From Hydrogenophaga sp. IBVHS2 (GTDB taxonomy: Bacteria; Pseudomonadota; Gammaproteobacteria; Burkholderiales; Burkholderiaceae_C), in the NCBI RefSeq assembly GCF_002127215.1, contig NZ_NFUT01000003.1, positions 248,001 through 312,000 on the forward strand: a DNA stretch of 64,000 nt, given 5' to 3'. Below, piece after piece: positions 1-64,000 of the stretch. Numbering within the stretch: position 1 is the first letter of the stretch; each line of letters begins with the position of its first letter. Under the pieces are notes generated by a model. The model did not search any database. It worked only from the letters and a program-made list of their open reading frames with translations, and had not been told where the DNA came from. The translations under genes were made by a program, and so were the position numbers.

Positions 1-148
1 CCCACCCGTTCGCGGCAGACGCGGTGGTGGCCGCCGGCGAGATGTGGCTCACCGTGGCGGGCCAGACCCGGCACCTGCTGCCGGGCGACACCTTCGCGCT
101 GGCGCGCGACGTGCCGCACAGCGAGCGCTACGGCGCCGCCGGCGCCAC

Positions 149-176
<28 letters not shown>
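1..176 (+). CDS. C-terminal end of a cupin-domain protein (5' truncated by window edge)
   Basis: The frame starting at base 3 is open from the window edge to a TGA at 174-176 and encodes 57 residues. They include GEMWLTVAGQTRHLLPGDTF followed by ALARDVPHSERYG. This looks like the last strands of a small cupin barrel: a Gly-Asp turn, then a Pro-His pair as in cupin motif 2. Such proteins are often metal-binding sensors or the N-terminal half of AraC-type regulators. No helix-turn-helix follows here, so a stand-alone cupin is more likely. The substrate cannot be told. Its last 28 bases overlap the end of the convergent methyltransferase gene. Confidence 0.6.
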
Positions 177-1261
<1,085 letters not shown>

Positions 1262-1274
1262 GGCCGCGCAGACG

Positions 1275-2039
1275 TCAGATCTGGGAGAAGTCGGGCTTGC
1301 GGCGCTCCATGAAGGCACCGAAGGCCTCGCGGGCAGCCGGCTCGCGCAGCATGCGGCCGAAGCTGGCGCCCTCCTCGGCCATCACGGCCTGCACCTGGGC
1401 CGCCTGGCCCTTCTTCATGAGGCGCTTGGTCTCGATCAGGCTGCTCAGCGGCTTGGCGGCCAGCTTGGCGGCCACGGTGTGGGCATAGCTGCGGGCCTCG
1501 GTGGGCGGCAGCACCTTGTTGACCAGACCCACCTCGAGGGCGGCTTCGGCCATGAAAGGCTCGCCCAGCAACAGGGCCTCGGCGGCGCGGTGGTAACCCA
1601 TCATCTGCGGCACCAGCAGGCTGCTGGCCGCTTCCGGGCACAGGCCCAGGTTGACGAAGGGCATGGAGAAGGCGGCGTTGTCGCCGGCGTACACCAGATC
1701 GCAATGGAACAGCAGCGTGGTGCCGATGCCCACGGCCGGGCCGCACACCGCCGCCAGCACCGGCTTGGGGAACGCCGCCAGGCCGCGCAGGAAACGGAAC
1801 ACCGGAGCGCCTTCGCCAGCGGGCGGCTGGTTCAGGAAATCGGCGATGTCGTTGCCGGCCGAGAAGATGGTCTCGTGGCCCTGGAACACCACCACCCGCA
1901 CGGCCGCGTCGTCCTGCGCTGCCTGCAGGGCATCGGCCATGGCGCCGTACATGGCAGCGGTGATGGAGTTCTTCTTGTCGAGGCGGTTGAAGGTGATACT
2001 GCAGACGCCGGCTTCGGTGTGGACGAGGATGTCGCTCAT
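1275..2039 (-). CDS. Enoyl-CoA hydratase/isomerase (crotonase family)
   Basis: A 254-residue single-domain crotonase, the usual length. The oxyanion-hole segments are FSAGNDI and CGPAVGIG. The catalytic region reads VNLGLCPEAASSLL, where Glu follows Pro. That PE arrangement is common in the delta3,delta2-enoyl-CoA isomerase/PaaG-like branch, so isomerase activity is as plausible as hydration. It would act in the cytosol on acyl-CoA intermediates. The start is the ATG at 2039 (MSDILVHTEAG); a longer frame adds a proline-rich N-terminus that does not look like protein. It heads a short unit with the TPR-methyltransferase and stands apart from the main beta-oxidation operon at 4.4-11.9 kb. Confidence 0.85.
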   Translation of the reverse strand: MSDILVHTEAGVCSITFNRLDKKNSITAAMYGAMADALQAAQDDAAVRVVVFQGHETIFSAGNDIADFLNQPPAGEGAPVFRFLRGLAAFPKPVLAAVCGPAVGIGTTLLFHCDLVYAGDNAAFSMPFVNLGLCPEAASSLLVPQMMGYHRAAEALLLGEPFMAEAALEVGLVNKVLPPTEARSYAHTVAAKLAAKPLSSLIETKRLMKKGQAAQVQAVMAEEGASFGRMLREPAAREAFGAFMERRKPDFSQI

Positions 2040-2149
2040 GGGGGGTTGTCTCGATGGGTGATGGGGCGGTCCGGCGGGCCCGGACACGGGCGCACAAATT
2101 AACACGAAAGCCCGGTCTGGATTGGAGCGGACCGCCCAGGACGCCCTCC

Positions 2150-2155
2150 TAAACT
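2150..2155 (+). promoter_or_regulatory. Candidate -10 element, leaderless start
   Basis: TAAACT ends six bases before the ATG of the patatin-barrel gene, and no Shine-Dalgarno sequence fits in between. Transcription would begin at or next to the start codon. The -35 is not clear: TTGGAG at 2122-2127 is 22 bases away, too far for a normal spacer. Confidence 0.35.
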
Positions 2156-2161
2156 CTCGCC

Positions 2162-4432
2162 ATGCGAATACTCCTCACCCTGTTGCTGGCGCTGCCGTCG
2201 TGCGTGCTGCAGGCCCTGGCCCAGACCCCCCCGCCCGCTGCCGGCGCCCCGGCCGACACGGCAGCCCGTCCCAAGGTGGCGCTGGTGCTGTCCGGTGGCG
2301 GTGCGCGCGGCTTTGCCCATGTGGGGGTGCTCAAGGCACTGGAAGCCGCCCGGGTGCCGGTGGACATGATCGTGGGCACCTCCATGGGCGCCATCGTGGG
2401 CGGGCTGTATGCCAGCGGCATGACCGCCGACGAGCTGGAGCGCGAGATCCTGGCGGTGCAGTGGGGCGACCTGTTCAACAGCCGCGAGCCGCGCCAGCAG
2501 CTGTCGCAGCGCCGCAAGGAGGAAGACTTCGAGCTCTCCCCGGTGCTGGCGCTGGGGTTCCGCGATGGCGAATTCCGACTGCCCACCGGCGCGGTGTCCA
2601 GCCGCTCGCTGGAGATGCTGCTGCGCCGCTACACCCTGCCCACGCGGCATCTGCAGAGCTTCGATCAGCTGCCCACGCCGTTCCGGGCCGTGGCCACCGA
2701 CATGGAGACCGGCCAGCCGGTGGTGATGGACAGCGGCGACCTGGCCACCGCGCTGCGGGCCAGCATGTCGGTGCCCGGCGTGTTCTCGCCGGTGACGGTG
2801 GGCGAGCGCATCCTGGGCGACGGCGGTCTGGTCGACAACCTGCCGGTGGGGGTGGCGCGCCGCATGGGGGCGGACGTGATCATCGCGGTCAACATCGGCA
2901 CGCCCCTGGCCGGCCGCGAGACCCTGGGCACGGTGCTGGGCATCACGGCGCAGATGGTCAACATCCTGACCGAGCAGAACGTCCAGGCCAGCATCGCCAC
3001 GCTCACGCCGGCCGACCTGCTGCTCACGCCGCCGCTGGGCAAGCTCACCTCGGCCGACTTCGAGCGGGCCCCCGAGCTGGTGCGCATCGGCCGCGAGTAC
3101 GCCGACACCGTCACCGCCGCACTGCAGCGCTTCTCGGCCCCGCCCGACCGTTACGCCCGCTGGGTGAGTGACCGGGTGGAACAGGCGGTGGGCAACACCG
3201 AACGCGTGGGCCGCATTGCCAGCATCCGTTTCGAGGGGGTCAATGAGCGCCGGGCCGAGCGGCTGGGCGCCGGTCTGGACACCGCGGTGGGCCAGCGGGT
3301 CGATGTGGACCGCATCGAGGACGACCTGCAGAAGCTGGCCGCCGCCGGCGACTACGAACGCATCGACTACAGCCTGGTGCGCCGCCCGGGCACCGACCAG
3401 GAAGACCTGTCCATCCTGCTGCGCGAGAACAACTGGGGACCGAACTACCTGCGCCTGGGCATCGACCTGCGCACCGATTTCCAGGGCCAGGGCGCCTTCA
3501 ACCTGCGCATCAGCCACAACCGCCACTGGCTCAACGACAGCGGCGCCGAGTGGCGCAACCGGGTGCAGCTGGGCGAGACCCTGGGCGTGTTCTCCGAGAT
3601 CTACCAGCCCCTGGGGTCGGCCAGCGAGCGTTTCGTGGCCGCCTATGTGGACGGCCGGGTGCGCAAGGTGGAGCTGTTCGCGCCGTCGGGCGAGGCGCTG
3701 GCGCTGGTGCAGCGGCAGGGGGTCCAGGTGGGGGCCGACATCGGATGGCCGATCGGCCTGCGCGGCACCATCGGCGAGATGCGGCTGGGCGTGATCGGGG
3801 CACAGCGCAGCACCACGCCCGAGCTGGTGTCCCGCGCCATCCCGGTCAGCGTGGCCCAGACCCAGCGCTGGCGCGAGGCCGGGCTGCGTGCGGCGGTGAT
3901 TGCCGACCAGCTGGACTATGCCAACTTTCCCTCCGAAGGCTACCGGGCCGTGGGCGAGGCGGTGGTCGGCCGTCGCAGCTACGACAACCTGCCCTCGGGC
4001 CACTTCGACCGCATCGAGGGATCGCTGACGGCGGTCAGGAGCTGGGGACCGCACACGATCAATGTCGGCGCCCGGTTTGCACGCGCCAGCGATGTGCCGC
4101 TGGGCGCGGTCGACGAGTATTCGCTGGGAGGCTTCCAGCAACTCTCGGGTTACCGGGTGGGCCAGGTGGCCGGCAACTACCTGGCCTTCGGGCGGCTGAC
4201 CTACTACAGGCGCCTGCCGGTCGATCCGGGTCCGGCGCGCGCGCTGTTCGTGGGCGGCTCGCTGGAGGCCGGCAACGCCTGGGCCAACCGGCGCGATGTC
4301 TCGCTGCGCAACCTGCGCGGCGCCGGCAGCCTGTTCATCGGGGCGGACACCGGCATCGGGCCGCTCTACCTGAGCCTGGTGAGCGCCCCCAGGGGCTTCA
4401 CCGGCCTGTACCTGTTCCTGGGTCGGCCCTGA
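2162..4432 (+). CDS. Patatin-like phospholipase with POTRA and outer-membrane barrel (PlpD type)
   Basis: A 756-residue protein in the usual size range of type Vd (PlpD-like) proteins. Residues 1-21 form a Sec signal peptide. The patatin domain follows with GGGARG at 45-50, the nucleophile elbow GTSMG (Ser74) and the DGG motif with Asp220, so the Ser-Asp dyad is intact. A single POTRA-like segment (about 340-410) leads into a C-terminal Omp85-type barrel (about 420-756) rich in alternating aromatic strands such as YLRLGIDLRTDF. In this family the lipase domain is carried through or displayed by its own barrel and acts on phospholipids. The gene stands alone between oppositely directed genes. 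The C-terminus ends LFLGRP rather than in a terminal Phe, which is a minor oddity. Confidence 0.9.
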   Translation: MRILLTLLLALPSCVLQALAQTPPPAAGAPADTAARPKVALVLSGGGARGFAHVGVLKALEAARVPVDMIVGTSMGAIVGGLYASGMTADELEREILAVQWGDLFNSREPRQQLSQRRKEEDFELSPVLALGFRDGEFRLPTGAVSSRSLEMLLRRYTLPTRHLQSFDQLPTPFRAVATDMETGQPVVMDSGDLATALRASMSVPGVFSPVTVGERILGDGGLVDNLPVGVARRMGADVIIAVNIGTPLAGRETLGTVLGITAQMVNILTEQNVQASIATLTPADLLLTPPLGKLTSADFERAPELVRIGREYADTVTAALQRFSAPPDRYARWVSDRVEQAVGNTERVGRIASIRFEGVNERRAERLGAGLDTAVGQRVDVDRIEDDLQKLAAAGDYERIDYSLVRRPGTDQEDLSILLRENNWGPNYLRLGIDLRTDFQGQGAFNLRISHNRHWLNDSGAEWRNRVQLGETLGVFSEIYQPLGSASERFVAAYVDGRVRKVELFAPSGEALALVQRQGVQVGADIGWPIGLRGTIGEMRLGVIGAQRSTTPELVSRAIPVSVAQTQRWREAGLRAAVIADQLDYANFPSEGYRAVGEAVVGRRSYDNLPSGHFDRIEGSLTAVRSWGPHTINVGARFARASDVPLGAVDEYSLGGFQQLSGYRVGQVAGNYLAFGRLTYYRRLPVDPGPARALFVGGSLEAGNAWANRRDVSLRNLRGAGSLFIGADTGIGPLYLSLVSAPRGFTGLYLFLGRP

Positions 4433-4453
4433 ACGGGCCCGACCCGCCACCGG

Positions 4454-5254
4454 TCATTCCTTGTAGTACACCACCTGGTGGGTGGTGACCAGCAGCCGGC
4501 CCTCGGCGTCCCACAGGTGGGCATGCTGGTCCGAGAAGCCGTTGCGGAAGGCACTGGCACCGCACTCGGCCAGCAGCCAGCCATCGCCGACCGCCGCCAG
4601 ATCGGCCGATCCGGCATGGAAGTACACCGTCATGGACACGGTGCCCGCCGGCACACGGGTGGCGCGGCGCAGCCAGACGCGGGGAAAGAACACATCCGAC
4701 ATGGCGGTCAGGCTGGCAAAGTCCAGCGCTCTCGGCGGTTCGTCGCGCACCCACAGCGTGGTGCCGGCAGGGCTCTCGGCGCCGTCCCAATGGCGGGGCA
4801 GCGAGCCCTTGGCAAAGCGGATGTCGTAGCGGCCGATCCAGGGCACCGGGGCCTCGGGGCGGCGGGGCAGCGCAGCGGCCGACAGCACTTGGGGCAGCGG
4901 CGCATCGTCCACGCTCCAGGTGGTGCGGCGCGCGGCGGTGATGGCGGTGGCGGTGACCACCACCTCGTCCTGCTGCACCAGGCTCACCGACCAGTGCTGG
5001 GTGGAGCGGTTGGTGCGCACCGGATGGGCGTGCACCTCGAAGGCGCCATCGGCCACGGCGGCGGCGAAGTTGACGGTGAGCGACAGCGGCTCGCCCAGCA
5101 GGTCGGGGTGCTGCAGCACGGCCTGCACCAGGGTGGCGGCGGTGATGCCGCCGTAGGGCCCGACCATGTTGGCATAAGCCGGCGAAGTGGCGCCCCGCCA
5201 GGCGCCGGGGCTGGTGGCCTCCAGGGCCAGGGCCGCGTCGAAGGGATGGTTCAT
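4454..5254 (-). CDS. Acyl-CoA thioesterase (double hot-dog, TesB-like)
   Basis: A 266-residue thioesterase-family protein. The N-terminal half has the hot-dog helix region ANMVGPYGGITAATLVQAVL, and a second hot-dog fold reads DVFFPRVWLRRATRVPAGTV then SMTVYFHAG. Family knowledge: hydrolysis of acyl-CoA thioesters. It is the last gene of the beta-oxidation operon, nine bases after the thiolase stop, so release of free acids or recycling of CoA is the likely role. The ATG at 5254 (MNHPFDAALALE) was chosen because the longer frame overlaps the thiolase end with Gly/Arg-rich sequence. The precise acyl specificity is unknown. Confidence 0.82.
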   Translation of the reverse strand: MNHPFDAALALEATSPGAWRGATSPAYANMVGPYGGITAATLVQAVLQHPDLLGEPLSLTVNFAAAVADGAFEVHAHPVRTNRSTQHWSVSLVQQDEVVVTATAITAARRTTWSVDDAPLPQVLSAAALPRRPEAPVPWIGRYDIRFAKGSLPRHWDGAESPAGTTLWVRDEPPRALDFASLTAMSDVFFPRVWLRRATRVPAGTVSMTVYFHAGSADLAAVGDGWLLAECGASAFRNGFSDQHAHLWDAEGRLLVTTHQVVYYKE

Positions 5255-5262
5255 GCCGGCGG

Positions 5263-6471
<1,209 letters not shown>

Positions 6472-6480
6472 GTCGCTTCC

Positions 6481-8880
6481 TCAGTTGCGGACGGGCTTGC
6501 CGGTGTTGAGCATGCCCAGAATGCGCTCTTGCGTTTTCGGGTGGACGATCAGGGCGCAGAAGGCCTGGCGCTCCAGCGTCATCAGGTATTCCTCACTGAC
6601 CAGGGTGCCGGGGTCGACATCGCCACCGGTGACCACCTTGGCAATCAGGCTGGCGATGTGGAAGTCGTGCTGGCTGATGAAGCCGCCATCCCGCATGTTG
6701 ACCAGCTGGCCCATGATGGTGGCCCGACCATCGCGACCGGCCACCGGGAACAGCCGCTTGTGCGGGGCCCGCCAGCCACTGGCGAACATCGAACGCGCTT
6801 CGTTGATGGCCACGAACAGCAGCTCGTCCTTGTGCGGCACCACCACGTCCGACGGCAGCAGGTAACCCAGCTGGCGCGACTCCAGCGCGCTGGTGCCCAC
6901 CTTGGCCATGGCGGCGGCGGTGAAGCCCTCGGTCAGGAAGGGCAGCAGGTCTTTGCCGGTGGAGGCCTCGGCGTTCTCGGCGGCGCGGCGGGCAATGTAG
7001 GTCAGGCCGCCGGCACCCGGCACCAGGCCCACGCCCACCTCCACCAGACCGATGTAGCTCTCCATGTGGGCCACGCGGCGGGCGCTGTGCACCGCCAGCT
7101 CGCAGCCGCCGCCCAGGGCCAGGCCGCGGATGGCGGACACCACCGGCACGTTGGCGTACCGCAGGCGCAGCATCATCTGCTGCATGAAGCCTTCGGCCTC
7201 CTCGATGGCCGAGACGCCCACGGCCATGAAGGCGGGCAGCATGGCCTGCAGGTCGGCACCGGCGCTGAAGGGCTCGTCGCCCGACCAGATCACCAGGCCC
7301 TGGTAACGCTGCTCGGCCAGGTCCACCGCGGCCATCAGGCCCTCGCACACCTCGGGGCTGATGGCGTGCATCTTGGTCTTGATGCTGGCGATCAGCACCT
7401 CGTTGTCCAGCGTCCAGACGCGCAGGCTGTCGTTCTCTTCCAGCGTGGTGCCGGCGGTGCGGTAGTCCAGACCGCCTTCGCCCAGCAGGCGCTCGGGGAA
7501 GTGCTGGCGGGCATGCACCGGCAGCACCCGGTACGGCTCGAACACGCCCTTGGCCGGGTTCCAGGAACCCTGCGGCGTGTGCACGCCACCCGCCTCGGCC
7601 ACCGGGCCCTTGAAGACCCATTCCGGCAGCGGTGCCTTGCACAGCGCGCGGCCGGCATCGATGTCCTCCTGGACCATCTTCGCCACCTCCAGCCAGCCGG
7701 CTTCCTGCCACAGCTCGAACGGGCCCTGCTTCATGCCGAAGCCCCAGCGCATGGCCTGATCCACATCGCGCGCGGTCTCGGCAATGGTGGCCAGGTGCAC
7801 GGCGGCGTAGTGAAAGCTGTTGCGCAGAATCGCCCACAAAAACTGGCCCTGCGGACCTTCGGCGCTGCGCAGCAACTTGAGCCGCTCGGCGGCCGGGCGC
7901 TTGAGCATGCGGCCGTACACCTCGTCGGCCTTCTCGCCACCGGGCACATAGTCACCGCTCTCCAGGTCGAAACGCAAAATGTCGCGGCCCACCTTCTTGT
8001 AGAAACCGGCGCCGCTTTTCTGGCCCAGGTTCTTGAGTTCCAGCAGTTTCTTCAGCACAGGCGGTGTATCGAAACTGCCGTAGAACGGATCGGTGTCGAT
8101 GCTCAGGTTGTCCTGCAGCGTCTTCACCACATGGGCCATGGTGTCCAGGCCCACCACGTCGGCGGTGCGGAAGGTGCCCGAGCTGGCGCGGCCCAGGCGC
8201 TTGCCGGTGAGGTCGTCCACCACATCGAAGGTGAGGCCGAAGTTCTCGACCTCCTTCATGGTGGAGAGCATGCCGGCGATGCCGATGCGGTTGGCCACAA
8301 AGTTGGGCGTGTCCTTGGCCCGCACCACGCCCTTGCCCAGACCGGTGGTGACGAAGGTCTCGAGGTCGTCCAGGATCTGCGGCTGGGTGGTGGGGGTGGC
8401 GATCAGCTCCACCAGCGTCATGTAGCGCGGCGGGTTGAAGAAGTGGATGCCGCAGAAGCGCGGCTTGATGGCCTCGGGCAGGGCCTCCGACAGCTTCGTG
8501 ATCGACAGACCCGAGGTGTTGGACGCGACGATGGCGTGCCCGGCCACGAAGGGGGCGATCTTGCGGTAGAGGTCGAGCTTCCAGTCCATGCGCTCGGCAA
8601 TGGCCTCGATGATCAGGTCGCAGTCGCGCAGCTGATCCATGTGCTCTTCGTAATTGGCCTGACCGATCAGGTCGGCATCGCGGGCCACGCCCAGCGGCGA
8701 GGGCTTGAGCTTCTTGAGGTTCTCCACCGCGCGGGTGACGATGCCGTTTTTGGGGCCTTCCTTGGCCGGAAGGTCAAAGAGAACGACCGGGACCTTGACG
8801 TTGACCAGGTGCGCAGCGATCTGCGCGCCCATCACGCCGGCGCCGAGCACGGCGACTTTCCTGACATTGAATCGGTTCAT
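6481..8880 (-). CDS. 3-hydroxyacyl-CoA dehydrogenase / enoyl-CoA hydratase fusion
   Basis: A 799-residue bifunctional enzyme. The NAD-binding Rossmann motif AVLGAGVMG lies at about residues 10-18. The dehydrogenase C-terminal domains follow, with FCGIHFFNPPRYMTLVEL carrying the catalytic His. A crotonase domain sits in the second half (FSAGADLQAM and GLALGGGCELA oxyanion motifs). The dehydrogenase comes first, the reverse of E. coli FadB and as in FadN-type proteins. It hydrates 2-enoyl-CoA and oxidises the 3-hydroxyacyl-CoA. The ATG at 8880 (MNRFNVRKVAVLG) is preferred because it places the Rossmann strand at the normal distance from the N-terminus. Confidence 0.92.
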   Translation of the reverse strand: MNRFNVRKVAVLGAGVMGAQIAAHLVNVKVPVVLFDLPAKEGPKNGIVTRAVENLKKLKPSPLGVARDADLIGQANYEEHMDQLRDCDLIIEAIAERMDWKLDLYRKIAPFVAGHAIVASNTSGLSITKLSEALPEAIKPRFCGIHFFNPPRYMTLVELIATPTTQPQILDDLETFVTTGLGKGVVRAKDTPNFVANRIGIAGMLSTMKEVENFGLTFDVVDDLTGKRLGRASSGTFRTADVVGLDTMAHVVKTLQDNLSIDTDPFYGSFDTPPVLKKLLELKNLGQKSGAGFYKKVGRDILRFDLESGDYVPGGEKADEVYGRMLKRPAAERLKLLRSAEGPQGQFLWAILRNSFHYAAVHLATIAETARDVDQAMRWGFGMKQGPFELWQEAGWLEVAKMVQEDIDAGRALCKAPLPEWVFKGPVAEAGGVHTPQGSWNPAKGVFEPYRVLPVHARQHFPERLLGEGGLDYRTAGTTLEENDSLRVWTLDNEVLIASIKTKMHAISPEVCEGLMAAVDLAEQRYQGLVIWSGDEPFSAGADLQAMLPAFMAVGVSAIEEAEGFMQQMMLRLRYANVPVVSAIRGLALGGGCELAVHSARRVAHMESYIGLVEVGVGLVPGAGGLTYIARRAAENAEASTGKDLLPFLTEGFTAAAMAKVGTSALESRQLGYLLPSDVVVPHKDELLFVAINEARSMFASGWRAPHKRLFPVAGRDGRATIMGQLVNMRDGGFISQHDFHIASLIAKVVTGGDVDPGTLVSEEYLMTLERQAFCALIVHPKTQERILGMLNTGKPVRN

Positions 8881-8909
8881 GGGAATTCCAGAAAGGGAGA
8901 GGGCGCGGG

Positions 8910-9347
8910 TCACTGGACCCGCTGCCAGACCTGCGTGCGGTAGAAGGGGCCGAGGTAGCCGCGCATCTCCAGCTGCTGCCCGCCGTTGACCGGCTTGAGC
9001 CGGTTGCGGTAGACCTTGCCGTTGTTGGGATCGACGATGGTGCCGCCCTCGTACAGGGTCGGGTCACTGGCGCTCTGGCGCACGCCGCGCAGGATGTTCA
9101 TGCCCAGCACCGGCTGGTCCTTGCGGTCGTCGGTGCACTTCTCGCACACCGCCTTGGGGTCGGTGGACGGGTCCAGCAGGCGCTCGATGTGGCCCACGAA
9201 GACCCCGTCCTTCTCGGTGATGCGCACCAGCGACTTCTCCTTGCCGGAGTCGTCGTCGATGGTCTTCCAGAGCCCGACCGGGGTCATCTGCGCGGACGCA
9301 GACACACCGGCCAGGGCCAGCAGGGCAGCCAGCAGCGTCGTCTTCAT
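8910..9347 (-). CDS. Secreted DUF2147-family protein
   Basis: A 145-residue protein with a clear signal peptide (MKTTLLAALLALAGVSASAQ). The mature part reads GLWKTIDDDSGKEKSLVRI and later ILRGVRQ and EMRGYLGPFYRTQVW, as in the DUF2147 family. Members are small exported proteins of unknown function. A pair of cysteines (CEKC) may form a disulfide or bind metal. It lies five bases after the acyl-CoA dehydrogenase stop and 29 bases before the FadB-like start, so it is transcribed inside the beta-oxidation operon although its product is exported. The link to fatty acids is by context only. Confidence 0.85.
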   Translation of the reverse strand: MKTTLLAALLALAGVSASAQMTPVGLWKTIDDDSGKEKSLVRITEKDGVFVGHIERLLDPSTDPKAVCEKCTDDRKDQPVLGMNILRGVRQSASDPTLYEGGTIVDPNNGKVYRNRLKPVNGGQQLEMRGYLGPFYRTQVWQRVQ

Positions 9348-9352
9348 GGCGA

Positions 9353-11149
9353 TCAGGCCAGGGCCTCGTCGGTGTTCATCAGGACCGCTGCGCCGGCACG
9401 CGCGGTGCGCATCAGCGTGGCGGTCTCGGGGAACAGCTTGGCGAAGTAGAAGCGTGCGGTCTGCAGCTTGGCGGTGTAGAACGGGTCGGTGCTGCCGGCA
9501 GCGATCTTCTGCAGCGCCTCGCGGGCCATCAGGGCCCAGAAGTAGCCGAACACCAGGTGGCCGGCCACGCGCAGGTAGGGCACGGCGGCGGCGCCGGCCT
9601 CGTCCGGGTTTTGCAGTGCCTTGAAGCCGATCTCGGTGGTGAACTTGGTCATCTGCTCGCCCAGGTAGGCCACCGGGTTGATGAACTCGGCCATCTTCTC
9701 GTTGACGCCCTCTTCCTCCACCAGACGGCCCACCAGCTTGCCGAACTTGCGCAGCGTGGCGCCGTTGTTGCCCAGCACCTTGCGGCCCAGCAGGTCCAGC
9801 GACTGGATGGTGTTGGTGCCCTCGTAGATCATGTTGATGCGGGCATCGCGCACGAACTGCTCCATGCCCCATTCCTTGATGTAGCCATGGCCGCCGAACA
9901 CCTGCTGGCACTCGGTGGCGGCCAGGTAGCCGTTGTCGGTCAGGAAGGCCTTGGAGATGGGGGTCAGCAACGACAGCATCTCGTCGCTGTCCTTGCGCAC
10001 CTTCTCGTCCGGGTGGCTGTGCACCTTCTCCAGCAGCACCGAGCAGAACAGGGCCAGGGCACGGCCGCCTTCGGCATAGGCCTTGGCGGTGAGCAGCATG
10101 CGGCGCACATCGGGGTGCACGATGATCGGGTCGGCCGGCTTGTCCTTGGCCTTGGGGCCGGAGAGGCTGCGCATCTGGATGCGGTCCTTGGCATAGGCCA
10201 GGGCGTTCTGGTAGGCCACTTCGGTCAGGCCCAGCGACTGGTTGCCCACGCCCAGACGGGCTGCGTTCATCATCACGAACATGCCCTGCATGCCCTTGTT
10301 GGGCTGGCCGACCATGGTGCCCACGGCGCCATCGAGCACCATCTGGCAGGTGGCGTTGCCGTGGATGCCCATCTTGTGCTCCAGACCGCCGCAGTAGATG
10401 CCGTTGCGCGCACCCAGGCTGCCGTCCTGGTTGACGAGGAACTTGGGCACGACGAAGAGGCTGATGCCCTTGATGCCGGGAGGCGCATCGGGCAGGCGGG
10501 CCAGCACCAGGTGCACGATGTTCTCGGCCATGTCGTGTTCACCGGCGCTGATGAAGATCTTGTTGCCGGTGAGCTTGTAGGTGCCATCGGGCTGCGGCTC
10601 GGCCTTGGTGCGCATCAGGCCCAGGTCGGTACCGCAGTGGGGTTCGGTCAGGCACATGGTGCCGGTCCACTCGCCGCTGACCATCTTGGCCAGGTACGTG
10701 GCCTTCTGCTCGTCGGTGCCGTGGGTGTGCAGCGAGGCGTAGGCGCCGTGGGTCAGGCCGGGGTACATGGTCCAGGCCTGGTTGGCCGAGTTCATCATCT
10801 CGTACAGGCACTGGTTGACCGCCAGCGGCAGGCCCTGGCCGCCGTACTCGGGGTCGGAGCTGAGCGCGGCCCAGCCGCCTTCGATGTACTGCTTGTAGGC
10901 TTCCTTGAAGCCCTTGGGCGTGGTGACTTCGTGGGTCTTGGGATCGAGCTTGCAGCCTTCGGTGTCGCCGCTGATGTTGAGCGGGAAGATGACCTGGCTG
11001 GCGAACTTGCCGGCTTCCTCGAGCACGGCGTTGATGGTGTCCACATCGATCTCGGCATGGGCCGGCATCTCGCGGAAGGTGTCGGTGACCTTGAGCACTT
11101 CGTGCATCACAAACTGCATGTCGCGCAGAGGCGGGTTGTAGACGGGCAT
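9353..11149 (-). CDS. Acyl-CoA dehydrogenase, long form with extra C-terminal domain
   Basis: A 598-residue FAD enzyme, longer than classic 380-residue members and typical of the proteobacterial group that has an extra C-terminal helical domain. Visible motifs are MCLTEPHCGTDLGLM (FAD/acyl-binding loop), GNKIFISAGEHD and CQQVFGGHGYIKEWGMEQFVRD. The last is followed by RINMIYEGTN, which holds the Glu that is the usual catalytic base in this branch. It introduces the trans-2 double bond in acyl-CoA. An AAGGAG ribosome site lies seven bases before the ATG. It directly follows the TetR gene and is the first enzyme gene of the beta-oxidation operon. Confidence 0.92.
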   Translation of the reverse strand: MPVYNPPLRDMQFVMHEVLKVTDTFREMPAHAEIDVDTINAVLEEAGKFASQVIFPLNISGDTEGCKLDPKTHEVTTPKGFKEAYKQYIEGGWAALSSDPEYGGQGLPLAVNQCLYEMMNSANQAWTMYPGLTHGAYASLHTHGTDEQKATYLAKMVSGEWTGTMCLTEPHCGTDLGLMRTKAEPQPDGTYKLTGNKIFISAGEHDMAENIVHLVLARLPDAPPGIKGISLFVVPKFLVNQDGSLGARNGIYCGGLEHKMGIHGNATCQMVLDGAVGTMVGQPNKGMQGMFVMMNAARLGVGNQSLGLTEVAYQNALAYAKDRIQMRSLSGPKAKDKPADPIIVHPDVRRMLLTAKAYAEGGRALALFCSVLLEKVHSHPDEKVRKDSDEMLSLLTPISKAFLTDNGYLAATECQQVFGGHGYIKEWGMEQFVRDARINMIYEGTNTIQSLDLLGRKVLGNNGATLRKFGKLVGRLVEEEGVNEKMAEFINPVAYLGEQMTKFTTEIGFKALQNPDEAGAAAVPYLRVAGHLVFGYFWALMAREALQKIAAGSTDPFYTAKLQTARFYFAKLFPETATLMRTARAGAAVLMNTDEALA

Positions 11150-11189
11150 GGGGGACTCCTTGCTGGGGTTTGTGAAACGGAAAAGGGAA

Positions 11190-11876
11190 TCAGCGCTTGC
11201 GGGCGGGAGCCGCCACAGGCGCTGCAGGTTGCTGTCGGGCCAGGATGCTTTCGAAGGCGCGGACCGCGCGATCGATGGACTCCGGGCTGTGCAGGAAACG
11301 GGCTTCGTAATGCAGGGCCAGGATCAGGGCATGCACCTCGAAGGCCACCTGGGCGGCATCGGTGCCCGGGGCCAGATGGCCCTCGGCCACGGCAATGTCG
11401 ATGGCGCGCCGCATGGCGGCCAGCCAGGTGTTGACCGAGCCGGCCAGGGCGTCGCGCACCGGGCCGGTCCGGTCGTGGAATTCGACCGCGCCGCTGATGT
11501 AGATGCAGCCCGAGTCGATCTCGACCGAGGTGCGCTTCATCCAGTTGGCGAACAGCGCGCGCAGACGCGGCAGGCCGCGTGGCTGCGCCATGGCGGGGTA
11601 GAACACCTCGTCCTCAAAACGGGTGTGGTACTCGCGGATGACCGAGATCTGCAGTTCCTCGCGCGAGCCGAAGTGGGCGAACACGCCCGACTTGCTCATC
11701 TGCATCACCTCGGCCAGGGCACCGATGGACAGGCCCTCCAGACCGATCTGGGTGGCCAGACCCAGGGCGGCATCCACGATGGCGGCCTTGGTCTGCAGGC
11801 CTTTCTGCAGCGGGCGCGACCTTTCCGCAGCGGCATCGCGCGGACGGCGGGTGCGGGGCGAGGAGGTGGTGGGCAT
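11190..11876 (-). CDS. TetR-family regulator of the beta-oxidation operon
   Basis: A 228-residue TetR/AcrR protein. The helix-turn-helix lies at about residues 28-75 (IVDAALGLATQIGLEGLSIG, then MSKSGVFAHFGSREEL). The C-terminal ligand domain reads FANWMKRTSVEIDSGCIYIS and resembles TetR_C regulators that sense acyl-CoA or related ligands. It is the first gene of the operon and its promoter overlaps a dyad, so autoregulation plus control of the downstream fatty-acid genes is likely. The N-terminus and the Lys/Arg-ended C-terminus are basic and probably flexible. The ligand is unknown. Confidence 0.85.
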   Translation of the reverse strand: MPTTSSPRTRRPRDAAAERSRPLQKGLQTKAAIVDAALGLATQIGLEGLSIGALAEVMQMSKSGVFAHFGSREELQISVIREYHTRFEDEVFYPAMAQPRGLPRLRALFANWMKRTSVEIDSGCIYISGAVEFHDRTGPVRDALAGSVNTWLAAMRRAIDIAVAEGHLAPGTDAAQVAFEVHALILALHYEARFLHSPESIDRAVRAFESILARQQPAAPVAAPARKR

Positions 11877-11890
11877 GGTGCGGCGCAGAA

Positions 11891-11919
11891 ATCGAACGGT
11901 CGTTCTATTTTTACCGCAA
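11891..11919 (-). promoter_or_regulatory. Promoter with TetR operator for the beta-oxidation operon
   Basis: On the minus strand TTGCGG (11914-11919) and TTCGAT (11891-11896) are 17 bases apart, a good sigma70 spacing. A dyad AT-n-GAACG-GT-CGTTC-n-AT spans 11891-11908 and lies over the spacer and -10. This is where a TetR dimer would block RNA polymerase. The target regulator (11190-11876) starts 15 bases downstream. Confidence 0.65.
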
Positions 11920-11990
11920 TTCGGTGACCGTGCACCGACAGCCCAGGCTTTCGCCCGGGATTGTTTAGGCGGGCGGCTCTAAACCAAGGG

Positions 11991-12734
11991 TTAACCCGCA
12001 GCCCCGCCCGGCACTTCACGCACCGCATCGCCGCCGATGGCCCACACCCGGTCGCCGGGGTGGGCGTCGATGGGATGCATGCCGGTGAAGTCGCCGAAGG
12101 CCGGCAGCACGCCGACCGGGCGGGTGGCGGCATCGCCGAACCAGAAGCAGGGCAGCCGCAGGCGCTGACGGGCCGGACCGCGCAGCACGGTGCAGGGATG
12201 CCAGTGCCCTGCCAGCACGTAGGCGCCGGGCGCCTGCTGCGGTTCGTGGCACAGGGCCCAGGGCCCGAGGCGCCAGGGTTCGTCGTGCAGCTGCACCCCC
12301 CAGTGCGCCGGCGGGTCGCCGGCCGCGGCGTCGTGGTTGCCGCGCACCAGGTGCAGCTGCAGGCCGGGTGCCGCCGGATGGGCCTGCATGAGCTGCAGGG
12401 CCGACTGCACCGCCTCCAGCATGACCGTGCTGCGGCCGCGTGCGGCATGCAGCAGATCCCCCAGCACCACCAGCTGCACCGCGCCACGGGGCGCGGCGGC
12501 GGCGGGCAGCGACGGCAGGTCGTCCAGCAGGCGGCGCAACTGGTCCAGCGTGCCGCCGGTGGACGCCTCGGGCACCGGCACGCCCAGACGCCGGAAGCTG
12601 GCGGCCTTGCCGAAATGCAGGTCGGCCACCAGCAGGGCATCCACTCCGGGCAGCCAGGCGGCCCCCGAGGGATGCAGCAGCAGATGCCATCCCGGGGCCA
12701 GCGTCGCCGGCGCCCAGGGCGTGCGGGCGGTCAG
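11991..12734 (-). CDS. pdeM: PdeM-type metallophosphoesterase (ligase-associated DNA repair endonuclease family)
   Basis: Calcineurin-like phosphoesterase motifs are all present: VADLHFGKAASFRRLGVPVP, VVLGDLLHA, RGNHD and LAGHWHP. This is the signature of the small PdeM family, usually linked to an ATP-dependent ligase, an Lhr-type helicase and a beta-lactamase-fold exonuclease. The only in-frame ATG/GTG/TTG is a GTG at 12644 that begins inside the first beta strand. In-frame sequence upstream (APGWHLLLHPSGAAWLPGVD) looks like the family N-terminus and runs back to a CTG at 12734 that overlaps the slmA stop as CTGA. I therefore annotate 247 residues from CTG. The GTG start would give 217 residues. 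Confidence 0.75.
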   Translation of the reverse strand: MTARTPWAPATLAPGWHLLLHPSGAAWLPGVDALLVADLHFGKAASFRRLGVPVPEASTGGTLDQLRRLLDDLPSLPAAAAPRGAVQLVVLGDLLHAARGRSTVMLEAVQSALQLMQAHPAAPGLQLHLVRGNHDAAAGDPPAHWGVQLHDEPWRLGPWALCHEPQQAPGAYVLAGHWHPCTVLRGPARQRLRLPCFWFGDAATRPVGVLPAFGDFTGMHPIDAHPGDRVWAIGGDAVREVPGGAAG

Positions 12735-13390
12735 GGCCGTGCGCCCGGCAACAGCAGGGCCAGGGCGTGTTCCAGGCCTTCGCCGGGACTGCGGCGGAAA
12801 CCACTGCGGGCAAAGCGCTGCAGGCGGCCCACACAGAACGCGGTGATGACCGAGGCGTCGCCCTGGGCATCCACGGTGGGGGTGGCCGCACCACCGGCGG
12901 CAGCGGCTTCGCGCAGGTCCTGGCGCAGGGCGGATTCGATCTTGTCGAAGAACAGGTTCATGCGCTGCTGCAGGCGCTCGTTCTCGAACACCAGGGCATC
13001 GCCCACCATGACGCGGGTCATGCCGGGGTTCTTTTCACCGAACTGCAGCAGCAGGGCCACCAGCTTGCGGCAGCGGGCCGTGGGCTCGGGCTCTCGCTCG
13101 GCCAGCTGGCCGATGAGGCCGAAGACCGACTGCTCGATGAACTCGATCAGGCCTTCGAACATCTGGGCCTTGCTGGCGAAATGGCGGTAGAGGGCTGCCT
13201 CGCTGACCTCCAGGCGCGCGGCCAGGGCGGCGGTGGTCACCCGCTCGGCACCGGGTTGTTCCAGCATGGTCGCCAGGGCCTGCAGGATCTGCACCCGGCG
13301 CTCACCGGGGCGGGGCCGCTTGCGACCGGCCGGCGGGGCATCGGCGTCGGCATCGACGGGAGCAGAAGACTCGGACGGCAGGGATGTCAT
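12731..13390 (-). CDS. slmA: Nucleoid occlusion factor SlmA (TetR family)
   Basis: A 219-residue TetR-fold protein. The helix-turn-helix reads RVTTAALAARLEVSEAALYR then HFASKAQMFEGLIEFIEQSV, a pattern typical of SlmA. The second half has FFDKIESALRQDLREAA and GRLQRFARSGFRRSPGEGLE, also SlmA-like. SlmA binds scattered chromosomal sites and blocks FtsZ ring assembly over the nucleoid. The N-terminal 25 residues are acidic and proline-rich and probably disordered. It lies downstream of argB and a two-component system, an arrangement I know from Burkholderiales, and its stop overlaps the proposed start of pdeM. Confidence 0.87.
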   Translation of the reverse strand: MTSLPSESSAPVDADADAPPAGRKRPRPGERRVQILQALATMLEQPGAERVTTAALAARLEVSEAALYRHFASKAQMFEGLIEFIEQSVFGLIGQLAEREPEPTARCRKLVALLLQFGEKNPGMTRVMVGDALVFENERLQQRMNLFFDKIESALRQDLREAAAAGGAATPTVDAQGDASVITAFCVGRLQRFARSGFRRSPGEGLEHALALLLPGARP

Positions 13391-13489
13391 GGCAGGAGAT
13401 CCGTGGAGGCCTGGGCCGGTGCGCGGATTCTCGCACAGCCCGATACATCCGCTTACCGTCGCTCACCAGCGGGGCTGCGGCCTGCGGGG

Positions 13490-14986
13490 CTAGTGGGTGG
13501 CCGCATTCAGCGGGATGCGGATGCACAGCCCGCGGCCGTTGGCCCCCGCCCCGAACTCCAGCCGGGTCTGGTGCACGCGGGCGATGCTGTCGGCAATCGC
13601 CAGGCCCAGACCATTGCCCTCGCCCACGGTGCCGGGCACCCGGTAGAAGCGCTGCAGCACCCGCTCGTGCTCCTGCGCCGGAATGCCCGGGCCGTCGTCC
13701 TCGACCTCGACCCAGCTGTAGGGTGCCGGGCCGGACGTCTGACCGCAGCGCAGGGTCACGCGGCCGCCGGAGGGGGTGTACTTGACCGCGTTGTCCACCA
13801 GATTCATGAGCAGTTCGCGCAGCAGCCAGGCATGGCCCATCGTGCGGGCCGCAGACACCTCCAGCCCGATGTCCAGACCGCGCTCGGTGGCAGCGTCCAG
13901 GTGCACGTCCAGCACGGTCTCGCACAGTTCGACCAGATCGACCTGCTGGCGGGCATGGCTCTCGCCGGCCAGGGTGTCGGCCCGCGACAGGGCCAGCAGC
14001 TGGTTGGCCAGCTGCGAGGTGCGGCGCGTGGCGGCCCGCAGCCGCAGCACCTGCTCGGCCCGCAAGGTGAGCAGGTCGCCGCTGCCCAGGCTGCGCGCGC
14101 CCTGCGCCCAGGCTTCCACCTGCGCCTGCAGGCCCGCCAGGGGCGTGCGCAGCTGGTGGGCGGCATCGGCCACGAAGCGGCGCTGGGCATCGGTCTGCGC
14201 GTCCACCAGCGCCAGCAGGCGGTTGAGCGAGTCCACCAGCGGGCGCACCTCGGCCGGCGATGCGCCGGCGTCGAAGGGCCGCAGGTCGCCCGGCGACCGG
14301 TTCTCGACCGCCTGCTTCAGGTCGATGAGGGGCTGCAGGGCCCGCGCCACACCCCAGATGACCGCGGCAGCCGCCACCAGGAACAGCAGCAGGTTGGGCA
14401 ACAGCACGCGGGTGAGCACGTCGCGCAGCCAGTGCTGGCGCGGATCGGTTCCGTCGGCCAGCATGACCACCAGCTCGCCGGCATCGGTCCGCACCCGCTG
14501 GGCCACCAGCCGGTAGGTGACGCCGCCTTCGACCACGCTGAGGAATTCGGCGTTGTCGGTGGTGGGCAGCACCGTGGGCAGCCACCGTTCGCCCAGCAGC
14601 AGCACGCCCTGCGCGTCGAGCACGCCCAGCGTGGCAGCGCCCTGACTGTCCTGCAGGAATTCCAGCAGCGACGGCGCCAGCAGCAGCGACAGCCCGGGTT
14701 GCTGGATCAGGTCCTCGGCATTGGGGACCAGGAGCGGCACGGCCGACGCCCTGGGGCCGACGATCTGGGCCTTCACCACCGAGTCGGCCAGCATCGGCAC
14801 CAGGCGCTGCAGGCGCTGGTCCTGCTGCAGGGCCGCCGTGCCGGCCGCCTGGTAGTTGATGACCACGCTGATGACGGCGATCAGGGCGATGGTGGCCAGC
14901 AGCAGCACCAGCAGACGGCGCTGCAGCCCGCCGATCACGCCGCTGGAGAACACCGCCTCAAGCAGCCGGGGTGCTTTCAGTGCCAT
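13490..14986 (-). CDS. Sensor histidine kinase (TctE-like)
   Basis: A 498-residue membrane kinase. TM1 (LLVLLLATIALIAVISVVIN) is followed by a periplasmic sensor of about 150 residues resembling the 2CSK_N domain of TctE, TM2 (LLLFLVAAAAVIWGVARAL), a HAMP-like stretch and the H box DAAHQLRTPLAGLQ. The ATPase has LLMNLVDNAVKYTP (N box), VEDDGPGIPAQE (G1) and GEGNGLGLAIADSIARVH (G2). The ATG at 14986 overlaps the response-regulator gene by 29 bases. TctE-type kinases sense tricarboxylates in known cases. No transporter lies next to this pair, so the signal is unknown. Confidence 0.88.
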   Translation of the reverse strand: MALKAPRLLEAVFSSGVIGGLQRRLLVLLLATIALIAVISVVINYQAAGTAALQQDQRLQRLVPMLADSVVKAQIVGPRASAVPLLVPNAEDLIQQPGLSLLLAPSLLEFLQDSQGAATLGVLDAQGVLLLGERWLPTVLPTTDNAEFLSVVEGGVTYRLVAQRVRTDAGELVVMLADGTDPRQHWLRDVLTRVLLPNLLLFLVAAAAVIWGVARALQPLIDLKQAVENRSPGDLRPFDAGASPAEVRPLVDSLNRLLALVDAQTDAQRRFVADAAHQLRTPLAGLQAQVEAWAQGARSLGSGDLLTLRAEQVLRLRAATRRTSQLANQLLALSRADTLAGESHARQQVDLVELCETVLDVHLDAATERGLDIGLEVSAARTMGHAWLLRELLMNLVDNAVKYTPSGGRVTLRCGQTSGPAPYSWVEVEDDGPGIPAQEHERVLQRFYRVPGTVGEGNGLGLAIADSIARVHQTRLEFGAGANGRGLCIRIPLNAATH

Positions 14987-15659
14987 CGCCCGCTGCCTTG
15001 ATCTCGAGCCGGTAGCCGAAGCCCCGGATGGCGCGCAGCGCGATGCCGGCCGGCTCCAGCTTGGCCCGCAGGCGGGAGACATACACCTCGATCGCGTTGG
15101 GCGTGATCTCCTTGTCCCAGCCGGTCAGGGCCAGCAGCAGCTTGTCCTTGGCGGCGGGCTTGGGCGCCTGCAGCAGCAGGTACTCGAGCACCGACCATTC
15201 GCGCGGCCCCACATCGAGCGTCTGGCCGGCCAGCAGCAGGCGCCGATGCGCGGTGTCCATCTCCAGCGGACCGAAGCTGAGCACCGCCGAGGTGGCGGCC
15301 TGCGAGCGGCGCAGCAGGGCCCGCAGGCGGGCCAGCAGTTCGGGCAGCTCGAAGGGCTTGACCATGTAGTCGTCGGCACCGATGTCCAGCCCGTGCACAC
15401 GGTCGTGCAGCGCATCGCGGGCGGTGAGGATGAGCACCGGCATGGCCTGGCCGTTGCTGCGCAGGCGTCGGGTGAGCTCCAGACCGTCCATGCCGGGCAG
15501 GCCGATGTCGACGATGGCGGCATCGAAGCTCTCGGCCTGCAGCGCCTGCTCGGCGCGTTCGGCGCTGCCCACCCAGTCGACCGAATAACCGGCGTCGCAC
15601 AGCCCCAGCTTCATGCCGCTGGCGACCATCACGTCGTCCTCGACCAGCAGCAGTCTCAT
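14958..15659 (-). CDS. OmpR/PhoB-type response regulator (TctD-like)
   Basis: A 233-residue two-domain regulator. The receiver has the acidic pair VEDD (residues 7-9), phospho-acceptor Asp51 in [11 protein letters not shown], the Thr in ILTARD and the Lys in [11 protein letters not shown]. The winged-helix C-terminal domain has [13 protein letters not shown] and [20 protein letters not shown] then IRGFGYRLE. It partners the downstream kinase. Its ATG overlaps the argB stop as ATGA, so it is translationally coupled to arginine biosynthesis, although no functional link is known. Confidence 0.92.
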
Positions 15660-16546
15660 CGCTTGATCATGGTGCCGAAGGGCTCGTTGCCCAGCACTTC
15701 GAGCAACAGGGCGTGGGGCACGCGGCCGTCGATGATGTGGACCGCATTCACGCCGCTGCGGGCGGCATCGACGGCGCCTGCGATCTTGGGGATCATGCCG
15801 CCGGAGATGGTGCCGTCGTCCACCAGCTCGTCGATGCGGCGCGGGGTGAGCTCGGACAGCAGCTGGCCGTCCTTGTCGAGCACGCCACGGATGTTGGTGA
15901 GCATCAGCAGCTTCTCGGCCTGCAGCACGGTGGCGAGCTTGGCGGCCACCACGTCGGCGTTGATGTTGTAGCTCTCGTTCTGGTCGCCGAAGCCGATGGG
16001 GCTGACCACCGGGATGAACTGGTCGTCCTGCAGTGCCTTGACCACCGACGGGTCGATGCCGACGATGTCGCCCACCTGCCCCACGTCGTGCTCGCGCGAG
16101 GGGTCCTTGGTGTCGGTCAGGCGCAGCTTGCGGGCGTGGATCATGGCGCCGTCTCGGCCGGTCAGGCCGACCGCCTTGCCGCCGGCCTGGTTGATCAGGC
16201 CCACGATGTCCTGCTGCACCTCGCCGGCCAGCACCCACTCCACCACTTCCATGGTCTCGGGGTCGGTCACGCGCATGCCCTGGATGAATTCGCCCTTCTT
16301 GCCCAGGCGCTGCAGCAGGGTCTCGATCTGCGGACCGCCGCCGTGCACCACCACCGGGTTGATGCCCACCAGCTTGAGCAGCACCACGTCCTCGGCAAAG
16401 GCGGCCTGCAGGGCCGGGTCGGTCATGGCGTTGCCGCCGTACTTGATGACCATGGTGCGGCCGTGGTACTTGCGGATGTACGGCAGGGCCTGGGCGAGAA
16501 CGCCCGCGCGGTCGAGCGGGGACAGGGGTTGGGTCGTGTCGGACAT
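15656..16546 (-). CDS. argB: Acetylglutamate kinase
   Basis: A 296-residue amino-acid kinase family protein. It has the nucleotide-binding GNAM segment in [15 protein letters not shown], the substrate loop [20 protein letters not shown] and the ADP-binding C-terminal part [20 protein letters not shown] then [13 protein letters not shown]. It phosphorylates N-acetylglutamate, the second step of arginine synthesis. The longer N-terminal helix ([20 protein letters not shown]) is typical of arginine-inhibited hexameric enzymes, so feedback inhibition is likely. It is the first gene of the argB-RR-HK-slmA-pdeM run. Confidence 0.96.
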
Positions 16547-16639
16547 GGGCGAGGCGGGGGTGAAAGGGGACGGGTTGAAGCAGCCCCCGATTCTAGGGAT
16601 GCCTCCCCGCCCTGCCCTGCAGCAGGTCCACCACCGGAC

Positions 16640-18625
16640 TCAGAAATGGATGCCGCGCATCATCTGCTGCATGGCGATCGCCTCGGGAGAGAGCTGGGGC
16701 TTGGCGCCCTTGTCACCCTTGGCGGCCGACGAGTCCGGGAACATGCGGAAGCTGGTGTTCATGACGATCTGGGCCACCCGCGGCACCAGCGCATGCATCA
16801 CCTGCCCGGTGATGCCCAGGCGGGTGGCGATGCGCACCGGCCGGAAGATGCAGGCCTGGGCGATCATGTCGGCCGCCTCCTCCGGTGCCAGCGTGGGCAC
16901 GTTCTTGTAGATCTGGGTCGGCGCGATCATGGGCGTGCGCACCAGCGGCATGTTGATGGTGGTGAAGGTCACGCCCTGGTCGGCAAATTCGCTGGAGGCG
17001 CAGCGGGTCCACGCGTCCAGGGCCGCCTTGCTGGCCACGTAGGCCGAGAAGCGCGGGGCGTTGGTCAGCACACCGATGGAGCTGATGTTGACCACGTGGC
17101 CGCGCTTCCTGGCCACCATGCCCGGCAGCAGCCCCATGGTCACCCGCAGGCAGCCGAAGTAGTTGAGCTGCATGGTGCGCTCGAAGTCGTGGAAGCGGTC
17201 GTAGCTGCTCTCGATGGCGCGGCGGATCGAGCGGCCGGCGTTGTTGATCAGGTAGTCCACGCCGCCGTGGTTCTGGATGAGCAGCTGCACGAAGCGGTCG
17301 CAGTCGGCCATGTCGGCGATGTCGGCCGGGTAGGCCACGAAGGCATAGCCCCGGGCCTTGGCCTCGGCGCAGGCTTCGTCGAGCTTGTCCTGGTCGCGGC
17401 CGCAGATGATGGTGGTCGCACCGGCCTCGGCGAACTTGTGGGCTGCCGCCAGGCCGATGCCCGAGCTGCCCCCGGTCACCAGCACCACCTTGCCGGCCAC
17501 CGTGCCCTTGAGGCTGCGGTCGATGTGCAGGTCGGGGTCGAGGTGGCGCTCCCAGTAGTCCCACAGGCGCCAGGCGTAGTCGCGCAGGTTGGGGCATTCG
17601 ATGCCGCTGCCCTTGAGCGCCGCCAGGGTCTGGCGGCAGTCGAAGCGGGTCGGGTAGTTGACGAAGGTCATCATGTCCTCGGGCAGCCCGAGGTCCTGCA
17701 TGACGGCGCGGTACACCCGGCGCACCGGGGCCAGCGCCATCAGGCCCTTCTTGACGCTCTTGGGAATGAAGCCCAGCAGCGCCGCATTCACGAACAGGTT
17801 CATCTTGGGCGCGTGCGCGGCACGGCTGAGGATGTCCAGCACGTCGCCCACGCGGTAGCCCACCGGGTCGACGAGGTGGAAACATTCACCGCCGGCGCGC
17901 TGGCCGTGGCTGATGTGGTCGAGCGCGGCCACGACGAAGTCCACCGGCACGATGTTGATGCGCCCGCCCTCCAGGCCCACGCTGGGCATCCAGGGCGGCA
18001 GGATCTGGCGGATGCGCTGGATCAGCTTGAAGAAGTAGTAGGGCCCGTCGATCTTGTCCATCTCGCCGGTGCGGCTGTCCCCCACCACGGCGGCCGGGCG
18101 GTACACCGTCCAGGGCAGCCTGCATTCCTTGCGCACGATCTTCTCGCTCTCGTGCTTGGTCATGAAGTAGGGGTGGTCGATGTTCTCGGCCTCCTCGAAC
18201 ATGTCCTCGCGGAACACACCTTCGTACAGGCCGGCCGCTGCGATGGACGACACATGGTGGAAATGGCCGACCGCGATGGCGCGGGCGAACTCCACCGTGT
18301 TGCGGGTGCCGTCGATGTTGACCTTGACCTGGCTCTCTTCGTCCGCCTCCAGGTCGTAGACCGCGGCCAGGTGGAAGAAGTGGTCGATCTGGCCCTTGAG
18401 GGCGCGGACGTCGTCGGCGGCCACGCCCAGCTTCTTCTCGGTCAGGTCGCCGAACACCGGTACCGCACGGCTGGGCCCCACGCCCCAGAACTCGCGCAGC
18501 TGGGCCACCTTGCCCTCGCTCTCGCGCCGGATCAGGAAATGCACCACCGCACCCTTGCGTTGCAGCAACCGGGCGACCAGCCGTTTGCCGATGAAGCCGG
18601 TGGCACCGGTGACGAAGTAATGCAT
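16640..18625 (-). CDS. Bifunctional fatty acyl-CoA reductase (two SDR domains, Marinobacter type)
   Basis: A 661-residue protein with two NAD(P)-binding modules. The N-terminal extended-SDR reductase starts TGATGFIG (residues 6-13), has HFFHLAAVYDLEADEES and the YFMTKHESEK (YxxxK) active site. The C-terminal classical SDR has TGGSSGIG (near residue 380), INNAGRSIRR and the YVASKAAL active site. Length, domain order and many segments (DMFEEAENIDHPY, DGPYYFFKLIQRIR, FERTMQLNYFG) closely match my memory of the Marinobacter fatty acyl-CoA reductase that makes fatty alcohol from acyl-CoA for wax esters. An AGGAGA site precedes the ATG at 18625. With the wax ester synthase at 27.8 kb it suggests wax ester formation. 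Confidence 0.85.
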   Translation of the reverse strand: MHYFVTGATGFIGKRLVARLLQRKGAVVHFLIRRESEGKVAQLREFWGVGPSRAVPVFGDLTEKKLGVAADDVRALKGQIDHFFHLAAVYDLEADEESQVKVNIDGTRNTVEFARAIAVGHFHHVSSIAAAGLYEGVFREDMFEEAENIDHPYFMTKHESEKIVRKECRLPWTVYRPAAVVGDSRTGEMDKIDGPYYFFKLIQRIRQILPPWMPSVGLEGGRINIVPVDFVVAALDHISHGQRAGGECFHLVDPVGYRVGDVLDILSRAAHAPKMNLFVNAALLGFIPKSVKKGLMALAPVRRVYRAVMQDLGLPEDMMTFVNYPTRFDCRQTLAALKGSGIECPNLRDYAWRLWDYWERHLDPDLHIDRSLKGTVAGKVVLVTGGSSGIGLAAAHKFAEAGATTIICGRDQDKLDEACAEAKARGYAFVAYPADIADMADCDRFVQLLIQNHGGVDYLINNAGRSIRRAIESSYDRFHDFERTMQLNYFGCLRVTMGLLPGMVARKRGHVVNISSIGVLTNAPRFSAYVASKAALDAWTRCASSEFADQGVTFTTINMPLVRTPMIAPTQIYKNVPTLAPEEAADMIAQACIFRPVRIATRLGITGQVMHALVPRVAQIVMNTSFRMFPDSSAAKGDKGAKPQLSPEAIAMQQMMRGIHF

Positions 18626-18832
18626 GGGGAATCTCCTGTATCGGGTTCGTGTGTCGGGACGCCGCCGATTCTGTCGTGCCGCCATCGGCTTGCGATTCCG
18701 AACAAACCCGTGGCAGCGGGGCCGGCCGCCCGTTTTTAGTCAGGCGTCCCTACACAGTCCCTGCGGTGGCCGACACCATGCGGCTTCCGCCGTGGCCCGG
18801 CCACGTCCCTTCCCCCGCATCAGGAGAGCACC

Positions 18833-19408
18833 ATGGTCAAGAAGGTCAGCAAGAGCAGCAACGCATCGTCCGCCACCAAGGCATCGGGCCAGTCGGCCCT
18901 GTCGGGTGCCATCAAGGATTCGGCCCAGCAGATCTGGCTCGCCGGACTGGGTGCGTTCTCCAAGGCCCAGGCCGAAGGCGGCAAGGCCTTCGAGACCCTG
19001 GTCAAGGAAGGCCTGTCGATCCAGCGCAAGACCCAGGCCGTGGCCGAGGAGCGCATCTCGGAAGCCACCAGCCGGGTGAGCAGCATGGCCAACGACATTT
19101 CGTCCAAGGCCGCCGGCAAATGGGACAAGCTGGAGTCGCTGTTCGAGGAGCGCGTGGCCAAGGCCCTGGGCACCCTGGGTGTGCCGACCGCCCGCGACAT
19201 CGAGGCCCTGATGGCCCGCATCGACGAACTCAACGCCCATGTGGCCCAGCTCACCGGCCAGGCTCCGGCCCGCAAGCGCGCCGCTGCCAAGCCCGCTGCA
19301 CGCCCCGCCGCCAAGGCCGCCGTCAAGGTGGCGGCCAAGCCCGCCGCCAAGGCCCCGGCCCGCAAGCGCGCCGCTGCGAAGTCGGCCAAGTCCACCCCGG
19401 CAGCCTGA
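18833..19408 (+). CDS. Phasin family protein with histone-like Lys/Ala tail (PhaF/PhaI type)
   Basis: A 191-residue protein. The N-terminal part (about 20-140) is an amphipathic phasin helix: DSAQQIWLAGLGAFSKAQAE, then GKAFETLVKEGLSIQRK, then WDKLESLFEERVAKALGTLG. The C-terminal about 45 residues are Ala/Lys/Pro repeats (ARKRAAAKPAARPAAKAA) like histone H1 tails. In PhaF-type proteins the phasin part coats polyhydroxyalkanoate granules and the tail binds DNA, which helps granule segregation. A strong AGGAGA lies before the ATG. It diverges from the fatty acyl-CoA reductase gene and precedes a patatin and a PhaD-like regulator. Confidence 0.87.
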   Translation: MVKKVSKSSNASSATKASGQSALSGAIKDSAQQIWLAGLGAFSKAQAEGGKAFETLVKEGLSIQRKTQAVAEERISEATSRVSSMANDISSKAAGKWDKLESLFEERVAKALGTLGVPTARDIEALMARIDELNAHVAQLTGQAPARKRAAAKPAARPAAKAAVKVAAKPAAKAPARKRAAAKSAKSTPAA

Positions 19409-19476
19409 CCGGCGCGGCGGCCGGGGTGACCCCGGGGGGCTGCTGCAGCGCAGCATGTCCCTGACGCCCACCGGCC

Positions 19477-19482
19477 TACACT
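19477..19482 (+). promoter_or_regulatory. Candidate -10 element, leaderless start
   Basis: TACACT ends seven bases before the ATG of the patatin-like gene and no ribosome site is visible. Transcription would start next to the A of ATG. No good -35 is seen at 16-18 bases. Confidence 0.35.
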
Positions 19483-19489
19483 CGGCCGC

Positions 19490-20722
19490 ATGAACACCCC
19501 CCGCCGCAGTGCCACCCGCAAGGCACCGACCCGCCTGGCCCTGGCGCTGGCCGGCGGTGGTCCGCTGGGGGCCATCTACGAGATCGGCGCCCTGTGCGCC
19601 CTCGATGCCTGCCTGGATGGCCTGGATTTCAACCGGTTCGACCACTACATCGGGGTGTCGGCCGGCGGTTTCATCGCGGCCGGGCTGGCCAACGGCCTGA
19701 CCCCCGCCGAGCTGCGCGACGCCTTCATCGACGACCGACCCGGCCCCGACAGCTTCGATCCGTCCTGGCTGCTGATGCCGGCCTGGGGCGAACTGGCCGG
19801 CCGTGCCGCGCGGGTGCCCGGGCTGACCGTCAGCGCGCTGCAGGCCTGGCTGTGGCAGGGCAAGTCGTTCACCAGCGCCTTCGAGCGCCTGGGGGCCGCC
19901 CTGCCCACCGGCGTGCTCGACAACGAGGCCATCCACCGCCAGATCGAGCGCCTGTTCAGCCTGCCCGGCCGCACCAACGACTTCCGGCAGCTCGCCACGA
20001 AGCTGACCCTGGTGGCCACGCAGCTCGACAGCGGCGAGGCCGCGCCGTTCGGACGACCCGGCTGGGACCATGTGCCCATCTCGCGCGCCATCCAGGCCAG
20101 CGCCGCCCTGCCCGGCCTGTTCCCGCCGGTCTGCATCGACGGCCAGCACTATGTGGACGGGGCGCTGAAGAAGACGGTGCATGCCTCGGTGGCGCTGGAA
20201 GACGGCATCGACCTGCTGATCTGCCTGAACCCGCTGGTGCCGTTCCGGGCCGCGCCCGACGCCCCGCGCCAGCGCGGCATCCCGGCACTGGTCGAAGGCG
20301 GTCTGCCGGCGGTGATGAGCCAGACCTTCCGCTCCATGATCCATTCGCGGCTGGCCCTGGGCTTCAAGCACTACGAGCGGACCTGGCCCGACACCGACAT
20401 CGTGCTGATCGAGCCCGACCAGCGCGACGCCGAACTCTTCTTTGCGAACACCTTCAGCTACAGCCAGCGCCGCGAGATGGCCGAACACGCGTTCCAGCAG
20501 ACCCGGCAGCTGCTGCGCCAGCGCGCCGGCGCACTGACGCCCCGCCTGGCCCGCCACGGCATCGCCCTGAACCGCGATGCCATCAGCGACCCTGACCTTC
20601 GCCTGCTGCCACCCCTGGGTCCGCGCCGGCCGGCGGCCCCCGATCCGGTGGCCCGCCTGCAGCAGGTGCTCGACCGTCTGCAGGCCGCCTTGCCGGCAAC
20701 GCCGGCCCGACCGGCCCCATGA
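19490..20722 (+). CDS. Patatin-like phospholipase/esterase, PHA-linked
   Basis: A 410-residue cytosolic patatin-fold protein without a signal peptide. The oxyanion loop is AGGGPLGAIYEIGAL, the nucleophile elbow is GVSAGG (Ser57) and the catalytic Asp is in YVDGALKKTVH (Asp223, DGA instead of the usual DGG). The first 15 residues are basic. Patatins cleave acyl esters of lipids. The location between a phasin and a PhaD-like regulator suggests action on storage granules or their membrane, but that is inference. Its stop overlaps the TetR start (ATGA), so the two are translated together. Confidence 0.82.
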   Translation: MNTPRRSATRKAPTRLALALAGGGPLGAIYEIGALCALDACLDGLDFNRFDHYIGVSAGGFIAAGLANGLTPAELRDAFIDDRPGPDSFDPSWLLMPAWGELAGRAARVPGLTVSALQAWLWQGKSFTSAFERLGAALPTGVLDNEAIHRQIERLFSLPGRTNDFRQLATKLTLVATQLDSGEAAPFGRPGWDHVPISRAIQASAALPGLFPPVCIDGQHYVDGALKKTVHASVALEDGIDLLICLNPLVPFRAAPDAPRQRGIPALVEGGLPAVMSQTFRSMIHSRLALGFKHYERTWPDTDIVLIEPDQRDAELFFANTFSYSQRREMAEHAFQQTRQLLRQRAGALTPRLARHGIALNRDAISDPDLRLLPPLGPRRPAAPDPVARLQQVLDRLQAALPATPARPAP

Positions 20723-21375
20723 CCGAACGCAAGCCGCGGCGCCGCACCGCCGAACGCATCCTCGAAACCACGCTGAGCCTGTTCAACCGGTTCGGCGAGC
20801 CCAATGTCTCGACCACGCTGATCTCGGCCGAGCTGGGCATCAGCCCGGGCAACCTGTACTACCACTACCCGGCCAAGGACGAGCTGATCAATTCACTGTG
20901 TCAGCAGCACGAACGTGCGCTGGCCGAGCTGCTGGGTGCGGCCGACGGGGTGCGGCATGTGGAAGACGCCTGGTTCTTCCTGCACTCGCTGTTCGAGATC
21001 ATCTGGCAGTACCGCTTCCTGTACCGCGACCTCAACGACCTGCTGTCCAAGAACCGGGTGCTGGAGACCCGCTTTCAGGCCGTGCTGCAGGACAAGTCCC
21101 GCGCCATCCGCCAGATGCTGGCCAGCCTGAGCCGCCATGGCGCGGTGCAGATCGATGCCCGCGAGGTGGAGCCCACCGCCACCAGCATGGTGGTGGTGCT
21201 GACCTACTGGCTGAGCTTCGAATATGTGCGGGACCCGCGGCATGCGCTGGAGCCGGACAACGCCCAGCAGTCGCTCCTGCGCGGGGCCGGGCATGTGCTG
21301 CACCTGCTCGCGCCGTACCTGGAGCCGGCGCAACGCCGGCACCTGATCACGCTGATGGAGGCCTACCAGCGTTGA
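20719..21375 (+). CDS. TetR-family regulator, PhaD-like
   Basis: A 218-residue TetR protein. Its N-terminus (AERILETTLSLFNRFGEPNV then SAELGISPGNLYYHYPAKDE) strongly recalls PhaD of Pseudomonas, which activates the pha cluster and phasin genes and is thought to sense an acyl-CoA-type ligand. The C-terminal domain (WFFLHSLFEIIWQYRFLYRD) matches the same group. It is coupled to the patatin gene by an ATGA overlap and lies just downstream of the phasin, so control of granule genes is a fair guess. Its last 29 bases overlap the convergent amidohydrolase gene. Confidence 0.82.
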   Translation: MTERKPRRRTAERILETTLSLFNRFGEPNVSTTLISAELGISPGNLYYHYPAKDELINSLCQQHERALAELLGAADGVRHVEDAWFFLHSLFEIIWQYRFLYRDLNDLLSKNRVLETRFQAVLQDKSRAIRQMLASLSRHGAVQIDAREVEPTATSMVVVLTYWLSFEYVRDPRHALEPDNAQQSLLRGAGHVLHLLAPYLEPAQRRHLITLMEAYQR

Positions 21376-22561
21376 GCCAGCGCTCGACCAGCCGCACCCA
21401 CAGCGTGGCGCCCAGCGGGATCAGGTCGTCGTTGAAGTCGTAGCTGGGGTTGTGCAGGGTGCAAGGGCCGCCGCCATGGCCCATCTCGCGGTGCAGGCCG
21501 TCGCCGTTGCCGATGAACACATAGGCCCCGGGCGTGTGCTGCAGCATGTAGGCGAAGTCCTCCGCGCCCATGGTGGGCTCCTGGTCGAGCACGCCGGCCT
21601 CGCCGACGATCTCGGTCATCACGCTGCGGATGAAGGCGGTCTCGGCCTTGTGGTTGATGGTGGGCGGGTAATTGCGGCGGAAGCTGAATTCGACCGTCGC
21701 ACCGAAGGCCGCTGCCGTGTGTTCGGCGACCAGCTTCATGCGCGACTCGATCAGGTCGAGCACCTCGAAGGTGAAGGTGCGCACCGTGCCCTGGATGACG
21801 CAGCTGTCCGGCACCACGTTGGTGGCCTCGCCGGTGTGGATCATGGTGACCGAGATGACGCCCGCGTCCACCGGCTTCTTGTTGCGGGTGATGATGGTCT
21901 GGAAGGCCTGCACCATCTGGCAGGCCACCGGCACCGGGTCGATGCCGTTGTGGGGCAGTGCCGCATGCGAGCCCTTGCCCCGGATGGTGATGTGGAACTC
22001 GTTGCTCGACGCCATCACCGGCCCCGGACTGGCGGCGAAGCTGCCGACCTTCATGCCCGGCCAGTTGTGCATGCCGAACACCGCCTGCATGGGGAAGCGT
22101 TCGAACAGGCCGTCCTTGATCATCTCGCGGGCGCCGCCGCCGCCCTCCTCGGCCGGCTGGAAGATCAGGTAGACCGTGCCGTCGAAGTCGCGGTGGCGGG
22201 CCAGGTGCTGGGCCGTGGCCAGCAGCATGGCGGTGTGGCCGTCGTGGCCGCAGGCGTGCATGCGGCCCGGGTGGCGGCTGGCATGGGCAAAGGTGTTGTG
22301 CTCCTGCATGGGCAGGGCGTCCATGTCGGCCCGCAGGCCGATGGCCCGGCCACAGGCCCCGCCGTCACGGCCGTGCACGATGCCCACCACGCCGGTGGTG
22401 CCCATGCCCCGGTGGATCTCGATGCCCCAGTCGGTCAGACAGCGGGCCACCACGTCGGCGGTGCGCACCTCCTGGAAACACAGTTCGGGATGGGCGTGCA
22501 GGTCGCGGCGGACGGCCGCAATGGAGGCGGCCTGGGTGACGATGGAGTCGATCAGTTTCAT
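21347..22561 (-). CDS. M20-family amidohydrolase (hippurate hydrolase / aminoacylase type)
   Basis: A 404-residue M20D peptidase-family enzyme. Metal ligands are visible in MHACGHDGHTAMLLATAQHL and in FQPAEEGGGGAREM, with further His in GMHNWPGMKVGS and PTMGAEDFAYML near the end. Such enzymes hydrolyse N-acyl or aromatic amides of amino acids (hippurate, N-acetyl amino acids, auxin conjugates) in the cytosol. It begins ten bases after the binding-protein gene and probably forms one transcript with it, so the binding protein may capture the substrate. The exact substrate is unknown. Confidence 0.87.
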   Translation of the reverse strand: MKLIDSIVTQAASIAAVRRDLHAHPELCFQEVRTADVVARCLTDWGIEIHRGMGTTGVVGIVHGRDGGACGRAIGLRADMDALPMQEHNTFAHASRHPGRMHACGHDGHTAMLLATAQHLARHRDFDGTVYLIFQPAEEGGGGAREMIKDGLFERFPMQAVFGMHNWPGMKVGSFAASPGPVMASSNEFHITIRGKGSHAALPHNGIDPVPVACQMVQAFQTIITRNKKPVDAGVISVTMIHTGEATNVVPDSCVIQGTVRTFTFEVLDLIESRMKLVAEHTAAAFGATVEFSFRRNYPPTINHKAETAFIRSVMTEIVGEAGVLDQEPTMGAEDFAYMLQHTPGAYVFIGNGDGLHREMGHGGGPCTLHNPSYDFNDDLIPLGATLWVRLVERWLNAGRPPSA

Positions 22562-22571
22562 GAGCGGGCGG

Positions 22572-23795
22572 TCATTCCTTGCGGCGGATCACGGTGGCGC
22601 GGGACGCGTCTTCCTTGTACGCATAGGTGCGCTCCCCGCCCCGCCAGGTTCCCAGCCACAGCATGTTGGCCGAGATGGCGTCGTGGTCGGTGTTGCTGAA
22701 CGGCTTGTCGTAGGTGGTGACGACACCCCGGTAGGGCTCGCGCAGGTTCTCAAGGCCGTTCTTCAGGCCCTTGCCGCTGAGGTCGCCGCGCGCGACGAAC
22801 ATGGCGCGCAGCAGCAGGTGCACCGAGTCGTAGGTCTGGGCGGCCGACATCATGGAGCCGATGGGGCGTTCCTTGGAAAAGCGGGCATACCCACGCAGGA
22901 AGGCGCTGTTGCGCTCCATGAACGGGTTGGGCAGCACGGTCTGCACCATCAGGGCCCCTTCGACCGCGCCCTTGGACACCTCGAATGCCGAGCCGTGCGC
23001 CAGACCCCAGGGGCCGTACTGCGGCACGTTCCAGCCGGCGGCGGCGCGGGCCGCGGAAATCACGCCCTGCTCCGGCCCCACGGTCCAGCCGATCAGGACA
23101 TCGGCGCCGGAATCCTTGAGCTGCTTCATCTCCTCGGTCAGCGACTTCACGCCCACCTTGAAACGCACCACGATGTGCGGCGTGAGCCCTTCGGCCTTGA
23201 GCGCGGCCTCCAGATCGCGCAGACCGCCATCGCCATAGCCGGTGGTGTCCACCAGCAGGGCCACCTTCTTGAGGCCACGCTTGACGATGTCGTCGACCAG
23301 GAACTTCGACTGCAGCTGGTCGCGGGCCGAGGTGCGGAAGATGAAGCTTTCGGCCGCCGGGTACTTGGCGGTGATGGCGGTGCCGGTGGCACACGTCACG
23401 ATCAGCAGGTGCTGGTTGTTCTGGAACACGTCCAGCGCCTTCATGGCCACACCGGTGTTGCAGAAGCCGAGGGTGGCCGTCACCTTTTCCTTGAGCACCA
23501 GCTCTTCGGCATGGGCCAGGCCGGCATCGGGGTTGGCCTGGTCATCGCGGATCACCAGCTCCAGCTTGCGGCCCAGATAGCCGCCCACTGCGTTGATTTC
23601 CTCCACCGCCACCTGGGCACCCACGCGGGCGCTGTTGCCCATGTCGGCCGAGCCGCCGGTCAGGGGCAGGATCAGACCCAGCCGGATGGGCTGGGCCGCC
23701 GGCGCAGCGGGCGCCTGTGCCATGGCCGACGGCACCACGACCGACAGCGCAGTCGCCAGTGCCAGGACAAGTGAAGAGAGCGACGGCAAATGCAT
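22572..23795 (-). CDS. Periplasmic binding protein of the branched-chain amino acid (LivJ/amide) type
   Basis: A 407-residue type I periplasmic binding protein. The signal peptide (about 1-27, ending PSAMAQA) is followed by IRLGLILPLTGGSADMGNSA, the usual start of Leu/Ile/Val-binding-like proteins. GFCNTGVAMKALDVF and FIFRTSARDQLQSKF belong to the same fold. No permease or ATPase genes lie nearby, so this is an orphan receptor or uses a distant transporter. With the amidohydrolase next to it, an amide or N-acyl amino acid is a plausible ligand. The ATG at 23795 gives a proper signal peptide. Confidence 0.87.
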   Translation of the reverse strand: MHLPSLSSLVLALATALSVVVPSAMAQAPAAPAAQPIRLGLILPLTGGSADMGNSARVGAQVAVEEINAVGGYLGRKLELVIRDDQANPDAGLAHAEELVLKEKVTATLGFCNTGVAMKALDVFQNNQHLLIVTCATGTAITAKYPAAESFIFRTSARDQLQSKFLVDDIVKRGLKKVALLVDTTGYGDGGLRDLEAALKAEGLTPHIVVRFKVGVKSLTEEMKQLKDSGADVLIGWTVGPEQGVISAARAAAGWNVPQYGPWGLAHGSAFEVSKGAVEGALMVQTVLPNPFMERNSAFLRGYARFSKERPIGSMMSAAQTYDSVHLLLRAMFVARGDLSGKGLKNGLENLREPYRGVVTTYDKPFSNTDHDAISANMLWLGTWRGGERTYAYKEDASRATVIRRKE

Positions 23796-23866
23796 GTAGG
23801 GTCTCCATGGAAGGCTGCCGGGCCTCACATCCCTGAGGCCCCTTCAGCCGTTGTTCCTGCTGCGGG

Positions 23867-23878
23867 GGTCACGTGACC
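23867..23878. promoter_or_regulatory. Perfect 12-bp palindrome in divergent promoter region
   Basis: GGTCACGTGACC lies between the divergent binding-protein and molybdopterin-enzyme genes. It could be an operator for either. No regulator gene is adjacent and the function is unknown. Confidence 0.3.
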
Positions 23879-23988
23879 GGATCTGCGCCCGGTGACACGA
23901 CTGTACAGGCTGAACGTGATACCCCACCCGGTTTGTCCTGATATCCTGACCCGGAACGCAGCACGCCTGCCACACCGCCACCGCTTCC

Positions 23989-26043
23989 ATGACCGCCGAA
24001 ACCCTCACCGTGCGCGGCGCCTGCCCGCACGACTGCCCCGACACCTGTGCCCTGATCACCACCGTGGAGAACGGCGTGGCGGTCAAAGTGCACGGCAACC
24101 CGGCCCACCGCCACACCGACGGCGTGCTGTGCACCAAGGTCTCGCGCTATGCCGAGCGCACCCACCATGCCGAACGCCTGCTGCAGCCGATGCGCCGCAC
24201 CGGCCCCAAGGGCAGCGGCCGGTTTGAACCCATTTCGTGGGACGAGGCGCTGGACACCATCGCGGCGCGCCTGGGCGACATCGCCGCCCGGGATCCCCAG
24301 GCCATCCTGCCGTACAGCTACGCCGGCACCATGGGCCTGGTGCAGGGCGAATCGATGGCGGCGCGCTTCTTCCACCGCCTGGGTGCCTCGCTGCTGGACC
24401 GCACCATCTGCGCGGCCGCCGGCGGCGAGGGGCTGGTCCAGACCCTGGGTGCCAAGGTGGGCATGAAGGTGGAGCACTTCGCCCAGGCGAAGCTCATCGT
24501 CATCTGGGGCAGCAACTCCATCGGCAGCAACCTGCACTTCTGGAAGCTGGCCCAGCAGGCCAAGCGCGACGGCGCGCGGCTGGTGTGCATCGACCCGCGC
24601 CGCACCGAGACGGCCGAGAAGTGCCACGAGCACATCGCCCTGCGGCCCGGCACCGACGCCGCCCTGGCGCTGGCGGTCATGCACCAGCTCATCACCCACG
24701 ACTGGCTCGACCACGACTACATCCGCGACCACACCCTGGGCTTCGAGGCCCTGCGCGAGCGTGCCCTGCAGTGGCCCCCCGAGCGGGCTGCCCAGGTGTG
24801 CGATGTGCCGGTGCAGCAGATCATCGATCTGGCCCGCGCCTACGGCACCACCCGGCCGGCTGCCATCCGCCTGAACTACGGCATGCAGCGGGTGCGCGGT
24901 GGCGGCAACGCGGTGCGTGCCGTGGCCTGCCTGCCGGCGCTGGTGGGCGCCTGGCGCGACCCGGCCGGCGGCGTGCTGCTGTCGAGCTCCGGGCAGTTCC
25001 CGGTGGAGCGCGCGGCGCTGCAGCGCCCGGACCTGCTGGCCGGCCGGCAGCCCCGCACCATCAACATGAGCACCATCGGTGACGACCTGCTGCGCGAGGC
25101 CTCGCCCGCCTTCGGCCCGAAGGTCGAAGCGGTGGTGGTCTACAACAGCAACCCGGTGGCCGTGGCCCCCGAATCCGGCAAGGTGGTGCGCGGCTTTGCG
25201 CGGGACGACCTGTTCACCGTGGTGCTGGAGCACTTCCGCACCGACACCGCCGACCACGCCGACATCCTGCTGCCGGCCACCACCCAGCTGGAGCACTGGG
25301 ACATCCACACCAGCTACGGCCACACCGACGTGCTGCTCAACCGGCCTGCCATCGCGCCGGTCGGGCAGTCCCGCACCAACACCGAGGTGTTCCGCGCGCT
25401 GGCGCGGCGCATGGGCTTCACCGAGCCCTGCTTCGACGACGACGACGAAACCTTGTGCCGCCAGGCCTTCCGCCCCGAGGTGGTGGACTTCCAGGAACTG
25501 CTCGAACAGGGCTTTGCCACGGTGAATATCCCGGATGCGCCCTATGCGGACGGTGGCTTCCCCACCCCGTCCGGCCGTTGCGAATTCTTCAGCGCGCGAC
25601 TTCAGGCCCAGGGTCTGGACGGCCTGCCCGACCACCTGCCCAACCATGAGGTCGCGGGCTCGTCGGCCGCCTACCCGCTGGCCATGATCTCGCCGCCGGC
25701 GCGCAACTTCCTCAATTCGAGCTTCGTCAACGTGCAGAGCCTGCGCGACATCGAGGGCGAGCCGGTGCTGGAGATGCATCCCGCCGATGCCGAGGACCGG
25801 GGCATTGCCGACGGCGACATGGTGCGCGTCTTCAACGACCGGGGCGAGTACCGCTGCCGGGTGAAGGTGGGCCGAAGGGCCCGCCACGGTGTGGTCAACG
25901 GCCTGGGCATCTGGTGGCGCAAGCTCGGTCCGGACGGCACCAACGTCAACGAGGTCACCAGCCAGCGCCTGACCGACCTGGGCCGCGGCCCCACCTTCTA
26001 CGACTGCCTGGTCGAGGTGGCCCGGGCCGGCGAGGCCGCCTGA
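23989..26043 (+). CDS. Molybdopterin-dependent oxidoreductase with 4Fe-4S site
   Basis: A 684-residue member of the DMSO reductase superfamily. Cys12, Cys16, Cys20 and Cys48 (ACPHDCPDTC then GVLCTK) bind a 4Fe-4S cluster. The MGD-binding core shows ISWDEALDTIAARLG, VIWGSNSIGSNLHFWK and IDPRRTETAEK. The C-terminal dinucleotide-binding domain has ISPPARNFLNSSFVNVQSL and LEMHPADAEDRGIADGDMVR. There is no Tat signal, so it is cytosolic. Substrate and electron partner are not evident; no small subunits are adjacent. It is coupled to the next gene by TGATG. Confidence 0.9.
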   Translation: MTAETLTVRGACPHDCPDTCALITTVENGVAVKVHGNPAHRHTDGVLCTKVSRYAERTHHAERLLQPMRRTGPKGSGRFEPISWDEALDTIAARLGDIAARDPQAILPYSYAGTMGLVQGESMAARFFHRLGASLLDRTICAAAGGEGLVQTLGAKVGMKVEHFAQAKLIVIWGSNSIGSNLHFWKLAQQAKRDGARLVCIDPRRTETAEKCHEHIALRPGTDAALALAVMHQLITHDWLDHDYIRDHTLGFEALRERALQWPPERAAQVCDVPVQQIIDLARAYGTTRPAAIRLNYGMQRVRGGGNAVRAVACLPALVGAWRDPAGGVLLSSSGQFPVERAALQRPDLLAGRQPRTINMSTIGDDLLREASPAFGPKVEAVVVYNSNPVAVAPESGKVVRGFARDDLFTVVLEHFRTDTADHADILLPATTQLEHWDIHTSYGHTDVLLNRPAIAPVGQSRTNTEVFRALARRMGFTEPCFDDDDETLCRQAFRPEVVDFQELLEQGFATVNIPDAPYADGGFPTPSGRCEFFSARLQAQGLDGLPDHLPNHEVAGSSAAYPLAMISPPARNFLNSSFVNVQSLRDIEGEPVLEMHPADAEDRGIADGDMVRVFNDRGEYRCRVKVGRRARHGVVNGLGIWWRKLGPDGTNVNEVTSQRLTDLGRGPTFYDCLVEVARAGEAA

Positions 26044-27131
26044 TGGCGGGCCGGCGGGCCGCTGCGGGCATGGCCCTGCTGGCGGCCGCCCTGGCGGGTG
26101 GCTGCGCCAGCCACGCACCCGGGCCGGGCTACTACTGGCAGTCGGTCACCGGCCACCTGCGGCTCATGGCCGCCGCCCGCCCCATCGACGCCTGGCTGGC
26201 CGATCCGGCCACGCCGGCCGCCCTCCGCCCCAGACTGGAGCGGGTGCGCGAGATGCGCGCGTTTGCAGTCACCGAACTCGGCCTGCCCGACAACGCCAGT
26301 TACCACCGTTATGCCGACCTGGGCCGGCGCGCTGCCGTGTTCAATGTGGTGGCCGCCCCGAAGTACTCGCTGCAGCTGGAGCAGTGGTGCTTCCCGGTGG
26401 CAGGCTGCGTGACTTACCGGGGCTACTTCGACGAGGCCGCTGCCCGGGCGTTTGCCGCCAGCCTGCCGGCGGACCTGGAAGTGCAGGTGCAGCCGGTGCC
26501 GGCCTACTCCACCCTGGGCTGGACCAACTGGATCGGCGGCGACCCGGTGCTCAACACCTTCATCCACTACCCCGAAGGAGAGGTGGCCCGGCTGCTGTTC
26601 CACGAGCTGGCCCACCAGGTGGTGTACGCTGCCGACGACACCACCTTCAACGAATCGTTTGCCACCGCCGTGGAGCGCCTTGGCGGTGAACGCTGGATGG
26701 CCACCCGCGCCAGCGAGACCGCACGTGCCGAGTACGCCACCTTCGATGCCCGCCGTCGGGAGTTCCGGGCCCTGACCCGCGACATCCGCCGCCAGTTGCA
26801 GACGGTCTATGCCGACCCGGCGCTGGACGAGACGCAGCGCCAGACCCGCAAGACCGAGGTCATGACCCAGCTGCGCGAACGCCACGCATCGCTGCGGGCG
26901 AAGTGGGGCGGCTGGGCCGGCTATGACGCCTGGATCGCCCAGGCCAACAACGCCAGCCTGGCCAGCCAGGGCACCTACGACGAATGGGTGCCGGCCTTCC
27001 TGGCGCTGCACGAGCGCAGCGGTGGCGACTGGGGCCGGTTTTATGATGCGGTGCGCCAGCTGGCCCGCCAGCCCAAGGCCGACCGCCACGCCGCCCTGCG
27101 CGGCCTGACCCCGCCCTCCAACGAACGCTAG
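26043..27131 (+). CDS. Predicted lipoprotein aminopeptidase (zinc metallopeptidase, COG4324/Aminopep family)
   Basis: A 362-residue protein. The N-terminus is a lipoprotein signal (ALLAAALAGGCAS, Cys21). The zinc motif HELAHQ lies at 187-192 and NESFATAVE, with the likely third ligand Glu, follows. GYYWQSVTGHLRLMAAARPI near the N-terminus is a hallmark of the Aminopep family (PF10023). The active site would face the periplasm from a membrane anchor. The ATG overlaps the TGA of the oxidoreductase gene as TGATG. Peptidase activity for this family is predicted, not firmly shown as far as I know. Confidence 0.85.
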   Translation: MAGRRAAAGMALLAAALAGGCASHAPGPGYYWQSVTGHLRLMAAARPIDAWLADPATPAALRPRLERVREMRAFAVTELGLPDNASYHRYADLGRRAAVFNVVAAPKYSLQLEQWCFPVAGCVTYRGYFDEAAARAFAASLPADLEVQVQPVPAYSTLGWTNWIGGDPVLNTFIHYPEGEVARLLFHELAHQVVYAADDTTFNESFATAVERLGGERWMATRASETARAEYATFDARRREFRALTRDIRRQLQTVYADPALDETQRQTRKTEVMTQLRERHASLRAKWGGWAGYDAWIAQANNASLASQGTYDEWVPAFLALHERSGGDWGRFYDAVRQLARQPKADRHAALRGLTPPSNER

Positions 27132-27134
27132 ACC

Positions 27135-27458
27135 ATGGCCGACATCCGCATCGAACGAGACCACGAACTGGGCCTGAAGGCCGCGCGCAAGCTGGCCTGG
27201 AAATGGGCCGAACAGGCCGAAGCCGAGTTCGACATGAGCTGCACCTACGAAGAAGGCGACGAGGCGGACGAGGTGCAGTTCACCCGCTCCGGGGTGAGCG
27301 GCTGCCTGCGGGTGACCGGCAACCGCTTCGAGCTGGACGCGAAGCTGGGCTTCCTGCTGGGGGCCTTCAAGGACCGCATCGAGAGCGAGATCGTCAAGAA
27401 CCTCGACGAACTGCTGGCCGCAGGCAGCAAGCCGGCCGGCCGCAAGAAGAAGGGCTGA
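27135..27458 (+). CDS. Polyhydroxyalkanoic acid system family protein (PHA_gran_rgn)
   Basis: A 107-residue protein that I recognise as PF09650. It starts MADIRIERDHELGLKAARKL, has an acidic middle (EEGDEADEVQFTRSGVSGCL), the segment GNRFELDAKLGFLLGAFKDR and a Lys-rich end (RKKKG). Family members are found on or near PHA granules and in pha gene neighbourhoods; their molecular role is poorly known. It starts three bases after the aminopeptidase stop. It fits the storage-lipid theme of the 16-29 kb part. Confidence 0.85.
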   Translation: MADIRIERDHELGLKAARKLAWKWAEQAEAEFDMSCTYEEGDEADEVQFTRSGVSGCLRVTGNRFELDAKLGFLLGAFKDRIESEIVKNLDELLAAGSKPAGRKKKG

Positions 27459-27465
27459 GGCCCGG

Positions 27466-27720
27466 TCAGCTCAGGCTCTCGATCAGGTCGATGTACTGCT
27501 GCATGGCGTCATCGGCCGAGGTGCCCTTCAGGCCGTTCCAGGCGTCCCACTTGGCACGGCCCACCATGTCGCCGAAACCGGGCTTCTTCTCGGCGTTGTC
27601 GCCGGCCGTGGCCTGCTTGTAGAGCGCGTAGATCTTGAGCAGCGTGGCGTTGTCGGGGCGCTCGCTCAGGTTCTTGGAATTCGCCACGGCGGCGTTGAAG
27701 CGGGCGGTCAGATCGGACAT
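27466..27720 (-). CDS. Acyl-CoA-binding protein
   Basis: An 84-residue protein with the four-helix ACBP fold: LTARFNAAVANSKNLSERPD, then NATLLKIYALYKQATAGDN, then the signature FGDMVGRAKWDAWNGLKGTS. The YALYKQAT and KWDAWN segments carry the conserved Tyr, Lys and Trp that hold acyl-CoA. ACBP is common in eukaryotes and patchy in bacteria. It buffers long-chain acyl-CoA and may deliver it to enzymes such as the acyl-CoA reductase and wax ester synthase nearby. It is convergent with the PHA-granule gene and divergent from the wax ester synthase gene. Confidence 0.94.
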   Translation of the reverse strand: MSDLTARFNAAVANSKNLSERPDNATLLKIYALYKQATAGDNAEKKPGFGDMVGRAKWDAWNGLKGTSADDAMQQYIDLIESLS

Positions 27721-27822
27721 GGAGTCTCCTGCGGGTAAGGGTGTGTCCCGCTATCTTACGGTCCCGCCCGCTTGCACAATCGGCGCCAACCTAGAGAACC
27801 CCATCCAGATCCGGGAGCCCCC

Positions 27823-29328
27823 ATGGAGCAACGCGTGGCCGCCGTCAGACAGGCCCTGACCAGCACCCTCGGCCTGAGCGGCGAGCGCATGAGCAAGGTC
27901 GACACGGCCTGGCTGCGCATGGACTCTCCGTCCAACCTGATGATGATCGTCGGCGTCTGGATCCTGCGCCCGGCCATCGATCCCGCGGCCCTGCAGCAGC
28001 GGGTGCGGGAGCGGCTGCTGCCCTACCGGCGTTTCATGCAGGTGGCGCGGGAAGACGCCGCCGGTGCGCACTGGAGCGACGACCCCGACTTCCGCCTGGA
28101 ACGGCACCTGCAGAGCCGGCCGCTGCGCCGCCGCAAGGGCCAGACCGCGCAGCAGGCCCTGCAGGACCGCGTGGCCACCCTGGCCATGGAGCCGCTGGAC
28201 CCGGACCACCCGCTGTGGCACTTCGAGCTGATCGAGCAGCACGACGGCGGCTCGGCGCTGATCGCGCGCATCCACCACTGCATCGCCGACGGCATCGCCC
28301 TCATCAGCGTGATGATGAGCCTGGTGGACGGAGGCGCGCTGCCGCCGCAACGCCGCGACAAGCCGGCCCGGGGCCACAGCAAGCCGCTGCGCGAAGGCGC
28401 CGAGGACTGGGTGGCCGACACCCTGATCCGGCCGCTGGGCGACATCACCGCCCGGGCCCTGGAAGCCGCCGGCGGCGGGGCCGCCAAATCGATCGCCCTG
28501 CTGTCCGAGCCGCACAAGGGCCTCGGCCACACGGTCGATCAGGCCATGGACATGGCCCGCCTGGGCGGCCAGCTGGCCAGCGACCTGGCGGCCCTGGCCC
28601 TCATGCCCGACGACTCGCCCACCCGCCTGAAGGGCCAGCCCGGACATGCCAAGCGGGTGGCCTGGTGCGCGCCGGTGCCGCTGGACGAGGTCAAGGCCAT
28701 CGGCCGGGCCTTCCACTGCTCGGTGAACGACGTGCTGCTGGCCTGCGTGGCCGGCGCCATCGGCCACTACCTGCGCGACCTGGGCGATGACCCGACCGGT
28801 CAGGAAATCCGTGCCATGGTGCCGGTGAACCTGCGGCCCATGGAGGACGCCTGGAAGCTGGGCAACCGTTTCGGCCTGGTGCCGCTGCTGCTGCCCATCG
28901 GCACCGAACATCCGCTGGAGCGGCTGTTTGCGGTCAAGCGGCGCATGGCCGAACTCAAGGGCAGCCTGCAGCCGCTGCTGACCTTCGGCCTGCTGTCGGT
29001 GGCCGGCCTGCTGGTCAAGCCGGCTCAGGAGGCCATGCTCAGCCTGTTCGGCCGCAAGACCACCGCCGTCATGACCAACGTGCCCGGACCGGCGCACAAG
29101 CTCCAGGTGTGTGGCAGCACGCTGGAGCAGACCATGTTCTGGGTGCCGCAGACCGGCACCGTGGGACTGGGTGTGTCCATCCTGAGCTATGGCGGCGGGG
29201 TGCAGTTCGGCTGCATCGCCGACAGCGGCCTGTGCCCCGACCCGCAACAGGTGGTCGACCGGTTCACGCCGGAATTCCAGCGCCTGCTCACGCTCACGCT
29301 GATGCTGCCCTGGGGCGAGACCGACTGA
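27823..29328 (+). CDS. Wax ester synthase / acyl-CoA:diacylglycerol acyltransferase (WS/DGAT)
   Basis: A 501-residue WS/DGAT family acyltransferase. The catalytic HHxxxDG motif is HHCIADG (His151-Gly157), preceded by the conserved PLWHFELIE. The second half has NDVLLACVAGAIGHYL and MTNVPGPAHKLQVCG, typical of the DUF1298 region. It joins acyl-CoA to a fatty alcohol (wax ester) or diacylglycerol (triacylglycerol). I chose ATG 27823, preceded by GGGAG; the core starts at MSKVDTAWLRMDSPSNLMMI. It diverges from the ACBP gene. With the acyl-CoA reductase at 16.6-18.6 kb both enzymes of a wax-ester route are encoded. Confidence 0.92.
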   Translation: MEQRVAAVRQALTSTLGLSGERMSKVDTAWLRMDSPSNLMMIVGVWILRPAIDPAALQQRVRERLLPYRRFMQVAREDAAGAHWSDDPDFRLERHLQSRPLRRRKGQTAQQALQDRVATLAMEPLDPDHPLWHFELIEQHDGGSALIARIHHCIADGIALISVMMSLVDGGALPPQRRDKPARGHSKPLREGAEDWVADTLIRPLGDITARALEAAGGGAAKSIALLSEPHKGLGHTVDQAMDMARLGGQLASDLAALALMPDDSPTRLKGQPGHAKRVAWCAPVPLDEVKAIGRAFHCSVNDVLLACVAGAIGHYLRDLGDDPTGQEIRAMVPVNLRPMEDAWKLGNRFGLVPLLLPIGTEHPLERLFAVKRRMAELKGSLQPLLTFGLLSVAGLLVKPAQEAMLSLFGRKTTAVMTNVPGPAHKLQVCGSTLEQTMFWVPQTGTVGLGVSILSYGGGVQFGCIADSGLCPDPQQVVDRFTPEFQRLLTLTLMLPWGETD

Positions 29329-29340
29329 CCGGCGCCGCGC

Positions 29341-30111
29341 TCAGGCCAGCACCAGCCGCCGGCTGGCGATCTCCAGCAGGCCGTCGAAGATCAGGCTTTC
29401 CACCAGTTCGACTTCGGTCGACATGCTGGGCGCCATCTTCCAGCCGGCCCCCCCGGTCATGTAGCAGACCGGGTCCTCGCCGCAGTGGCGGCGCAGGTTC
29501 TCCACCATGCGCTGCACCGCGCCCGCAATCGCAAAGGTGCCGCCGCTGGTGAGCGCATCGCTGGTGTTGGTGGGAAAGTCGCGCACCTCACCGGTGGGTA
29601 CATGCAGGCCGGCCGTGCCGGATTCGAGGGCCCGCAGCATGATGCCGTGGCCCGGCAGGATGATGCCGCCCAGAAACCGGCCTTCGGTGTCGATGCACTC
29701 CACCGTGACGGCTGTGCCCACCATCACCACCACACAGGGACGGGGCCGGCCCTGCGCCAGCAGCCGGTGGCGAGCGCCGATCATGGCGACCCAGCGGTCG
29801 GAGCCCAGCCGGGCCGGATGGTCGTAGCCGTTGACCAGACCCGCCTCGGCCTGGGAGGACACGACCCAGCGCGGGGTCACGTCCCACATTTCCAGCTGCT
29901 CCTCCACCCGGCGCTTGACGGCGTCGCCAGCCACCACGCAGCCCAGCACCCAGCTCGGACACGAGAGGCGGTTCCAGTCGCCGTCTTCCAGCGACTCGAT
30001 GTTCTCCAGGAACTGGGCACCATGGGCCAGCAGGCGGGCACCGGGGCGGGGAGCGTCGTACACGGCCCACTTCAGGCGGGTGTTGCCGACATCGAGGGCC
30101 AGAAAACTCAT
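29341..30111 (-). CDS. coaX: Type III pantothenate kinase
   Basis: A 256-residue ASKHA-fold kinase. It begins [19 protein letters not shown] with the phosphate-1 DxGNT motif. [30 protein letters not shown] and [10 protein letters not shown] are family hallmarks. It phosphorylates pantothenate, the first step of CoA synthesis, and as a type III enzyme is not expected to be feedback-inhibited by CoA. The ATG at 30111 has no ribosome site, but GATAAT lies six bases upstream. Confidence 0.93.
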
Positions 30112-30117
30112 GGGCGG

Positions 30118-30123
30118 ATTATC
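30118..30123 (-). promoter_or_regulatory. Candidate -10 element of coaX, leaderless start
   Basis: On the minus strand GATAAT lies six bases before the coaX ATG and no Shine-Dalgarno is present. Transcription would begin at the start codon. A matching -35 is not obvious. Confidence 0.4.
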
Positions 30124-30163
30124 ACCAAGCGCCAAACTCGGGCATGCTGCCCTGCAGCAAGGC

Positions 30164-30832
30164 TCAGATCAGGCCGAGCCAGCAGGCGCGCTGGACCGCA
30201 GACAGCTTGTTGTCGGTCTGCAGCTTGGCCATGGCATTGGCCAGGTGGTAATTGACCGTGCGCTCGGTGCAGTCCATGCGGGCGGCCGTCTCGCGGGCGG
30301 TCAGACCTTCGAACGCCAGATTGAGGCTCTCCAGCTCGCGCGGGGTGAGCGAGACACGCTGCTCGGCAATCATGCGGCGCAGCATGGGCCACACATTGAA
30401 GGCCGACCAGGCCAATTGGGTGGCGTCGGCCCGGCTGGCAAACATGCGTGGGCTGAACATGAAGCATTCGAACGCGCGTCCTGCCGGCAGCGGAAACGAC
30501 ACCCACACCAGCGACTGCTGCCCGTGGGCCAGCCACAGCCGCCGCCAGCGGCCATCCTTCTCCCCGACCGCCTTGGAAATGTCCTGCCAGGCCACCAGGG
30601 GCGCATCGCTCTCGCGCCAGTCGGCACCGAAATCACTGCTCTCGGCCAGCGACAGCGCGGCACCCACAAACCGCGGCGGGTGGACCGCCAGCACCTCGCG
30701 GTCGTGGGGCGTGCCGGTGGGCACGGGCCCCAGCACCACCAGACCCTCGACACCCTGTTCGGCCAGTGCGGTCAGCCAGTCGGTCAGCAGGGCATCGACC
30801 CCCATGTTGTCAAAGTTGACAGGTAGGGTCAT
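30164..30832 (-). CDS. LuxR-type transcriptional regulator at the quorum-sensing locus
   Basis: A 222-residue protein (213 if it starts at the ATG at 30805). The C-terminal GerE/LuxR helix-turn-helix reads [20 protein letters not shown] then [20 protein letters not shown]. The N-terminal about 140 residues resemble the autoinducer-binding domain in layout ([20 protein letters not shown] then [13 protein letters not shown]), but I cannot place the full set of AHL-contacting residues, so it is best called a divergent LuxR solo. No luxI gene is in the window. It diverges from the sensor kinase. A dyad CTGTCA-N4-TGACA lies at its 5' end and a matching one lies before cqsA, which suggests it controls the locus. 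Confidence 0.8.
30807..30822. promoter_or_regulatory. lux-box-like dyad at the 5' end of the LuxR gene
   Basis: Read on the minus strand the sequence is CTGTCAACTTTGACAA, with half-sites CTGTCA and TGACA spaced by four bases. The dyad before cqsA (34554-34569) has the same half-sites and spacing. If translation starts at the ATG at 30805 rather than 30832, it lies directly upstream of the gene; otherwise it is inside codons 4-9. It may be autoregulatory. Confidence 0.45.
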
Positions 30833-30916
30833 GGGTGTCCGATTCGGGCGACGCCGACAATGCCCGGTCCCTCCGGGCGGGGAATGCTTCCGATGAATGC
30901 AGTTTCACAGGAGACC

Positions 30917-32263
30917 ATGTTGGCAATCGACCGTTTGTGGTGGCACAACGCCAGAGCACGACTGCGGCGCTGGTGGCGCGATGACGTGCTCAATGCACCC
31001 CTCGAGCCTATTTTGCACCCTTCGCGTCTGCGGCTGATGGGCATTGGTCTGTTCACTTGCTTCGGGCATCTGGCGTTCTACTGCATCTGGGCCTGGTGGA
31101 TCCCGCAGCCGTATGAATCGGCTTGGGCGCGGGGATTCATGGTGCTGTCGTCGATCGTGTACTTCACGATCGGGTGGCGTCGCGACTTCAACAGTGCCTC
31201 AAGCAGCCGCTGGTTCAGTGCGGCCACATGGCTGCAGCTGCCATGGTTCTTCAGCTGGATGTACATCATGAACGACGGCAATGCGGTCTGGCTGGCCAGC
31301 CTGGCCGCCATGATCCTCATCCATTTCCACTTCACAGACTGGCGCCTTGCGATTGCCGGACTCGCGCTGGGCGCGCCCGCAGGGATGATGGCGGCATGGG
31401 CCGTGCATGGGCACGAGGTGCATCTGCCCGCCCCTGAACATCAGCTGATCATCCTCTTCGCCACTGCCATGGGGCTGCTGCTGGGCATGTCGAGCGCCAA
31501 CCTGCGGCGGGTGCGACTGGTCAACACGCTGAGCACCATGGGCGTGATGGCCCATGAACTGCGCACACCACTGGCCACGGTGCACCTGATGGGCGACGTG
31601 CTGCGCAACATGGCCCAGCTGGATCAGCCCGAGGCCCGGCGCCGCAAGCTCGACGACCTGGGCCACCGCCTGCAGAACCTGGTCCGCGGCATGCACCGCC
31701 ACATCGACATGCAGATCGCCAACGCACAGCTCATGCGACTGCCGCGGGAGCAGAGCCCTATCCAGGCCGGCGATCTGGTGACCAGCGTGGTCGACAACTA
31801 CCCGTACCGGACCGCGCGCGAGCGCCACTGCGTGAGCGTGCACATCCAGGAAGACTTCCACTTCCGGGGGGCGCACCCCCTGTTCTCCAAGGTGCTGGCC
31901 AACCTCATCAAGAACGGCCTGCATGCCCTGGTATCGTCCAGCACGGCACTGTGTGCGGGCGACCTGCGCCTGACGGTGAGCGTGCGCAACCGCAGAGGCC
32001 GCATCGTGGTGGCCGATGACGGCATCGGCATACCGAATGAACTGCAATCGCGTATCTTCGAGCCCTTCTATTCCACCCAGGCGGGCGCCGGCAACGGCCT
32101 GGGCCTGAGTTTCTGCAAGAACGTGGTCGAGGACGCTCGCGGTAAGCTCAGCGTCCATTCACAATCCGGCAAAGGTGCCGTGTTCACCATCGAGTTGCCG
32201 CTGGTCCGTTCAGAAGCCCCGACACACCCGCCTGCACCGATCTCGCCCGATCCATGCCACTGA
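30917..32263 (+). CDS. Membrane sensor histidine kinase, CqsS/LqsS-like
   Basis: A 448-residue kinase. The N-terminal about 190 residues hold about six hydrophobic segments (for example LMGIGLFTCFGHLAFYCIWA, LAIAGLALGAPAGMMAAWAV, LIILFATAMGLLLGM) with no large periplasmic domain, as in CqsS and LqsS, which sense alpha-hydroxyketones in the membrane. The H box is VMAHELRTPLATVHLMGD (His213), the N box VLANLIKNGLHAL, G1 VVADDGIGIPNE and G2 GAGNGLGLSFCKNVV. Unlike Vibrio CqsS it lacks a fused receiver. AGGAGACC before the ATG at 30917 decides the start. A hairpin (GCCCGG at 30862, CCGGGC at 30873) lies in the upstream gap. It overlaps the response-regulator gene by ten bases. Confidence 0.85.
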   Translation: MLAIDRLWWHNARARLRRWWRDDVLNAPLEPILHPSRLRLMGIGLFTCFGHLAFYCIWAWWIPQPYESAWARGFMVLSSIVYFTIGWRRDFNSASSSRWFSAATWLQLPWFFSWMYIMNDGNAVWLASLAAMILIHFHFTDWRLAIAGLALGAPAGMMAAWAVHGHEVHLPAPEHQLIILFATAMGLLLGMSSANLRRVRLVNTLSTMGVMAHELRTPLATVHLMGDVLRNMAQLDQPEARRRKLDDLGHRLQNLVRGMHRHIDMQIANAQLMRLPREQSPIQAGDLVTSVVDNYPYRTARERHCVSVHIQEDFHFRGAHPLFSKVLANLIKNGLHALVSSSTALCAGDLRLTVSVRNRRGRIVVADDGIGIPNELQSRIFEPFYSTQAGAGNGLGLSFCKNVVEDARGKLSVHSQSGKGAVFTIELPLVRSEAPTHPPAPISPDPCH

Positions 32264-33237
32264 CACTCCCGCTCATCCGCCGCCCCGGCAGCATCCTGTT
32301 TCTGGATGACGATGTCGACTATCTGGAGATGCTGGGCATGGTGATCCCCGGGCACATCCAGATCGAGCTGTTTTCCCGGCCTGCCGGTTTCGGCCGGCGC
32401 ATGGAAGAAGAGACCGCCCGCTGGGAGGCCGACGCGCTGCTGCAGCTCCAGATGATCGACCGCTGGCGCAACGGCGTGCCCTTGCTGCCGCAGATCCTGA
32501 ATTACTGGTCCACCCGCCCGGACCGGTACCGGCTGGTGCAGAGTTGCGTGGTCGACTACGCCATGCCCGGCACCGACGGACTCGCTGTGCTCAACACCCT
32601 GCTGGACTGGCCGGGCTCCCGTGTGCTGCTGACCGGGCAGGCCGACGAGCAGATCGCGGTGAAGGCCTTCAACAGCGGACTGATCGACCAGTTCGTGCCC
32701 AAGCAGACCCATGACATCACCCGGCACTTGCTGGCCGTGCTGCGCAAGCTGGCCCAGACGCCGCATGTTCGTCTCAATGCCCTGTGGCGCAGCGTGCTCA
32801 CGCCGGAACAGCAATCGCTGCTGCAGATACCGGCGGCCACCGAGGCGCTGCAGCACCTCAGCCAGACCCGCTGGGTCGAGCACGTGGTGCTGGGTGCCCC
32901 TTTTGGCATGCTTGGGGCCACCACCGACGGTGCCTGTGAATGGCTGCAGCTCGAGCCGGTGGCCGGGCTGGCCGGACTGGCCGAACTCGCGGGTTCTGCC
33001 GGCATGGACTTCGACACCGTCCGCTCGGTCCGCGCCGGTGAACGTCTGGCAGCGGTGGAGCTGCACCAGCAGCTGGGCCTGAAGGGGCCCATCCAGGAGG
33101 CGCCGGCACAGCCTCTGGATGACGACGGGCTGCTGACCAGTGCCTTGTTCCCGCTGACGCCGACCGAGCACCCGCCCTTGCCCGCCTACCGTGCCGTATT
33201 GCGGGCCGCCGAACACCGCTCGGTGGACCAGACCTGA
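32254..33237 (+). CDS. Atypical response regulator, LqsR/JqsR-like
   Basis: A 327-residue protein. The receiver starts ILFLDDDVDYLEML (Asp18-20 acidic pocket), has phospho-acceptor Asp101 in VVDYAMPGTDG, Thr127 in VLLTGQAD and Lys150 in FVPKQ. Between the first helix and the phospho-Asp strand there is extra sequence of about 45 residues (about 45-92) compared with a normal receiver. The C-terminal about 170 residues show no DNA-binding or known output motif. Legionella LqsR and Janthinobacterium JqsR, encoded beside hydroxyketone synthases and kinases, are the closest families I know. It is co-translated with the kinase and is convergent with cqsA, 12 bases apart. Confidence 0.82.
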   Translation: MPLTLPLIRRPGSILFLDDDVDYLEMLGMVIPGHIQIELFSRPAGFGRRMEEETARWEADALLQLQMIDRWRNGVPLLPQILNYWSTRPDRYRLVQSCVVDYAMPGTDGLAVLNTLLDWPGSRVLLTGQADEQIAVKAFNSGLIDQFVPKQTHDITRHLLAVLRKLAQTPHVRLNALWRSVLTPEQQSLLQIPAATEALQHLSQTRWVEHVVLGAPFGMLGATTDGACEWLQLEPVAGLAGLAELAGSAGMDFDTVRSVRAGERLAAVELHQQLGLKGPIQEAPAQPLDDDGLLTSALFPLTPTEHPPLPAYRAVLRAAEHRSVDQT

Positions 33238-33249
33238 CGGAGTGGTCGG

Positions 33250-34488
33250 TCAGTCAGCGCGCGCCCTGCGCATCCGGCGGGCGATTCCCCAGGTGTCGGG
33301 TCTGAACTGCGGCACCAGGTCAGCCATGACCTGCTCCAGGTGGGACAGCTCACTGTCGGTCAGCCCGGCATTCAGGGTCAATCGGACCATGGACCGGTTG
33401 CGGCTCGTGGCTGGCGGAAAGAAAATGGAACCGAACAAGCCTCGGTCTTCCATGGCATCTCGCAGATCGCGGGCAGCAACTTCGGTACCGATCTCCAGCG
33501 CAATGATTTGCTCGCTGCCGGGCAGCGCATAGCCCAGTGCCGACAGACGCTCCCGCACCCTGAGGGTATGCTCTTTCAGCCGTACCCTGGCTTCGCAGGC
33601 TCCTTGCAGCAGGCGCACTGTCGCCTGGAGGCCCGCCACCTCGTGCCCGAGCAGGCAGGAGCTGAACATCGTCGGGTAGCTGTTGGTGATGACGTATTGC
33701 CTCAGACAGGCCGGCAAGGTAAAGAACCCGGCGCGGCCTGCTACCGCCTTGGCCAAACTGGAGGAGATGAAATGCACACGGTGGCTCAATCCCAGTGCAG
33801 CAGTCAGACCTGCTCCGGCAGGACCATGGGTGCCCAACGAATGGGACTCATCCACCAGCAGCATGCAGCCGCGGCGTTCGGCCACCTCCACCATGGCCTG
33901 CAGGGGGCAGACATCGCCTGTCGTGCTGTAAACCGAGTCGACCGCCACCAGGCCCGGCCCATGCTGCAGCGCCAGCCGTTCCAGGTGTTCGGGATCGTTG
34001 TGCCGAAATGCATGAGCGACGGCGCCGGCTGCACGAATGCCCTCCCACAGGGAAGCATGGGCCAGCGTGTCGATGTAGACCGGACTGTCCTTCGGCGCCA
34101 GGCATTGCATGGCACCGATGTTCGCGGCGTACCCCGACTGGCACAGCAGTGCGTCTTCGTGGCAGGTCCAGCGTGCCAGCTCCAGTTCGAGTGCGCGCGC
34201 AGGATGCTCCTCACGCTGAAACAGCCCTGACTGAACCACCGCCTGGGTTCCATGCATCAGGGCCTTGACCTGGGCGGCCACGATGTCCGGGTGGCCCGTC
34301 ACAGCCAGATAGTCATTCCCGTCCAGCCGGACCGCGTTCGGGCCGGGGGCCTGGCCCTCGAGCAGCGAGCGTCCACCCCAGTCCCGCTTCCAGCGGGGCT
34401 GAAAGTCGCGCTCGATGCGCCGAAGCAGACCGGCCGACAGGGCGGGTCGGTGCTGCACGGAACGGTGGGTGCACAGATCGGTTTCCAT
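33250..34488 (-). CDS. cqsA: Alpha-hydroxyketone autoinducer synthase (CqsA/LqsA/JqsA type)
   Basis: A 412-residue PLP enzyme of the alpha-oxoamine synthase family. Schiff-base Lys247 lies in ISSSLAKAVAGRAGFF, and Asp213 and His216 in LVDESHSLGTHGPAGAG. Segments such as LDGNDYLAVTGHPDI, YIDTLAHASLWEGIRAAGA, HGPGLVAVDSVYSTTG and FGSIFFPPATSRNRSMVRLT match my memory of Vibrio CqsA rather than KBL, BioF or HemA. CqsA condenses an acyl-CoA with S-adenosylmethionine or 2-aminobutyrate, giving CAI-1-type amino- or hydroxyketones. GGAG lies six bases before the ATG. The neighbouring kinase and response regulator form the matching signal path. Confidence 0.9.
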   Translation of the reverse strand: METDLCTHRSVQHRPALSAGLLRRIERDFQPRWKRDWGGRSLLEGQAPGPNAVRLDGNDYLAVTGHPDIVAAQVKALMHGTQAVVQSGLFQREEHPARALELELARWTCHEDALLCQSGYAANIGAMQCLAPKDSPVYIDTLAHASLWEGIRAAGAVAHAFRHNDPEHLERLALQHGPGLVAVDSVYSTTGDVCPLQAMVEVAERRGCMLLVDESHSLGTHGPAGAGLTAALGLSHRVHFISSSLAKAVAGRAGFFTLPACLRQYVITNSYPTMFSSCLLGHEVAGLQATVRLLQGACEARVRLKEHTLRVRERLSALGYALPGSEQIIALEIGTEVAARDLRDAMEDRGLFGSIFFPPATSRNRSMVRLTLNAGLTDSELSHLEQVMADLVPQFRPDTWGIARRMRRARAD

Positions 34489-34553
34489 GGAGTACTCCAG
34501 TTAATGAAAAGGTACCCATTGGAAAAAACGCCAACCTTCGTGCAGACAGCGAC

Positions 34554-34569
34554 CTGTCAGATCTGACAG
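34554..34569. promoter_or_regulatory. Perfect 16-bp lux-box-like palindrome upstream of cqsA
   Basis: CTGTCAGATCTGACAG is a perfect palindrome centred 73 bases before the cqsA start codon. It fits the CT-N12-AG pattern of lux boxes and has the same half-sites and spacing as the dyad at 30807-30822. It is probably the target of the LuxR-type protein encoded 4 kb away. Confidence 0.6.
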
Positions 34570-34588
34570 CGCATGGCAGGGAGATCGG

Positions 34589-35704
34589 TCAGTTCTGGCG
34601 CCACGGCAGTCCCAGGAATCGCCAGCCACCCTGCCGCCCCCGATGGGCCTGCCCGTCCGGATCGCCTTCGAAGCCGTCGAGGATGTTGTAGGCCTCGATG
34701 CCCAGCTGGGTGGCCCGGCGGGCGGCAGCGACCGAGCGCACGCCGCTGCGGCACAGCAGCACCACCTTGCGCCCCTGGGACGCAGCCCGGATCTGCTCGT
34801 CGAAACCGGGGTTGAGCGCCATGCCGGGCCACTGCTTCCAGGCCACGGCCACCGCGCCGGGCACGAAGCCGACCCATTCCCGCTCGGCGTCGGTGCGCAC
34901 GTCCACCAGCACCGCCTCGCCCGCCTGGGCCCAGGCCCAGGCCAGCTGCGGCGACACGTCGCCGGCGTAGCTGGCATCGGCCACCTCGCGGGGCTGCATG
35001 AGGGCAGCGCCATCCACATCGTGCCGCAGGCCGGAGGTCAGATTGGCCGGCACGGCTTCGTCGATGCGGCGCGGTCGGGGCAGCTGCAGGCTGTTCATGA
35101 GCGACACGAACGCCGCCTCGCTGCGCCCGGCCAGACGGGGGTTGTGCAGCTTCTCGTGGCCGATGGTCGAGTGGGTTCGACCCTGGTAATCGTGCCCCGG
35201 CCACACCGTGGTGTCGTCCGGCAGCCGGAACAGGACTTCGGTGATGCTGCGATACAGATCGGCGGCACTGCCCGACTGGAAGTCGGTCCGGCCGCAGCCG
35301 CCGATGAGCAGCGTGTCGCCGGTGAACACATGGTTGCGCCAGAGGAAGCTCATGCTGCCGGCGGTATGGCCCGGGGTGTGCAGGGCGCGCAGCGACTCCT
35401 GACCGAAGGAGAGGGTGTCGTCCTGCTGGAGCTGCGTGGCCGCGGTGCCGATGCCGCAACCGGCCGGAGCGGCCAGCCGGGCGCCCGCCAGTTCGGCCAG
35501 ACGCCCGGCGCTGGTGATGTGGTCGGCATGGGCGTGGGTTTCCACCGCCCAGACCAGGCGCAGCCCGTGGTCCCGCAGCACGGCGAGGTCGCGGTCGATC
35601 TGTTCGTCCACCGGGTCGATGATGAGTGCGTCCCGGCTGACGGGGTCGAACAGGATGTAGGTGTAGGTGCTGGATGCGGGGTCGAACAGCTGCAGGGGCT
35701 TCAT
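34589..35704 (-). CDS. Persulfide dioxygenase (ETHE1-like)-rhodanese fusion
   Basis: A 371-residue fusion. The metallo-beta-lactamase part (1-240) has THAHADH (His57, His59, Asp61, His62), LHTPGHTAGSMSF, FTGDTLLIGGCGRTDFQ and WPGHDYQG, the mononuclear-iron ETHE1 pattern. The rhodanese part has the active Cys318 in LLCRSGVRSVAAA. Such fusions (PRF) oxidise glutathione persulfide to sulfite, and the rhodanese moves sulfur between sulfite or thiosulfate and glutathione. The ATG at 35704 (MKPLQLFDPASSTY) starts the first strand. No sulfide regulator or quinone reductase lies nearby. It is upstream of and co-directional with cqsA but separated by 100 bases that hold the lux-box-like dyad. Confidence 0.9.
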   Translation of the reverse strand: MKPLQLFDPASSTYTYILFDPVSRDALIIDPVDEQIDRDLAVLRDHGLRLVWAVETHAHADHITSAGRLAELAGARLAAPAGCGIGTAATQLQQDDTLSFGQESLRALHTPGHTAGSMSFLWRNHVFTGDTLLIGGCGRTDFQSGSAADLYRSITEVLFRLPDDTTVWPGHDYQGRTHSTIGHEKLHNPRLAGRSEAAFVSLMNSLQLPRPRRIDEAVPANLTSGLRHDVDGAALMQPREVADASYAGDVSPQLAWAWAQAGEAVLVDVRTDAEREWVGFVPGAVAVAWKQWPGMALNPGFDEQIRAASQGRKVVLLCRSGVRSVAAARRATQLGIEAYNILDGFEGDPDGQAHRGRQGGWRFLGLPWRQN

Positions 35705-35823
35705 GGGGCGGTCGGGGTGGTTCGGAGGGACCATTCTGGTGCAGCAGGCCTGTGGAGGAAATAAATTCAAGGCGGTCAGCAAGATTTTTCAAGATCGCTT
35801 CAAATGCTGACAGTTTTCTGGCG

Positions 35824-35858
35824 ATGGGGGTCCGGATGGCGACAACTTGGACCCCCAT
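35824..35858. promoter_or_regulatory. Inverted repeat upstream of the TRAP operon
   Basis: ATGGGGGTCC (35824-35833) and GGACCCCCAT (35849-35858) are perfect 10-base arms around a 15-base loop. They lie about 90 bases before the TRAP binding-protein start. It could be an operator dyad or a leader hairpin; no U-tract follows, so a terminator is unlikely. The rest of the 240-base gap is AT-richer than its surroundings and probably holds the promoter. Confidence 0.4.
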
Positions 35859-35945
35859 GTGCGTAGAAACCCTGCCGACCGGCAGACCGGGTTGGGTTCA
35901 TCATTCGCGGCCCGTTTCATTTTGTTCACCCCTTTGGAGACATCC

Positions 35946-37064
35946 ATGACAGAGAAGAAGACCGTCACGTCCCGCCGCGGCATGCTCAAGGGCGCCGCCG
36001 TTGCAGCCGGTGCCATGTCGGTGCCGATGGTGGCCAGTGCTCAGACCACGACCCTGCGCTTCCAGTCGACCTGGCCCTCGAAGGACATCTTCCACGAGTA
36101 CGCCAACGACTTCGCCAAGAAGGTGAACGACATGGCCGGTGGCCGCCTCAAGATCGAGGTGCTGCCCTCCGGTTCCGTGGTGCCGGCCTTCCAGCTGCTT
36201 GAAGCCGTGAACAAAGGCACCCTGGACGGTGGCCACGGCGTGATCGCCTACCACTACGGCAAGAACTCCGCCCTGGCCCTGTGGGGTTCGGGCCCGGCCT
36301 TCGGCATGGACCCCAACATGGTCCTGGCCTGGCACAACTACGGCGGCGGCAAGGAGCTGGTGGCCGAGATCTACAAGTCCCTGAACATGGACGTGGTGTC
36401 CTTCCTGTACGGCCCGATGCCCACCCAGCCGCTGGGCTGGTTCAAGAAGCCGGTGGCCAAGGTCGAGGACATGAAGGGCCTGAAGTTCCGCACCGTGGGC
36501 CTGGCGGTCGATGTGTTCACCGAGATGGGCACTGCCGTGAACCCGCTGCCCGGTGGCGAGATCGTCCCCGCCCTGGACCGTGGCCTGATCGATGCCGCCG
36601 AGTTCAACAACGCGTCGTCCGACCGCCTGCTGGGCTTCCCCGATGTGGTGAAGAACTGCATGCTGCAGAGCTTCCACCAGTCCGGCGAGCAGTTCGAGAT
36701 CCTGTTCAACGGCGCCAAGTACAACGCCCTGAACGCCGAGCTCAAGGCCATCATCGACTACGCCGTGCAGGCCGCCAGCGCCGACATGTCGTGGAAAGCC
36801 ATCCAGCGCAACTCGCAGGACTACATCGAGCTGAAGAAGCAGGGTGTGAAGTTCTACAAGACCCCGGACGCCATCCTGCGCGCCCAGCTGGCTGCCTGGG
36901 ACAAGACCATCGCCAAGAAGGCCGCCGAGAACCCGCTGTTCAAGAAGGTGCTGGATTCCCAGCGCGCCTTCGCCCAGCGTGCCGGCCAGTGGCAGAACGA
37001 CTACATGGTCGACTTCAAGATGGCCTACAACCACTACTTCGGCCGCAACGCCAAGAAGAGCTGA
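35946..37064 (+). CDS. TRAP transporter substrate-binding protein, Tat-exported (DctP family)
   Basis: A 372-residue periplasmic protein. Its twin-arginine signal is SRRGML at residues 9-14 followed by a hydrophobic Ala-rich stretch ending VASAQ. The mature start TTLRFQSTWPSKDIFHEYAN and the region MKGLKFRTVGLAVDVFTEMG match DctP-family receptors; the Arg in the KFRTVG loop normally binds the substrate carboxylate. Tat-exported TRAP receptors of this kind are known for 2-oxoacids and related organic acids. GGAGA before ATG 35946 decides the start. Codon use is strongly biased (few rare codons), as in highly expressed genes. Confidence 0.93.
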   Translation: MTEKKTVTSRRGMLKGAAVAAGAMSVPMVASAQTTTLRFQSTWPSKDIFHEYANDFAKKVNDMAGGRLKIEVLPSGSVVPAFQLLEAVNKGTLDGGHGVIAYHYGKNSALALWGSGPAFGMDPNMVLAWHNYGGGKELVAEIYKSLNMDVVSFLYGPMPTQPLGWFKKPVAKVEDMKGLKFRTVGLAVDVFTEMGTAVNPLPGGEIVPALDRGLIDAAEFNNASSDRLLGFPDVVKNCMLQSFHQSGEQFEILFNGAKYNALNAELKAIIDYAVQAASADMSWKAIQRNSQDYIELKKQGVKFYKTPDAILRAQLAAWDKTIAKKAAENPLFKKVLDSQRAFAQRAGQWQNDYMVDFKMAYNHYFGRNAKKS

Positions 37065-37080
37065 TCGTTCGTGGATCGCA

Positions 37081-37109
37081 AAGGGCGCCTGCGGGCGCCC
37101 TTTTCTCTT
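37081..37109 (+). terminator. Intrinsic terminator between TRAP receptor and permease genes
   Basis: A perfect 9-bp stem AAGGGCGCC / GGCGCCCTT with a 4-base loop (37081-37102) is followed by TTCTCTTT. Its place inside the operon suggests partial termination, so the binding protein would be made in excess over the permeases. Confidence 0.8.
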
Positions 37110-37121
37110 TCGGAAGCTGAC

Positions 37122-37742
37122 ATGCAAAAACTATTACTCACGGTGGATCGGCTGTCGACTTGGTTCGGCAAGATCTGCGCCTGGACCGTCGTTGGTCTCA
37201 CCCTCCTCATCACCTGGGAGGTCTTCTCCCGGTACGTGCTCAACAACCCGCATGCCTGGGTGCTGGATGCCCAGATCATGCTGTACGGCGTGCTGTTCAT
37301 GACCGCCGGCGCCTACACCCTGGCCAAGAGCGGCCACGTGCGCGGCGACGTGCTCTACGGCTTCTTCCAGCCGCGCACCCAGGCCTGGGTCGACCTGATC
37401 CTCTACATCGTCTTCTTCCTGCCCGGCATCATCGCACTGACCTATGCCGGCTGGTTCTTCTTCCAGGATTCCCTGGCCATCAAGGAACAGACCTTCAACG
37501 CCGACCCGCTGCCGGTCTACCCGTTCAAGTTCGTGGTGCCCCTGGCCGGCGCCTTCCTGCTGCTGCAGGGCATCGTGGAAATCATCCGTTGCGTCATCTG
37601 CATCAAGACCGGCGAGTGGCCCTCGCGCGAGGAGGATGTGGAAGAAGTCGACGTGGACAAACTCAAGCAGATGGTGAACGTGAACGACGCCGACATTGAA
37701 GCGCTGGACCAGCTGGCCCCGGCCAAGAAAGGTGGCCAGTGA
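37122..37742 (+). CDS. TRAP transporter small permease (DctQ)
   Basis: A 206-residue membrane protein with four helices: WTVVGLTLLITWEVFSRYVL, AQIMLYGVLFMTAGAYTLAK, LILYIVFFLPGIIALTYAGW and FVVPLAGAFLLLQGIVEIIR. WEVFSRYVLNNPHAW is the DctQ hallmark. The C-terminal tail is acidic (EEDVEEVDVDKLKQ) and longer than usual. It pairs with the large permease in sodium-driven uptake of the ligand held by the receptor. The ATG at 37122 has a GGAAG site. Its stop overlaps the DctM start (TGATG). Confidence 0.9.
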   Translation: MQKLLLTVDRLSTWFGKICAWTVVGLTLLITWEVFSRYVLNNPHAWVLDAQIMLYGVLFMTAGAYTLAKSGHVRGDVLYGFFQPRTQAWVDLILYIVFFLPGIIALTYAGWFFFQDSLAIKEQTFNADPLPVYPFKFVVPLAGAFLLLQGIVEIIRCVICIKTGEWPSREEDVEEVDVDKLKQMVNVNDADIEALDQLAPAKKGGQ

Positions 37743-39727
37743 TGAAGATCCGCAAGGAACTCTGGTTCGGCTTCTCGCTGATGGGGCTGATCATTGCAGC
37801 CGCCCTGACCATGGTCTTCAGCGTGGAGACCATGACCAACGGCCACTACGGCCTGCTGATGCTCTCGCTGGTGGTCGTGGCCATCATGCTGGGCTTCCCG
37901 ACCGCCTTCACCCTGATGGGCATGGGCATGATGTTCGCGTTCTTCGCCTACCACTCGGGCGACCAGACCGCGGCCGGCGCCATGAAGCAGACGCTGGACC
38001 TGATGGTGCAGCGCGCCTTCTCGGTGATGGGCAACGACGTGCTCATCTCGATCCCGCTGTTCGTGTTCATGGGTTACCTGGTCGAACGCGCCAACCTGAT
38101 CGAGAAGCTGTTCCACAGCCTGCACCTGTCGCTGGCCCGTCTGCCCGGCTCGCTGGGCGTGGCCACGCTGGTGACCTGTGCCGTGTTCGCCACCGCCACC
38201 GGCATCGTGGGCGCCGTGGTGACGCTCATGGGCCTGCTGGCCCTGCCGCAGATGCTCAAGAACGGCTACGACGTGCGCCTGTCGGCCGGTGCCATCACCG
38301 CCGGCGGCTGCCTGGGCATCCTGATCCCGCCGTCGGTGCTGCTGATCGTCTATGGCGCCACCGCCGGCGTGTCGGTGGTGCAGCTGTACGCCGGCGCCTT
38401 CTTCCCCGGTCTGATGCTGGCGGGTCTGTACATCGCCTACTTCATCATCATGGCCAAGATCAAGCCGGCCTGGGCACCTGCACTCACCGCCGAACAGCGC
38501 ATGGTGCCGCTGCCGCCGCAGCTCAAGGCCATCGGCGCCACCAGCGACGGCTGGGCGCTGGGCAACCTGATCAAGGCACTCAAGGGCCGCAACAACCAGA
38601 ACGTGTCGACCAAGTACCTGCTGGGCCAGCTGGCCATCGTGCTGGCACCGGCCGTGCTGTTCGCTGCCGTGTCCTACGCCAGCTACCTGAACGCCACCAC
38701 CGTGGTGGTGGAAGAGACCTACACCGAGCTGCAGGCCATGGGTTCGGGTTCGAGCACCGAGGCCAGCGGCGAGGACGAAGGGGGTCTGGCCGAGCCGGAA
38801 GGTGTGTCGGAGCCGGAAGGCGCTGACGACGGCGTGGCCCTGCCCCCGGGTGCCGAAGACGACAAGGCCCAGGCCGAGGAAGCCGCAGCACCGGCCGCTG
38901 CCGATGCAGTGGCGCTCCCGCCGGGTGCCGGTGGTGCGGCTGCCGAGGGCGCTGCCGCAGGTGCCACCACCAAGCCGGCGTCCACCGGCTTCTGGATCGG
39001 GTTCGGTGTCGGCGCGCTGGCGCTGGTGGCGTTCTACTGCATCCTCAGCCATGCCCGGCTGGAGATCTTCAAGATGCTGCTCTCCAGCTTCTTCCCGCTG
39101 CTGGTGCTCATCCTGGCGGTGCTGGGCTCGATCGTGTTCGGTCTGGCCACGCCCACCGAGGCAGCGGCCGTGGGCGCGTTCGGCGGCTTCATCCTGGCCG
39201 CTGCCTACCGGCAGCTGACCTTCAACGTGGTCAAGGAAAGCGTGTTCCTCACCGCCAAGACCAGCGCCATGGTGTGCTGGCTGTTCGTCGGCTCGGCCAT
39301 CTTCTCGGCAGCGTTCGCCCTGCTGGGCGGCCAGGAGCTGGTGGAGCAGTGGGTGCTGTCGATGAACCTGTCGAAGACCGAGTTCCTGATCATGTCGCAG
39401 GTGCTGATCTTCATCCTGGGCTGGCCGCTGGAGTGGACCGAGATCATCGTGATCTTCATGCCCATCTTCATCCCGCTGCTGGACAACTTCGGGGTCGACC
39501 CGCTGTTCTTCGGCCTGCTGGTGGCCCTGAACCTGCAGACCGCCTTCCTGAGCCCGCCGGTGGCCATGAGCGCGTTCTACCTCAAGGGCGTGGCACCGAA
39601 GCATGTGACGCTGAACCAGATCTTCGCCGGCATGCTGCCGTTCATGGGGATCCAGATCATCGCCATCATCCTGCTCTACCAGTTCCCGGCGATCGGCATG
39701 TGGCTGCCGGAGGTGCTGTACCGGTAA
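37742..39727 (+). CDS. TRAP transporter large permease (DctM) with long acidic Ala/Pro/Gly insert
   Basis: A 661-residue permease, about 200 residues longer than a typical DctM. Conserved parts include VSIPLFVFMGYLVERANLIE-like sequence near 105, FATATGIVGAVVTLMGLLAL, GGCLGILIPPSVLLIVYGAT and, in the second half, ILGWPLEWTEIIVIFMPIFI. Between about residues 320 and 412 there is a low-complexity insert rich in Glu, Ala, Pro and Gly with the near-repeat VALPPGA appearing twice, then an extra hydrophobic segment. The two halves would form the elevator transporter with the DctQ subunit. The insert probably forms a soluble loop of unknown role. A terminator follows. Confidence 0.9.
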   Translation: MKIRKELWFGFSLMGLIIAAALTMVFSVETMTNGHYGLLMLSLVVVAIMLGFPTAFTLMGMGMMFAFFAYHSGDQTAAGAMKQTLDLMVQRAFSVMGNDVLISIPLFVFMGYLVERANLIEKLFHSLHLSLARLPGSLGVATLVTCAVFATATGIVGAVVTLMGLLALPQMLKNGYDVRLSAGAITAGGCLGILIPPSVLLIVYGATAGVSVVQLYAGAFFPGLMLAGLYIAYFIIMAKIKPAWAPALTAEQRMVPLPPQLKAIGATSDGWALGNLIKALKGRNNQNVSTKYLLGQLAIVLAPAVLFAAVSYASYLNATTVVVEETYTELQAMGSGSSTEASGEDEGGLAEPEGVSEPEGADDGVALPPGAEDDKAQAEEAAAPAAADAVALPPGAGGAAAEGAAAGATTKPASTGFWIGFGVGALALVAFYCILSHARLEIFKMLLSSFFPLLVLILAVLGSIVFGLATPTEAAAVGAFGGFILAAAYRQLTFNVVKESVFLTAKTSAMVCWLFVGSAIFSAAFALLGGQELVEQWVLSMNLSKTEFLIMSQVLIFILGWPLEWTEIIVIFMPIFIPLLDNFGVDPLFFGLLVALNLQTAFLSPPVAMSAFYLKGVAPKHVTLNQIFAGMLPFMGIQIIAIILLYQFPAIGMWLPEVLYR

Positions 39728-39752
39728 GCCGGAGACAGTTCCTCATTCCTCC

Positions 39753-39777
39753 AGGGGCGCGAAAGCGCCCCTTTTTC
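39753..39777 (+). terminator. Intrinsic terminator of the TRAP operon
   Basis: An 8-bp stem AGGGGCGC / GCGCCCCT with a GAAA tetraloop is followed by TTTTC. It ends the dctPQM unit, 25 bases after the dctM stop. Confidence 0.88.
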
Positions 39778-39819
39778 ATGGTCGGTCCGGATGGTCGATT
39801 CCGACGAATGGGGTTACCA

Positions 39820-39841
39820 TTGACGTTTACGTTAACGTCAA
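39820..39841. promoter_or_regulatory. LiuR-like (MerR-family) operator dyad before ppk2-icmF
   Basis: TTGACGTT-TACGTT-AACGTCAA is a 22-base dyad with perfect 8-base arms, 16 bases before the PPK2 start. The arms and the inner ACGT steps resemble sites I recall for LiuR-type MerR regulators of branched-chain acyl-CoA catabolism. That fits the acyl-CoA mutase gene downstream. No MerR gene is in the window. Confidence 0.5.
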
Positions 39842-39857
39842 TCCAGCTGCCACGTCC

Positions 39858-40736
39858 ATGCCCAACGCCGCCGACGTCCGCCTGCCCTTCCCCACTGCCG
39901 CCATAGAGGCCGCCAAGGGCAGTGCCTGGGCCGCATGGCAGATCGACACCGGCCTGCGCAAGCCGGTGGACCTGAAGGCGCTCGATCCTTCGGCCAAGCC
40001 CTTCTCCAGCGGGGACAAGGCCGCCGACAAGACCGCCCTGGAAGCGCTGGCCGGCCAGATCGACACACTGCAGAACCTGTTCCATGCCGACGGCCGCCAC
40101 CGCCTGCTGGTGGTGCTGCAGGGCACCGACACCTCGGGCAAGGACGGCACGGTGCGCAGCGTGTTCGCGCGCACCAGCCCGCTGGGTGTGCACACCGTGG
40201 GCTGGAAGGCCCCGACCGAGCTTGAACGCGCCCACGACTACCTCTGGCGCATCCACCAGCGCATGCCGGGCAACGGCGAGATCATGGTGTTCAACCGCAG
40301 CCACTACGAGGACGTGCTGGTGCCAGTGGTGGAGGGCTGGATCGATGCCGACATGCAGCAGCGCCGCTTCCGCCACATCAACGATTTCGAGCGCCTGCTG
40401 GCCGAGACCGGCACCGTGATCCTCAAGTTCATGCTGCACATCGACCGCGACGAACAGCGCCAGCGCCTGCAGGACCGCATCGACGACCCGCAGAAGCACT
40501 GGAAATTCAGCCGTGGCGACCTCGACGCCCGCCTGAAATGGGACCACTACCAGCAGGCCTACGGCCAGTTGCTGGCCGCCACCAGCACGCCCTGGGCACC
40601 CTGGACCGTGGTGCCGGCCAACTCCAAGACGCACCGCAACCTGATGATCGCCACCCTGGTGCGCGACTGCCTGCGTGCCCTGGACTTGCGCTTTCCGCCC
40701 GAAGACCCCACGCTGCATGGCCTGCGCGTGACCTGA
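39858..40736 (+). CDS. Polyphosphate kinase 2 family protein (polyphosphate:nucleotide phosphotransferase)
   Basis: A 292-residue single-domain PPK2. The Walker A motif is [10 protein letters not shown] (residues 89-98), [19 protein letters not shown] carries Walker B/lid residues and [20 protein letters not shown] is the C-terminal helix. Such enzymes use polyphosphate to phosphorylate NMPs or NDPs; the class (I, II or III) cannot be fixed by eye. The start has a poor ribosome site. It is followed 46 bases later by icmF and shares its upstream dyad, so co-regulation with acyl-CoA mutase is likely. Confidence 0.9.
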
Positions 40737-40782
40737 GCCGCCTCACCGACCTGACCCGATCCCCCGAGAAGAGAGAGACACC

Positions 40783-43700
40783 ATGACCCAGCTTTCCGCC
40801 GACTACCAGGCCCTGGCCAACTACCGGCCGACCCACAAGGTGCGCTTCGTCACCGCTGCCAGCCTGTTCGACGGGCACGACGCGGCCATCAACATCATGC
40901 GGCGCATCCTGCAAGGCATGGGGGCCGAGGTGATCCACCTGGGTCACAACCGCAGCGTGGACGAGGTGGTGACCGCCGCCCTGCAGGAAGACGTGCAGGG
41001 CATCGCGATCAGCTCCTACCAGGGCGGCCATGTGGAGTACTTCAAGTACATGGTCGACCTGCTGCGCCAGCGCGGCGGCTCGCACATCCAGGTGTTCGGC
41101 GGCGGCGGCGGCGTGATCGTGCCGGCCGAGATCAAGGAGCTGCAGGACTACGGCGTGGCCCGCATCTACAGCCCGGAAGACGGCCAGCGCATGGGCCTGC
41201 AAGGCATGATCGGCGAGATGGTCATGCGCTGCGACCAGGACCTCACGCCGCACGCCCCCAAGGACCTGAGCGCCATCACCGGCCATGGCGAGATGAACTG
41301 GCGCGCCCTGGCCCAGCTCATCACCGCGCTGGAGAACGGCAGCGCCGACAGCGCCCTGGTGGCCTCGGTGCGCCAGGCCGCCGCCGCGCGCCAGGTGCCG
41401 GTGCTGGGCATCACCGGCACCGGAGGTGCCGGCAAATCCAGCCTGACCGACGAACTCATCCGCCGCCTGCGCCTGGACCAGAACGACGCCCTGCGCGTGG
41501 CCGTCATCAGCATCGATCCCTCGCGCCGCAAGAGCGGCGGCGCCCTGCTGGGCGACCGCATCCGCATGAACGCCATCAACCCGTGGCAGCAGGGCCCGCG
41601 CGTGTTCATGCGCAGCCTGGCCACGCGCGACTTCGGCAGCGAGATCAGCGCCGCCCTGCCCGACGTGGTGGCCGCCTGCAAGGCCGCCGGCTTCGATCTG
41701 GTGGTGGTGGAAACCTCGGGCATCGGCCAGGGCGATGCCGCCATCGTCCCGCACGTGGACGTGCCCATGTATGTGATGACGCCGGAATTCGGCGCCGCCA
41801 GCCAGCTCGAGAAGATCGACATGCTCGACTTCGCCCAGTTCGTGGCCATCAACAAGTTCGACCGCAAGGGTGCGGCCGATGCGCTGCGCGACGTGGCCAA
41901 GCAGGTGCAGCGCAACCGCGAGGCCTGGGGCACGCCCACCGAGCAGATGCCGGTGTTCGGCACCATGGCCGCCCGCTTCAACGACGACGGCGTGACCGCC
42001 CTCTACCAGGCCCTGCGTGGCCGGCTGGCCGAACTCGGCCTGCCGCTGACCGAGGGCCGGCTGCGGCCGGTGGCGGTGCGCCACAGCACCAACCAGACGC
42101 CCATCGTGCCGGGCGCGCGCACCCGCTACCTGGCCGAGATTGCCGACACGGTGCGCGGCTACAAGCAGCGCGCCCGCCAGCAGGCCAAACTGGCCCGCGA
42201 GATCCAGCAGCTGCGCGCCGCCGCCGAGATGCTGCGCGTCGAGAAGCCCGAGCGCTCGCGCGCGGCCGAGGCCACCATCGACCTGGCCCAGGTGCGTGAA
42301 CTCGACCAGGACCCGGCCGCCCGCAAGCTGCTGCAGCAGTGGCCCGACATGCAGAAGGCGTATGCCGGCGACGAGTACGTGGTGAAGATCCGCGACAAGG
42401 AGATCCGCACCGCGCTCACCACGAAGTCGCTCTCGGGCACCACCATCCGCAAGGTGGCCCTGCCCACCTACGAAGACCACGGCGAACTGCTCAAGTGGCT
42501 GATGCTGGAGAACGTGCCCGGCAGCTTCCCCTACACCGCCGGCACCTTCGCCTTCAAGCGCGAGGGCGAGGACCCGACCCGCATGTTCGCCGGCGAGGGC
42601 GATCCGTTCCGCACCAACCGCCGCTTCAAGCTGCTGTCCGAAGGCATGCCGGCCAAGCGCCTGTCCACCGCCTTCGACTCGGTCACCCTCTACGGCAACG
42701 ACCCCGACCTGCGCCCGGACATCTACGGCAAGATCGGCAACTCCGGCGTGAGCATCGCCACGCTGGACGACATGAAGGTGCTCTACAGCGGCTTCGACCT
42801 CTGCCACCCGGCCACCTCGGTGTCCATGACCATCAACGGCCCGGCGCCCAGCATCCTGGCGATGTTCATGAACACCGCGATCGACCAGAACCTGGAGAAG
42901 TTCGAAGCCGAGAACGGCCGCGCGCCCACCGACACCGAAGCCGCCAAGATCCGCGAATGGGTGCTGGCCAACGTGCGCGGCACGGTGCAGGCCGACATCC
43001 TCAAGGAAGACCAGGGCCAGAACACCTGCATCTTCAGCACCGAGTTCAGCCTGAAGGTGATGGGCGACATCGCCGAGTACTTCGTGCACCACGACGTGCG
43101 CAACTTCTACTCGGTCTCCATCAGCGGCTACCACATCGCCGAGGCCGGGGCCAACCCGATCAGCCAGCTGGCCTTCACGCTCTCGAACGGCTTCACCTTC
43201 GTCGAGGCCTACCTGGCCCGGGGCATGCACATCGACGACTTCGCGCCCAACCTCTCCTTCTTCTTCAGCAACGGCATGGACCCGGAGTACACCGTGATGG
43301 GCCGCGTGGCGCGCCGCATCTGGGCGGTGGCCATGCGCGAGAAGTACGGTGCCAACGAGCGCAGCCAGAAGCTCAAGTACCACATCCAGACCTCGGGCCG
43401 CAGCCTGCATGCGCAGGAGATCCAGTTCAACGACATCCGCACCACGCTGCAGGCGCTGATCGCCATCTACGACAACTGCAACAGCCTGCACACCAACGCC
43501 TTCGACGAGGCCATCACCACCCCGACCGAAGAGTCGGTGCGTCGGGCCATGGCCATCCAGCTCATCATCAACCGCGAATGGGGACTGGCCAAGAACGAGA
43601 ACCCGAACCAGGGCGCCTTCATCATCGACGAGCTCACCGAGCTGGTGGAAGAAGCGGTGCTGGCCGAGTTCGAGAAGATCGCCGAGCGCGGCGGCGTGCT

Positions 43701-44076
43701 GGGCGCCATGGAGACCGGCTACCAGCGCGGCCGCATCCAGGACGAGTCGATGCACTACGAGATGCTCAAGCACACCGGCGAGCTGCCCATCATCGGCGTC
43801 AACACCTTCCGCAACCCGCACGGCGATGCCATCCCGGAGAAGCTGGAACTCGCCCGCTCGACCGAAGAGGAAAAGCAGAGCCAGCTCCAGCGGCTGGCCG
43901 ACTTCCACACCCGCCACGCCGGCGAGGCCCCGGCCATGCTGCAGCGCCTGAAACAGGCGGTGATCGACAACACCAACGTGTTCGAGGTGCTGATGGACGC
44001 GGTGCGGGTGTGTTCGCTGGGCCAGATCACCAGCGCCCTCTTCGAGGTGGGCGGTCAGTACCGCCGCAACATGTGA
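40783..44076 (+). CDS. icmF: Fused isobutyryl-CoA mutase with GTPase chaperone (IcmF)
   Basis: A 1097-residue protein. The B12-binding domain is N-terminal ([20 protein letters not shown], His32 as lower ligand, and [10 protein letters not shown]). A MeaB-like GTPase follows with P-loop [12 protein letters not shown] at 209-220 and [20 protein letters not shown]. The TIM-barrel mutase comes last ([40 protein letters not shown]). This order, with the GTPase between, is diagnostic of IcmF rather than methylmalonyl-CoA mutase. It interconverts isobutyryl- and butyryl-CoA (some forms act on pivalyl- or isovaleryl-CoA) with coenzyme B12. GAGAGAGAC precedes the ATG. The stop overlaps the next gene's GTG. 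Confidence 0.95.
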
Positions 44077-45026
44077 AGCCGTCCGGCCCGCCGCCCTGTG
44101 TGCTGCTCAACCCGCACGCCCAGGGGGGTCGGGTGGCGCGTCTGTGGCCGGTGCTGCAACGGGTGCTGCCGGCCCTCGACCCGCAGGCCAGCCTGCGGTC
44201 GCTCGACACCCCGGCCGAAGCCGCCCGGGTGATCGGCGCATTGCCGGCCGGCACGCGGGTGGTGGCCGTGGGGGGCGACGGCACGCTGCACCGCTGGCTG
44301 CCCGCCCTGATGACCGCACAGGCCGAGCTGGCGGTGGTGCCCATGGGCAACGGCAACGATGTGGCCCGCGCCCTGGGCCTGGTGCCGCTGCGCACGGCGG
44401 AATGGGTGAGCGGCTCCACCGACACGCTGGTGCGCCGGCTGGCCCACGCGCTGCGGGCGCCAGCGCGGCCGATCGACCTGGGCCGGGTGGAATGGACCGA
44501 CGCCGACGGACAGCCGCAAGTGCGGCCCTTCATCTCCAGCCTGACGGTGGGCTTTGATTCGGCCGTGGTGCGCCGCACGCTGGATGTGCCCTCGGGCCTG
44601 CGCGGACTGCCGCGCTACCTGTGGGCCACGCTGGGCGAACTGGTGCACCTGCGCAACTGGTCCTTGACGGTGACGGCCGACGGCAGTGCGGTGCACCAGG
44701 GCCCTGCCCTCATGGCCTCCAGCCTGAACACGCCCACCTTCGGCGCCGGCATGCCGGCCGCGCCCGATGCCCGCATCGACGACGGCCAGCTCGATCTGCT
44801 GCTGGCGGGCCGCTTCGGGCGGCTGGGCGCCCTGGGCATGCTGCCGCGGCTGCTGACCGGCACCCACCGGGGCCATGCCCGGGTGCAGATGCTGAGGTAC
44901 CGCGAACTCGCCATCAGCAGCCCCGCCCCGGTGCCGGTGGCCGCCGATGGCGAATGGCTGGGCCGCACCGCCCGGCTGCGGGTGGTGGTGCAGCCGGCTG
45001 CGTTGCAGGCGGTGCGCCAGGGCTGA
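44073..45026 (+). CDS. Diacylglycerol kinase-like lipid kinase (YegS/BmrU/LCB5 family)
   Basis: A 317-residue protein from a GTG that overlaps the icmF stop (GTGA). The nucleotide loop [12 protein letters not shown] and [12 protein letters not shown] are the catalytic-domain hallmarks, and [20 protein letters not shown] then GQLDLLL is the conserved C-terminal sandwich. The N-terminal [20 protein letters not shown] has the NP-x-GG phosphate loop of the family. It probably phosphorylates a lipid hydroxyl with ATP; the substrate (diacylglycerol, phosphatidylglycerol or other) is unknown. Its coupling to icmF seems positional. Confidence 0.85.
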
Positions 45027-45027
45027 G

Positions 45028-46155
45028 TCAGGCCGGCACCAGGCGGTCCGGATCGATCGGCAGGTTGAGCAGCAGGTTCTGCGGCTTGAGCTTGAGCAGG
45101 CCATCGGCATTCATGGCCAGACCCAGGTAGATCGGCCGGCCTCGCAGGCCTTCGGCCAGGTCCTCGCGCAGCGGCGCATCGGCGGGCAGCTGCAGCCGGA
45201 ACAGGCTGATCAGCCGCTGCTGCCGCGCCTCGTCCACCGGCCGGCCTTCGTACAGGTCGTTGAGCAGCGCAGTGGATTCGGCATCCAGCCCCAGGTGCCA
45301 GCGCCAGGCCGGATCGTCCACCCGGGCCTCGGGCGTCACCGTGGCCGTCAGGCCGTGCACGTGGGACAGCCAGCGCTCCAGCACCCGGGCCAGGGCCTTC
45401 AGGCCGGACTGGCTGCGGGTCATGGTGAGCGTGAGTCCATGCGAGAGGTGCTGCTGCACCTCGTGGGTGGCGTCCAGCACGAAGGGGTGGTGGTCGTTGA
45501 CCGCGCGGCTGGCCAGGTAGGCGGCGGCGTTGCCGTCGTCCAGCACCCGCACCTGGGCCTGGGGCACGCTGGCGCCGGCCTGCCGCAGCAGGCTGCCGAT
45601 GCTGCCCAGGCCGCCGGTCTCGTTCAGGCGGTCCAGCGTGTCGGCATCGCCCAGCAGCACGCGGCCGTCCTGCACCCGCACCCGTTGCCGGCGGAACAGC
45701 AGCTCGGCGGCACGCCACTGCCAGGCGTCGTCCACCGTCTCCAGGGCACGACCGGCAATGGCCTGCACCAGCAGGTCCAGGAACAGCGGCGGCAGCTGGA
45801 TGGCCCCGCTGCGGAAGAAGCTGCACCACGCCGCCTCCAGCGTGCCGGCGCCCTGCACCGCGTCGCGCAGGGCCAGGAAGAGGCGGTAGTTGTCGCGCAC
45901 ATCGGGGTCGCGCAGGGCCTGGATCTGCCCCGGCAGCACGCTGCGCAGCGGGTCGAGCAGCAGGGCCTCGTGCAGCCCCTGTTCGGCCACGCACGACTCC
46001 TCCACCAAGGCCAGCTCGGGCCGCTGCAGCCAGACCCGCCAGTAATCCGGCGTGGGCACGCAGTGGCCGCGCGCATCGCGGCCCAGGGCGGACAGGCCGC
46101 AGCCGGGCCAGAGGAGGGCAGCGGACGAAGTGGGGGAGGCGGGGGCAGAGGTCAC
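45028..46155 (-). CDS. DUF6352-family protein of unknown function
   Basis: About 375 residues. The conserved N-terminal segment is LLWPGCGLSALGRDARGHCV followed by TPDYWRVWLQRPELALVEES, which I recall from DUF6352 proteins of Burkholderiales. The middle is helical (DNYRLFLALRDAVQGAGTLE, LDLLVQAIAGRALETVDDAW) and NDHHPFVLDATHEVQQHL follows. No catalytic motif, signal or membrane helix is seen. The start is uncertain: a GTG at 46155 (VTSAPASPTSSAAL) keeps the gap to the divergent arginase, and a longer frame to 46251 has low-complexity sequence. It is convergent with the lipid kinase gene, only one base away. Confidence 0.65.
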   Translation of the reverse strand: MTSAPASPTSSAALLWPGCGLSALGRDARGHCVPTPDYWRVWLQRPELALVEESCVAEQGLHEALLLDPLRSVLPGQIQALRDPDVRDNYRLFLALRDAVQGAGTLEAAWCSFFRSGAIQLPPLFLDLLVQAIAGRALETVDDAWQWRAAELLFRRQRVRVQDGRVLLGDADTLDRLNETGGLGSIGSLLRQAGASVPQAQVRVLDDGNAAAYLASRAVNDHHPFVLDATHEVQQHLSHGLTLTMTRSQSGLKALARVLERWLSHVHGLTATVTPEARVDDPAWRWHLGLDAESTALLNDLYEGRPVDEARQQRLISLFRLQLPADAPLREDLAEGLRGRPIYLGLAMNADGLLKLKPQNLLLNLPIDPDRLVPA

Positions 46156-46224
46156 GGCGGGCACGCAGACAGGTGGGGTTGCGGCCGCAGCCGCGTGGAA
46201 CCCCGGGATTGTGCGGCAGTGGCC

Positions 46225-46252
46225 TTGTCCCCATGCGGTCGCTGGCGACAAT
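46225..46252 (+). promoter_or_regulatory. Arginase promoter, probable leaderless transcript
   Basis: TTGTCC (46225-46230) and GACAAT (46247-46252) are 16 bases apart, and the ATG follows seven bases after the -10. No ribosome site exists. This is the clearest -35/-10 pair among the leaderless candidates of the window. Confidence 0.5.
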
Positions 46253-46259
46253 ACCGGCC

Positions 46260-47189
46260 ATGAACACCTACGTGAGCCTGATTGGCGTTCCCACCGACAT
46301 CGGCGCCGGCGCGCGCGGCGCCTCCATGGGGCCTGAAGCCCTGCGCGTGGCGGGCCTCGCCTCCGTGCTGGCCGGCCATGGGCTGGATGTGCTGGACCGG
46401 GGCAACCTGAGCGGCCCGGCCAACCCCTGGCTGCCGCCGGTGGACGGCTACCGCCACATCGACCAGGTCGTCGAGTGGAACCGCACCCTGCACGAGGCCG
46501 TGCACGCCGAACTGCACGGGGGCCGCATGCCCATCGTGCTGGGCGGCGACCACTGCCTGGGCCTGGGCTCCATCAGCGCGGTGGCCCGCCACTGCCGCGA
46601 GACGGGCCGGCGCCTGCGGGTGCTGTGGCTGGACGCCCATGCCGACTTCAACACCGCCGAACTCACCCCCAGCGGCAACCTGCACGGCATGCCGGTGGCC
46701 CTGTTGTGCGGCATGGGGCCGGCGGCGCTCACCGGCATCGGCGGCACCACGCCGGCCATTCACCCGTCGGTGGTGCGGCAGATCGGCATCCGCAGCGTGG
46801 ACCCGGGCGAGAAGCGCCTGGTGCACGAGCACGGGCTCGAGGTGTTCGACATGCGCTACATCGACGAGATGGGCATGCGCCACACCATGGAGCAGGCCCT
46901 GGCGGGCCTGGATGACGACACCCACCTGCATGTGAGCTTCGACGTGGACTTTCTGGACCCCGCCATCGCCCCGGGCGTGGGCACCACCGTGCCCGGCGGC
47001 CCCACCTACCGCGAGGCGCAGCTGTGCATGGAGATGATTGCCGACACCGGGCGCCTGGCCTCGCTGGACGTGATGGAGCTCAACCCGGCGCTCGACGAAC
47101 GCAACCGCACCGCGCTGGTGGCCGTGGACCTGATCGAGAGCCTGTTCGGCAAGTCCACCCTCATGCGGCAGCGCGCGCCGCGCGCATGA
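46260..47189 (+). CDS. rocF: Arginase
   Basis: A 309-residue ureohydrolase. The Mn-binding motifs are GGDHCLGLGS (His98), WLDAHADFNTAE (Asp125, His127, Asp129) and SFDVDFLDP. The opening YVSLIGVPTDIGAGARGASM and the substrate loop NTAELTPSGNLHGMPV are arginase-like rather than agmatinase-like. It hydrolyses arginine to ornithine and urea. It stands alone; no ornithine catabolic genes adjoin, and argB is 30 kb away. The last 29 bases overlap the end of the convergent GMC oxidoreductase gene. Confidence 0.92.
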   Translation: MNTYVSLIGVPTDIGAGARGASMGPEALRVAGLASVLAGHGLDVLDRGNLSGPANPWLPPVDGYRHIDQVVEWNRTLHEAVHAELHGGRMPIVLGGDHCLGLGSISAVARHCRETGRRLRVLWLDAHADFNTAELTPSGNLHGMPVALLCGMGPAALTGIGGTTPAIHPSVVRQIGIRSVDPGEKRLVHEHGLEVFDMRYIDEMGMRHTMEQALAGLDDDTHLHVSFDVDFLDPAIAPGVGTTVPGGPTYREAQLCMEMIADTGRLASLDVMELNPALDERNRTALVAVDLIESLFGKSTLMRQRAPRA

Positions 47190-48795
47190 GGTCCACCGCC
47201 TTCTCGGCCATCATGATCACCGGGGCATTGGTGTTGCCCCCCACCACCTCGGGCATGACCGAGGCATCCACCACCCGCAGGCCGTCCATGCCGTGCACCC
47301 GCAGCTGGGCGTCCACCACCGCACCGGCGGCGGCATCGGGCCCCATGCGGCAGGTACCCACCGGGTGGTAGATGGTGTCCGCATGCCGGCGCACGAACTG
47401 CTCGATCTGGGCATCGGTCTGCGCGTCGGCACTGGCCGCCGACTCGCGCCCGCCATGCCGCGCCAGCGCCGGCTGGCCCAGGATGCGCCGCACCTCGCGG
47501 AAACCCCGCACCAGCCGGGCCACATCGTCCGGGTCCTGCAGGAAGGCCGGGTCGATCAGGGGCGCGACCTGCGGATCGGCGCTGGCCAGCCGCAGGGTGC
47601 CCCGGCTCTTGGGCCGCAGCAGGCACACATGGCAGGAATAGCCATGGCCCAGCACCGTCTTGCGGCCATGGTCCACCAGCTTGCCGATGACGAAGTGCAG
47701 CTGCAGGTCGGGGATGGCTTCGGACGGCTGGCTGCGGATGAAGCCGCCGGCCTCGGCAAAGTTGGTGGTGAGCATGCCCCGACGGTGCCGTCGCCATTCA
47801 ACGATGCCGCGCAGCGCCGCCCAGATGCCGCGCGGCGAGATGCCCAGCAGGTCCTTCACGCCGGGCGCGTTCATCACCAGCACCACGTCCACATGGTCGT
47901 GCAGGTTGGCGCCCACGCCGCTCAAGGGGTGCAGCGGCTCGATGCCCACCCCGCGCAGGTGATCGGACGGGCCGATGCCCGAGAGCATCAGCAGCTGCGG
48001 TGAACCGAAGGCCCCTGCGCTCAGCACCACCTCGCCACCGGGCTTGCAGGACAGCTGCTGCAGCGGGCCACGGCCGGCATCAGCACGGTATTCGATGCCG
48101 GTGGCGCGCAGGCGGCCGCCGGCACCGGGGGTGGTCAAGACCCGGCACACCAGCGCACCGGTGACCACGGTGAGATTGGCACGCCCCAGACTTGGCGTGA
48201 GGTAGGCCTTGGCGGCACTGAAGCGCTCGCCGTTCCTGTGGGTGACCTGATAGACCCCCACGCCCTCCTGGTCGGGGCCGTTGAAGTCGGGGTTGAACGG
48301 ATGGCCTGCCTGCTGGCCGGCCTCCACGAACGAAGGCAGGAAGCTGTTCGGGCTGCACAGGTCCATGACGTTGAGCGGGCCGCCCTGGCCATGCAGGGCA
48401 TCGGCGCCGCGCTCGTTGTGCTCGGCCCGCTTGAAGTAGGGCAGCACCTCGTCGAAGGACCAGCCCGGATTGCCCTGGGCGGCCCAGGCGTCGTAGTCCT
48501 GCCGGTGGCCGCGGGCGTAGATCATGGCGTTGATGGAGCTGGACCCCCCCAGCACCTTGCCGCGCGGCTGGTAGCCCCGGCGGCCGTTCAGGCCGGGCTG
48601 CGGCACGGTGTCGAAACACCAGTTGGCCTGGCCGTTGCGGGCCATCAGGGCCAGCCCGGCCGGGCAGTGGATGAGCACGCTGGCATCCGGCGGGCCGGCC
48701 TCGACCAGGGCCACCCGCACCGCAGGGTCCTCGCTGAGCCGGCCGGCCAGCACACAGCCGGCCGAGCCACCGCCCACGATGATGTAGTCGTACAT
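47161..48795 (-). CDS. GMC-family FAD oxidoreductase (choline/alcohol dehydrogenase type)
   Basis: A 544-residue flavoprotein. The FAD loop is IIVGGGSAGCVLAGRLSEDP at the N-terminus. The GMC signatures are GKVLGGSSSINAMIYARGH and AGAFGSPQLLMLSGIGP. The catalytic His is in YHPVGTCRMGPDA and the final segment is VVDASVMPEVVGGNTNAPVI. It oxidises an alcohol; these sequences span choline, polyethylene glycol and aliphatic alcohol dehydrogenases, so the substrate is open. GGAGA lies 12 bases before the ATG at 48795. No betaine aldehyde dehydrogenase or betI is adjacent, which argues against choline. Confidence 0.9.
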   Translation of the reverse strand: MYDYIIVGGGSAGCVLAGRLSEDPAVRVALVEAGPPDASVLIHCPAGLALMARNGQANWCFDTVPQPGLNGRRGYQPRGKVLGGSSSINAMIYARGHRQDYDAWAAQGNPGWSFDEVLPYFKRAEHNERGADALHGQGGPLNVMDLCSPNSFLPSFVEAGQQAGHPFNPDFNGPDQEGVGVYQVTHRNGERFSAAKAYLTPSLGRANLTVVTGALVCRVLTTPGAGGRLRATGIEYRADAGRGPLQQLSCKPGGEVVLSAGAFGSPQLLMLSGIGPSDHLRGVGIEPLHPLSGVGANLHDHVDVVLVMNAPGVKDLLGISPRGIWAALRGIVEWRRHRRGMLTTNFAEAGGFIRSQPSEAIPDLQLHFVIGKLVDHGRKTVLGHGYSCHVCLLRPKSRGTLRLASADPQVAPLIDPAFLQDPDDVARLVRGFREVRRILGQPALARHGGRESAASADAQTDAQIEQFVRRHADTIYHPVGTCRMGPDAAAGAVVDAQLRVHGMDGLRVVDASVMPEVVGGNTNAPVIMMAEKAVDLMRAARAAA

Positions 48796-48968
48796 GCCTG
48801 TCTGTCTCCATGGTGAGCCGCGCGCCCCGGGTGGTGCGCGACAATCGCCGGGCAAGTTAGCACAGGGCCTGCGCGCCCTTTAGGCAGCACCGCCTAGGAA
48901 TGACGCCACAGCGACCCGTGCGGCATGAATCGCCGGGTTTCCCCCAACATCGACACGAGGTTTATTGA

Positions 48969-49820
48969 ATGAGCAGCATCCAGACCGTGGGCATCATCGG
49001 CTCGGGCACCATGGGCAACGGCATCGCGCAGGCCTGCGCCACCAGCGGCATCCGCGTGGTCATGGTCGACATTGCGCAGGCCGCCGTGGACAAGGGCCTG
49101 GCCACCATCGCCGGCAGCCTGGACCGGCTGATCAAGAAGGACAAGCTCACCGCCGAAGGCAAGGCCCAGGCGCTGGCCCTGATCAAGGGCTCCACCAGCT
49201 ACGACGACCTCAAGGGCGCCGACCTGGTCATCGAGGCCGCCACCGAGAACGAGGCGCTCAAGGTCAAGATCCTGCAGCAGCTCGACGGCCTGCTGGCGCC
49301 CGAGGTGATCGTGGCCACCAACACCAGCTCGATCTCCATCACCAAGCTGGCCGCCGCCACCCAGCGTGCCGACCGCTTCATCGGCATGCACTTCTTCAAC
49401 CCGGTGCCGCTGATGGCGCTGGTGGAGATCATCCGCGGCCTGCAGACCAGTGACGCCACGCACGACGCGGTCAAGGCCCTGGCCGAGCGCCTGGGCAAGA
49501 GCCCGATCACGGTCAAGAACGCGCCGGGCTTCGTGGTCAACCGCATCCTGGTGCCCATGATCAACGAGGCCTTCTTCGTGCTGGCCGAAGGTCTGGCCAC
49601 CCCGGAAGACATCGACGCCGGCATGAAGCTCGGCACCAACCAGCCCATCGGCCCGCTGGCCCTGGCCGACATGATCGGCCTGGACGTGTGCCTGGCGGTG
49701 ATGAACGTCTACATGGCCGAGTTCAACGACAGCAAGTACCGCCCGGCCCCGCTGCTCAAGGAAATGGTGGCGGCCGGCTGGCTGGGCCGCAAGACCGGGC
49801 GCGGTGTGTACACGTATTGA
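48969..49820 (+). CDS. hbd: 3-hydroxybutyryl-CoA dehydrogenase
   Basis: A 283-residue single-function 3-hydroxyacyl-CoA dehydrogenase. The NAD loop is GIIGSGTMGNGIAQ, the catalytic His lies in FIGMHFFNPVPLMALVEI and NAPGFVVNRILVPMINEAF forms the dimer domain. It reversibly converts 3-hydroxybutyryl-CoA and acetoacetyl-CoA, and could serve butyryl-CoA metabolism that connects to IcmF. A weak GAGG site lies before the ATG. It ends GVYTY as this family usually does. Confidence 0.93.
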   Translation: MSSIQTVGIIGSGTMGNGIAQACATSGIRVVMVDIAQAAVDKGLATIAGSLDRLIKKDKLTAEGKAQALALIKGSTSYDDLKGADLVIEAATENEALKVKILQQLDGLLAPEVIVATNTSSISITKLAAATQRADRFIGMHFFNPVPLMALVEIIRGLQTSDATHDAVKALAERLGKSPITVKNAPGFVVNRILVPMINEAFFVLAEGLATPEDIDAGMKLGTNQPIGPLALADMIGLDVCLAVMNVYMAEFNDSKYRPAPLLKEMVAAGWLGRKTGRGVYTY

Positions 49821-49860
49821 CCCCACCCGATCGCCGGCATCCGATCGGCAGGATCCCGCC

Positions 49861-49878
49861 TGTACAATTTTCTGTACT
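49861..49878. promoter_or_regulatory. YefM-YoeB operator (two TGTACA-type sites)
   Basis: TGTACA (49861-49866) and TGTACT (49873-49878) are 12 bases apart centre to centre, 20 bases before the antitoxin start. The same core and spacing is known for the E. coli yefM-yoeB operator, so autorepression by the antitoxin-toxin complex is expected. Confidence 0.7.
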
Positions 49879-49897
49879 TGCACAGACGGTTCCTGCC

Positions 49898-50149
49898 ATG
49901 AACGCCATCAGCTACACCGCCGCCCGGGCCAACCTGGCCCACACCATGGATCGGGTCTGCGAAGACCATGAGCCCCTGATCATCACGCGCAACGGGCAAC
50001 CGTCGGTGGTGATGTTGTCGATGGAAGACTTCCAGTCGCTGGAAGAAACGGCTTATCTGCTGCGCAATCCCGAAAACGCCCGGCGCCTGTTGTCGGCGGT
50101 TGAATCCCTGGGCGCGGGCAAGGGCAAGACCCGGCAGCTGGTCAAGTGA
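49898..50149 (+). CDS. yefM: Antitoxin YefM (Phd/YefM family)
   Basis: An 83-residue antitoxin, the size of E. coli YefM. It starts MNAISYTAARANLAHTMDRV and has CEDHEPLIITRNGQPSVVML then SMEDFQSLEETAYLLRNPEN, all typical. The N-terminal part binds DNA as a dimer and the C-terminal part (ARRLLSAVESLGAGKGKTRQ) wraps the toxin. Its stop overlaps the toxin start (GTGA), giving coupled translation with the antitoxin first. Confidence 0.93.
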   Translation: MNAISYTAARANLAHTMDRVCEDHEPLIITRNGQPSVVMLSMEDFQSLEETAYLLRNPENARRLLSAVESLGAGKGKTRQLVK

Positions 50150-50400
50150 AGCTGGTCTTCGCAGAGGAAGCCTGGGAGGACTACCTCTACTGGCAGCAGC
50201 AGGACAAACGCACCGTCAGGCGCATCCATGAATTGATTGCCGCCACCCAGCGCGACCCGTTTTCCGGCATTGGCAAACCGGAGCCCTTGCGGCATGCCCT
50301 GGCCGGTTTCTGGTCTCGCCGCATCACCGACGAACACCGCATGGTGTACCGGGTCGAGCAGGACGCACTGCTGCTGGCCCAGCTTCGTTACCACTACTGA
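50146..50400 (+). CDS. yoeB: Toxin YoeB (Txe/YoeB mRNA interferase)
   Basis: An 84-residue toxin with a GTG start. Catalytic residues known from E. coli YoeB fall at the same numbers: Glu46, Arg65, His83 and the terminal Tyr84 (GKPEPLRHAL, TDEHRMVYRV, LRYHY). It cleaves mRNA in the ribosomal A site when free of antitoxin. All key residues are intact, so the module is probably active. Confidence 0.94.
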   Translation: MKLVFAEEAWEDYLYWQQQDKRTVRRIHELIAATQRDPFSGIGKPEPLRHALAGFWSRRITDEHRMVYRVEQDALLLAQLRYHY

Positions 50401-50413
50401 ACCACCCGCCTGG

Positions 50414-51127
50414 TCACCAAGGAATCGTCAACCCATGGTGGTCGAAAAATCCACCGTTGCTGCCCTCGGGCAGCGTGTCCATCACCTGCAGCAGCTCCTG
50501 CGCAGCCACGGCGGGCGGGCGCACGTCCAGGCCGGTCTTGGCGAAGGGTTGTGACAGGGCGGTGTCCACCGTGCCGGGGTGCAGGGCCACACACAGGGCC
50601 TGCGGGCAGCGGCGGGCCAGTTCGATGGCCGCCGTGTGCACCAGCTGGTTGAGTGCGGACTTGGAGGCGCGGTAGCCGTACCAGCCGCCCAGGCGGTTGT
50701 CACCGATGCTGCCCACCCGCGCCGAGATGAAGGCCGCCACGCTGCGCCCCTGGCGCGGCAGCAGCGGCAGGCAGTGCCGCATGACCAGCGCCGGGCCGAT
50801 GGCGTTGACCAGGAACAGCCGCTGCAGCGCCGCTGCGTCCAGGTGGTTCCAGCTGCGTTCGGGCTGTACGGCGCCTTCGTGCAGGATGCCGGTGGCCACC
50901 ACCAGGCGGCGCAGCGGCAGGCCGGTGCGTTCCTGCTCGCCGGCGATGTGCTGCGCCACACGGGCCACGCTGGCCTCGTCGGCGTAGTCGAGGCCGGGTG
51001 CGGTGCGCCGGCCGATGGCCAGCACCGTGTGGCCCTGCTCGCGCAGGCCCTCGGCCAGTGCGGCACCGATGCCGCCGGTACCGCCGAGCACCACGGCCAG
51101 GGCGGGAGAGTCGTGGGTGGAGTCCAT
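50414..51127 (-). CDS. Short-chain dehydrogenase/reductase (C-factor-like SDR)
   Basis: A 237-residue classical SDR. The cofactor loop GGTGGIGAALAEGL is followed by VVATGILHEGAVQPERSW. The active site shows the Ser region AFISARVGSIGDNRLGGWYG and YRASKSALNQLV (YxxxK). Resemblance to C-factor/YciK-type SDRs of proteobacteria is good; the substrate is unknown. The ATG has no ribosome site but TATGAT lies eight bases upstream. It is convergent with yoeB and divergent from gor. Confidence 0.87.
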   Translation of the reverse strand: MDSTHDSPALAVVLGGTGGIGAALAEGLREQGHTVLAIGRRTAPGLDYADEASVARVAQHIAGEQERTGLPLRRLVVATGILHEGAVQPERSWNHLDAAALQRLFLVNAIGPALVMRHCLPLLPRQGRSVAAFISARVGSIGDNRLGGWYGYRASKSALNQLVHTAAIELARRCPQALCVALHPGTVDTALSQPFAKTGLDVRPPAVAAQELLQVMDTLPEGSNGGFFDHHGLTIPW

Positions 51128-51135
51128 GGCGGCCC

Positions 51136-51141
51136 ATCATA
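51136..51141 (-). promoter_or_regulatory. Candidate -10 element of the SDR gene
   Basis: On the minus strand TATGAT lies eight bases before the SDR ATG, giving a leader of about one base. The -35 at 17 bases (CGGCAG) is poor. Confidence 0.3.
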
Positions 51142-51250
51142 GGAACGACCGGTCGGCGCTGCCGGCCGCGGTGGCGATGGCCGCAGCCGATCCGGGGCCT
51201 TGGCCGTGCCGGCGGACGGGCCTGCAGACCCCGGCGCTACCATGCGCCGC

Positions 51251-52654
51251 ATGGAACAACACGACTTCGATCTCTTCGTCATCGGTGGCGGCAGCGGCGG
51301 TGTGCGCGCCGCCCGCATGGCCGCGCAACGCGGCGCCCGCGTGGCCCTGGCCGAGGTGCTGGGCACCAGCGGGCTGGGCGGCACATGCGTGAACGTCGGC
51401 TGCATTCCCAAGAAGCTCTACAGCTACGCCGCGCACTATGCCGAGGCGTTCGAAGAGGCGGCCGGCTTCGGCTGGGACACCGCGGGCGGCACGCTCGACT
51501 GGGCACGGCTGAAGCAACGCCGCGCCGCCGAGATCAGCCGACTCAACGGCATCTACGGCAACCTGCTGGGCGGCTCGGGTGTCACCCGCATCGACGGCTT
51601 TGCGCGCCTCACCGGGGCGCATTCGGTCAGCGTGGCCACGCAGCAGGCCGACGGGTCGACCACGCACCGCGACTTCACGGCGGCCCACATCCTGATCGCC
51701 ACCGGCGGCACACCCTTCGTGCCGGACTTTCCGGGGCGCGAGCATGTGATCACGTCCAACCAGATCTTCGACATCGATCCCTTCCCGCAGCGGCTGGTGG
51801 TGGTGGGCGGCGGCTACATCGCCTGCGAGTTCGCGTCCATCTTCAACGGCCTGGGTGCGAAAGTGACCCAGCTCTACCGGGGCGAGCAGGTGCTGCGCGG
51901 CTTCGACGACGAGATCCGCCACTTCGTGGCCGGCGAGATGGTCAAGCACGGCGTGGACCTGCGCCTGGGCGCCGAGGTTCGGTCGGTGCAGAAGCAGTCC
52001 GACGGCCTGCTTGTGACCCTGCAGGACGGCCGGACCCTGGTGGCCGACGCGGTGCTCTACGCCACCGGCCGCGTGCCGCTGGTGAAGGACCTGGGCCTGG
52101 ACACCGTGGGCGTGGCCCAGGGCAAGCAGGGCGAGGTGCGGGTGGACGAGAACTACCGCACCAGCGTGCCGCACATCTTCGCGGTGGGCGATGTGACCGA
52201 CCGGGTGCAGCTCACGCCGGTGGCCCTGGGCGAGGCCATGGTGGTGGTGGACCAGATCCTGGGCGCCGCGCCGGGCAAGGCGCCGCGCAGCATGAGCTAC
52301 GAGTACATCCCCACGGCCGTGTTCACCCACCCCTCCATAGGCACCGTGGGCCTGAGCGAACAGGCGGCACGCGAACGCTACGGCGACGTGACCATCTTCC
52401 GCAGCGAATTCAAGGCGCTGCGCCACACCCTCTCGGGCAGCACCGAGCGCACGCTCATGAAGCTGGTGGTGGACACCGCCAGCGACCGGGTGGTGGGCCT
52501 GCACATGGTGGGCGCCGAGGCCGGCGAGATCGTGCAGGGTTTTGCGGTGGCCATGAAGGCCGGCGCCACCAAGGCGGTGTTCGACAGCACCATTGGCATC
52601 CACCCCACGGCAGCCGAAGAATTCGTGACCATGCGCGAGCCGGTGCGGCGCTGA
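51251..52654 (+). CDS. gor: Glutathione-disulfide reductase
   Basis: A 467-residue flavoprotein of the pyridine nucleotide-disulfide family. The FAD loop VIGGGSGGVRAARMAAQ is followed by the redox pair GTCVNVGCIPKK (Cys46, Cys51). The NADPH loop is VVVGGGYIACEFASIF and the C-terminal active His lies in GIHPTAAEEF. It regenerates reduced glutathione with NADPH. The ATG at 51251 (MEQHDFDLFVIGGG) gives the normal N-terminus; an in-frame ATG nine bases upstream is possible. No ribosome site is visible for either. Confidence 0.93.
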   Translation: MEQHDFDLFVIGGGSGGVRAARMAAQRGARVALAEVLGTSGLGGTCVNVGCIPKKLYSYAAHYAEAFEEAAGFGWDTAGGTLDWARLKQRRAAEISRLNGIYGNLLGGSGVTRIDGFARLTGAHSVSVATQQADGSTTHRDFTAAHILIATGGTPFVPDFPGREHVITSNQIFDIDPFPQRLVVVGGGYIACEFASIFNGLGAKVTQLYRGEQVLRGFDDEIRHFVAGEMVKHGVDLRLGAEVRSVQKQSDGLLVTLQDGRTLVADAVLYATGRVPLVKDLGLDTVGVAQGKQGEVRVDENYRTSVPHIFAVGDVTDRVQLTPVALGEAMVVVDQILGAAPGKAPRSMSYEYIPTAVFTHPSIGTVGLSEQAARERYGDVTIFRSEFKALRHTLSGSTERTLMKLVVDTASDRVVGLHMVGAEAGEIVQGFAVAMKAGATKAVFDSTIGIHPTAAEEFVTMREPVRR

Positions 52655-52673
52655 GGACGGGCCGGCCGCCGGT

Positions 52674-53948
52674 TCAGACCAGCAGCACGGCCACGCCCGC
52701 CAGCGTGTGCAGCCACAGCCCCGGGGCCAGCCAGCGGACATAGGCCCAGCCACCGGACACGGCCGCGGTCACGGTCTTGCTGGCTGCATGCACCAGCAGG
52801 GCCAGGACGACGGCGCGCTCGGCCACCGGATCCGGCGGCCCCCCGGTGAACACGGCGGCCAGTGCCGCGTGCAGATCCGCCAGCGATCCCAGCACCACCC
52901 CGGCCAGCAGACCGGCGTCGCCCAGCCAGCGCTGCAGCAGGTGGACCAGCACCTGCACACCCGCCAGCAGCGCAGCCACCGCCAGCGCCCCGCGCAGGCT
53001 GAACATGCGATCCGATCCCGAGCCGGCCAGGCCTTCGATGCGCGGTGTGGCCAGCGGCCCTTCGGCCGGGCCGGGTTCGGTCGCACCGTGCACCAGCCAG
53101 AGGCCTGCGGCCAGCGCCAGACCCGCCGCGACCACCGCCGACAGGCCCACATGGGGCAGCCAGGCCGGCATCACGGCCGCCGCCACCATGACCATCTGCA
53201 CCTGTGTGGCCACGCAGCTGAGCAGGCCGCCGCCGGCCAGCACCCGCACCGCCGCCCCGGGCTCGCGCGCCGACACGCCCAGGGTGGCAATCGTGGCCGT
53301 GCTCGACGCCAGGCCGGAAGCCAACGACGACAGCACCACCGCGTGCCGCGCCTGCAGCAGCCGGCGGGCCAGATGGGCGCCCGACTGCACCAGCAGCAGC
53401 AGCGACAGCAGCTGACCCACGCGCTGCGGGTTCACCGTGTCCCCCAGCATCTGCCGGTCGGGCAGCAAGGGCAGCACCACCAGCAGGAGTGCGGCGAGAA
53501 CGATGCCGTCGCGCACCTCGGCCGGGCGCAGCCAGTGCAGGGCAAAGCCATGCAGGCGCTCGCGGGCGGCCAGCAGGGCGGTCAGGCCCACGGCCAGTGC
53601 GGCCGCCGGCAACAGGCGCCAGGTGCACAGCACGCCGATCAGGTAGGTCAGCAGCAGCGCCACCTCGGTGGTCACGCCGGGATCGTCGGACCGGTCGCGC
53701 GCGTAGGCCACCACGCCCAGCGCCGCCACGAAGGCCGCGCCCACCACGACCAGGCCGGTCACGCCGCTGAGCGCAGCCGCCGCCCCCATGACGCAGGTCA
53801 GGGTGAAGGTGCGCAGGCCGGCCAGGGCGCGGGTCGGTCCGCTGCCCTTGCGGCGCTCACGCTCGATGCCCACCAGCAGCCCGCAGCCCAGCGCCGCGCT
53901 CAGCACGGTGGCTGCGCGCAGCAGGTCGGGATCGAGGGAGCTGGTCAT
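52674..53948 (-). CDS. MgtC/SapB-DUF4010 integral membrane protein
   Basis: A 424-residue protein with about 12 hydrophobic segments. The N-terminal third is an MgtC/SapB domain (LGCGLLVGIERERRKGSGPT, RALAGLRTFTLTCVMGAAAA) and the rest is DUF4010 (RDGIVLAALLLVVLPLLPDR, LSSLASGLASSTATIATLGV). MgtC proteins modulate membrane energetics or stress survival; the DUF4010 fusion class has no assigned reaction. It is convergent with gor and divergent from amn. The ATG has a GGGA stretch upstream but no strong site. Confidence 0.87.
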   Translation of the reverse strand: MTSSLDPDLLRAATVLSAALGCGLLVGIERERRKGSGPTRALAGLRTFTLTCVMGAAAALSGVTGLVVVGAAFVAALGVVAYARDRSDDPGVTTEVALLLTYLIGVLCTWRLLPAAALAVGLTALLAARERLHGFALHWLRPAEVRDGIVLAALLLVVLPLLPDRQMLGDTVNPQRVGQLLSLLLLVQSGAHLARRLLQARHAVVLSSLASGLASSTATIATLGVSAREPGAAVRVLAGGGLLSCVATQVQMVMVAAAVMPAWLPHVGLSAVVAAGLALAAGLWLVHGATEPGPAEGPLATPRIEGLAGSGSDRMFSLRGALAVAALLAGVQVLVHLLQRWLGDAGLLAGVVLGSLADLHAALAAVFTGGPPDPVAERAVVLALLVHAASKTVTAAVSGGWAYVRWLAPGLWLHTLAGVAVLLV

Positions 53949-53974
53949 GGTGGTGAAGCGGGTACTGCACGGGC

Positions 53975-53980
53975 CACAAT
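53975..53980 (+). promoter_or_regulatory. Candidate -10 element of amn
   Basis: CACAAT (or ACAATA shifted by one) lies six bases before the amn ATG and no Shine-Dalgarno is seen. A clear -35 is missing. Confidence 0.3.
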
Positions 53981-53986
53981 AAGCCC

Positions 53987-55477
53987 ATGCAACGATCGCC
54001 CGACTTTACCGCCCCCCTCTTCTTCACCGACCCGGCCGCCGCCCTGCAGCAGGTCGAGCGCATCTACCAGCACAACGTCGACTTCCTGCGCCAGGCGATG
54101 CGCGAGTTCGTGGCCGGCGGCGATTTCCAGCACACCCACGTGCGGGCCTGCTACCCCTTCGTGCGGCTGCACAACCCCAGCGTGCTGCGCCAGGGCGGGC
54201 CCTCCCGGCTGAGCTACGGCTTCGTGGCCGGGCCGGGCAAGTTCGAGACCACCCTCACCCGCCCCGACCTCTACGCCGACTACTACCTGGAGCAGTTCCG
54301 CCTGCTGCTGGCCAACCACGGCGGCGAGCTGGAGGTCGGCACCAGCACCCAGCCCATACCGATCCACTTCTCGTTCGCCGAGAACGACCACATCGAAGGC
54401 CAGATGGACGCCACCCGCCGCGCGCAGATGCGCGACGTGTTCGACCTGCCCGACCTCACCGTCATGGACGACGGCATCGCCAACGGCACCCATGTGCCGG
54501 CCCCGGGCGAGCCGCACCCGCTCTCCCTTTTCACGGCGCCCCGGGTGGACTACTCGCTGCAGCGGCTGCGCCACTACACCGGCACCTCGCCGACCTGGTT
54601 CCAGAACTTCGTGCTGTTCACCAACTACCAGTTCTACATCGACGAGTTCATCCAGCTCGGCCATGCCGAGATGGCCAACCCCGACAGCCCCTACGACGCC
54701 TTCATCGAACCGGGCAATGTGGTCACGCGCCGGGCGGGCCTGCCGCCCGAGTCCGACGATGCCGCCGGTCAGGCCCCGCCACGCCTGCCGCAGATGCCGG
54801 CCTACCACCTGATCCGGCGCGACCGCAGCGGCATCACCATGGTCAACATCGGTGTGGGACCGGCCAACGCTAAGACCATCACCGACCACATTGCCGTGCT
54901 GCGCCCGCACGCCTGGCTGATGCTGGGCCACTGCGCCGGCCTGCGCACCACCCAGCAGCTGGGCGACTATGTGCTGGCCCATGCCTATGTGCGCGAGGAC
55001 CATGTGCTGGACGAGGAACTGCCGCTGTGGGTGCCCATTCCGGCCCTGGCCGAAATCCAGCTGGCCCTGGAGGCCGCCGTGGCCGACGTGACCGGCGTGC
55101 CGGCGCAGGAGCTCAAGCGCATCATGCGCACCGGCACCGTGGCCAGCACCGACAACCGCAACTGGGAGCTGCTGCCGGACAACACGCCGCAGCGCCGCTT
55201 CAGCCAGAGCCGGGCGGTGGCGCTCGACATGGAAAGCGCCACCATCGCCGCCAACGGATTCCGCTTCCGCGTGCCCTACGGCACCCTGCTGTGCGTGAGC
55301 GACAAGCCGCTGCACGGCGAGATCAAGCTGCCCGGCATGGCCAACCATTTCTACCGCGAGCGGGTCGACCAGCACCTGCGCATCGGCATCCGCGCCATCG
55401 AGTTGCTGCGCGAGCACGGGGTCGACCAGCTGCACAGCCGCAAGCTGCGCAGCTTCTCCGAAGTGGCGTTTCAGTGA
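53987..55477 (+). CDS. amn: AMP nucleosidase
   Basis: A 496-residue two-domain enzyme of normal length. The N-terminal AMP nucleosidase domain reads LFFTDPAAALQQVERIYQHN and YPFVRLHNPSVLRQGGPSRL. The phosphorylase-like catalytic domain has MVNIGVGPANAKTITDHIAV, VLRPHAWLMLGHCAGLRTTQ and ALDMESATIAANGFRFRVPY, with the Asp-Met-Glu-Ser motif. It splits AMP to adenine and ribose 5-phosphate and adjusts adenylate pools. It is the last gene before the sequence character changes to accessory DNA. Confidence 0.94.
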   Translation: MQRSPDFTAPLFFTDPAAALQQVERIYQHNVDFLRQAMREFVAGGDFQHTHVRACYPFVRLHNPSVLRQGGPSRLSYGFVAGPGKFETTLTRPDLYADYYLEQFRLLLANHGGELEVGTSTQPIPIHFSFAENDHIEGQMDATRRAQMRDVFDLPDLTVMDDGIANGTHVPAPGEPHPLSLFTAPRVDYSLQRLRHYTGTSPTWFQNFVLFTNYQFYIDEFIQLGHAEMANPDSPYDAFIEPGNVVTRRAGLPPESDDAAGQAPPRLPQMPAYHLIRRDRSGITMVNIGVGPANAKTITDHIAVLRPHAWLMLGHCAGLRTTQQLGDYVLAHAYVREDHVLDEELPLWVPIPALAEIQLALEAAVADVTGVPAQELKRIMRTGTVASTDNRNWELLPDNTPQRRFSQSRAVALDMESATIAANGFRFRVPYGTLLCVSDKPLHGEIKLPGMANHFYRERVDQHLRIGIRAIELLREHGVDQLHSRKLRSFSEVAFQ

Positions 55478-55487
55478 CTCCGGTGTC

Positions 55488-56282
55488 ATGCGGATGAACA
55501 CAACGGCAGCCCTCGCACCGACGATCGAGCTGCACGATGTCGTCAAGCGCTACGCCAGCGGCACCTTGGCGCTGCAGGGCATATCGTTCGACGTCGGAGC
55601 TCGCGAATTTGTCTCGCTGCTCGGGCCCTCGGGCTGCGGCAAGAGCACAGTGCTGCGACTGGTCGCCGGGCTCGATGAGGTGACCGGCGGACGCATCTCC
55701 TCACCCGCGCTCGGCAGCGCCACGACGAGCGACACCGCCTTTGTCTTCCAGGATCCGACGCTGATGCCCTGGGCCAGCGTGTTCGACAACGTCTGGCTGC
55801 CGCTGCGGCTGGCGGGGCAATCGAAGGACGACGCGACGGCTCAGGTGCGACAAGTGCTGGCTCTGGTGGGCCTGGCCGAGTTTGAAACGGCCTTTCCGGC
55901 GGAGCTGTCCGGCGGCATGCGCATGCGCACTTCGATCGCCCGCGCCCTGGTCACGAAGCCGCACGTGCTGCTGATGGACGAGCCCTTCGCCGCGCTCGAC
56001 GAGATCACCCGGCAGCGGCTCAATGCCGACCTGCTGGCCTGGTGGCAATCGAATGCGCTGGCAGTGCTGTTCGTCACCCACAGCGTGTTCGAGGCAGTAT
56101 TCCTGAGCCAGCGCGTGCTGGTGATGGGCGCACGGCCGGGCCGCATCGTGGCAGAGGTCGTCGTGGTCGAGCCAATGCCGCGCACCGCCGAGTTCCGCAC
56201 CTCGCAGCGCTACGCTCAGACCTGTCGAGATGTGACGCGCGCTCTGGAAGTCGCCTCTGCTGCAGACGGGCTCAGCGCGTGA
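55488..56282 (+). CDS. ABC transporter ATP-binding protein (NitT/TauT family)
   Basis: A 264-residue ATPase. Walker A is LLGPSGCGKST (about residues 45-54), the signature ELSGGMRMRTSIARAL and Walker B LLMDEPFAALDE; the H loop is FVTHSVFEAVFLSQRVLVMG. FQDPTLMPWASVFDNVWLPL is typical of nitrate/sulfonate/taurine-type importers. It starts 10 bases after amn, but codon use is less GC-skewed than in amn, so it may belong to a transferred block. It is coupled to the permease by GTGA. The binding protein downstream is broken, so the system is probably inactive. Confidence 0.92.
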   Translation: MRMNTTAALAPTIELHDVVKRYASGTLALQGISFDVGAREFVSLLGPSGCGKSTVLRLVAGLDEVTGGRISSPALGSATTSDTAFVFQDPTLMPWASVFDNVWLPLRLAGQSKDDATAQVRQVLALVGLAEFETAFPAELSGGMRMRTSIARALVTKPHVLLMDEPFAALDEITRQRLNADLLAWWQSNALAVLFVTHSVFEAVFLSQRVLVMGARPGRIVAEVVVVEPMPRTAEFRTSQRYAQTCRDVTRALEVASAADGLSA

Positions 56283-57052
56283 AACGCTGGATGCCGCTGC
56301 TGAGCGTGGTCGGCTGGTTGCTGGCCTGGGAGGCGCTGGTGCGTATCGCTCAGATTCCGTCGTACACCCTGCCCGCACCGAGCGTGGTGCTGCAGACCCT
56401 GTTTGCCAACCTCGGTTCGCTCTCCATGAGCTGGTGGTTCACGCTGAAGATCACTTTTGGCGCACTGGCGCTGGCCTGCCTCGGCGGCATGATGATTGCC
56501 GCGGTGTTCACCTTGTCGGCATCGATCGAAGCGGTGCTGCTGCCACTGGCGGTGGTGCTGCAGGTGACGCCGGTCGTTGCGATCGCGCCGCTGATGCTGA
56601 TCTACATCGACAGCACCACCGCGGCGCTTTTGCTGTGCGCCTGGATCGTGGCCTTCTTCCCGATCCTGTCGAACACGGTGATGGGCCTGCGCGCGGCCGA
56701 CCCCTTGCTGCGCGACCTGTTCCGGCTGTACCGAGCGACACCACTGCAGCGACTGAAGCTGCTGCTGATGCCGAGCGCGCTGCCTTACTTCGTCGCCGGG
56801 CTGAAGGTGTCGGGCGGACTCAGCCTGATCGGCGCCGTCACAGCTGAAATGGTGGCGGGCGCGGCGGGCCGCGAAACCGGGCTGGCCTCGCGCATTCTGG
56901 AGGCGAGCTTTCGCACCGAGACACCGAAGATGTTCGCCGCCTTGCTGTTGCTGGTGGCCACGGGTCTGATGATCTACGGTGCATCGAACGCGCTGTCGCG
57001 CCGGCTGCTGGCACGCTGGCACGCCGCGGAACAGTCTCGGGAATCGATGTAG
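56279..57052 (+). CDS. ABC transporter permease (NitT/TauT family)
   Basis: A 257-residue inner-membrane permease beginning at a GTG that overlaps the ATPase stop. Hydrophobic segments include LLSVVGWLLAWEALVRIAQI, LTVTFGALALACLGGMM-like sequence near 65 and VLLPLAVVLQVTPVVAIAPL. The cytoplasmic EAA loop is LFRLYRATPLQRLKLLLMPS with the conserved Pro. GLSLIGAVTAEMVAGAAGRE is the BPD_transp_1 hallmark. It forms the channel with the upstream ATPase. Confidence 0.9.
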   Translation: MKRWMPLLSVVGWLLAWEALVRIAQIPSYTLPAPSVVLQTLFANLGSLSMSWWFTLKITFGALALACLGGMMIAAVFTLSASIEAVLLPLAVVLQVTPVVAIAPLMLIYIDSTTAALLLCAWIVAFFPILSNTVMGLRAADPLLRDLFRLYRATPLQRLKLLLMPSALPYFVAGLKVSGGLSLIGAVTAEMVAGAAGRETGLASRILEASFRTETPKMFAALLLLVATGLMIYGASNALSRRLLARWHAAEQSRESM

Positions 57053-57067
57053 TCCAGGAGGCCATTG

Positions 57068-57769
57068 ATGTCGACTTTTTCTTTTCGCCTGGGTGCGGTC
57101 GCCTGTTTCCATGGGCTCATCGTCCTGAGCTGCCTGTCGCCATCCTCGGCGCACGCCGAGGACAAGATCCGCTTTGCCACCAACTGGAAGGCACAGGCGG
57201 CGCATGGCGGCTTCTACCAGGCGATCGCCGACGGCACCTACAAGAAGTACGGTCTGGACGTGACGCTGCTGCAGGGCGGCCCGCAGGTGAACAACCGGCC
57301 GCTTCTGCCGGCAGGTCGCATCGACTTCCTGATGACCGGAAACCTGCTGCACAGCTTCGACAACGTGAAGAACGGCGTACCGACCGTCGTCGTCGCGGGC
57401 ATGTTCCAGAAGGACCCACAAGCCCTGATCGCCCACCCCGGCCAGGGTTACGAGAACTTCGGAGCGCTGAAATCGGCGCCCATGGCGCTGATCGCCAAGG
57501 ATGCGCAATTCAGCTGGTGGGCTTGGCTGAAGGTCGTGCACGGCTTCCGAGATGAGGCACTGAAGCCTTACAACTACAACCTAGGTCCCTTCCTCGCCAA
57601 CCCGAAGGCGATTCAACAAGGTTATTCGGTGGCCGAGCCGATCTATGTCGAAGGGCAAGGGCGCTTCAAGCCGGTGGTGCACCTGCTGGCTGATCACGGC
57701 TTCAGCACTTATTCGACGGTGATCGAGGCATGTGAACGCTGGTCAGGAACCGCACCTATTCGCTGGTGA
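57068..57769 (+). pseudogene. ABC transporter substrate-binding protein (NMT1/THI5-like), truncated by the IS
   Basis: The reading frame gives 233 residues. The signal peptide ends SSAHA, then DKIRFATNWKAQAAHGGFYQ, YKKYGLDVTLLQGGPQVNNR and IDFLMTGNLLHSFDNVKNGV match NMT1/SsuA-type receptors, normally about 330 residues. After HGFSTYSTVIEA the frame runs into the IS21 left end and stops at a TGA within its terminal repeat. About 100 C-terminal residues, including the second hinge, are lost, so function is unlikely. A strong AGGAGG lies before the ATG. The lost 3' part is not found at the other side of the IS. Confidence 0.85.
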
Positions 57770-57781
57770 GGTGGCGGTTTT
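57756..57781 (+). repeat. Left terminal inverted repeat of the IS21 element
   Basis: CTATTCGCTGGTGAGGTGGC and the next six bases (GGTTTT) match the reverse complement of 61288-61313 at 25 of 26 positions. The internal motif CGCTGG-n-GAG also occurs in a degenerate form about 25 bases outward, as in IS21 multiple terminal repeats. Confidence 0.85.
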
Positions 57782-57816
57782 CCATTTGAGCTGATCGACT
57801 GGACTTGGTTGGGGGT

Positions 57817-57856
57817 GCACCTGCCCGGCCGCCCTGCAGGGCGGCCGGGCAGGTGC
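57817..57856. repeat. Perfect 40-bp palindrome in the IS left end
   Basis: The 20-base arm GCACCTGCCCGGCCGCCCTG is followed directly by its complement, centred on CTGCAG, with no loop. As RNA it would form a very stable hairpin; as DNA it could extrude a cruciform. It lies 36 bases inside the terminal repeat and upstream of all IS genes, where it could block transcription entering from outside. Confidence 0.85.
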
Positions 57857-58126
57857 CGCCAATGGCTGGGGCGCCATGCTGGAGCGGTCGATGCATACCG
57901 GGGCGATGTGGCGGCCTCGGCGGCACGCCGGCCGTAGGGGGCCACGCTCGAGATACAACAGCGCTCATGCCGAAGAAGGTGGGCGCGGCAACGGCCAATC
58001 TCGCCGGCAAGCCTGACAACCGTACCGCGCCCTACACCGTGCCGATGAAGGTGGTGCCGCGTCAGTGTGGCATCTCTGGGACGCGTCCGTCCAGCACTGC
58101 AGCTTCGGTTGTCGACCGGGGTGAGC

Positions 58127-58648
58127 ATGGATGCTCCAGGGCGCATGTTCTTGTGCGCACGCTGCCGCGTACAGGTCGTGCTGTGCAGCCACTGCGACCG
58201 TGGCAATCGCTACTGTGGCCGGCCCTGCTGGCGCCTGGCGCGAGATGCAGCTCGGCGCGAGAGCGCTCGTCGATACCAACGCTCGCGGCGCGGCCGGCTG
58301 GCCCATGCTGAGCGGTCGCGTCGATGGCGCCAACGCTGCCGTGCACGCGGCGATGGTGATGGTGGCGCTTGCAACGACAGTGGTCTGAGGCAGAACGTGA
58401 CGCACCAGGGTTGCCCGCCCGCGGCAGCTGCGGCTCCACTGGCCTTATGGACACAACCCAACATCTCGACGCCCGAGCTTGCGCAGACGCCCGCCACGGC
58501 GACCGCCACTGCAACCGTGCCCACCGCCCACGCTCCATGGTTATGCCGGCGTTGTGCCAGGCCTCAGCCCGGCTTGGTGCGGCAAGGCTTCTTGCGCCAC
58601 GGCCCGCGCCCAGCGCCTCCAGGGTGGCGCCATGACCATAGCCCCTGA
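58127..58648 (+). CDS. IS accessory Cys-rich (zinc-finger-like) protein
   Basis: A 173-residue ORF starting MDAPGRMFLCARCRVQVVLC. It has three cysteine pairs (CARC, CSHC, then CGRPC) in the first 30 residues, followed by a basic helix (ARDAARRESARRYQRSRRGR, LAHAERSRRWRQRCRARG). The rest is low-complexity Ala/Thr/Pro and may not be real coding. I recall similar small proteins before transposase genes in IS elements but cannot name a family. It overlaps the start of istA by 17 bases. A DNA-binding or regulatory role in transposition is only a guess. Confidence 0.5.
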   Translation: MDAPGRMFLCARCRVQVVLCSHCDRGNRYCGRPCWRLARDAARRESARRYQRSRRGRLAHAERSRRWRQRCRARGDGDGGACNDSGLRQNVTHQGCPPAAAAAPLALWTQPNISTPELAQTPATATATATVPTAHAPWLCRRCARPQPGLVRQGFLRHGPRPAPPGWRHDHSP

Positions 58649-60158
58649 CCTGGTTGCCCAGATCCTGCGTCTGCATACCGCGGAGAAGTGGCGGGTTGGC
58701 ACTATCGCCAGGCAGCTGCATGTCCACCGCGACACCGTGCGCCGAGTGCTGGCGGTCAACGGGCAAGCCGTGCCGCCCTCACCGCTGCGTCCCAGTCGCA
58801 TCGATGCCTACCGGCCGTTCATCCTCGCAACGCTGGCGAAGTTCCCCACGCTGACCGCGGCGCGGCTGTACGCCATGGTCTGCGAGCGCGGCTATGTGGG
58901 CTGTGACTCTCACTTCCGCCACCTCATCGCCGAATTGCGTCCGCGCCCGTCTGCCCAGGCCTACCTGCGCCTGCGAACGCTGCCCGGTGAGCAAGCGCAA
59001 GTGGACTGGGGCCACTTCGGTCATCTGCAGATCGGCCGTGCCCGGCGCCCGCTGATGGCCTTCGTCATGGTGCTCAGCCACAGCCGCATGATCTTCCTGC
59101 GCTTCTTCCTGGACGCTCGCATGGATAGCTTCCTGCGAGGCCATGTCGAGGCCTTCGTCGCCTTCAACGGTTGCCCCCGGGTCGCCCTGTATGACAACCT
59201 GAAGAGCGCGGTGCTTGAGCGCCAGGGCGAGGCCATCCGCTTCAACCCCGAGTTGCTGGCCCTGGCTGCCCACTACTGCTTCGAGCCGCGCCCAGTGGCC
59301 GTGGCACGGGGCAACGAGAAGGGCCGCGTGGAACGCGCCATCCGGTTCATCCGCGACAGCTTCTTCGCCGGACGCACGTTCACCGACTTGGCCGACCTCA
59401 ACGCGCAGGCCCGGCTGTGGTGCCTGGGCGTGGCCGCCAACCGGCGTTGGCCCGAGGACTGCGGCCTGAGCGTACGTCAGGCCTTCGAGGCCGAGGGCCG
59501 CAGCTTGATGGCACTGCCCGAGACAGCCTTCGCACTGGGCGAACGCGTGGCCGTGAAGGTCGGCAAGACACCTTACGTGCGCTTCGACACCAACGACTAC
59601 TCGGTGCCGCACACCCATGTGCGACGCACGCTGACGGTGCTGGCCGACGAGCAGTGGGTGCGCGTGCTTGACGGCGCCACCGAACTGGCGCGCCACCGGC
59701 GTTGCTGGGACAGCCGCGCGCAGATCGAGGATGACGCCCATGTGCAGCGTCTGGTCGAAGCCAAGCGCGCAGGCCGTGCCCACCGCGCCTGCGACCGCCT
59801 GGCGCAGGCCGCGCCAGCCAGCGCCCAGTTGCTCCAGCGCGCCGGCGAGCGCGGCGAGAACCTGGGCTCGATCACCGCCACCCTGATGCGGCTGCTCGAT
59901 CGCTGGGGCGCTGCTGCGCTGCAGGCCGGCATCACCGAGGCGTTGGCGCGCGACGTGGCACACCCCAACGCCGTGCGCCTGGCGCTGGAGCGCGCCCGTA
60001 TGGCCAGCGGCGAGCCGCCGCCAGTGGCGCTGGTGTTGCCTGAGCACGTGGCCAAGCGCGACGCGCCGGTGCGCACCCATGAACTGCGGTCCTATGACCG
60101 CCAGCCTGCCCAGCAAGCCGACCAGCCCCAGGACCCTGCGGAGAGCCCCGATGAGTAA
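58632..60158 (+). CDS. istA: IS21-family transposase IstA
   Basis: A 508-residue transposase. The N-terminal helix-turn-helix is RVGTIARQLHVHRDTVRRVL. The DDE catalytic core shows Asp125 (QVDWGHFGHLQ), Asp188 (VALYDNLKSAV) and Glu234 (GNEKGRVERAIRFIRD). The C-terminal part (VRFDTNDYSVPHTHVRRTLT) is the Mu-type beta-barrel found in IstA. All catalytic residues are intact. The ATG at 58632 (MTIAPDLVAQIL) is preceded by GGTGG. Its end overlaps istB by eight bases. Confidence 0.93.
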   Translation: MTIAPDLVAQILRLHTAEKWRVGTIARQLHVHRDTVRRVLAVNGQAVPPSPLRPSRIDAYRPFILATLAKFPTLTAARLYAMVCERGYVGCDSHFRHLIAELRPRPSAQAYLRLRTLPGEQAQVDWGHFGHLQIGRARRPLMAFVMVLSHSRMIFLRFFLDARMDSFLRGHVEAFVAFNGCPRVALYDNLKSAVLERQGEAIRFNPELLALAAHYCFEPRPVAVARGNEKGRVERAIRFIRDSFFAGRTFTDLADLNAQARLWCLGVAANRRWPEDCGLSVRQAFEAEGRSLMALPETAFALGERVAVKVGKTPYVRFDTNDYSVPHTHVRRTLTVLADEQWVRVLDGATELARHRRCWDSRAQIEDDAHVQRLVEAKRAGRAHRACDRLAQAAPASAQLLQRAGERGENLGSITATLMRLLDRWGAAALQAGITEALARDVAHPNAVRLALERARMASGEPPPVALVLPEHVAKRDAPVRTHELRSYDRQPAQQADQPQDPAESPDE

Positions 60159-60951
60159 CCCCAACACCCCCGCTGCGCTGCGCGAGCAGGCCGCCGCACT
60201 GCGCCTTCATGGCTTGATCGAGCACTGGGCCCAAGTGATGGCCCAACCGGAGCAGGCGCACTGGGTGGCGCAGATGCTGGGCTGGGAGGCCGCAGAGCGC
60301 AGCCGCCGCAGCCTGGAGCGCCGTCTGCGCGAGGCACACCTCGGGCGCTTTAAGCCACTGGCCGACTTCGACTGGGCCTGGCCCAGGCAGATCGACCGTG
60401 CCGCCGTCGAAGAACTGATGACACTGGACTTCATCAAGGAAGCCAGCAATGTTGTCTTGGTCGGCCCCAACGGCGTGGGCAAGTCCATGTGTGCCTGCAA
60501 CATCGGCTACCAGGCGGTGCTGGCCGGGCACACGGTGCTCTTCACCACCGCCGGGCAGTTGCTGGGCGAGCTTGCCGCGTTGGACAGCGACTCCGGCCTG
60601 CGGCGCAAGCTGCGCCAGTACGCCGCCCCGGACGTCCTCATCATCGACGAGGTCGGCTACCTGTCGTACTCGAATCGCCACGCCGATCTGCTGTTCGAGC
60701 TGGTCAGCCGGCGCTACCAGCACAAAAGCACGGTGGTGACGACGAACAAGGCGTTCGCCGACTGGGGCGAGGTCTTCCCCAACGCGGCCTGCGTGGTCTC
60801 GCTGATCGACCGGCTGATGCACCGTGCGGAGGTGGTGCGCATTGACGGCGACTCCTACCGGGCCAAGGAAGCCCAGGAGCGCGAGGTCCAGCGCCTGGCG
60901 GCACGCTCGGCCAAGGCAACGCCGGCGCGGCCTCGACGGGCAGCAGCATGA
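60151..60951 (+). CDS. istB: IS21-family helper ATPase IstB
   Basis: A 266-residue AAA+ protein of the DnaC/IstB class. It has the N-terminal helical domain (LRLHGLIEHWAQVMAQPEQA), Walker A LVGPNGVGKSM (about 104-113) and Walker B VLIIDEVGYLSYSNRHADLL. The sensor region STVVTTNKAFADWGEVFPNA and the arginine-finger area IDRLMHRAEVVRIDG follow. It selects targets and stimulates IstA. It is complete and coupled to istA and to the small ORF after it (ATGA). Confidence 0.94.
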   Translation: MSNPNTPAALREQAAALRLHGLIEHWAQVMAQPEQAHWVAQMLGWEAAERSRRSLERRLREAHLGRFKPLADFDWAWPRQIDRAAVEELMTLDFIKEASNVVLVGPNGVGKSMCACNIGYQAVLAGHTVLFTTAGQLLGELAALDSDSGLRRKLRQYAAPDVLIIDEVGYLSYSNRHADLLFELVSRRYQHKSTVVTTNKAFADWGEVFPNAACVVSLIDRLMHRAEVVRIDGDSYRAKEAQEREVQRLAARSAKATPARPRRAAA

Positions 60952-61163
60952 GCGCCGTACCGTGGCCACCGACGTCCACGTCCGCCGCGGTGGTCGTGCC
61001 GGCGCATTGGACGCCCGAGCAAGCACTGGCCGTCGCCGAATGCCTGCAGGCCATGCGCCAAGCGCTGTGGGCCAGCTATGGGTCCCAAATGCAGCAGGCC
61101 TGGCGCGAACAGCTCATGCCTGACACGGGCCCGCCCGAGTTCATTCCCGACGAGCCGTTCTGA
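60948..61163 (+). CDS. Small IS accessory protein
   Basis: A 71-residue ORF coupled to istB by ATGA. The centre is helical (HWTPEQALAVAECLQAMRQA then LWASYGSQMQQAWREQLM) and the end is acidic (FIPDEPF). Similar short ORFs with a WTPEQAL-type motif occur next to transposition genes in my memory, but I have no name or function for it. The tight overlap and good coding character support that it is translated. Confidence 0.55.
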   Translation: MSAVPWPPTSTSAAVVVPAHWTPEQALAVAECLQAMRQALWASYGSQMQQAWREQLMPDTGPPEFIPDEPF

Positions 61164-61218
61164 CCCACCAAACACAGCCCAGACTCCCGAGATCGACCTC
61201 ACACCCAGCCCGCCCCAG

Positions 61219-61240
61219 CAGGGTCTGCATGCAGACCCTG
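61219..61240. repeat. Perfect 22-bp palindrome near the IS right end
   Basis: The arm CAGGGTCTGCA is followed directly by its complement, centred on GCATGC, with no loop, 47 bases inside the right terminal repeat. It mirrors the 40-bp palindrome of the left end and may end or block transcription. Confidence 0.75.
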
Positions 61241-61287
61241 TTGCCATTGGGCCGTGACCAATTCAACCCATGTTCACGCTCGCCCGA

Positions 61288-61313
61288 AAAACCGCCACCT
61301 CGCCAGCGAATAG
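61288..61313 (-). repeat. Right terminal inverted repeat of the IS21 element
   Basis: Reverse complement of the left repeat with one mismatch (GGC instead of GGT after CGCT). It is followed by a sequence of unrelated gene origin. Confidence 0.85.
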
Positions 61314-62258
61314 AGGCGGATTTATGTCAGCGGCAACACCTGGCTCATCAAGGACTTGTTCTCGTTTCCACGTCCCTTCGAGGTCATGGAGTTGTCTGCG
61401 CCGGCAATAGCGCGGCCGTCGAGCACGGCAAGCCTGCCCAGCGGCCACTCGGTCTACGCCGCGCTGCTGGTGGCCACGCTCTGGCCGCTGTCCGGGGCTG
61501 CTGGCAGAGCTGCCACGGCGGTGCTGGCCGCGGCGGTGGGCTGGGCACGGGTGGCGCAAGGGCTTCACTTCCCGGCCGACGTGGTGTGGGGCTGGGTTAC
61601 GGGCTTGGCGTGCGCAGGCTTGGCTGGCTGGGTACTGTCGACGACACTGGCGCAACGGTTCGGTCGCTCGGCCGGCGCTTGGGCCAACCTCATCGCCGAG
61701 CGGCTCTTGCGGTTCGCTTCGCAATCCCCGAGCGCGCAACCGGATGGACGACGTCCCGCCGAACTACCGAGTCGCCTGCGCTTTTCTTGGTGGGCGCTGG
61801 CGTTTTCGATTGCCGGCATCGATCTGATGATCAAGAGCGCCATTCACGGCGGGTTGCCATACGGTGTCTCGATCTCAGTGACTGCGTTCTTCAACGTCGT
61901 GCATCACTGGAACACCGGGGCGGCCTTCGGCATGCTGGCCGATGCCGGTGGGTGGCAGCGGTACTTCCTAGCCTCGCTGGCAGCGGCCGTGTCCCTCGTT
62001 CTCCTCGGAACCCTTCTGACGCGGCTGCACCCGATGGAGGCGCTGGGATTCGCATTGCTCACGGGCGGCGCGCTCGGCAACGGCATCGAGCGCGTGCTGC
62101 GTGGCTACGTCGTCGATTACCTCGACTTTCATTGGAGTGGCGTCCACTGGCCGGCATTCAATCTGGCCGATGTGTCGCTGTCAGCCGCGGTCGTGGCCAT
62201 CGTTCTGACCTGGTACAGGCCGACTTGGAGCACGCGACCAAGCGAGGCAGGACGATGA
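61314..62258 (+). pseudogene. PAP2 phosphatase-signal peptidase II fusion (PbrBC type), 5' end lost at the IS
   Basis: The frame is open from the IS edge to 62258 but has no proper start; the N-terminal membrane part is missing. The PAP2 motifs remain: KDLFSFPRP, SLPSGHSVYAALL and WARVAQGLHFPADVVWGW. An LspA domain follows with HHWNTGAAFGML, GGALGNGIERVLRGYVVDYL and HWPAFNLADVSLS, keeping both catalytic aspartates (VVD and LAD). Similar proteins (PbrB/PbrC) in lead-resistance operons remove phosphate from undecaprenyl pyrophosphate to trap lead and contain a lipoprotein peptidase. A TTG or GTG inside the remnant could still start a shortened product. Confidence 0.75.
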
Positions 62259-62351
62259 GAAGTGCTGAGCTTTGTGTCGGCAGGTCGATCACCGAGCAGG
62301 CGACGCACGACTGTGGATCAACCGGCGCGCAACATCGATGTCAACTGACGC

Positions 62352-62382
62352 TTGACTCTGTAGTAGGTGCAGGGTTTTCAAT
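62352..62382 (+). promoter_or_regulatory. MerR-type (PbrR/CadR-like) promoter of the metal ATPase
   Basis: TTGACT (62352-62357) and TTCAAT (62377-62382) are 19 bases apart, the long spacer used by MerR activators. Between them the dyad ACTCTG / CAGGGT resembles PbrR and CadR operators. The ATG at 62389 lies six bases after the -10, so the transcript may be leaderless. No MerR gene is adjacent. Confidence 0.65.
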
Positions 62383-62388
62383 GGAGCC

Positions 62389-64000
62389 ATGAACCAACCG
62401 AACCCGACCAAGCTGGTATCCAGCAACTGCTCCGACCACTGCGGTGATCTGTCCATCGACGAGCAGCCCGCTGCCGCGGCATCGCCGGGCGCGGTCACGC
62501 TGCGCATTGCCAACATGGACTGCGCGAGCGAGGAGTCCGAGATCCGACGGGCGCTGGAGCCCTTCGGCGATCTGGACAACCTGCGCTTCGACCTGGGGCG
62601 AAGAACCTTGACGCTCGATGCGCAAGGTGCGCAGCTTGATCAGGCCGTCGCGGCCATACGCAAGGCCGGCTTCCAGCCGGAGGTCATGGGCGCGCGGCCT
62701 GCCGGTCAGGGTGCGGCGGATGCCTCGCCGGCTGGCCACGAGCACGCCGGTGGCGAGCAAGGCTCGCAGCCGTCTGCGTCATGGCTGGGCGAGGGCTTGC
62801 CGCGCCTCATCCTGGCACTCGTCTTCGCGATCGGTGCGGAGGGGCTTTCGTTTTTTGCGCCATCGTCGCTGCAATGGGACATCGCCAAGATGGCGCTGGC
62901 GGCCATCGCCATCTTCCTGGCCGGCTTCGGCACCTATCGCAAGGGGTTTGCGGCGCTGCGGGCGGGCCGGCTGAATATCAACGCGCTGATGACGGTGGCC
63001 GTCACCGGAGCGTTCCTGATCGGCCAGTGGCCAGAGGCCGCCATGGTGATGGCGCTGTACGCTATCGCCGAGTTGATCGAGGCGCGCGCTGTCGACCGTG
63101 CGCGCAACGCCATCCGCAGCCTGCTGGCCCTCGCGCCGGAGGAAGCCGATGTGCGCCAAGCCGATGGCAGCTGGCAGCGCATGTTGGCCAAGGCGATTGC
63201 AGTCGACAGCATCGTCCGCGTGCGGCCCGGTGAGCGCTTCGCGCTGGACGGCGTGGTGTCGTCGGGCAATGGTGCCGTGGACCAATCGGCAGTGACCGGC
63301 GAGAGCATTCCGGTGGACAAGGCGCCGGGCGATCAAGTCTTCGCGGGCACGGTCAATGCGGCGTCCGAGTTGCAGATTCGCACCACCGCACCGGCGGGCG
63401 ACACCTTGCTGGCGCGGATCATCCAGGCCGTCGAGCAAGCGCAGGGCAGCCGTGCACCGACACAGCGGTTTGTGGACCGCTTTGCGGCGATCTACACGCC
63501 CGCCGTGTTCGTGCTGGCGGTGCTGGTGGCGCTGCTCACGCCTTGGCTGATGGCCTGGACCTGGATGCAGGCGATCTACAAGGCGCTCGTGCTTCTAGTC
63601 ATCGCGTGCCCATGCGCGCTCGTGATCTCCACGCCAGTGACCGTTGTCAGCGGTCTGGCGGCAGCAGCGCGCCGTGGGGTGTTGATCAAGGGTGGCATAT
63701 ACCTCGAGGAAGCTCGCAAGCTCAAGGCCGTGGCGCTCGACAAGACCGGGACACTGACTGAGGGCAAGCCAGCGCTCGTGGCTTTTGTTGTGGTCACCGC
63801 GGCCAGGTCCGAGGCCACCGTGCGCGGCTTGGCGCTGAGCCTCGCCGCGCGGTCGGACCACCCGGTGTCGAAGGCCATCGCGGCCGGGCTGGTGTCGGCC
63901 GATCGACCCGAGGAGTTGCCGGTCGAGGACTTCACGGCGCTGCCCGGGCGGGGCATCAGCGGCCTGGTCGGTGGCGAGCGTCTGACACTGGCCAACCACC
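62389..64000 (+). CDS. Heavy-metal P1B-type ATPase (Pb/Cd/Zn; PbrA/CadA-like), 3' truncated by window edge
   Basis: 537 residues are visible. The N-terminus has NCSDHC and a metal-binding HMA domain with NMDCASEES (Cys45). The membrane and actuator part has VTGES (303-306). The ion-site helix carries the CPC motif (IACPCALVIS, Cys407 and Cys409), the phosphorylated DKTGT is at Asp451 and SDHPVSKA is the nucleotide-domain HP motif. CPC plus MDCxxE points to divalent Zn/Cd/Pb export rather than copper. It lies after the broken PbrBC-like gene and has its own MerR-type promoter. The C-terminal third is outside the window. Confidence 0.93.
   Translation, partial: MNQPNPTKLVSSNCSDHCGDLSIDEQPAAAASPGAVTLRIANMDCASEESEIRRALEPFGDLDNLRFDLGRRTLTLDAQGAQLDQAVAAIRKAGFQPEVMGARPAGQGAADASPAGHEHAGGEQGSQPSASWLGEGLPRLILALVFAIGAEGLSFFAPSSLQWDIAKMALAAIAIFLAGFGTYRKGFAALRAGRLNINALMTVAVTGAFLIGQWPEAAMVMALYAIAELIEARAVDRARNAIRSLLALAPEEADVRQADGSWQRMLAKAIAVDSIVRVRPGERFALDGVVSSGNGAVDQSAVTGESIPVDKAPGDQVFAGTVNAASELQIRTTAPAGDTLLARIIQAVEQAQGSRAPTQRFVDRFAAIYTPAVFVLAVLVALLTPWLMAWTWMQAIYKALVLLVIACPCALVISTPVTVVSGLAAAARRGVLIKGGIYLEEARKLKAVALDKTGTLTEGKPALVAFVVVTAARSEATVRGLALSLAARSDHPVSKAIAAGLVSADRPEELPVEDFTALPGRGISGLVGGERLTLANH

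Follow-up and report, generated by a model that had tools for sequence, protein, structure and literature searches.

The closest described systems are Jqs of Janthinobacterium HH01 and Lqs of Legionella. In Janthinobacterium, a synthase, a kinase and a response regulator are clustered (jqsA-jqsS-jqsR), and a palindrome of the form TTGAN6/7TCAA was reported for the promoters of genes controlled by JAI-1 (PMC3566124, PMC5080296). The accessible text of PMC3566124 has no mention of luxR, and in that of PMC5080296 the name appears just for luxI/luxR homologues and solos in some strains. The Lqs system (LqsA/LqsS/LqsT/LqsR) also combines a synthase and a kinase with an LqsR-type regulator. The output of this regulator in Legionella is called unknown or putatively nucleotide-binding, and homologues of lqsA and lqsS are known in Polaromonas and others (PMC3376566, PMC11237717). 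A linked LuxR-type gene was not found in the accessible parts of these two papers; the former uses LuxR for the type known from V. fischeri and for the regulator of V. harveyi, and "luxr" has 0 occurrences in the latter. The lqs and phc genes of the PhcX/LqsR family were mapped over genera of Proteobacteria, with Hydrogenophaga among the genera in which lqsR is adjacent to phc genes (PMC10653808). As far as its main text was accessible, that study contains "LuxR", "palindrom" and "operator" 0 times, and it describes as unresolved how LqsR-type regulators, proteins with no recognised DNA-binding domain, produce their output. Within the accessible text of the open-licence literature searched, neither a LuxR-type partner nor a lux-box-like operator is described for a system of this kind.

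Layout of the locus

The window, i.e., the whole stretch of 64,000 nt that was analyzed, comes from Hydrogenophaga sp. IBVHS2 (source genome 3.17 Mb, 93% complete). Positions 30164-34488 are filled by four open reading frames in the order X, S, R and A, accompanied by two candidate operators:

30164..30832, minus strand: X, LuxR-type regulator of 222 aa with a GerE helix-turn-helix (HTH; E 5.6e-14), syntenic in 76/80 loci (best 80 of 551)
30806..30823, minus strand: operator 2 (candidate), near-palindrome CTGTCAACTTTGACAA with one mismatch, in codons 4-9 of X and in the divergent X/S region
30860..32263, plus strand: S, sensor histidine kinase with multi-pass membrane sensor, HisKA and HATPase, without receiver
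32254..33237, plus strand: R, LqsR-family response regulator with phospho-acceptor Asp101 and no recognised DNA-binding domain
33250..34488, minus strand: A, alpha-hydroxyketone autoinducer synthase (CqsA/LqsA/JqsA family), PLP Lys247, NF005526 at 504.6 bits
34553..34570, no strand assigned: operator 1 (candidate), perfect 16-bp palindrome CTGTCAGATCTGACAG (34554-34569, 0 mismatches), 65 bp upstream of the A start codon

The reading frames of S and R share 10 bases, and A converges on R at a distance of 12 bp. Translation of S may instead begin at 30916, where the ribosome-binding site looks better by eye. No sigma-70-like promoter was found within 30700-34800. Among the four proteins, only X has a recognised DNA-binding domain.

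Synthase, kinase and response regulator

The synthase A consists of 412 aa and carries the motif DESHSLGTHG at residues 213-222; this motif and Lys247 are invariant across 12 aligned rows. Its best model is NCBIfam NF005526 ("alpha-hydroxyketone-type quorum-sensing autoinducer synthase"), with 504.6 bits against a cut-off of 428, and its closest solved structure is V. cholerae CqsA (3hqt, E 8e-93). An identity as KBL, BioF or HemA was rejected, as these models score lower and even the second best, BioF, reaches 216.5 bits against a cut-off of 426. A synthase tree, weak since a single paralogue from the same genome serves as outgroup, agrees with this. In this organism, A may provide a signal similar to CAI-1 or LAI-1.

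In the kinase S, the HATPase domain is found with E 1.6e-22 and HisKA with 3e-5 (24.4 bits, just below the cut-off of 26.9); Pfam finds no receiver domain. About 5-6 hydrophobic stretches lie between residues 57 and 216, their count being uncertain because the segments overlap. The receiver of R is recognised weakly by Pfam (25.3 bits, cut-off 30.2), which finds no other domain in this protein. The profile of the R family, however, matches the solved response regulator 6sy9 with E 2e-39 over profile positions 5-268 of 329. We take 6sy9 to be the Legionella LqsR, its structure record reading "Response regulator". The R protein of the window keeps D18-D20, D101, T127 and K150 and is, judged by its profile, a member of the LqsR family.

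For comparison, gene neighborhoods were collected from genome contigs of Hydrogenophaga, Polaromonas, Ramlibacter and others, and of the 551 relatives confirmed, the best 80 became the locus set. S and R stand beside A in 80/80 of these best 80 of 551 loci. A kinase without receiver and an LqsR-family regulator beside the synthase support the view that the hydroxyketone signalling locus is complete and of the Lqs/Jqs type, with S judged by its domains and context. The initial annotation had read the region in this way, as contiguous genes for a CqsA-like synthase, a kinase with multi-pass membrane sensor but no receiver, and a separate response regulator, and all reading frames are open where it had placed them. 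It had named two findings that would speak against this: a synthase that groups with KBL, BioF or HemA, and the lack of the kinase/regulator pair where the synthase is present. Neither was encountered in the model scores, the tree or the locus set. The trio of A, S and R is of a known kind, and X is what is new.

The LuxR-type regulator X

The GerE HTH of X scores 52 bits and is present in 66/66 X members. Over 89 columns it is 37% identical to two local AHL LuxR proteins. Residues 1-158 are assigned to no Pfam family, and the autoinducer-binding domain PF03472 was found in 0/66 X members at E up to 10 with the HMMER filters on. The structure model of X (pLDDT 88.7) has AHL receptors as its top Foldseek matches (E 1.7e-8), and the N-terminal half is predicted to form an alpha/beta domain of the AHL-receptor/GAF type. 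X is similar to AHL receptors and LuxR solos in its HTH and may be so in its overall fold, as predicted, and in its putative lux-box-like site; it differs from them in lacking a PF03472 match in all 66 members. A survey of LuxR solos selected its proteins on PF03472, as stated in its accessible text, so that X would fall outside it (PMC10134790).

X belongs to the conserved gene order. The arrangement X-S-R-A occurs in 76/80 loci (best 80 of 551); of the four loci without X, three run into a contig end, and the only complete one is L179 of Polaromonas sp. OV174, as viewed at the locus alone. In an order-wide search of 349 genomes, 10 of which are listed in the family of the window, up to 8 candidates per genome were scored, and at a limit of E 1e-25 four genomes had X, all of them of the window's family. 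The other families yielded 0/339 genomes at this threshold and with this number of candidates, although 15 of the 339 have the synthase, and X therefore looks, from these searches, like an addition in one clade.

Within 299 genomes of the same family, A has matches at E ≤1e-30 in 122. A clean gap separates 31 of them, at E ≤3.6e-92, from the remainder, which begins at 6.6e-47; the orthologue of A was counted as present in the 31. A accompanies X in 28/34 genomes with full-length X, and R does so in 34/34. Nine genomes have R without full-length X, so R can also work otherwise. The locus and genome sets overlap (e.g., L151 and G208) and the loci are akin; counts are therefore not independent and p-values are inflated.

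In six of the genomes (G055, G162, G069, G175, G253 and G272) X adjoins R directly, with no synthase and no kinase between them, and R keeps D18-D20, D101, T127 and K150 in 6/6. At L071-L073, the neighboring metallo-hydrolase/rhodanese-like and TRAP-type genes look, by eye, similar to the window genes next to A, which would fit a loss of synthase and kinase at this position. In L075 of G070, an R gene is followed after 12 bp by a distant X-like gene. Outside the family, in G305 (L230), S, R and a LuxR-type gene form a run, in which the last gene starts 12 bp behind R and has PF03472 above the cut-off. The occurrence of a LuxR-type gene beside such a pair in at least one genome of another family suggests that the link of LuxR-type genes to the kinase/regulator pair arose more than once. 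Taken together, the co-occurrence of X and R, the six synthase-less pairs and the neighborhoods of L075 and L230 favor R as the probable partner of X.

Candidate operators

Two matching palindromes of the form CCCTGTCARNNYTGACAGGG were identified, one upstream of A (34554-34569) and one within X, beside S (30807-30822); the initial annotation had mentioned neither. This form presumably resembles the V. fischeri lux box. It differs from the Jqs palindrome TTGAN6/7TCAA, which is absent from the 64,000-nt window. In the window alone an equal number of palindrome matches was obtained in 3/100 shuffles, which is not decisive; the weight of the palindromes comes from their conservation in relatives.

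Operator 1 could be searched in 79 loci, one of the best 80 of 551 being too short of upstream DNA. With its core CTGTCANNNNTGACAG, sites with at most 0, 1 and 2 mismatches occur in 62, 72 and 75 of these 79 loci, against shuffled means of 0, 0.05 and 0.85. The consensus over 72 sites is ACCCTGTCARNNYTGACAGGGT. Operator 2 is present in 34, 62 and 74 of 76 loci (best 80 of 551) at the same limits. It overlaps codons 4-9 of X, which encode Pro-Val-Asn-Phe-Asp-Ser, and its codon choice was examined in the 75 X genes that have the peptide motif, one of 76 being dropped. The proline codon is CCT in 75/75 genes (best 80 of 551), with proline itself demanded by the search pattern, compared to 8.3% of the proline codons elsewhere in the same X genes. 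Phenylalanine is encoded by TTT in 73/74 (best 80 of 551; background in the same genes 33%). For serine, AGC alone is not enriched (23/72, best 80 of 551), AGT being used in most. Such a strict synonymous choice at the start of X points to a DNA site. The conserved palindrome is a predicted site of the lux-box type.

The palindrome also follows the presence of X. Operator 1 was found with at most 1 mismatch at 69/75 synthase loci with X (best 80 of 551) and at 0/18 synthase loci without X. The latter comprise L179, the family genomes G009, G129 and G093 (two incomplete) and 14 loci of other families; three loci cut by the contig end before X also have operator 1 and were excluded from both groups. 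Among the six synthase-less X loci, the exact core palindrome is found in three, namely in G055 at X, in G162 at X and behind R, and in G272 behind R rather than at X. Two others have a one-mismatch site only, and G253 has none.

Searching the 299 family genomes for the 18-bp palindrome CCTGTCANNNNTGACAGG gave 30 genomes, and the reversed control pattern gave two. It is present in 21/34 genomes with full-length X and in 9/265 others (Fisher 9e-17 over genomes, inflated by kinship), so that 13/34 X genomes are without this strict form. One of the nine others, G279, carries a fragment of X. In X-less genomes 8/9 sites are intergenic, and other proteins therefore use the palindrome there. In G258 it precedes, by 94 bp, a LuxR gene that encodes a PF03472 domain; in G165 it stands just behind another such gene, which has LuxI as a neighbor. 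Both are canonical autoinducer-binding LuxR genes, so that LuxR-family genes go with palindromes of this type. Distal operators precede diverse genes, among them a secretion transporter, a cellulase and transporter components. The source genome has one distal site, 42 bp before a winged-helix regulator.

The initial annotation had suspected that the LuxR-type gene matters, and synteny, operators and codon choice back this. It had also suggested that the gene could join two quorum-sensing logics. In the sense of AHL sensing this was not borne out, as 0/66 X members match PF03472 at E up to 10 with the HMMER filters on; the join that can be read from the sequence would sit at the DNA level, in a lux-box-type site together with a LuxR-type HTH.

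Proposed circuit and alternatives

We propose a hydroxyketone circuit with X as its dedicated LuxR-type transcriptional output, coupled to R and autoregulated, and give this reading a probability of roughly 0.6. According to what is known of the family, A would make the signal by PLP chemistry. By analogy with Lqs and Jqs, S would sense it in the membrane and alter how R is phosphorylated at Asp101. R, in which no DNA-binding domain is recognised, would control X, as their co-occurrence suggests. X would bind the lux-box-like palindromes upstream of A and in the start of its own gene beside S. It would thereby exert feedback on signal production, on itself and on S and R, and may act at a few distal promoters too.

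The main alternative, which we consider unlikely, is that the direct ligand of the N-terminal domain of X is the hydroxyketone itself or a lipid ketone related to it; S and X would then each read the signal, X doing so independently of R. More specifically, and slightly more doubtful, X as a LuxR-fold protein without recognisable AHL binding could read the hydroxyketone inside the cell and S the same molecule at the membrane, with both branches converging on the lux-box-like operators. If true, one locus would combine two receptors for a single signal, one of the one-component and one of the two-component type.

It is improbable that X responds to a different compound, of host, plant or bacterial origin, and gates the circuit in the manner of LuxR solos, with R as a mere neighbor. 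LuxR solos can sense other chemical classes, according to the accessible text of PMC13220807, and the diversity of the genes behind the distal operators (secretion transporter, cellulase, transporter components) would fit such a role, but full-length X is never found without R in the 299 genomes, and the genes 12 bp behind R in L075 (X-like) and L230 (LuxR-type) also argue for R as partner. Least probable of all is a reading in which another regulator uses the palindromes and X only happens to be a syntenic neighbor: binding of X to them is deduced from sequence and the 18-bp form occurs in eight genomes without any X, but the palindrome follows X both at the synthase and over genomes (both comparisons inflated by kinship), the second site falls in the start of X itself, and two of the eight genomes have the site beside LuxR genes.

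In the proposed circuit, X and its candidate DNA sites suggest a route by which a hydroxyketone signal could act on the genome. In this clade of environmental bacteria, an HTH protein linked to the circuit and specific candidate operators make the question of LqsR output testable, and the palindrome provides a search motif for the regulon.

In the best 80 of 551 relatives, the only complete locus lacking the LuxR/GerE-type regulator gene X is L179 (Polaromonas sp. OV174), in which the operator upstream of the synthase is likewise absent. X adjoins the gene of the LqsR-family response regulator R, with synthase and kinase absent, in six genomes (L069-L074; G055, G162, G069, G175, G253 and G272). 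The phosphorylation residues of R are kept in all six. At L069, X is followed by a gene similar to the one adjoining X in the window:

29341-30135, gene resembling that of a type III pantothenate kinase (identified by eye)

The lux-box-like palindrome of the hydroxyketone locus was also found beside canonical LuxR genes in genomes without X, at L121 (around 3004) and, together with LuxI, at L120 (around 2096). It further occurs 3-95 bp upstream of homologous secretion-transporter genes of three genera (L091, L095, L096, L103), which were assigned to the ShlB/FhaC type from one scanned member.

One genome from another family of the same order carries the following run:

L230:4654-6417, sensor kinase gene S, R and a LuxR-type gene

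Here, the LuxR-type gene lies 12 bp downstream of R and encodes an autoinducer-binding domain. This is a second link between LuxR-type proteins and a hydroxyketone kinase/regulator pair.
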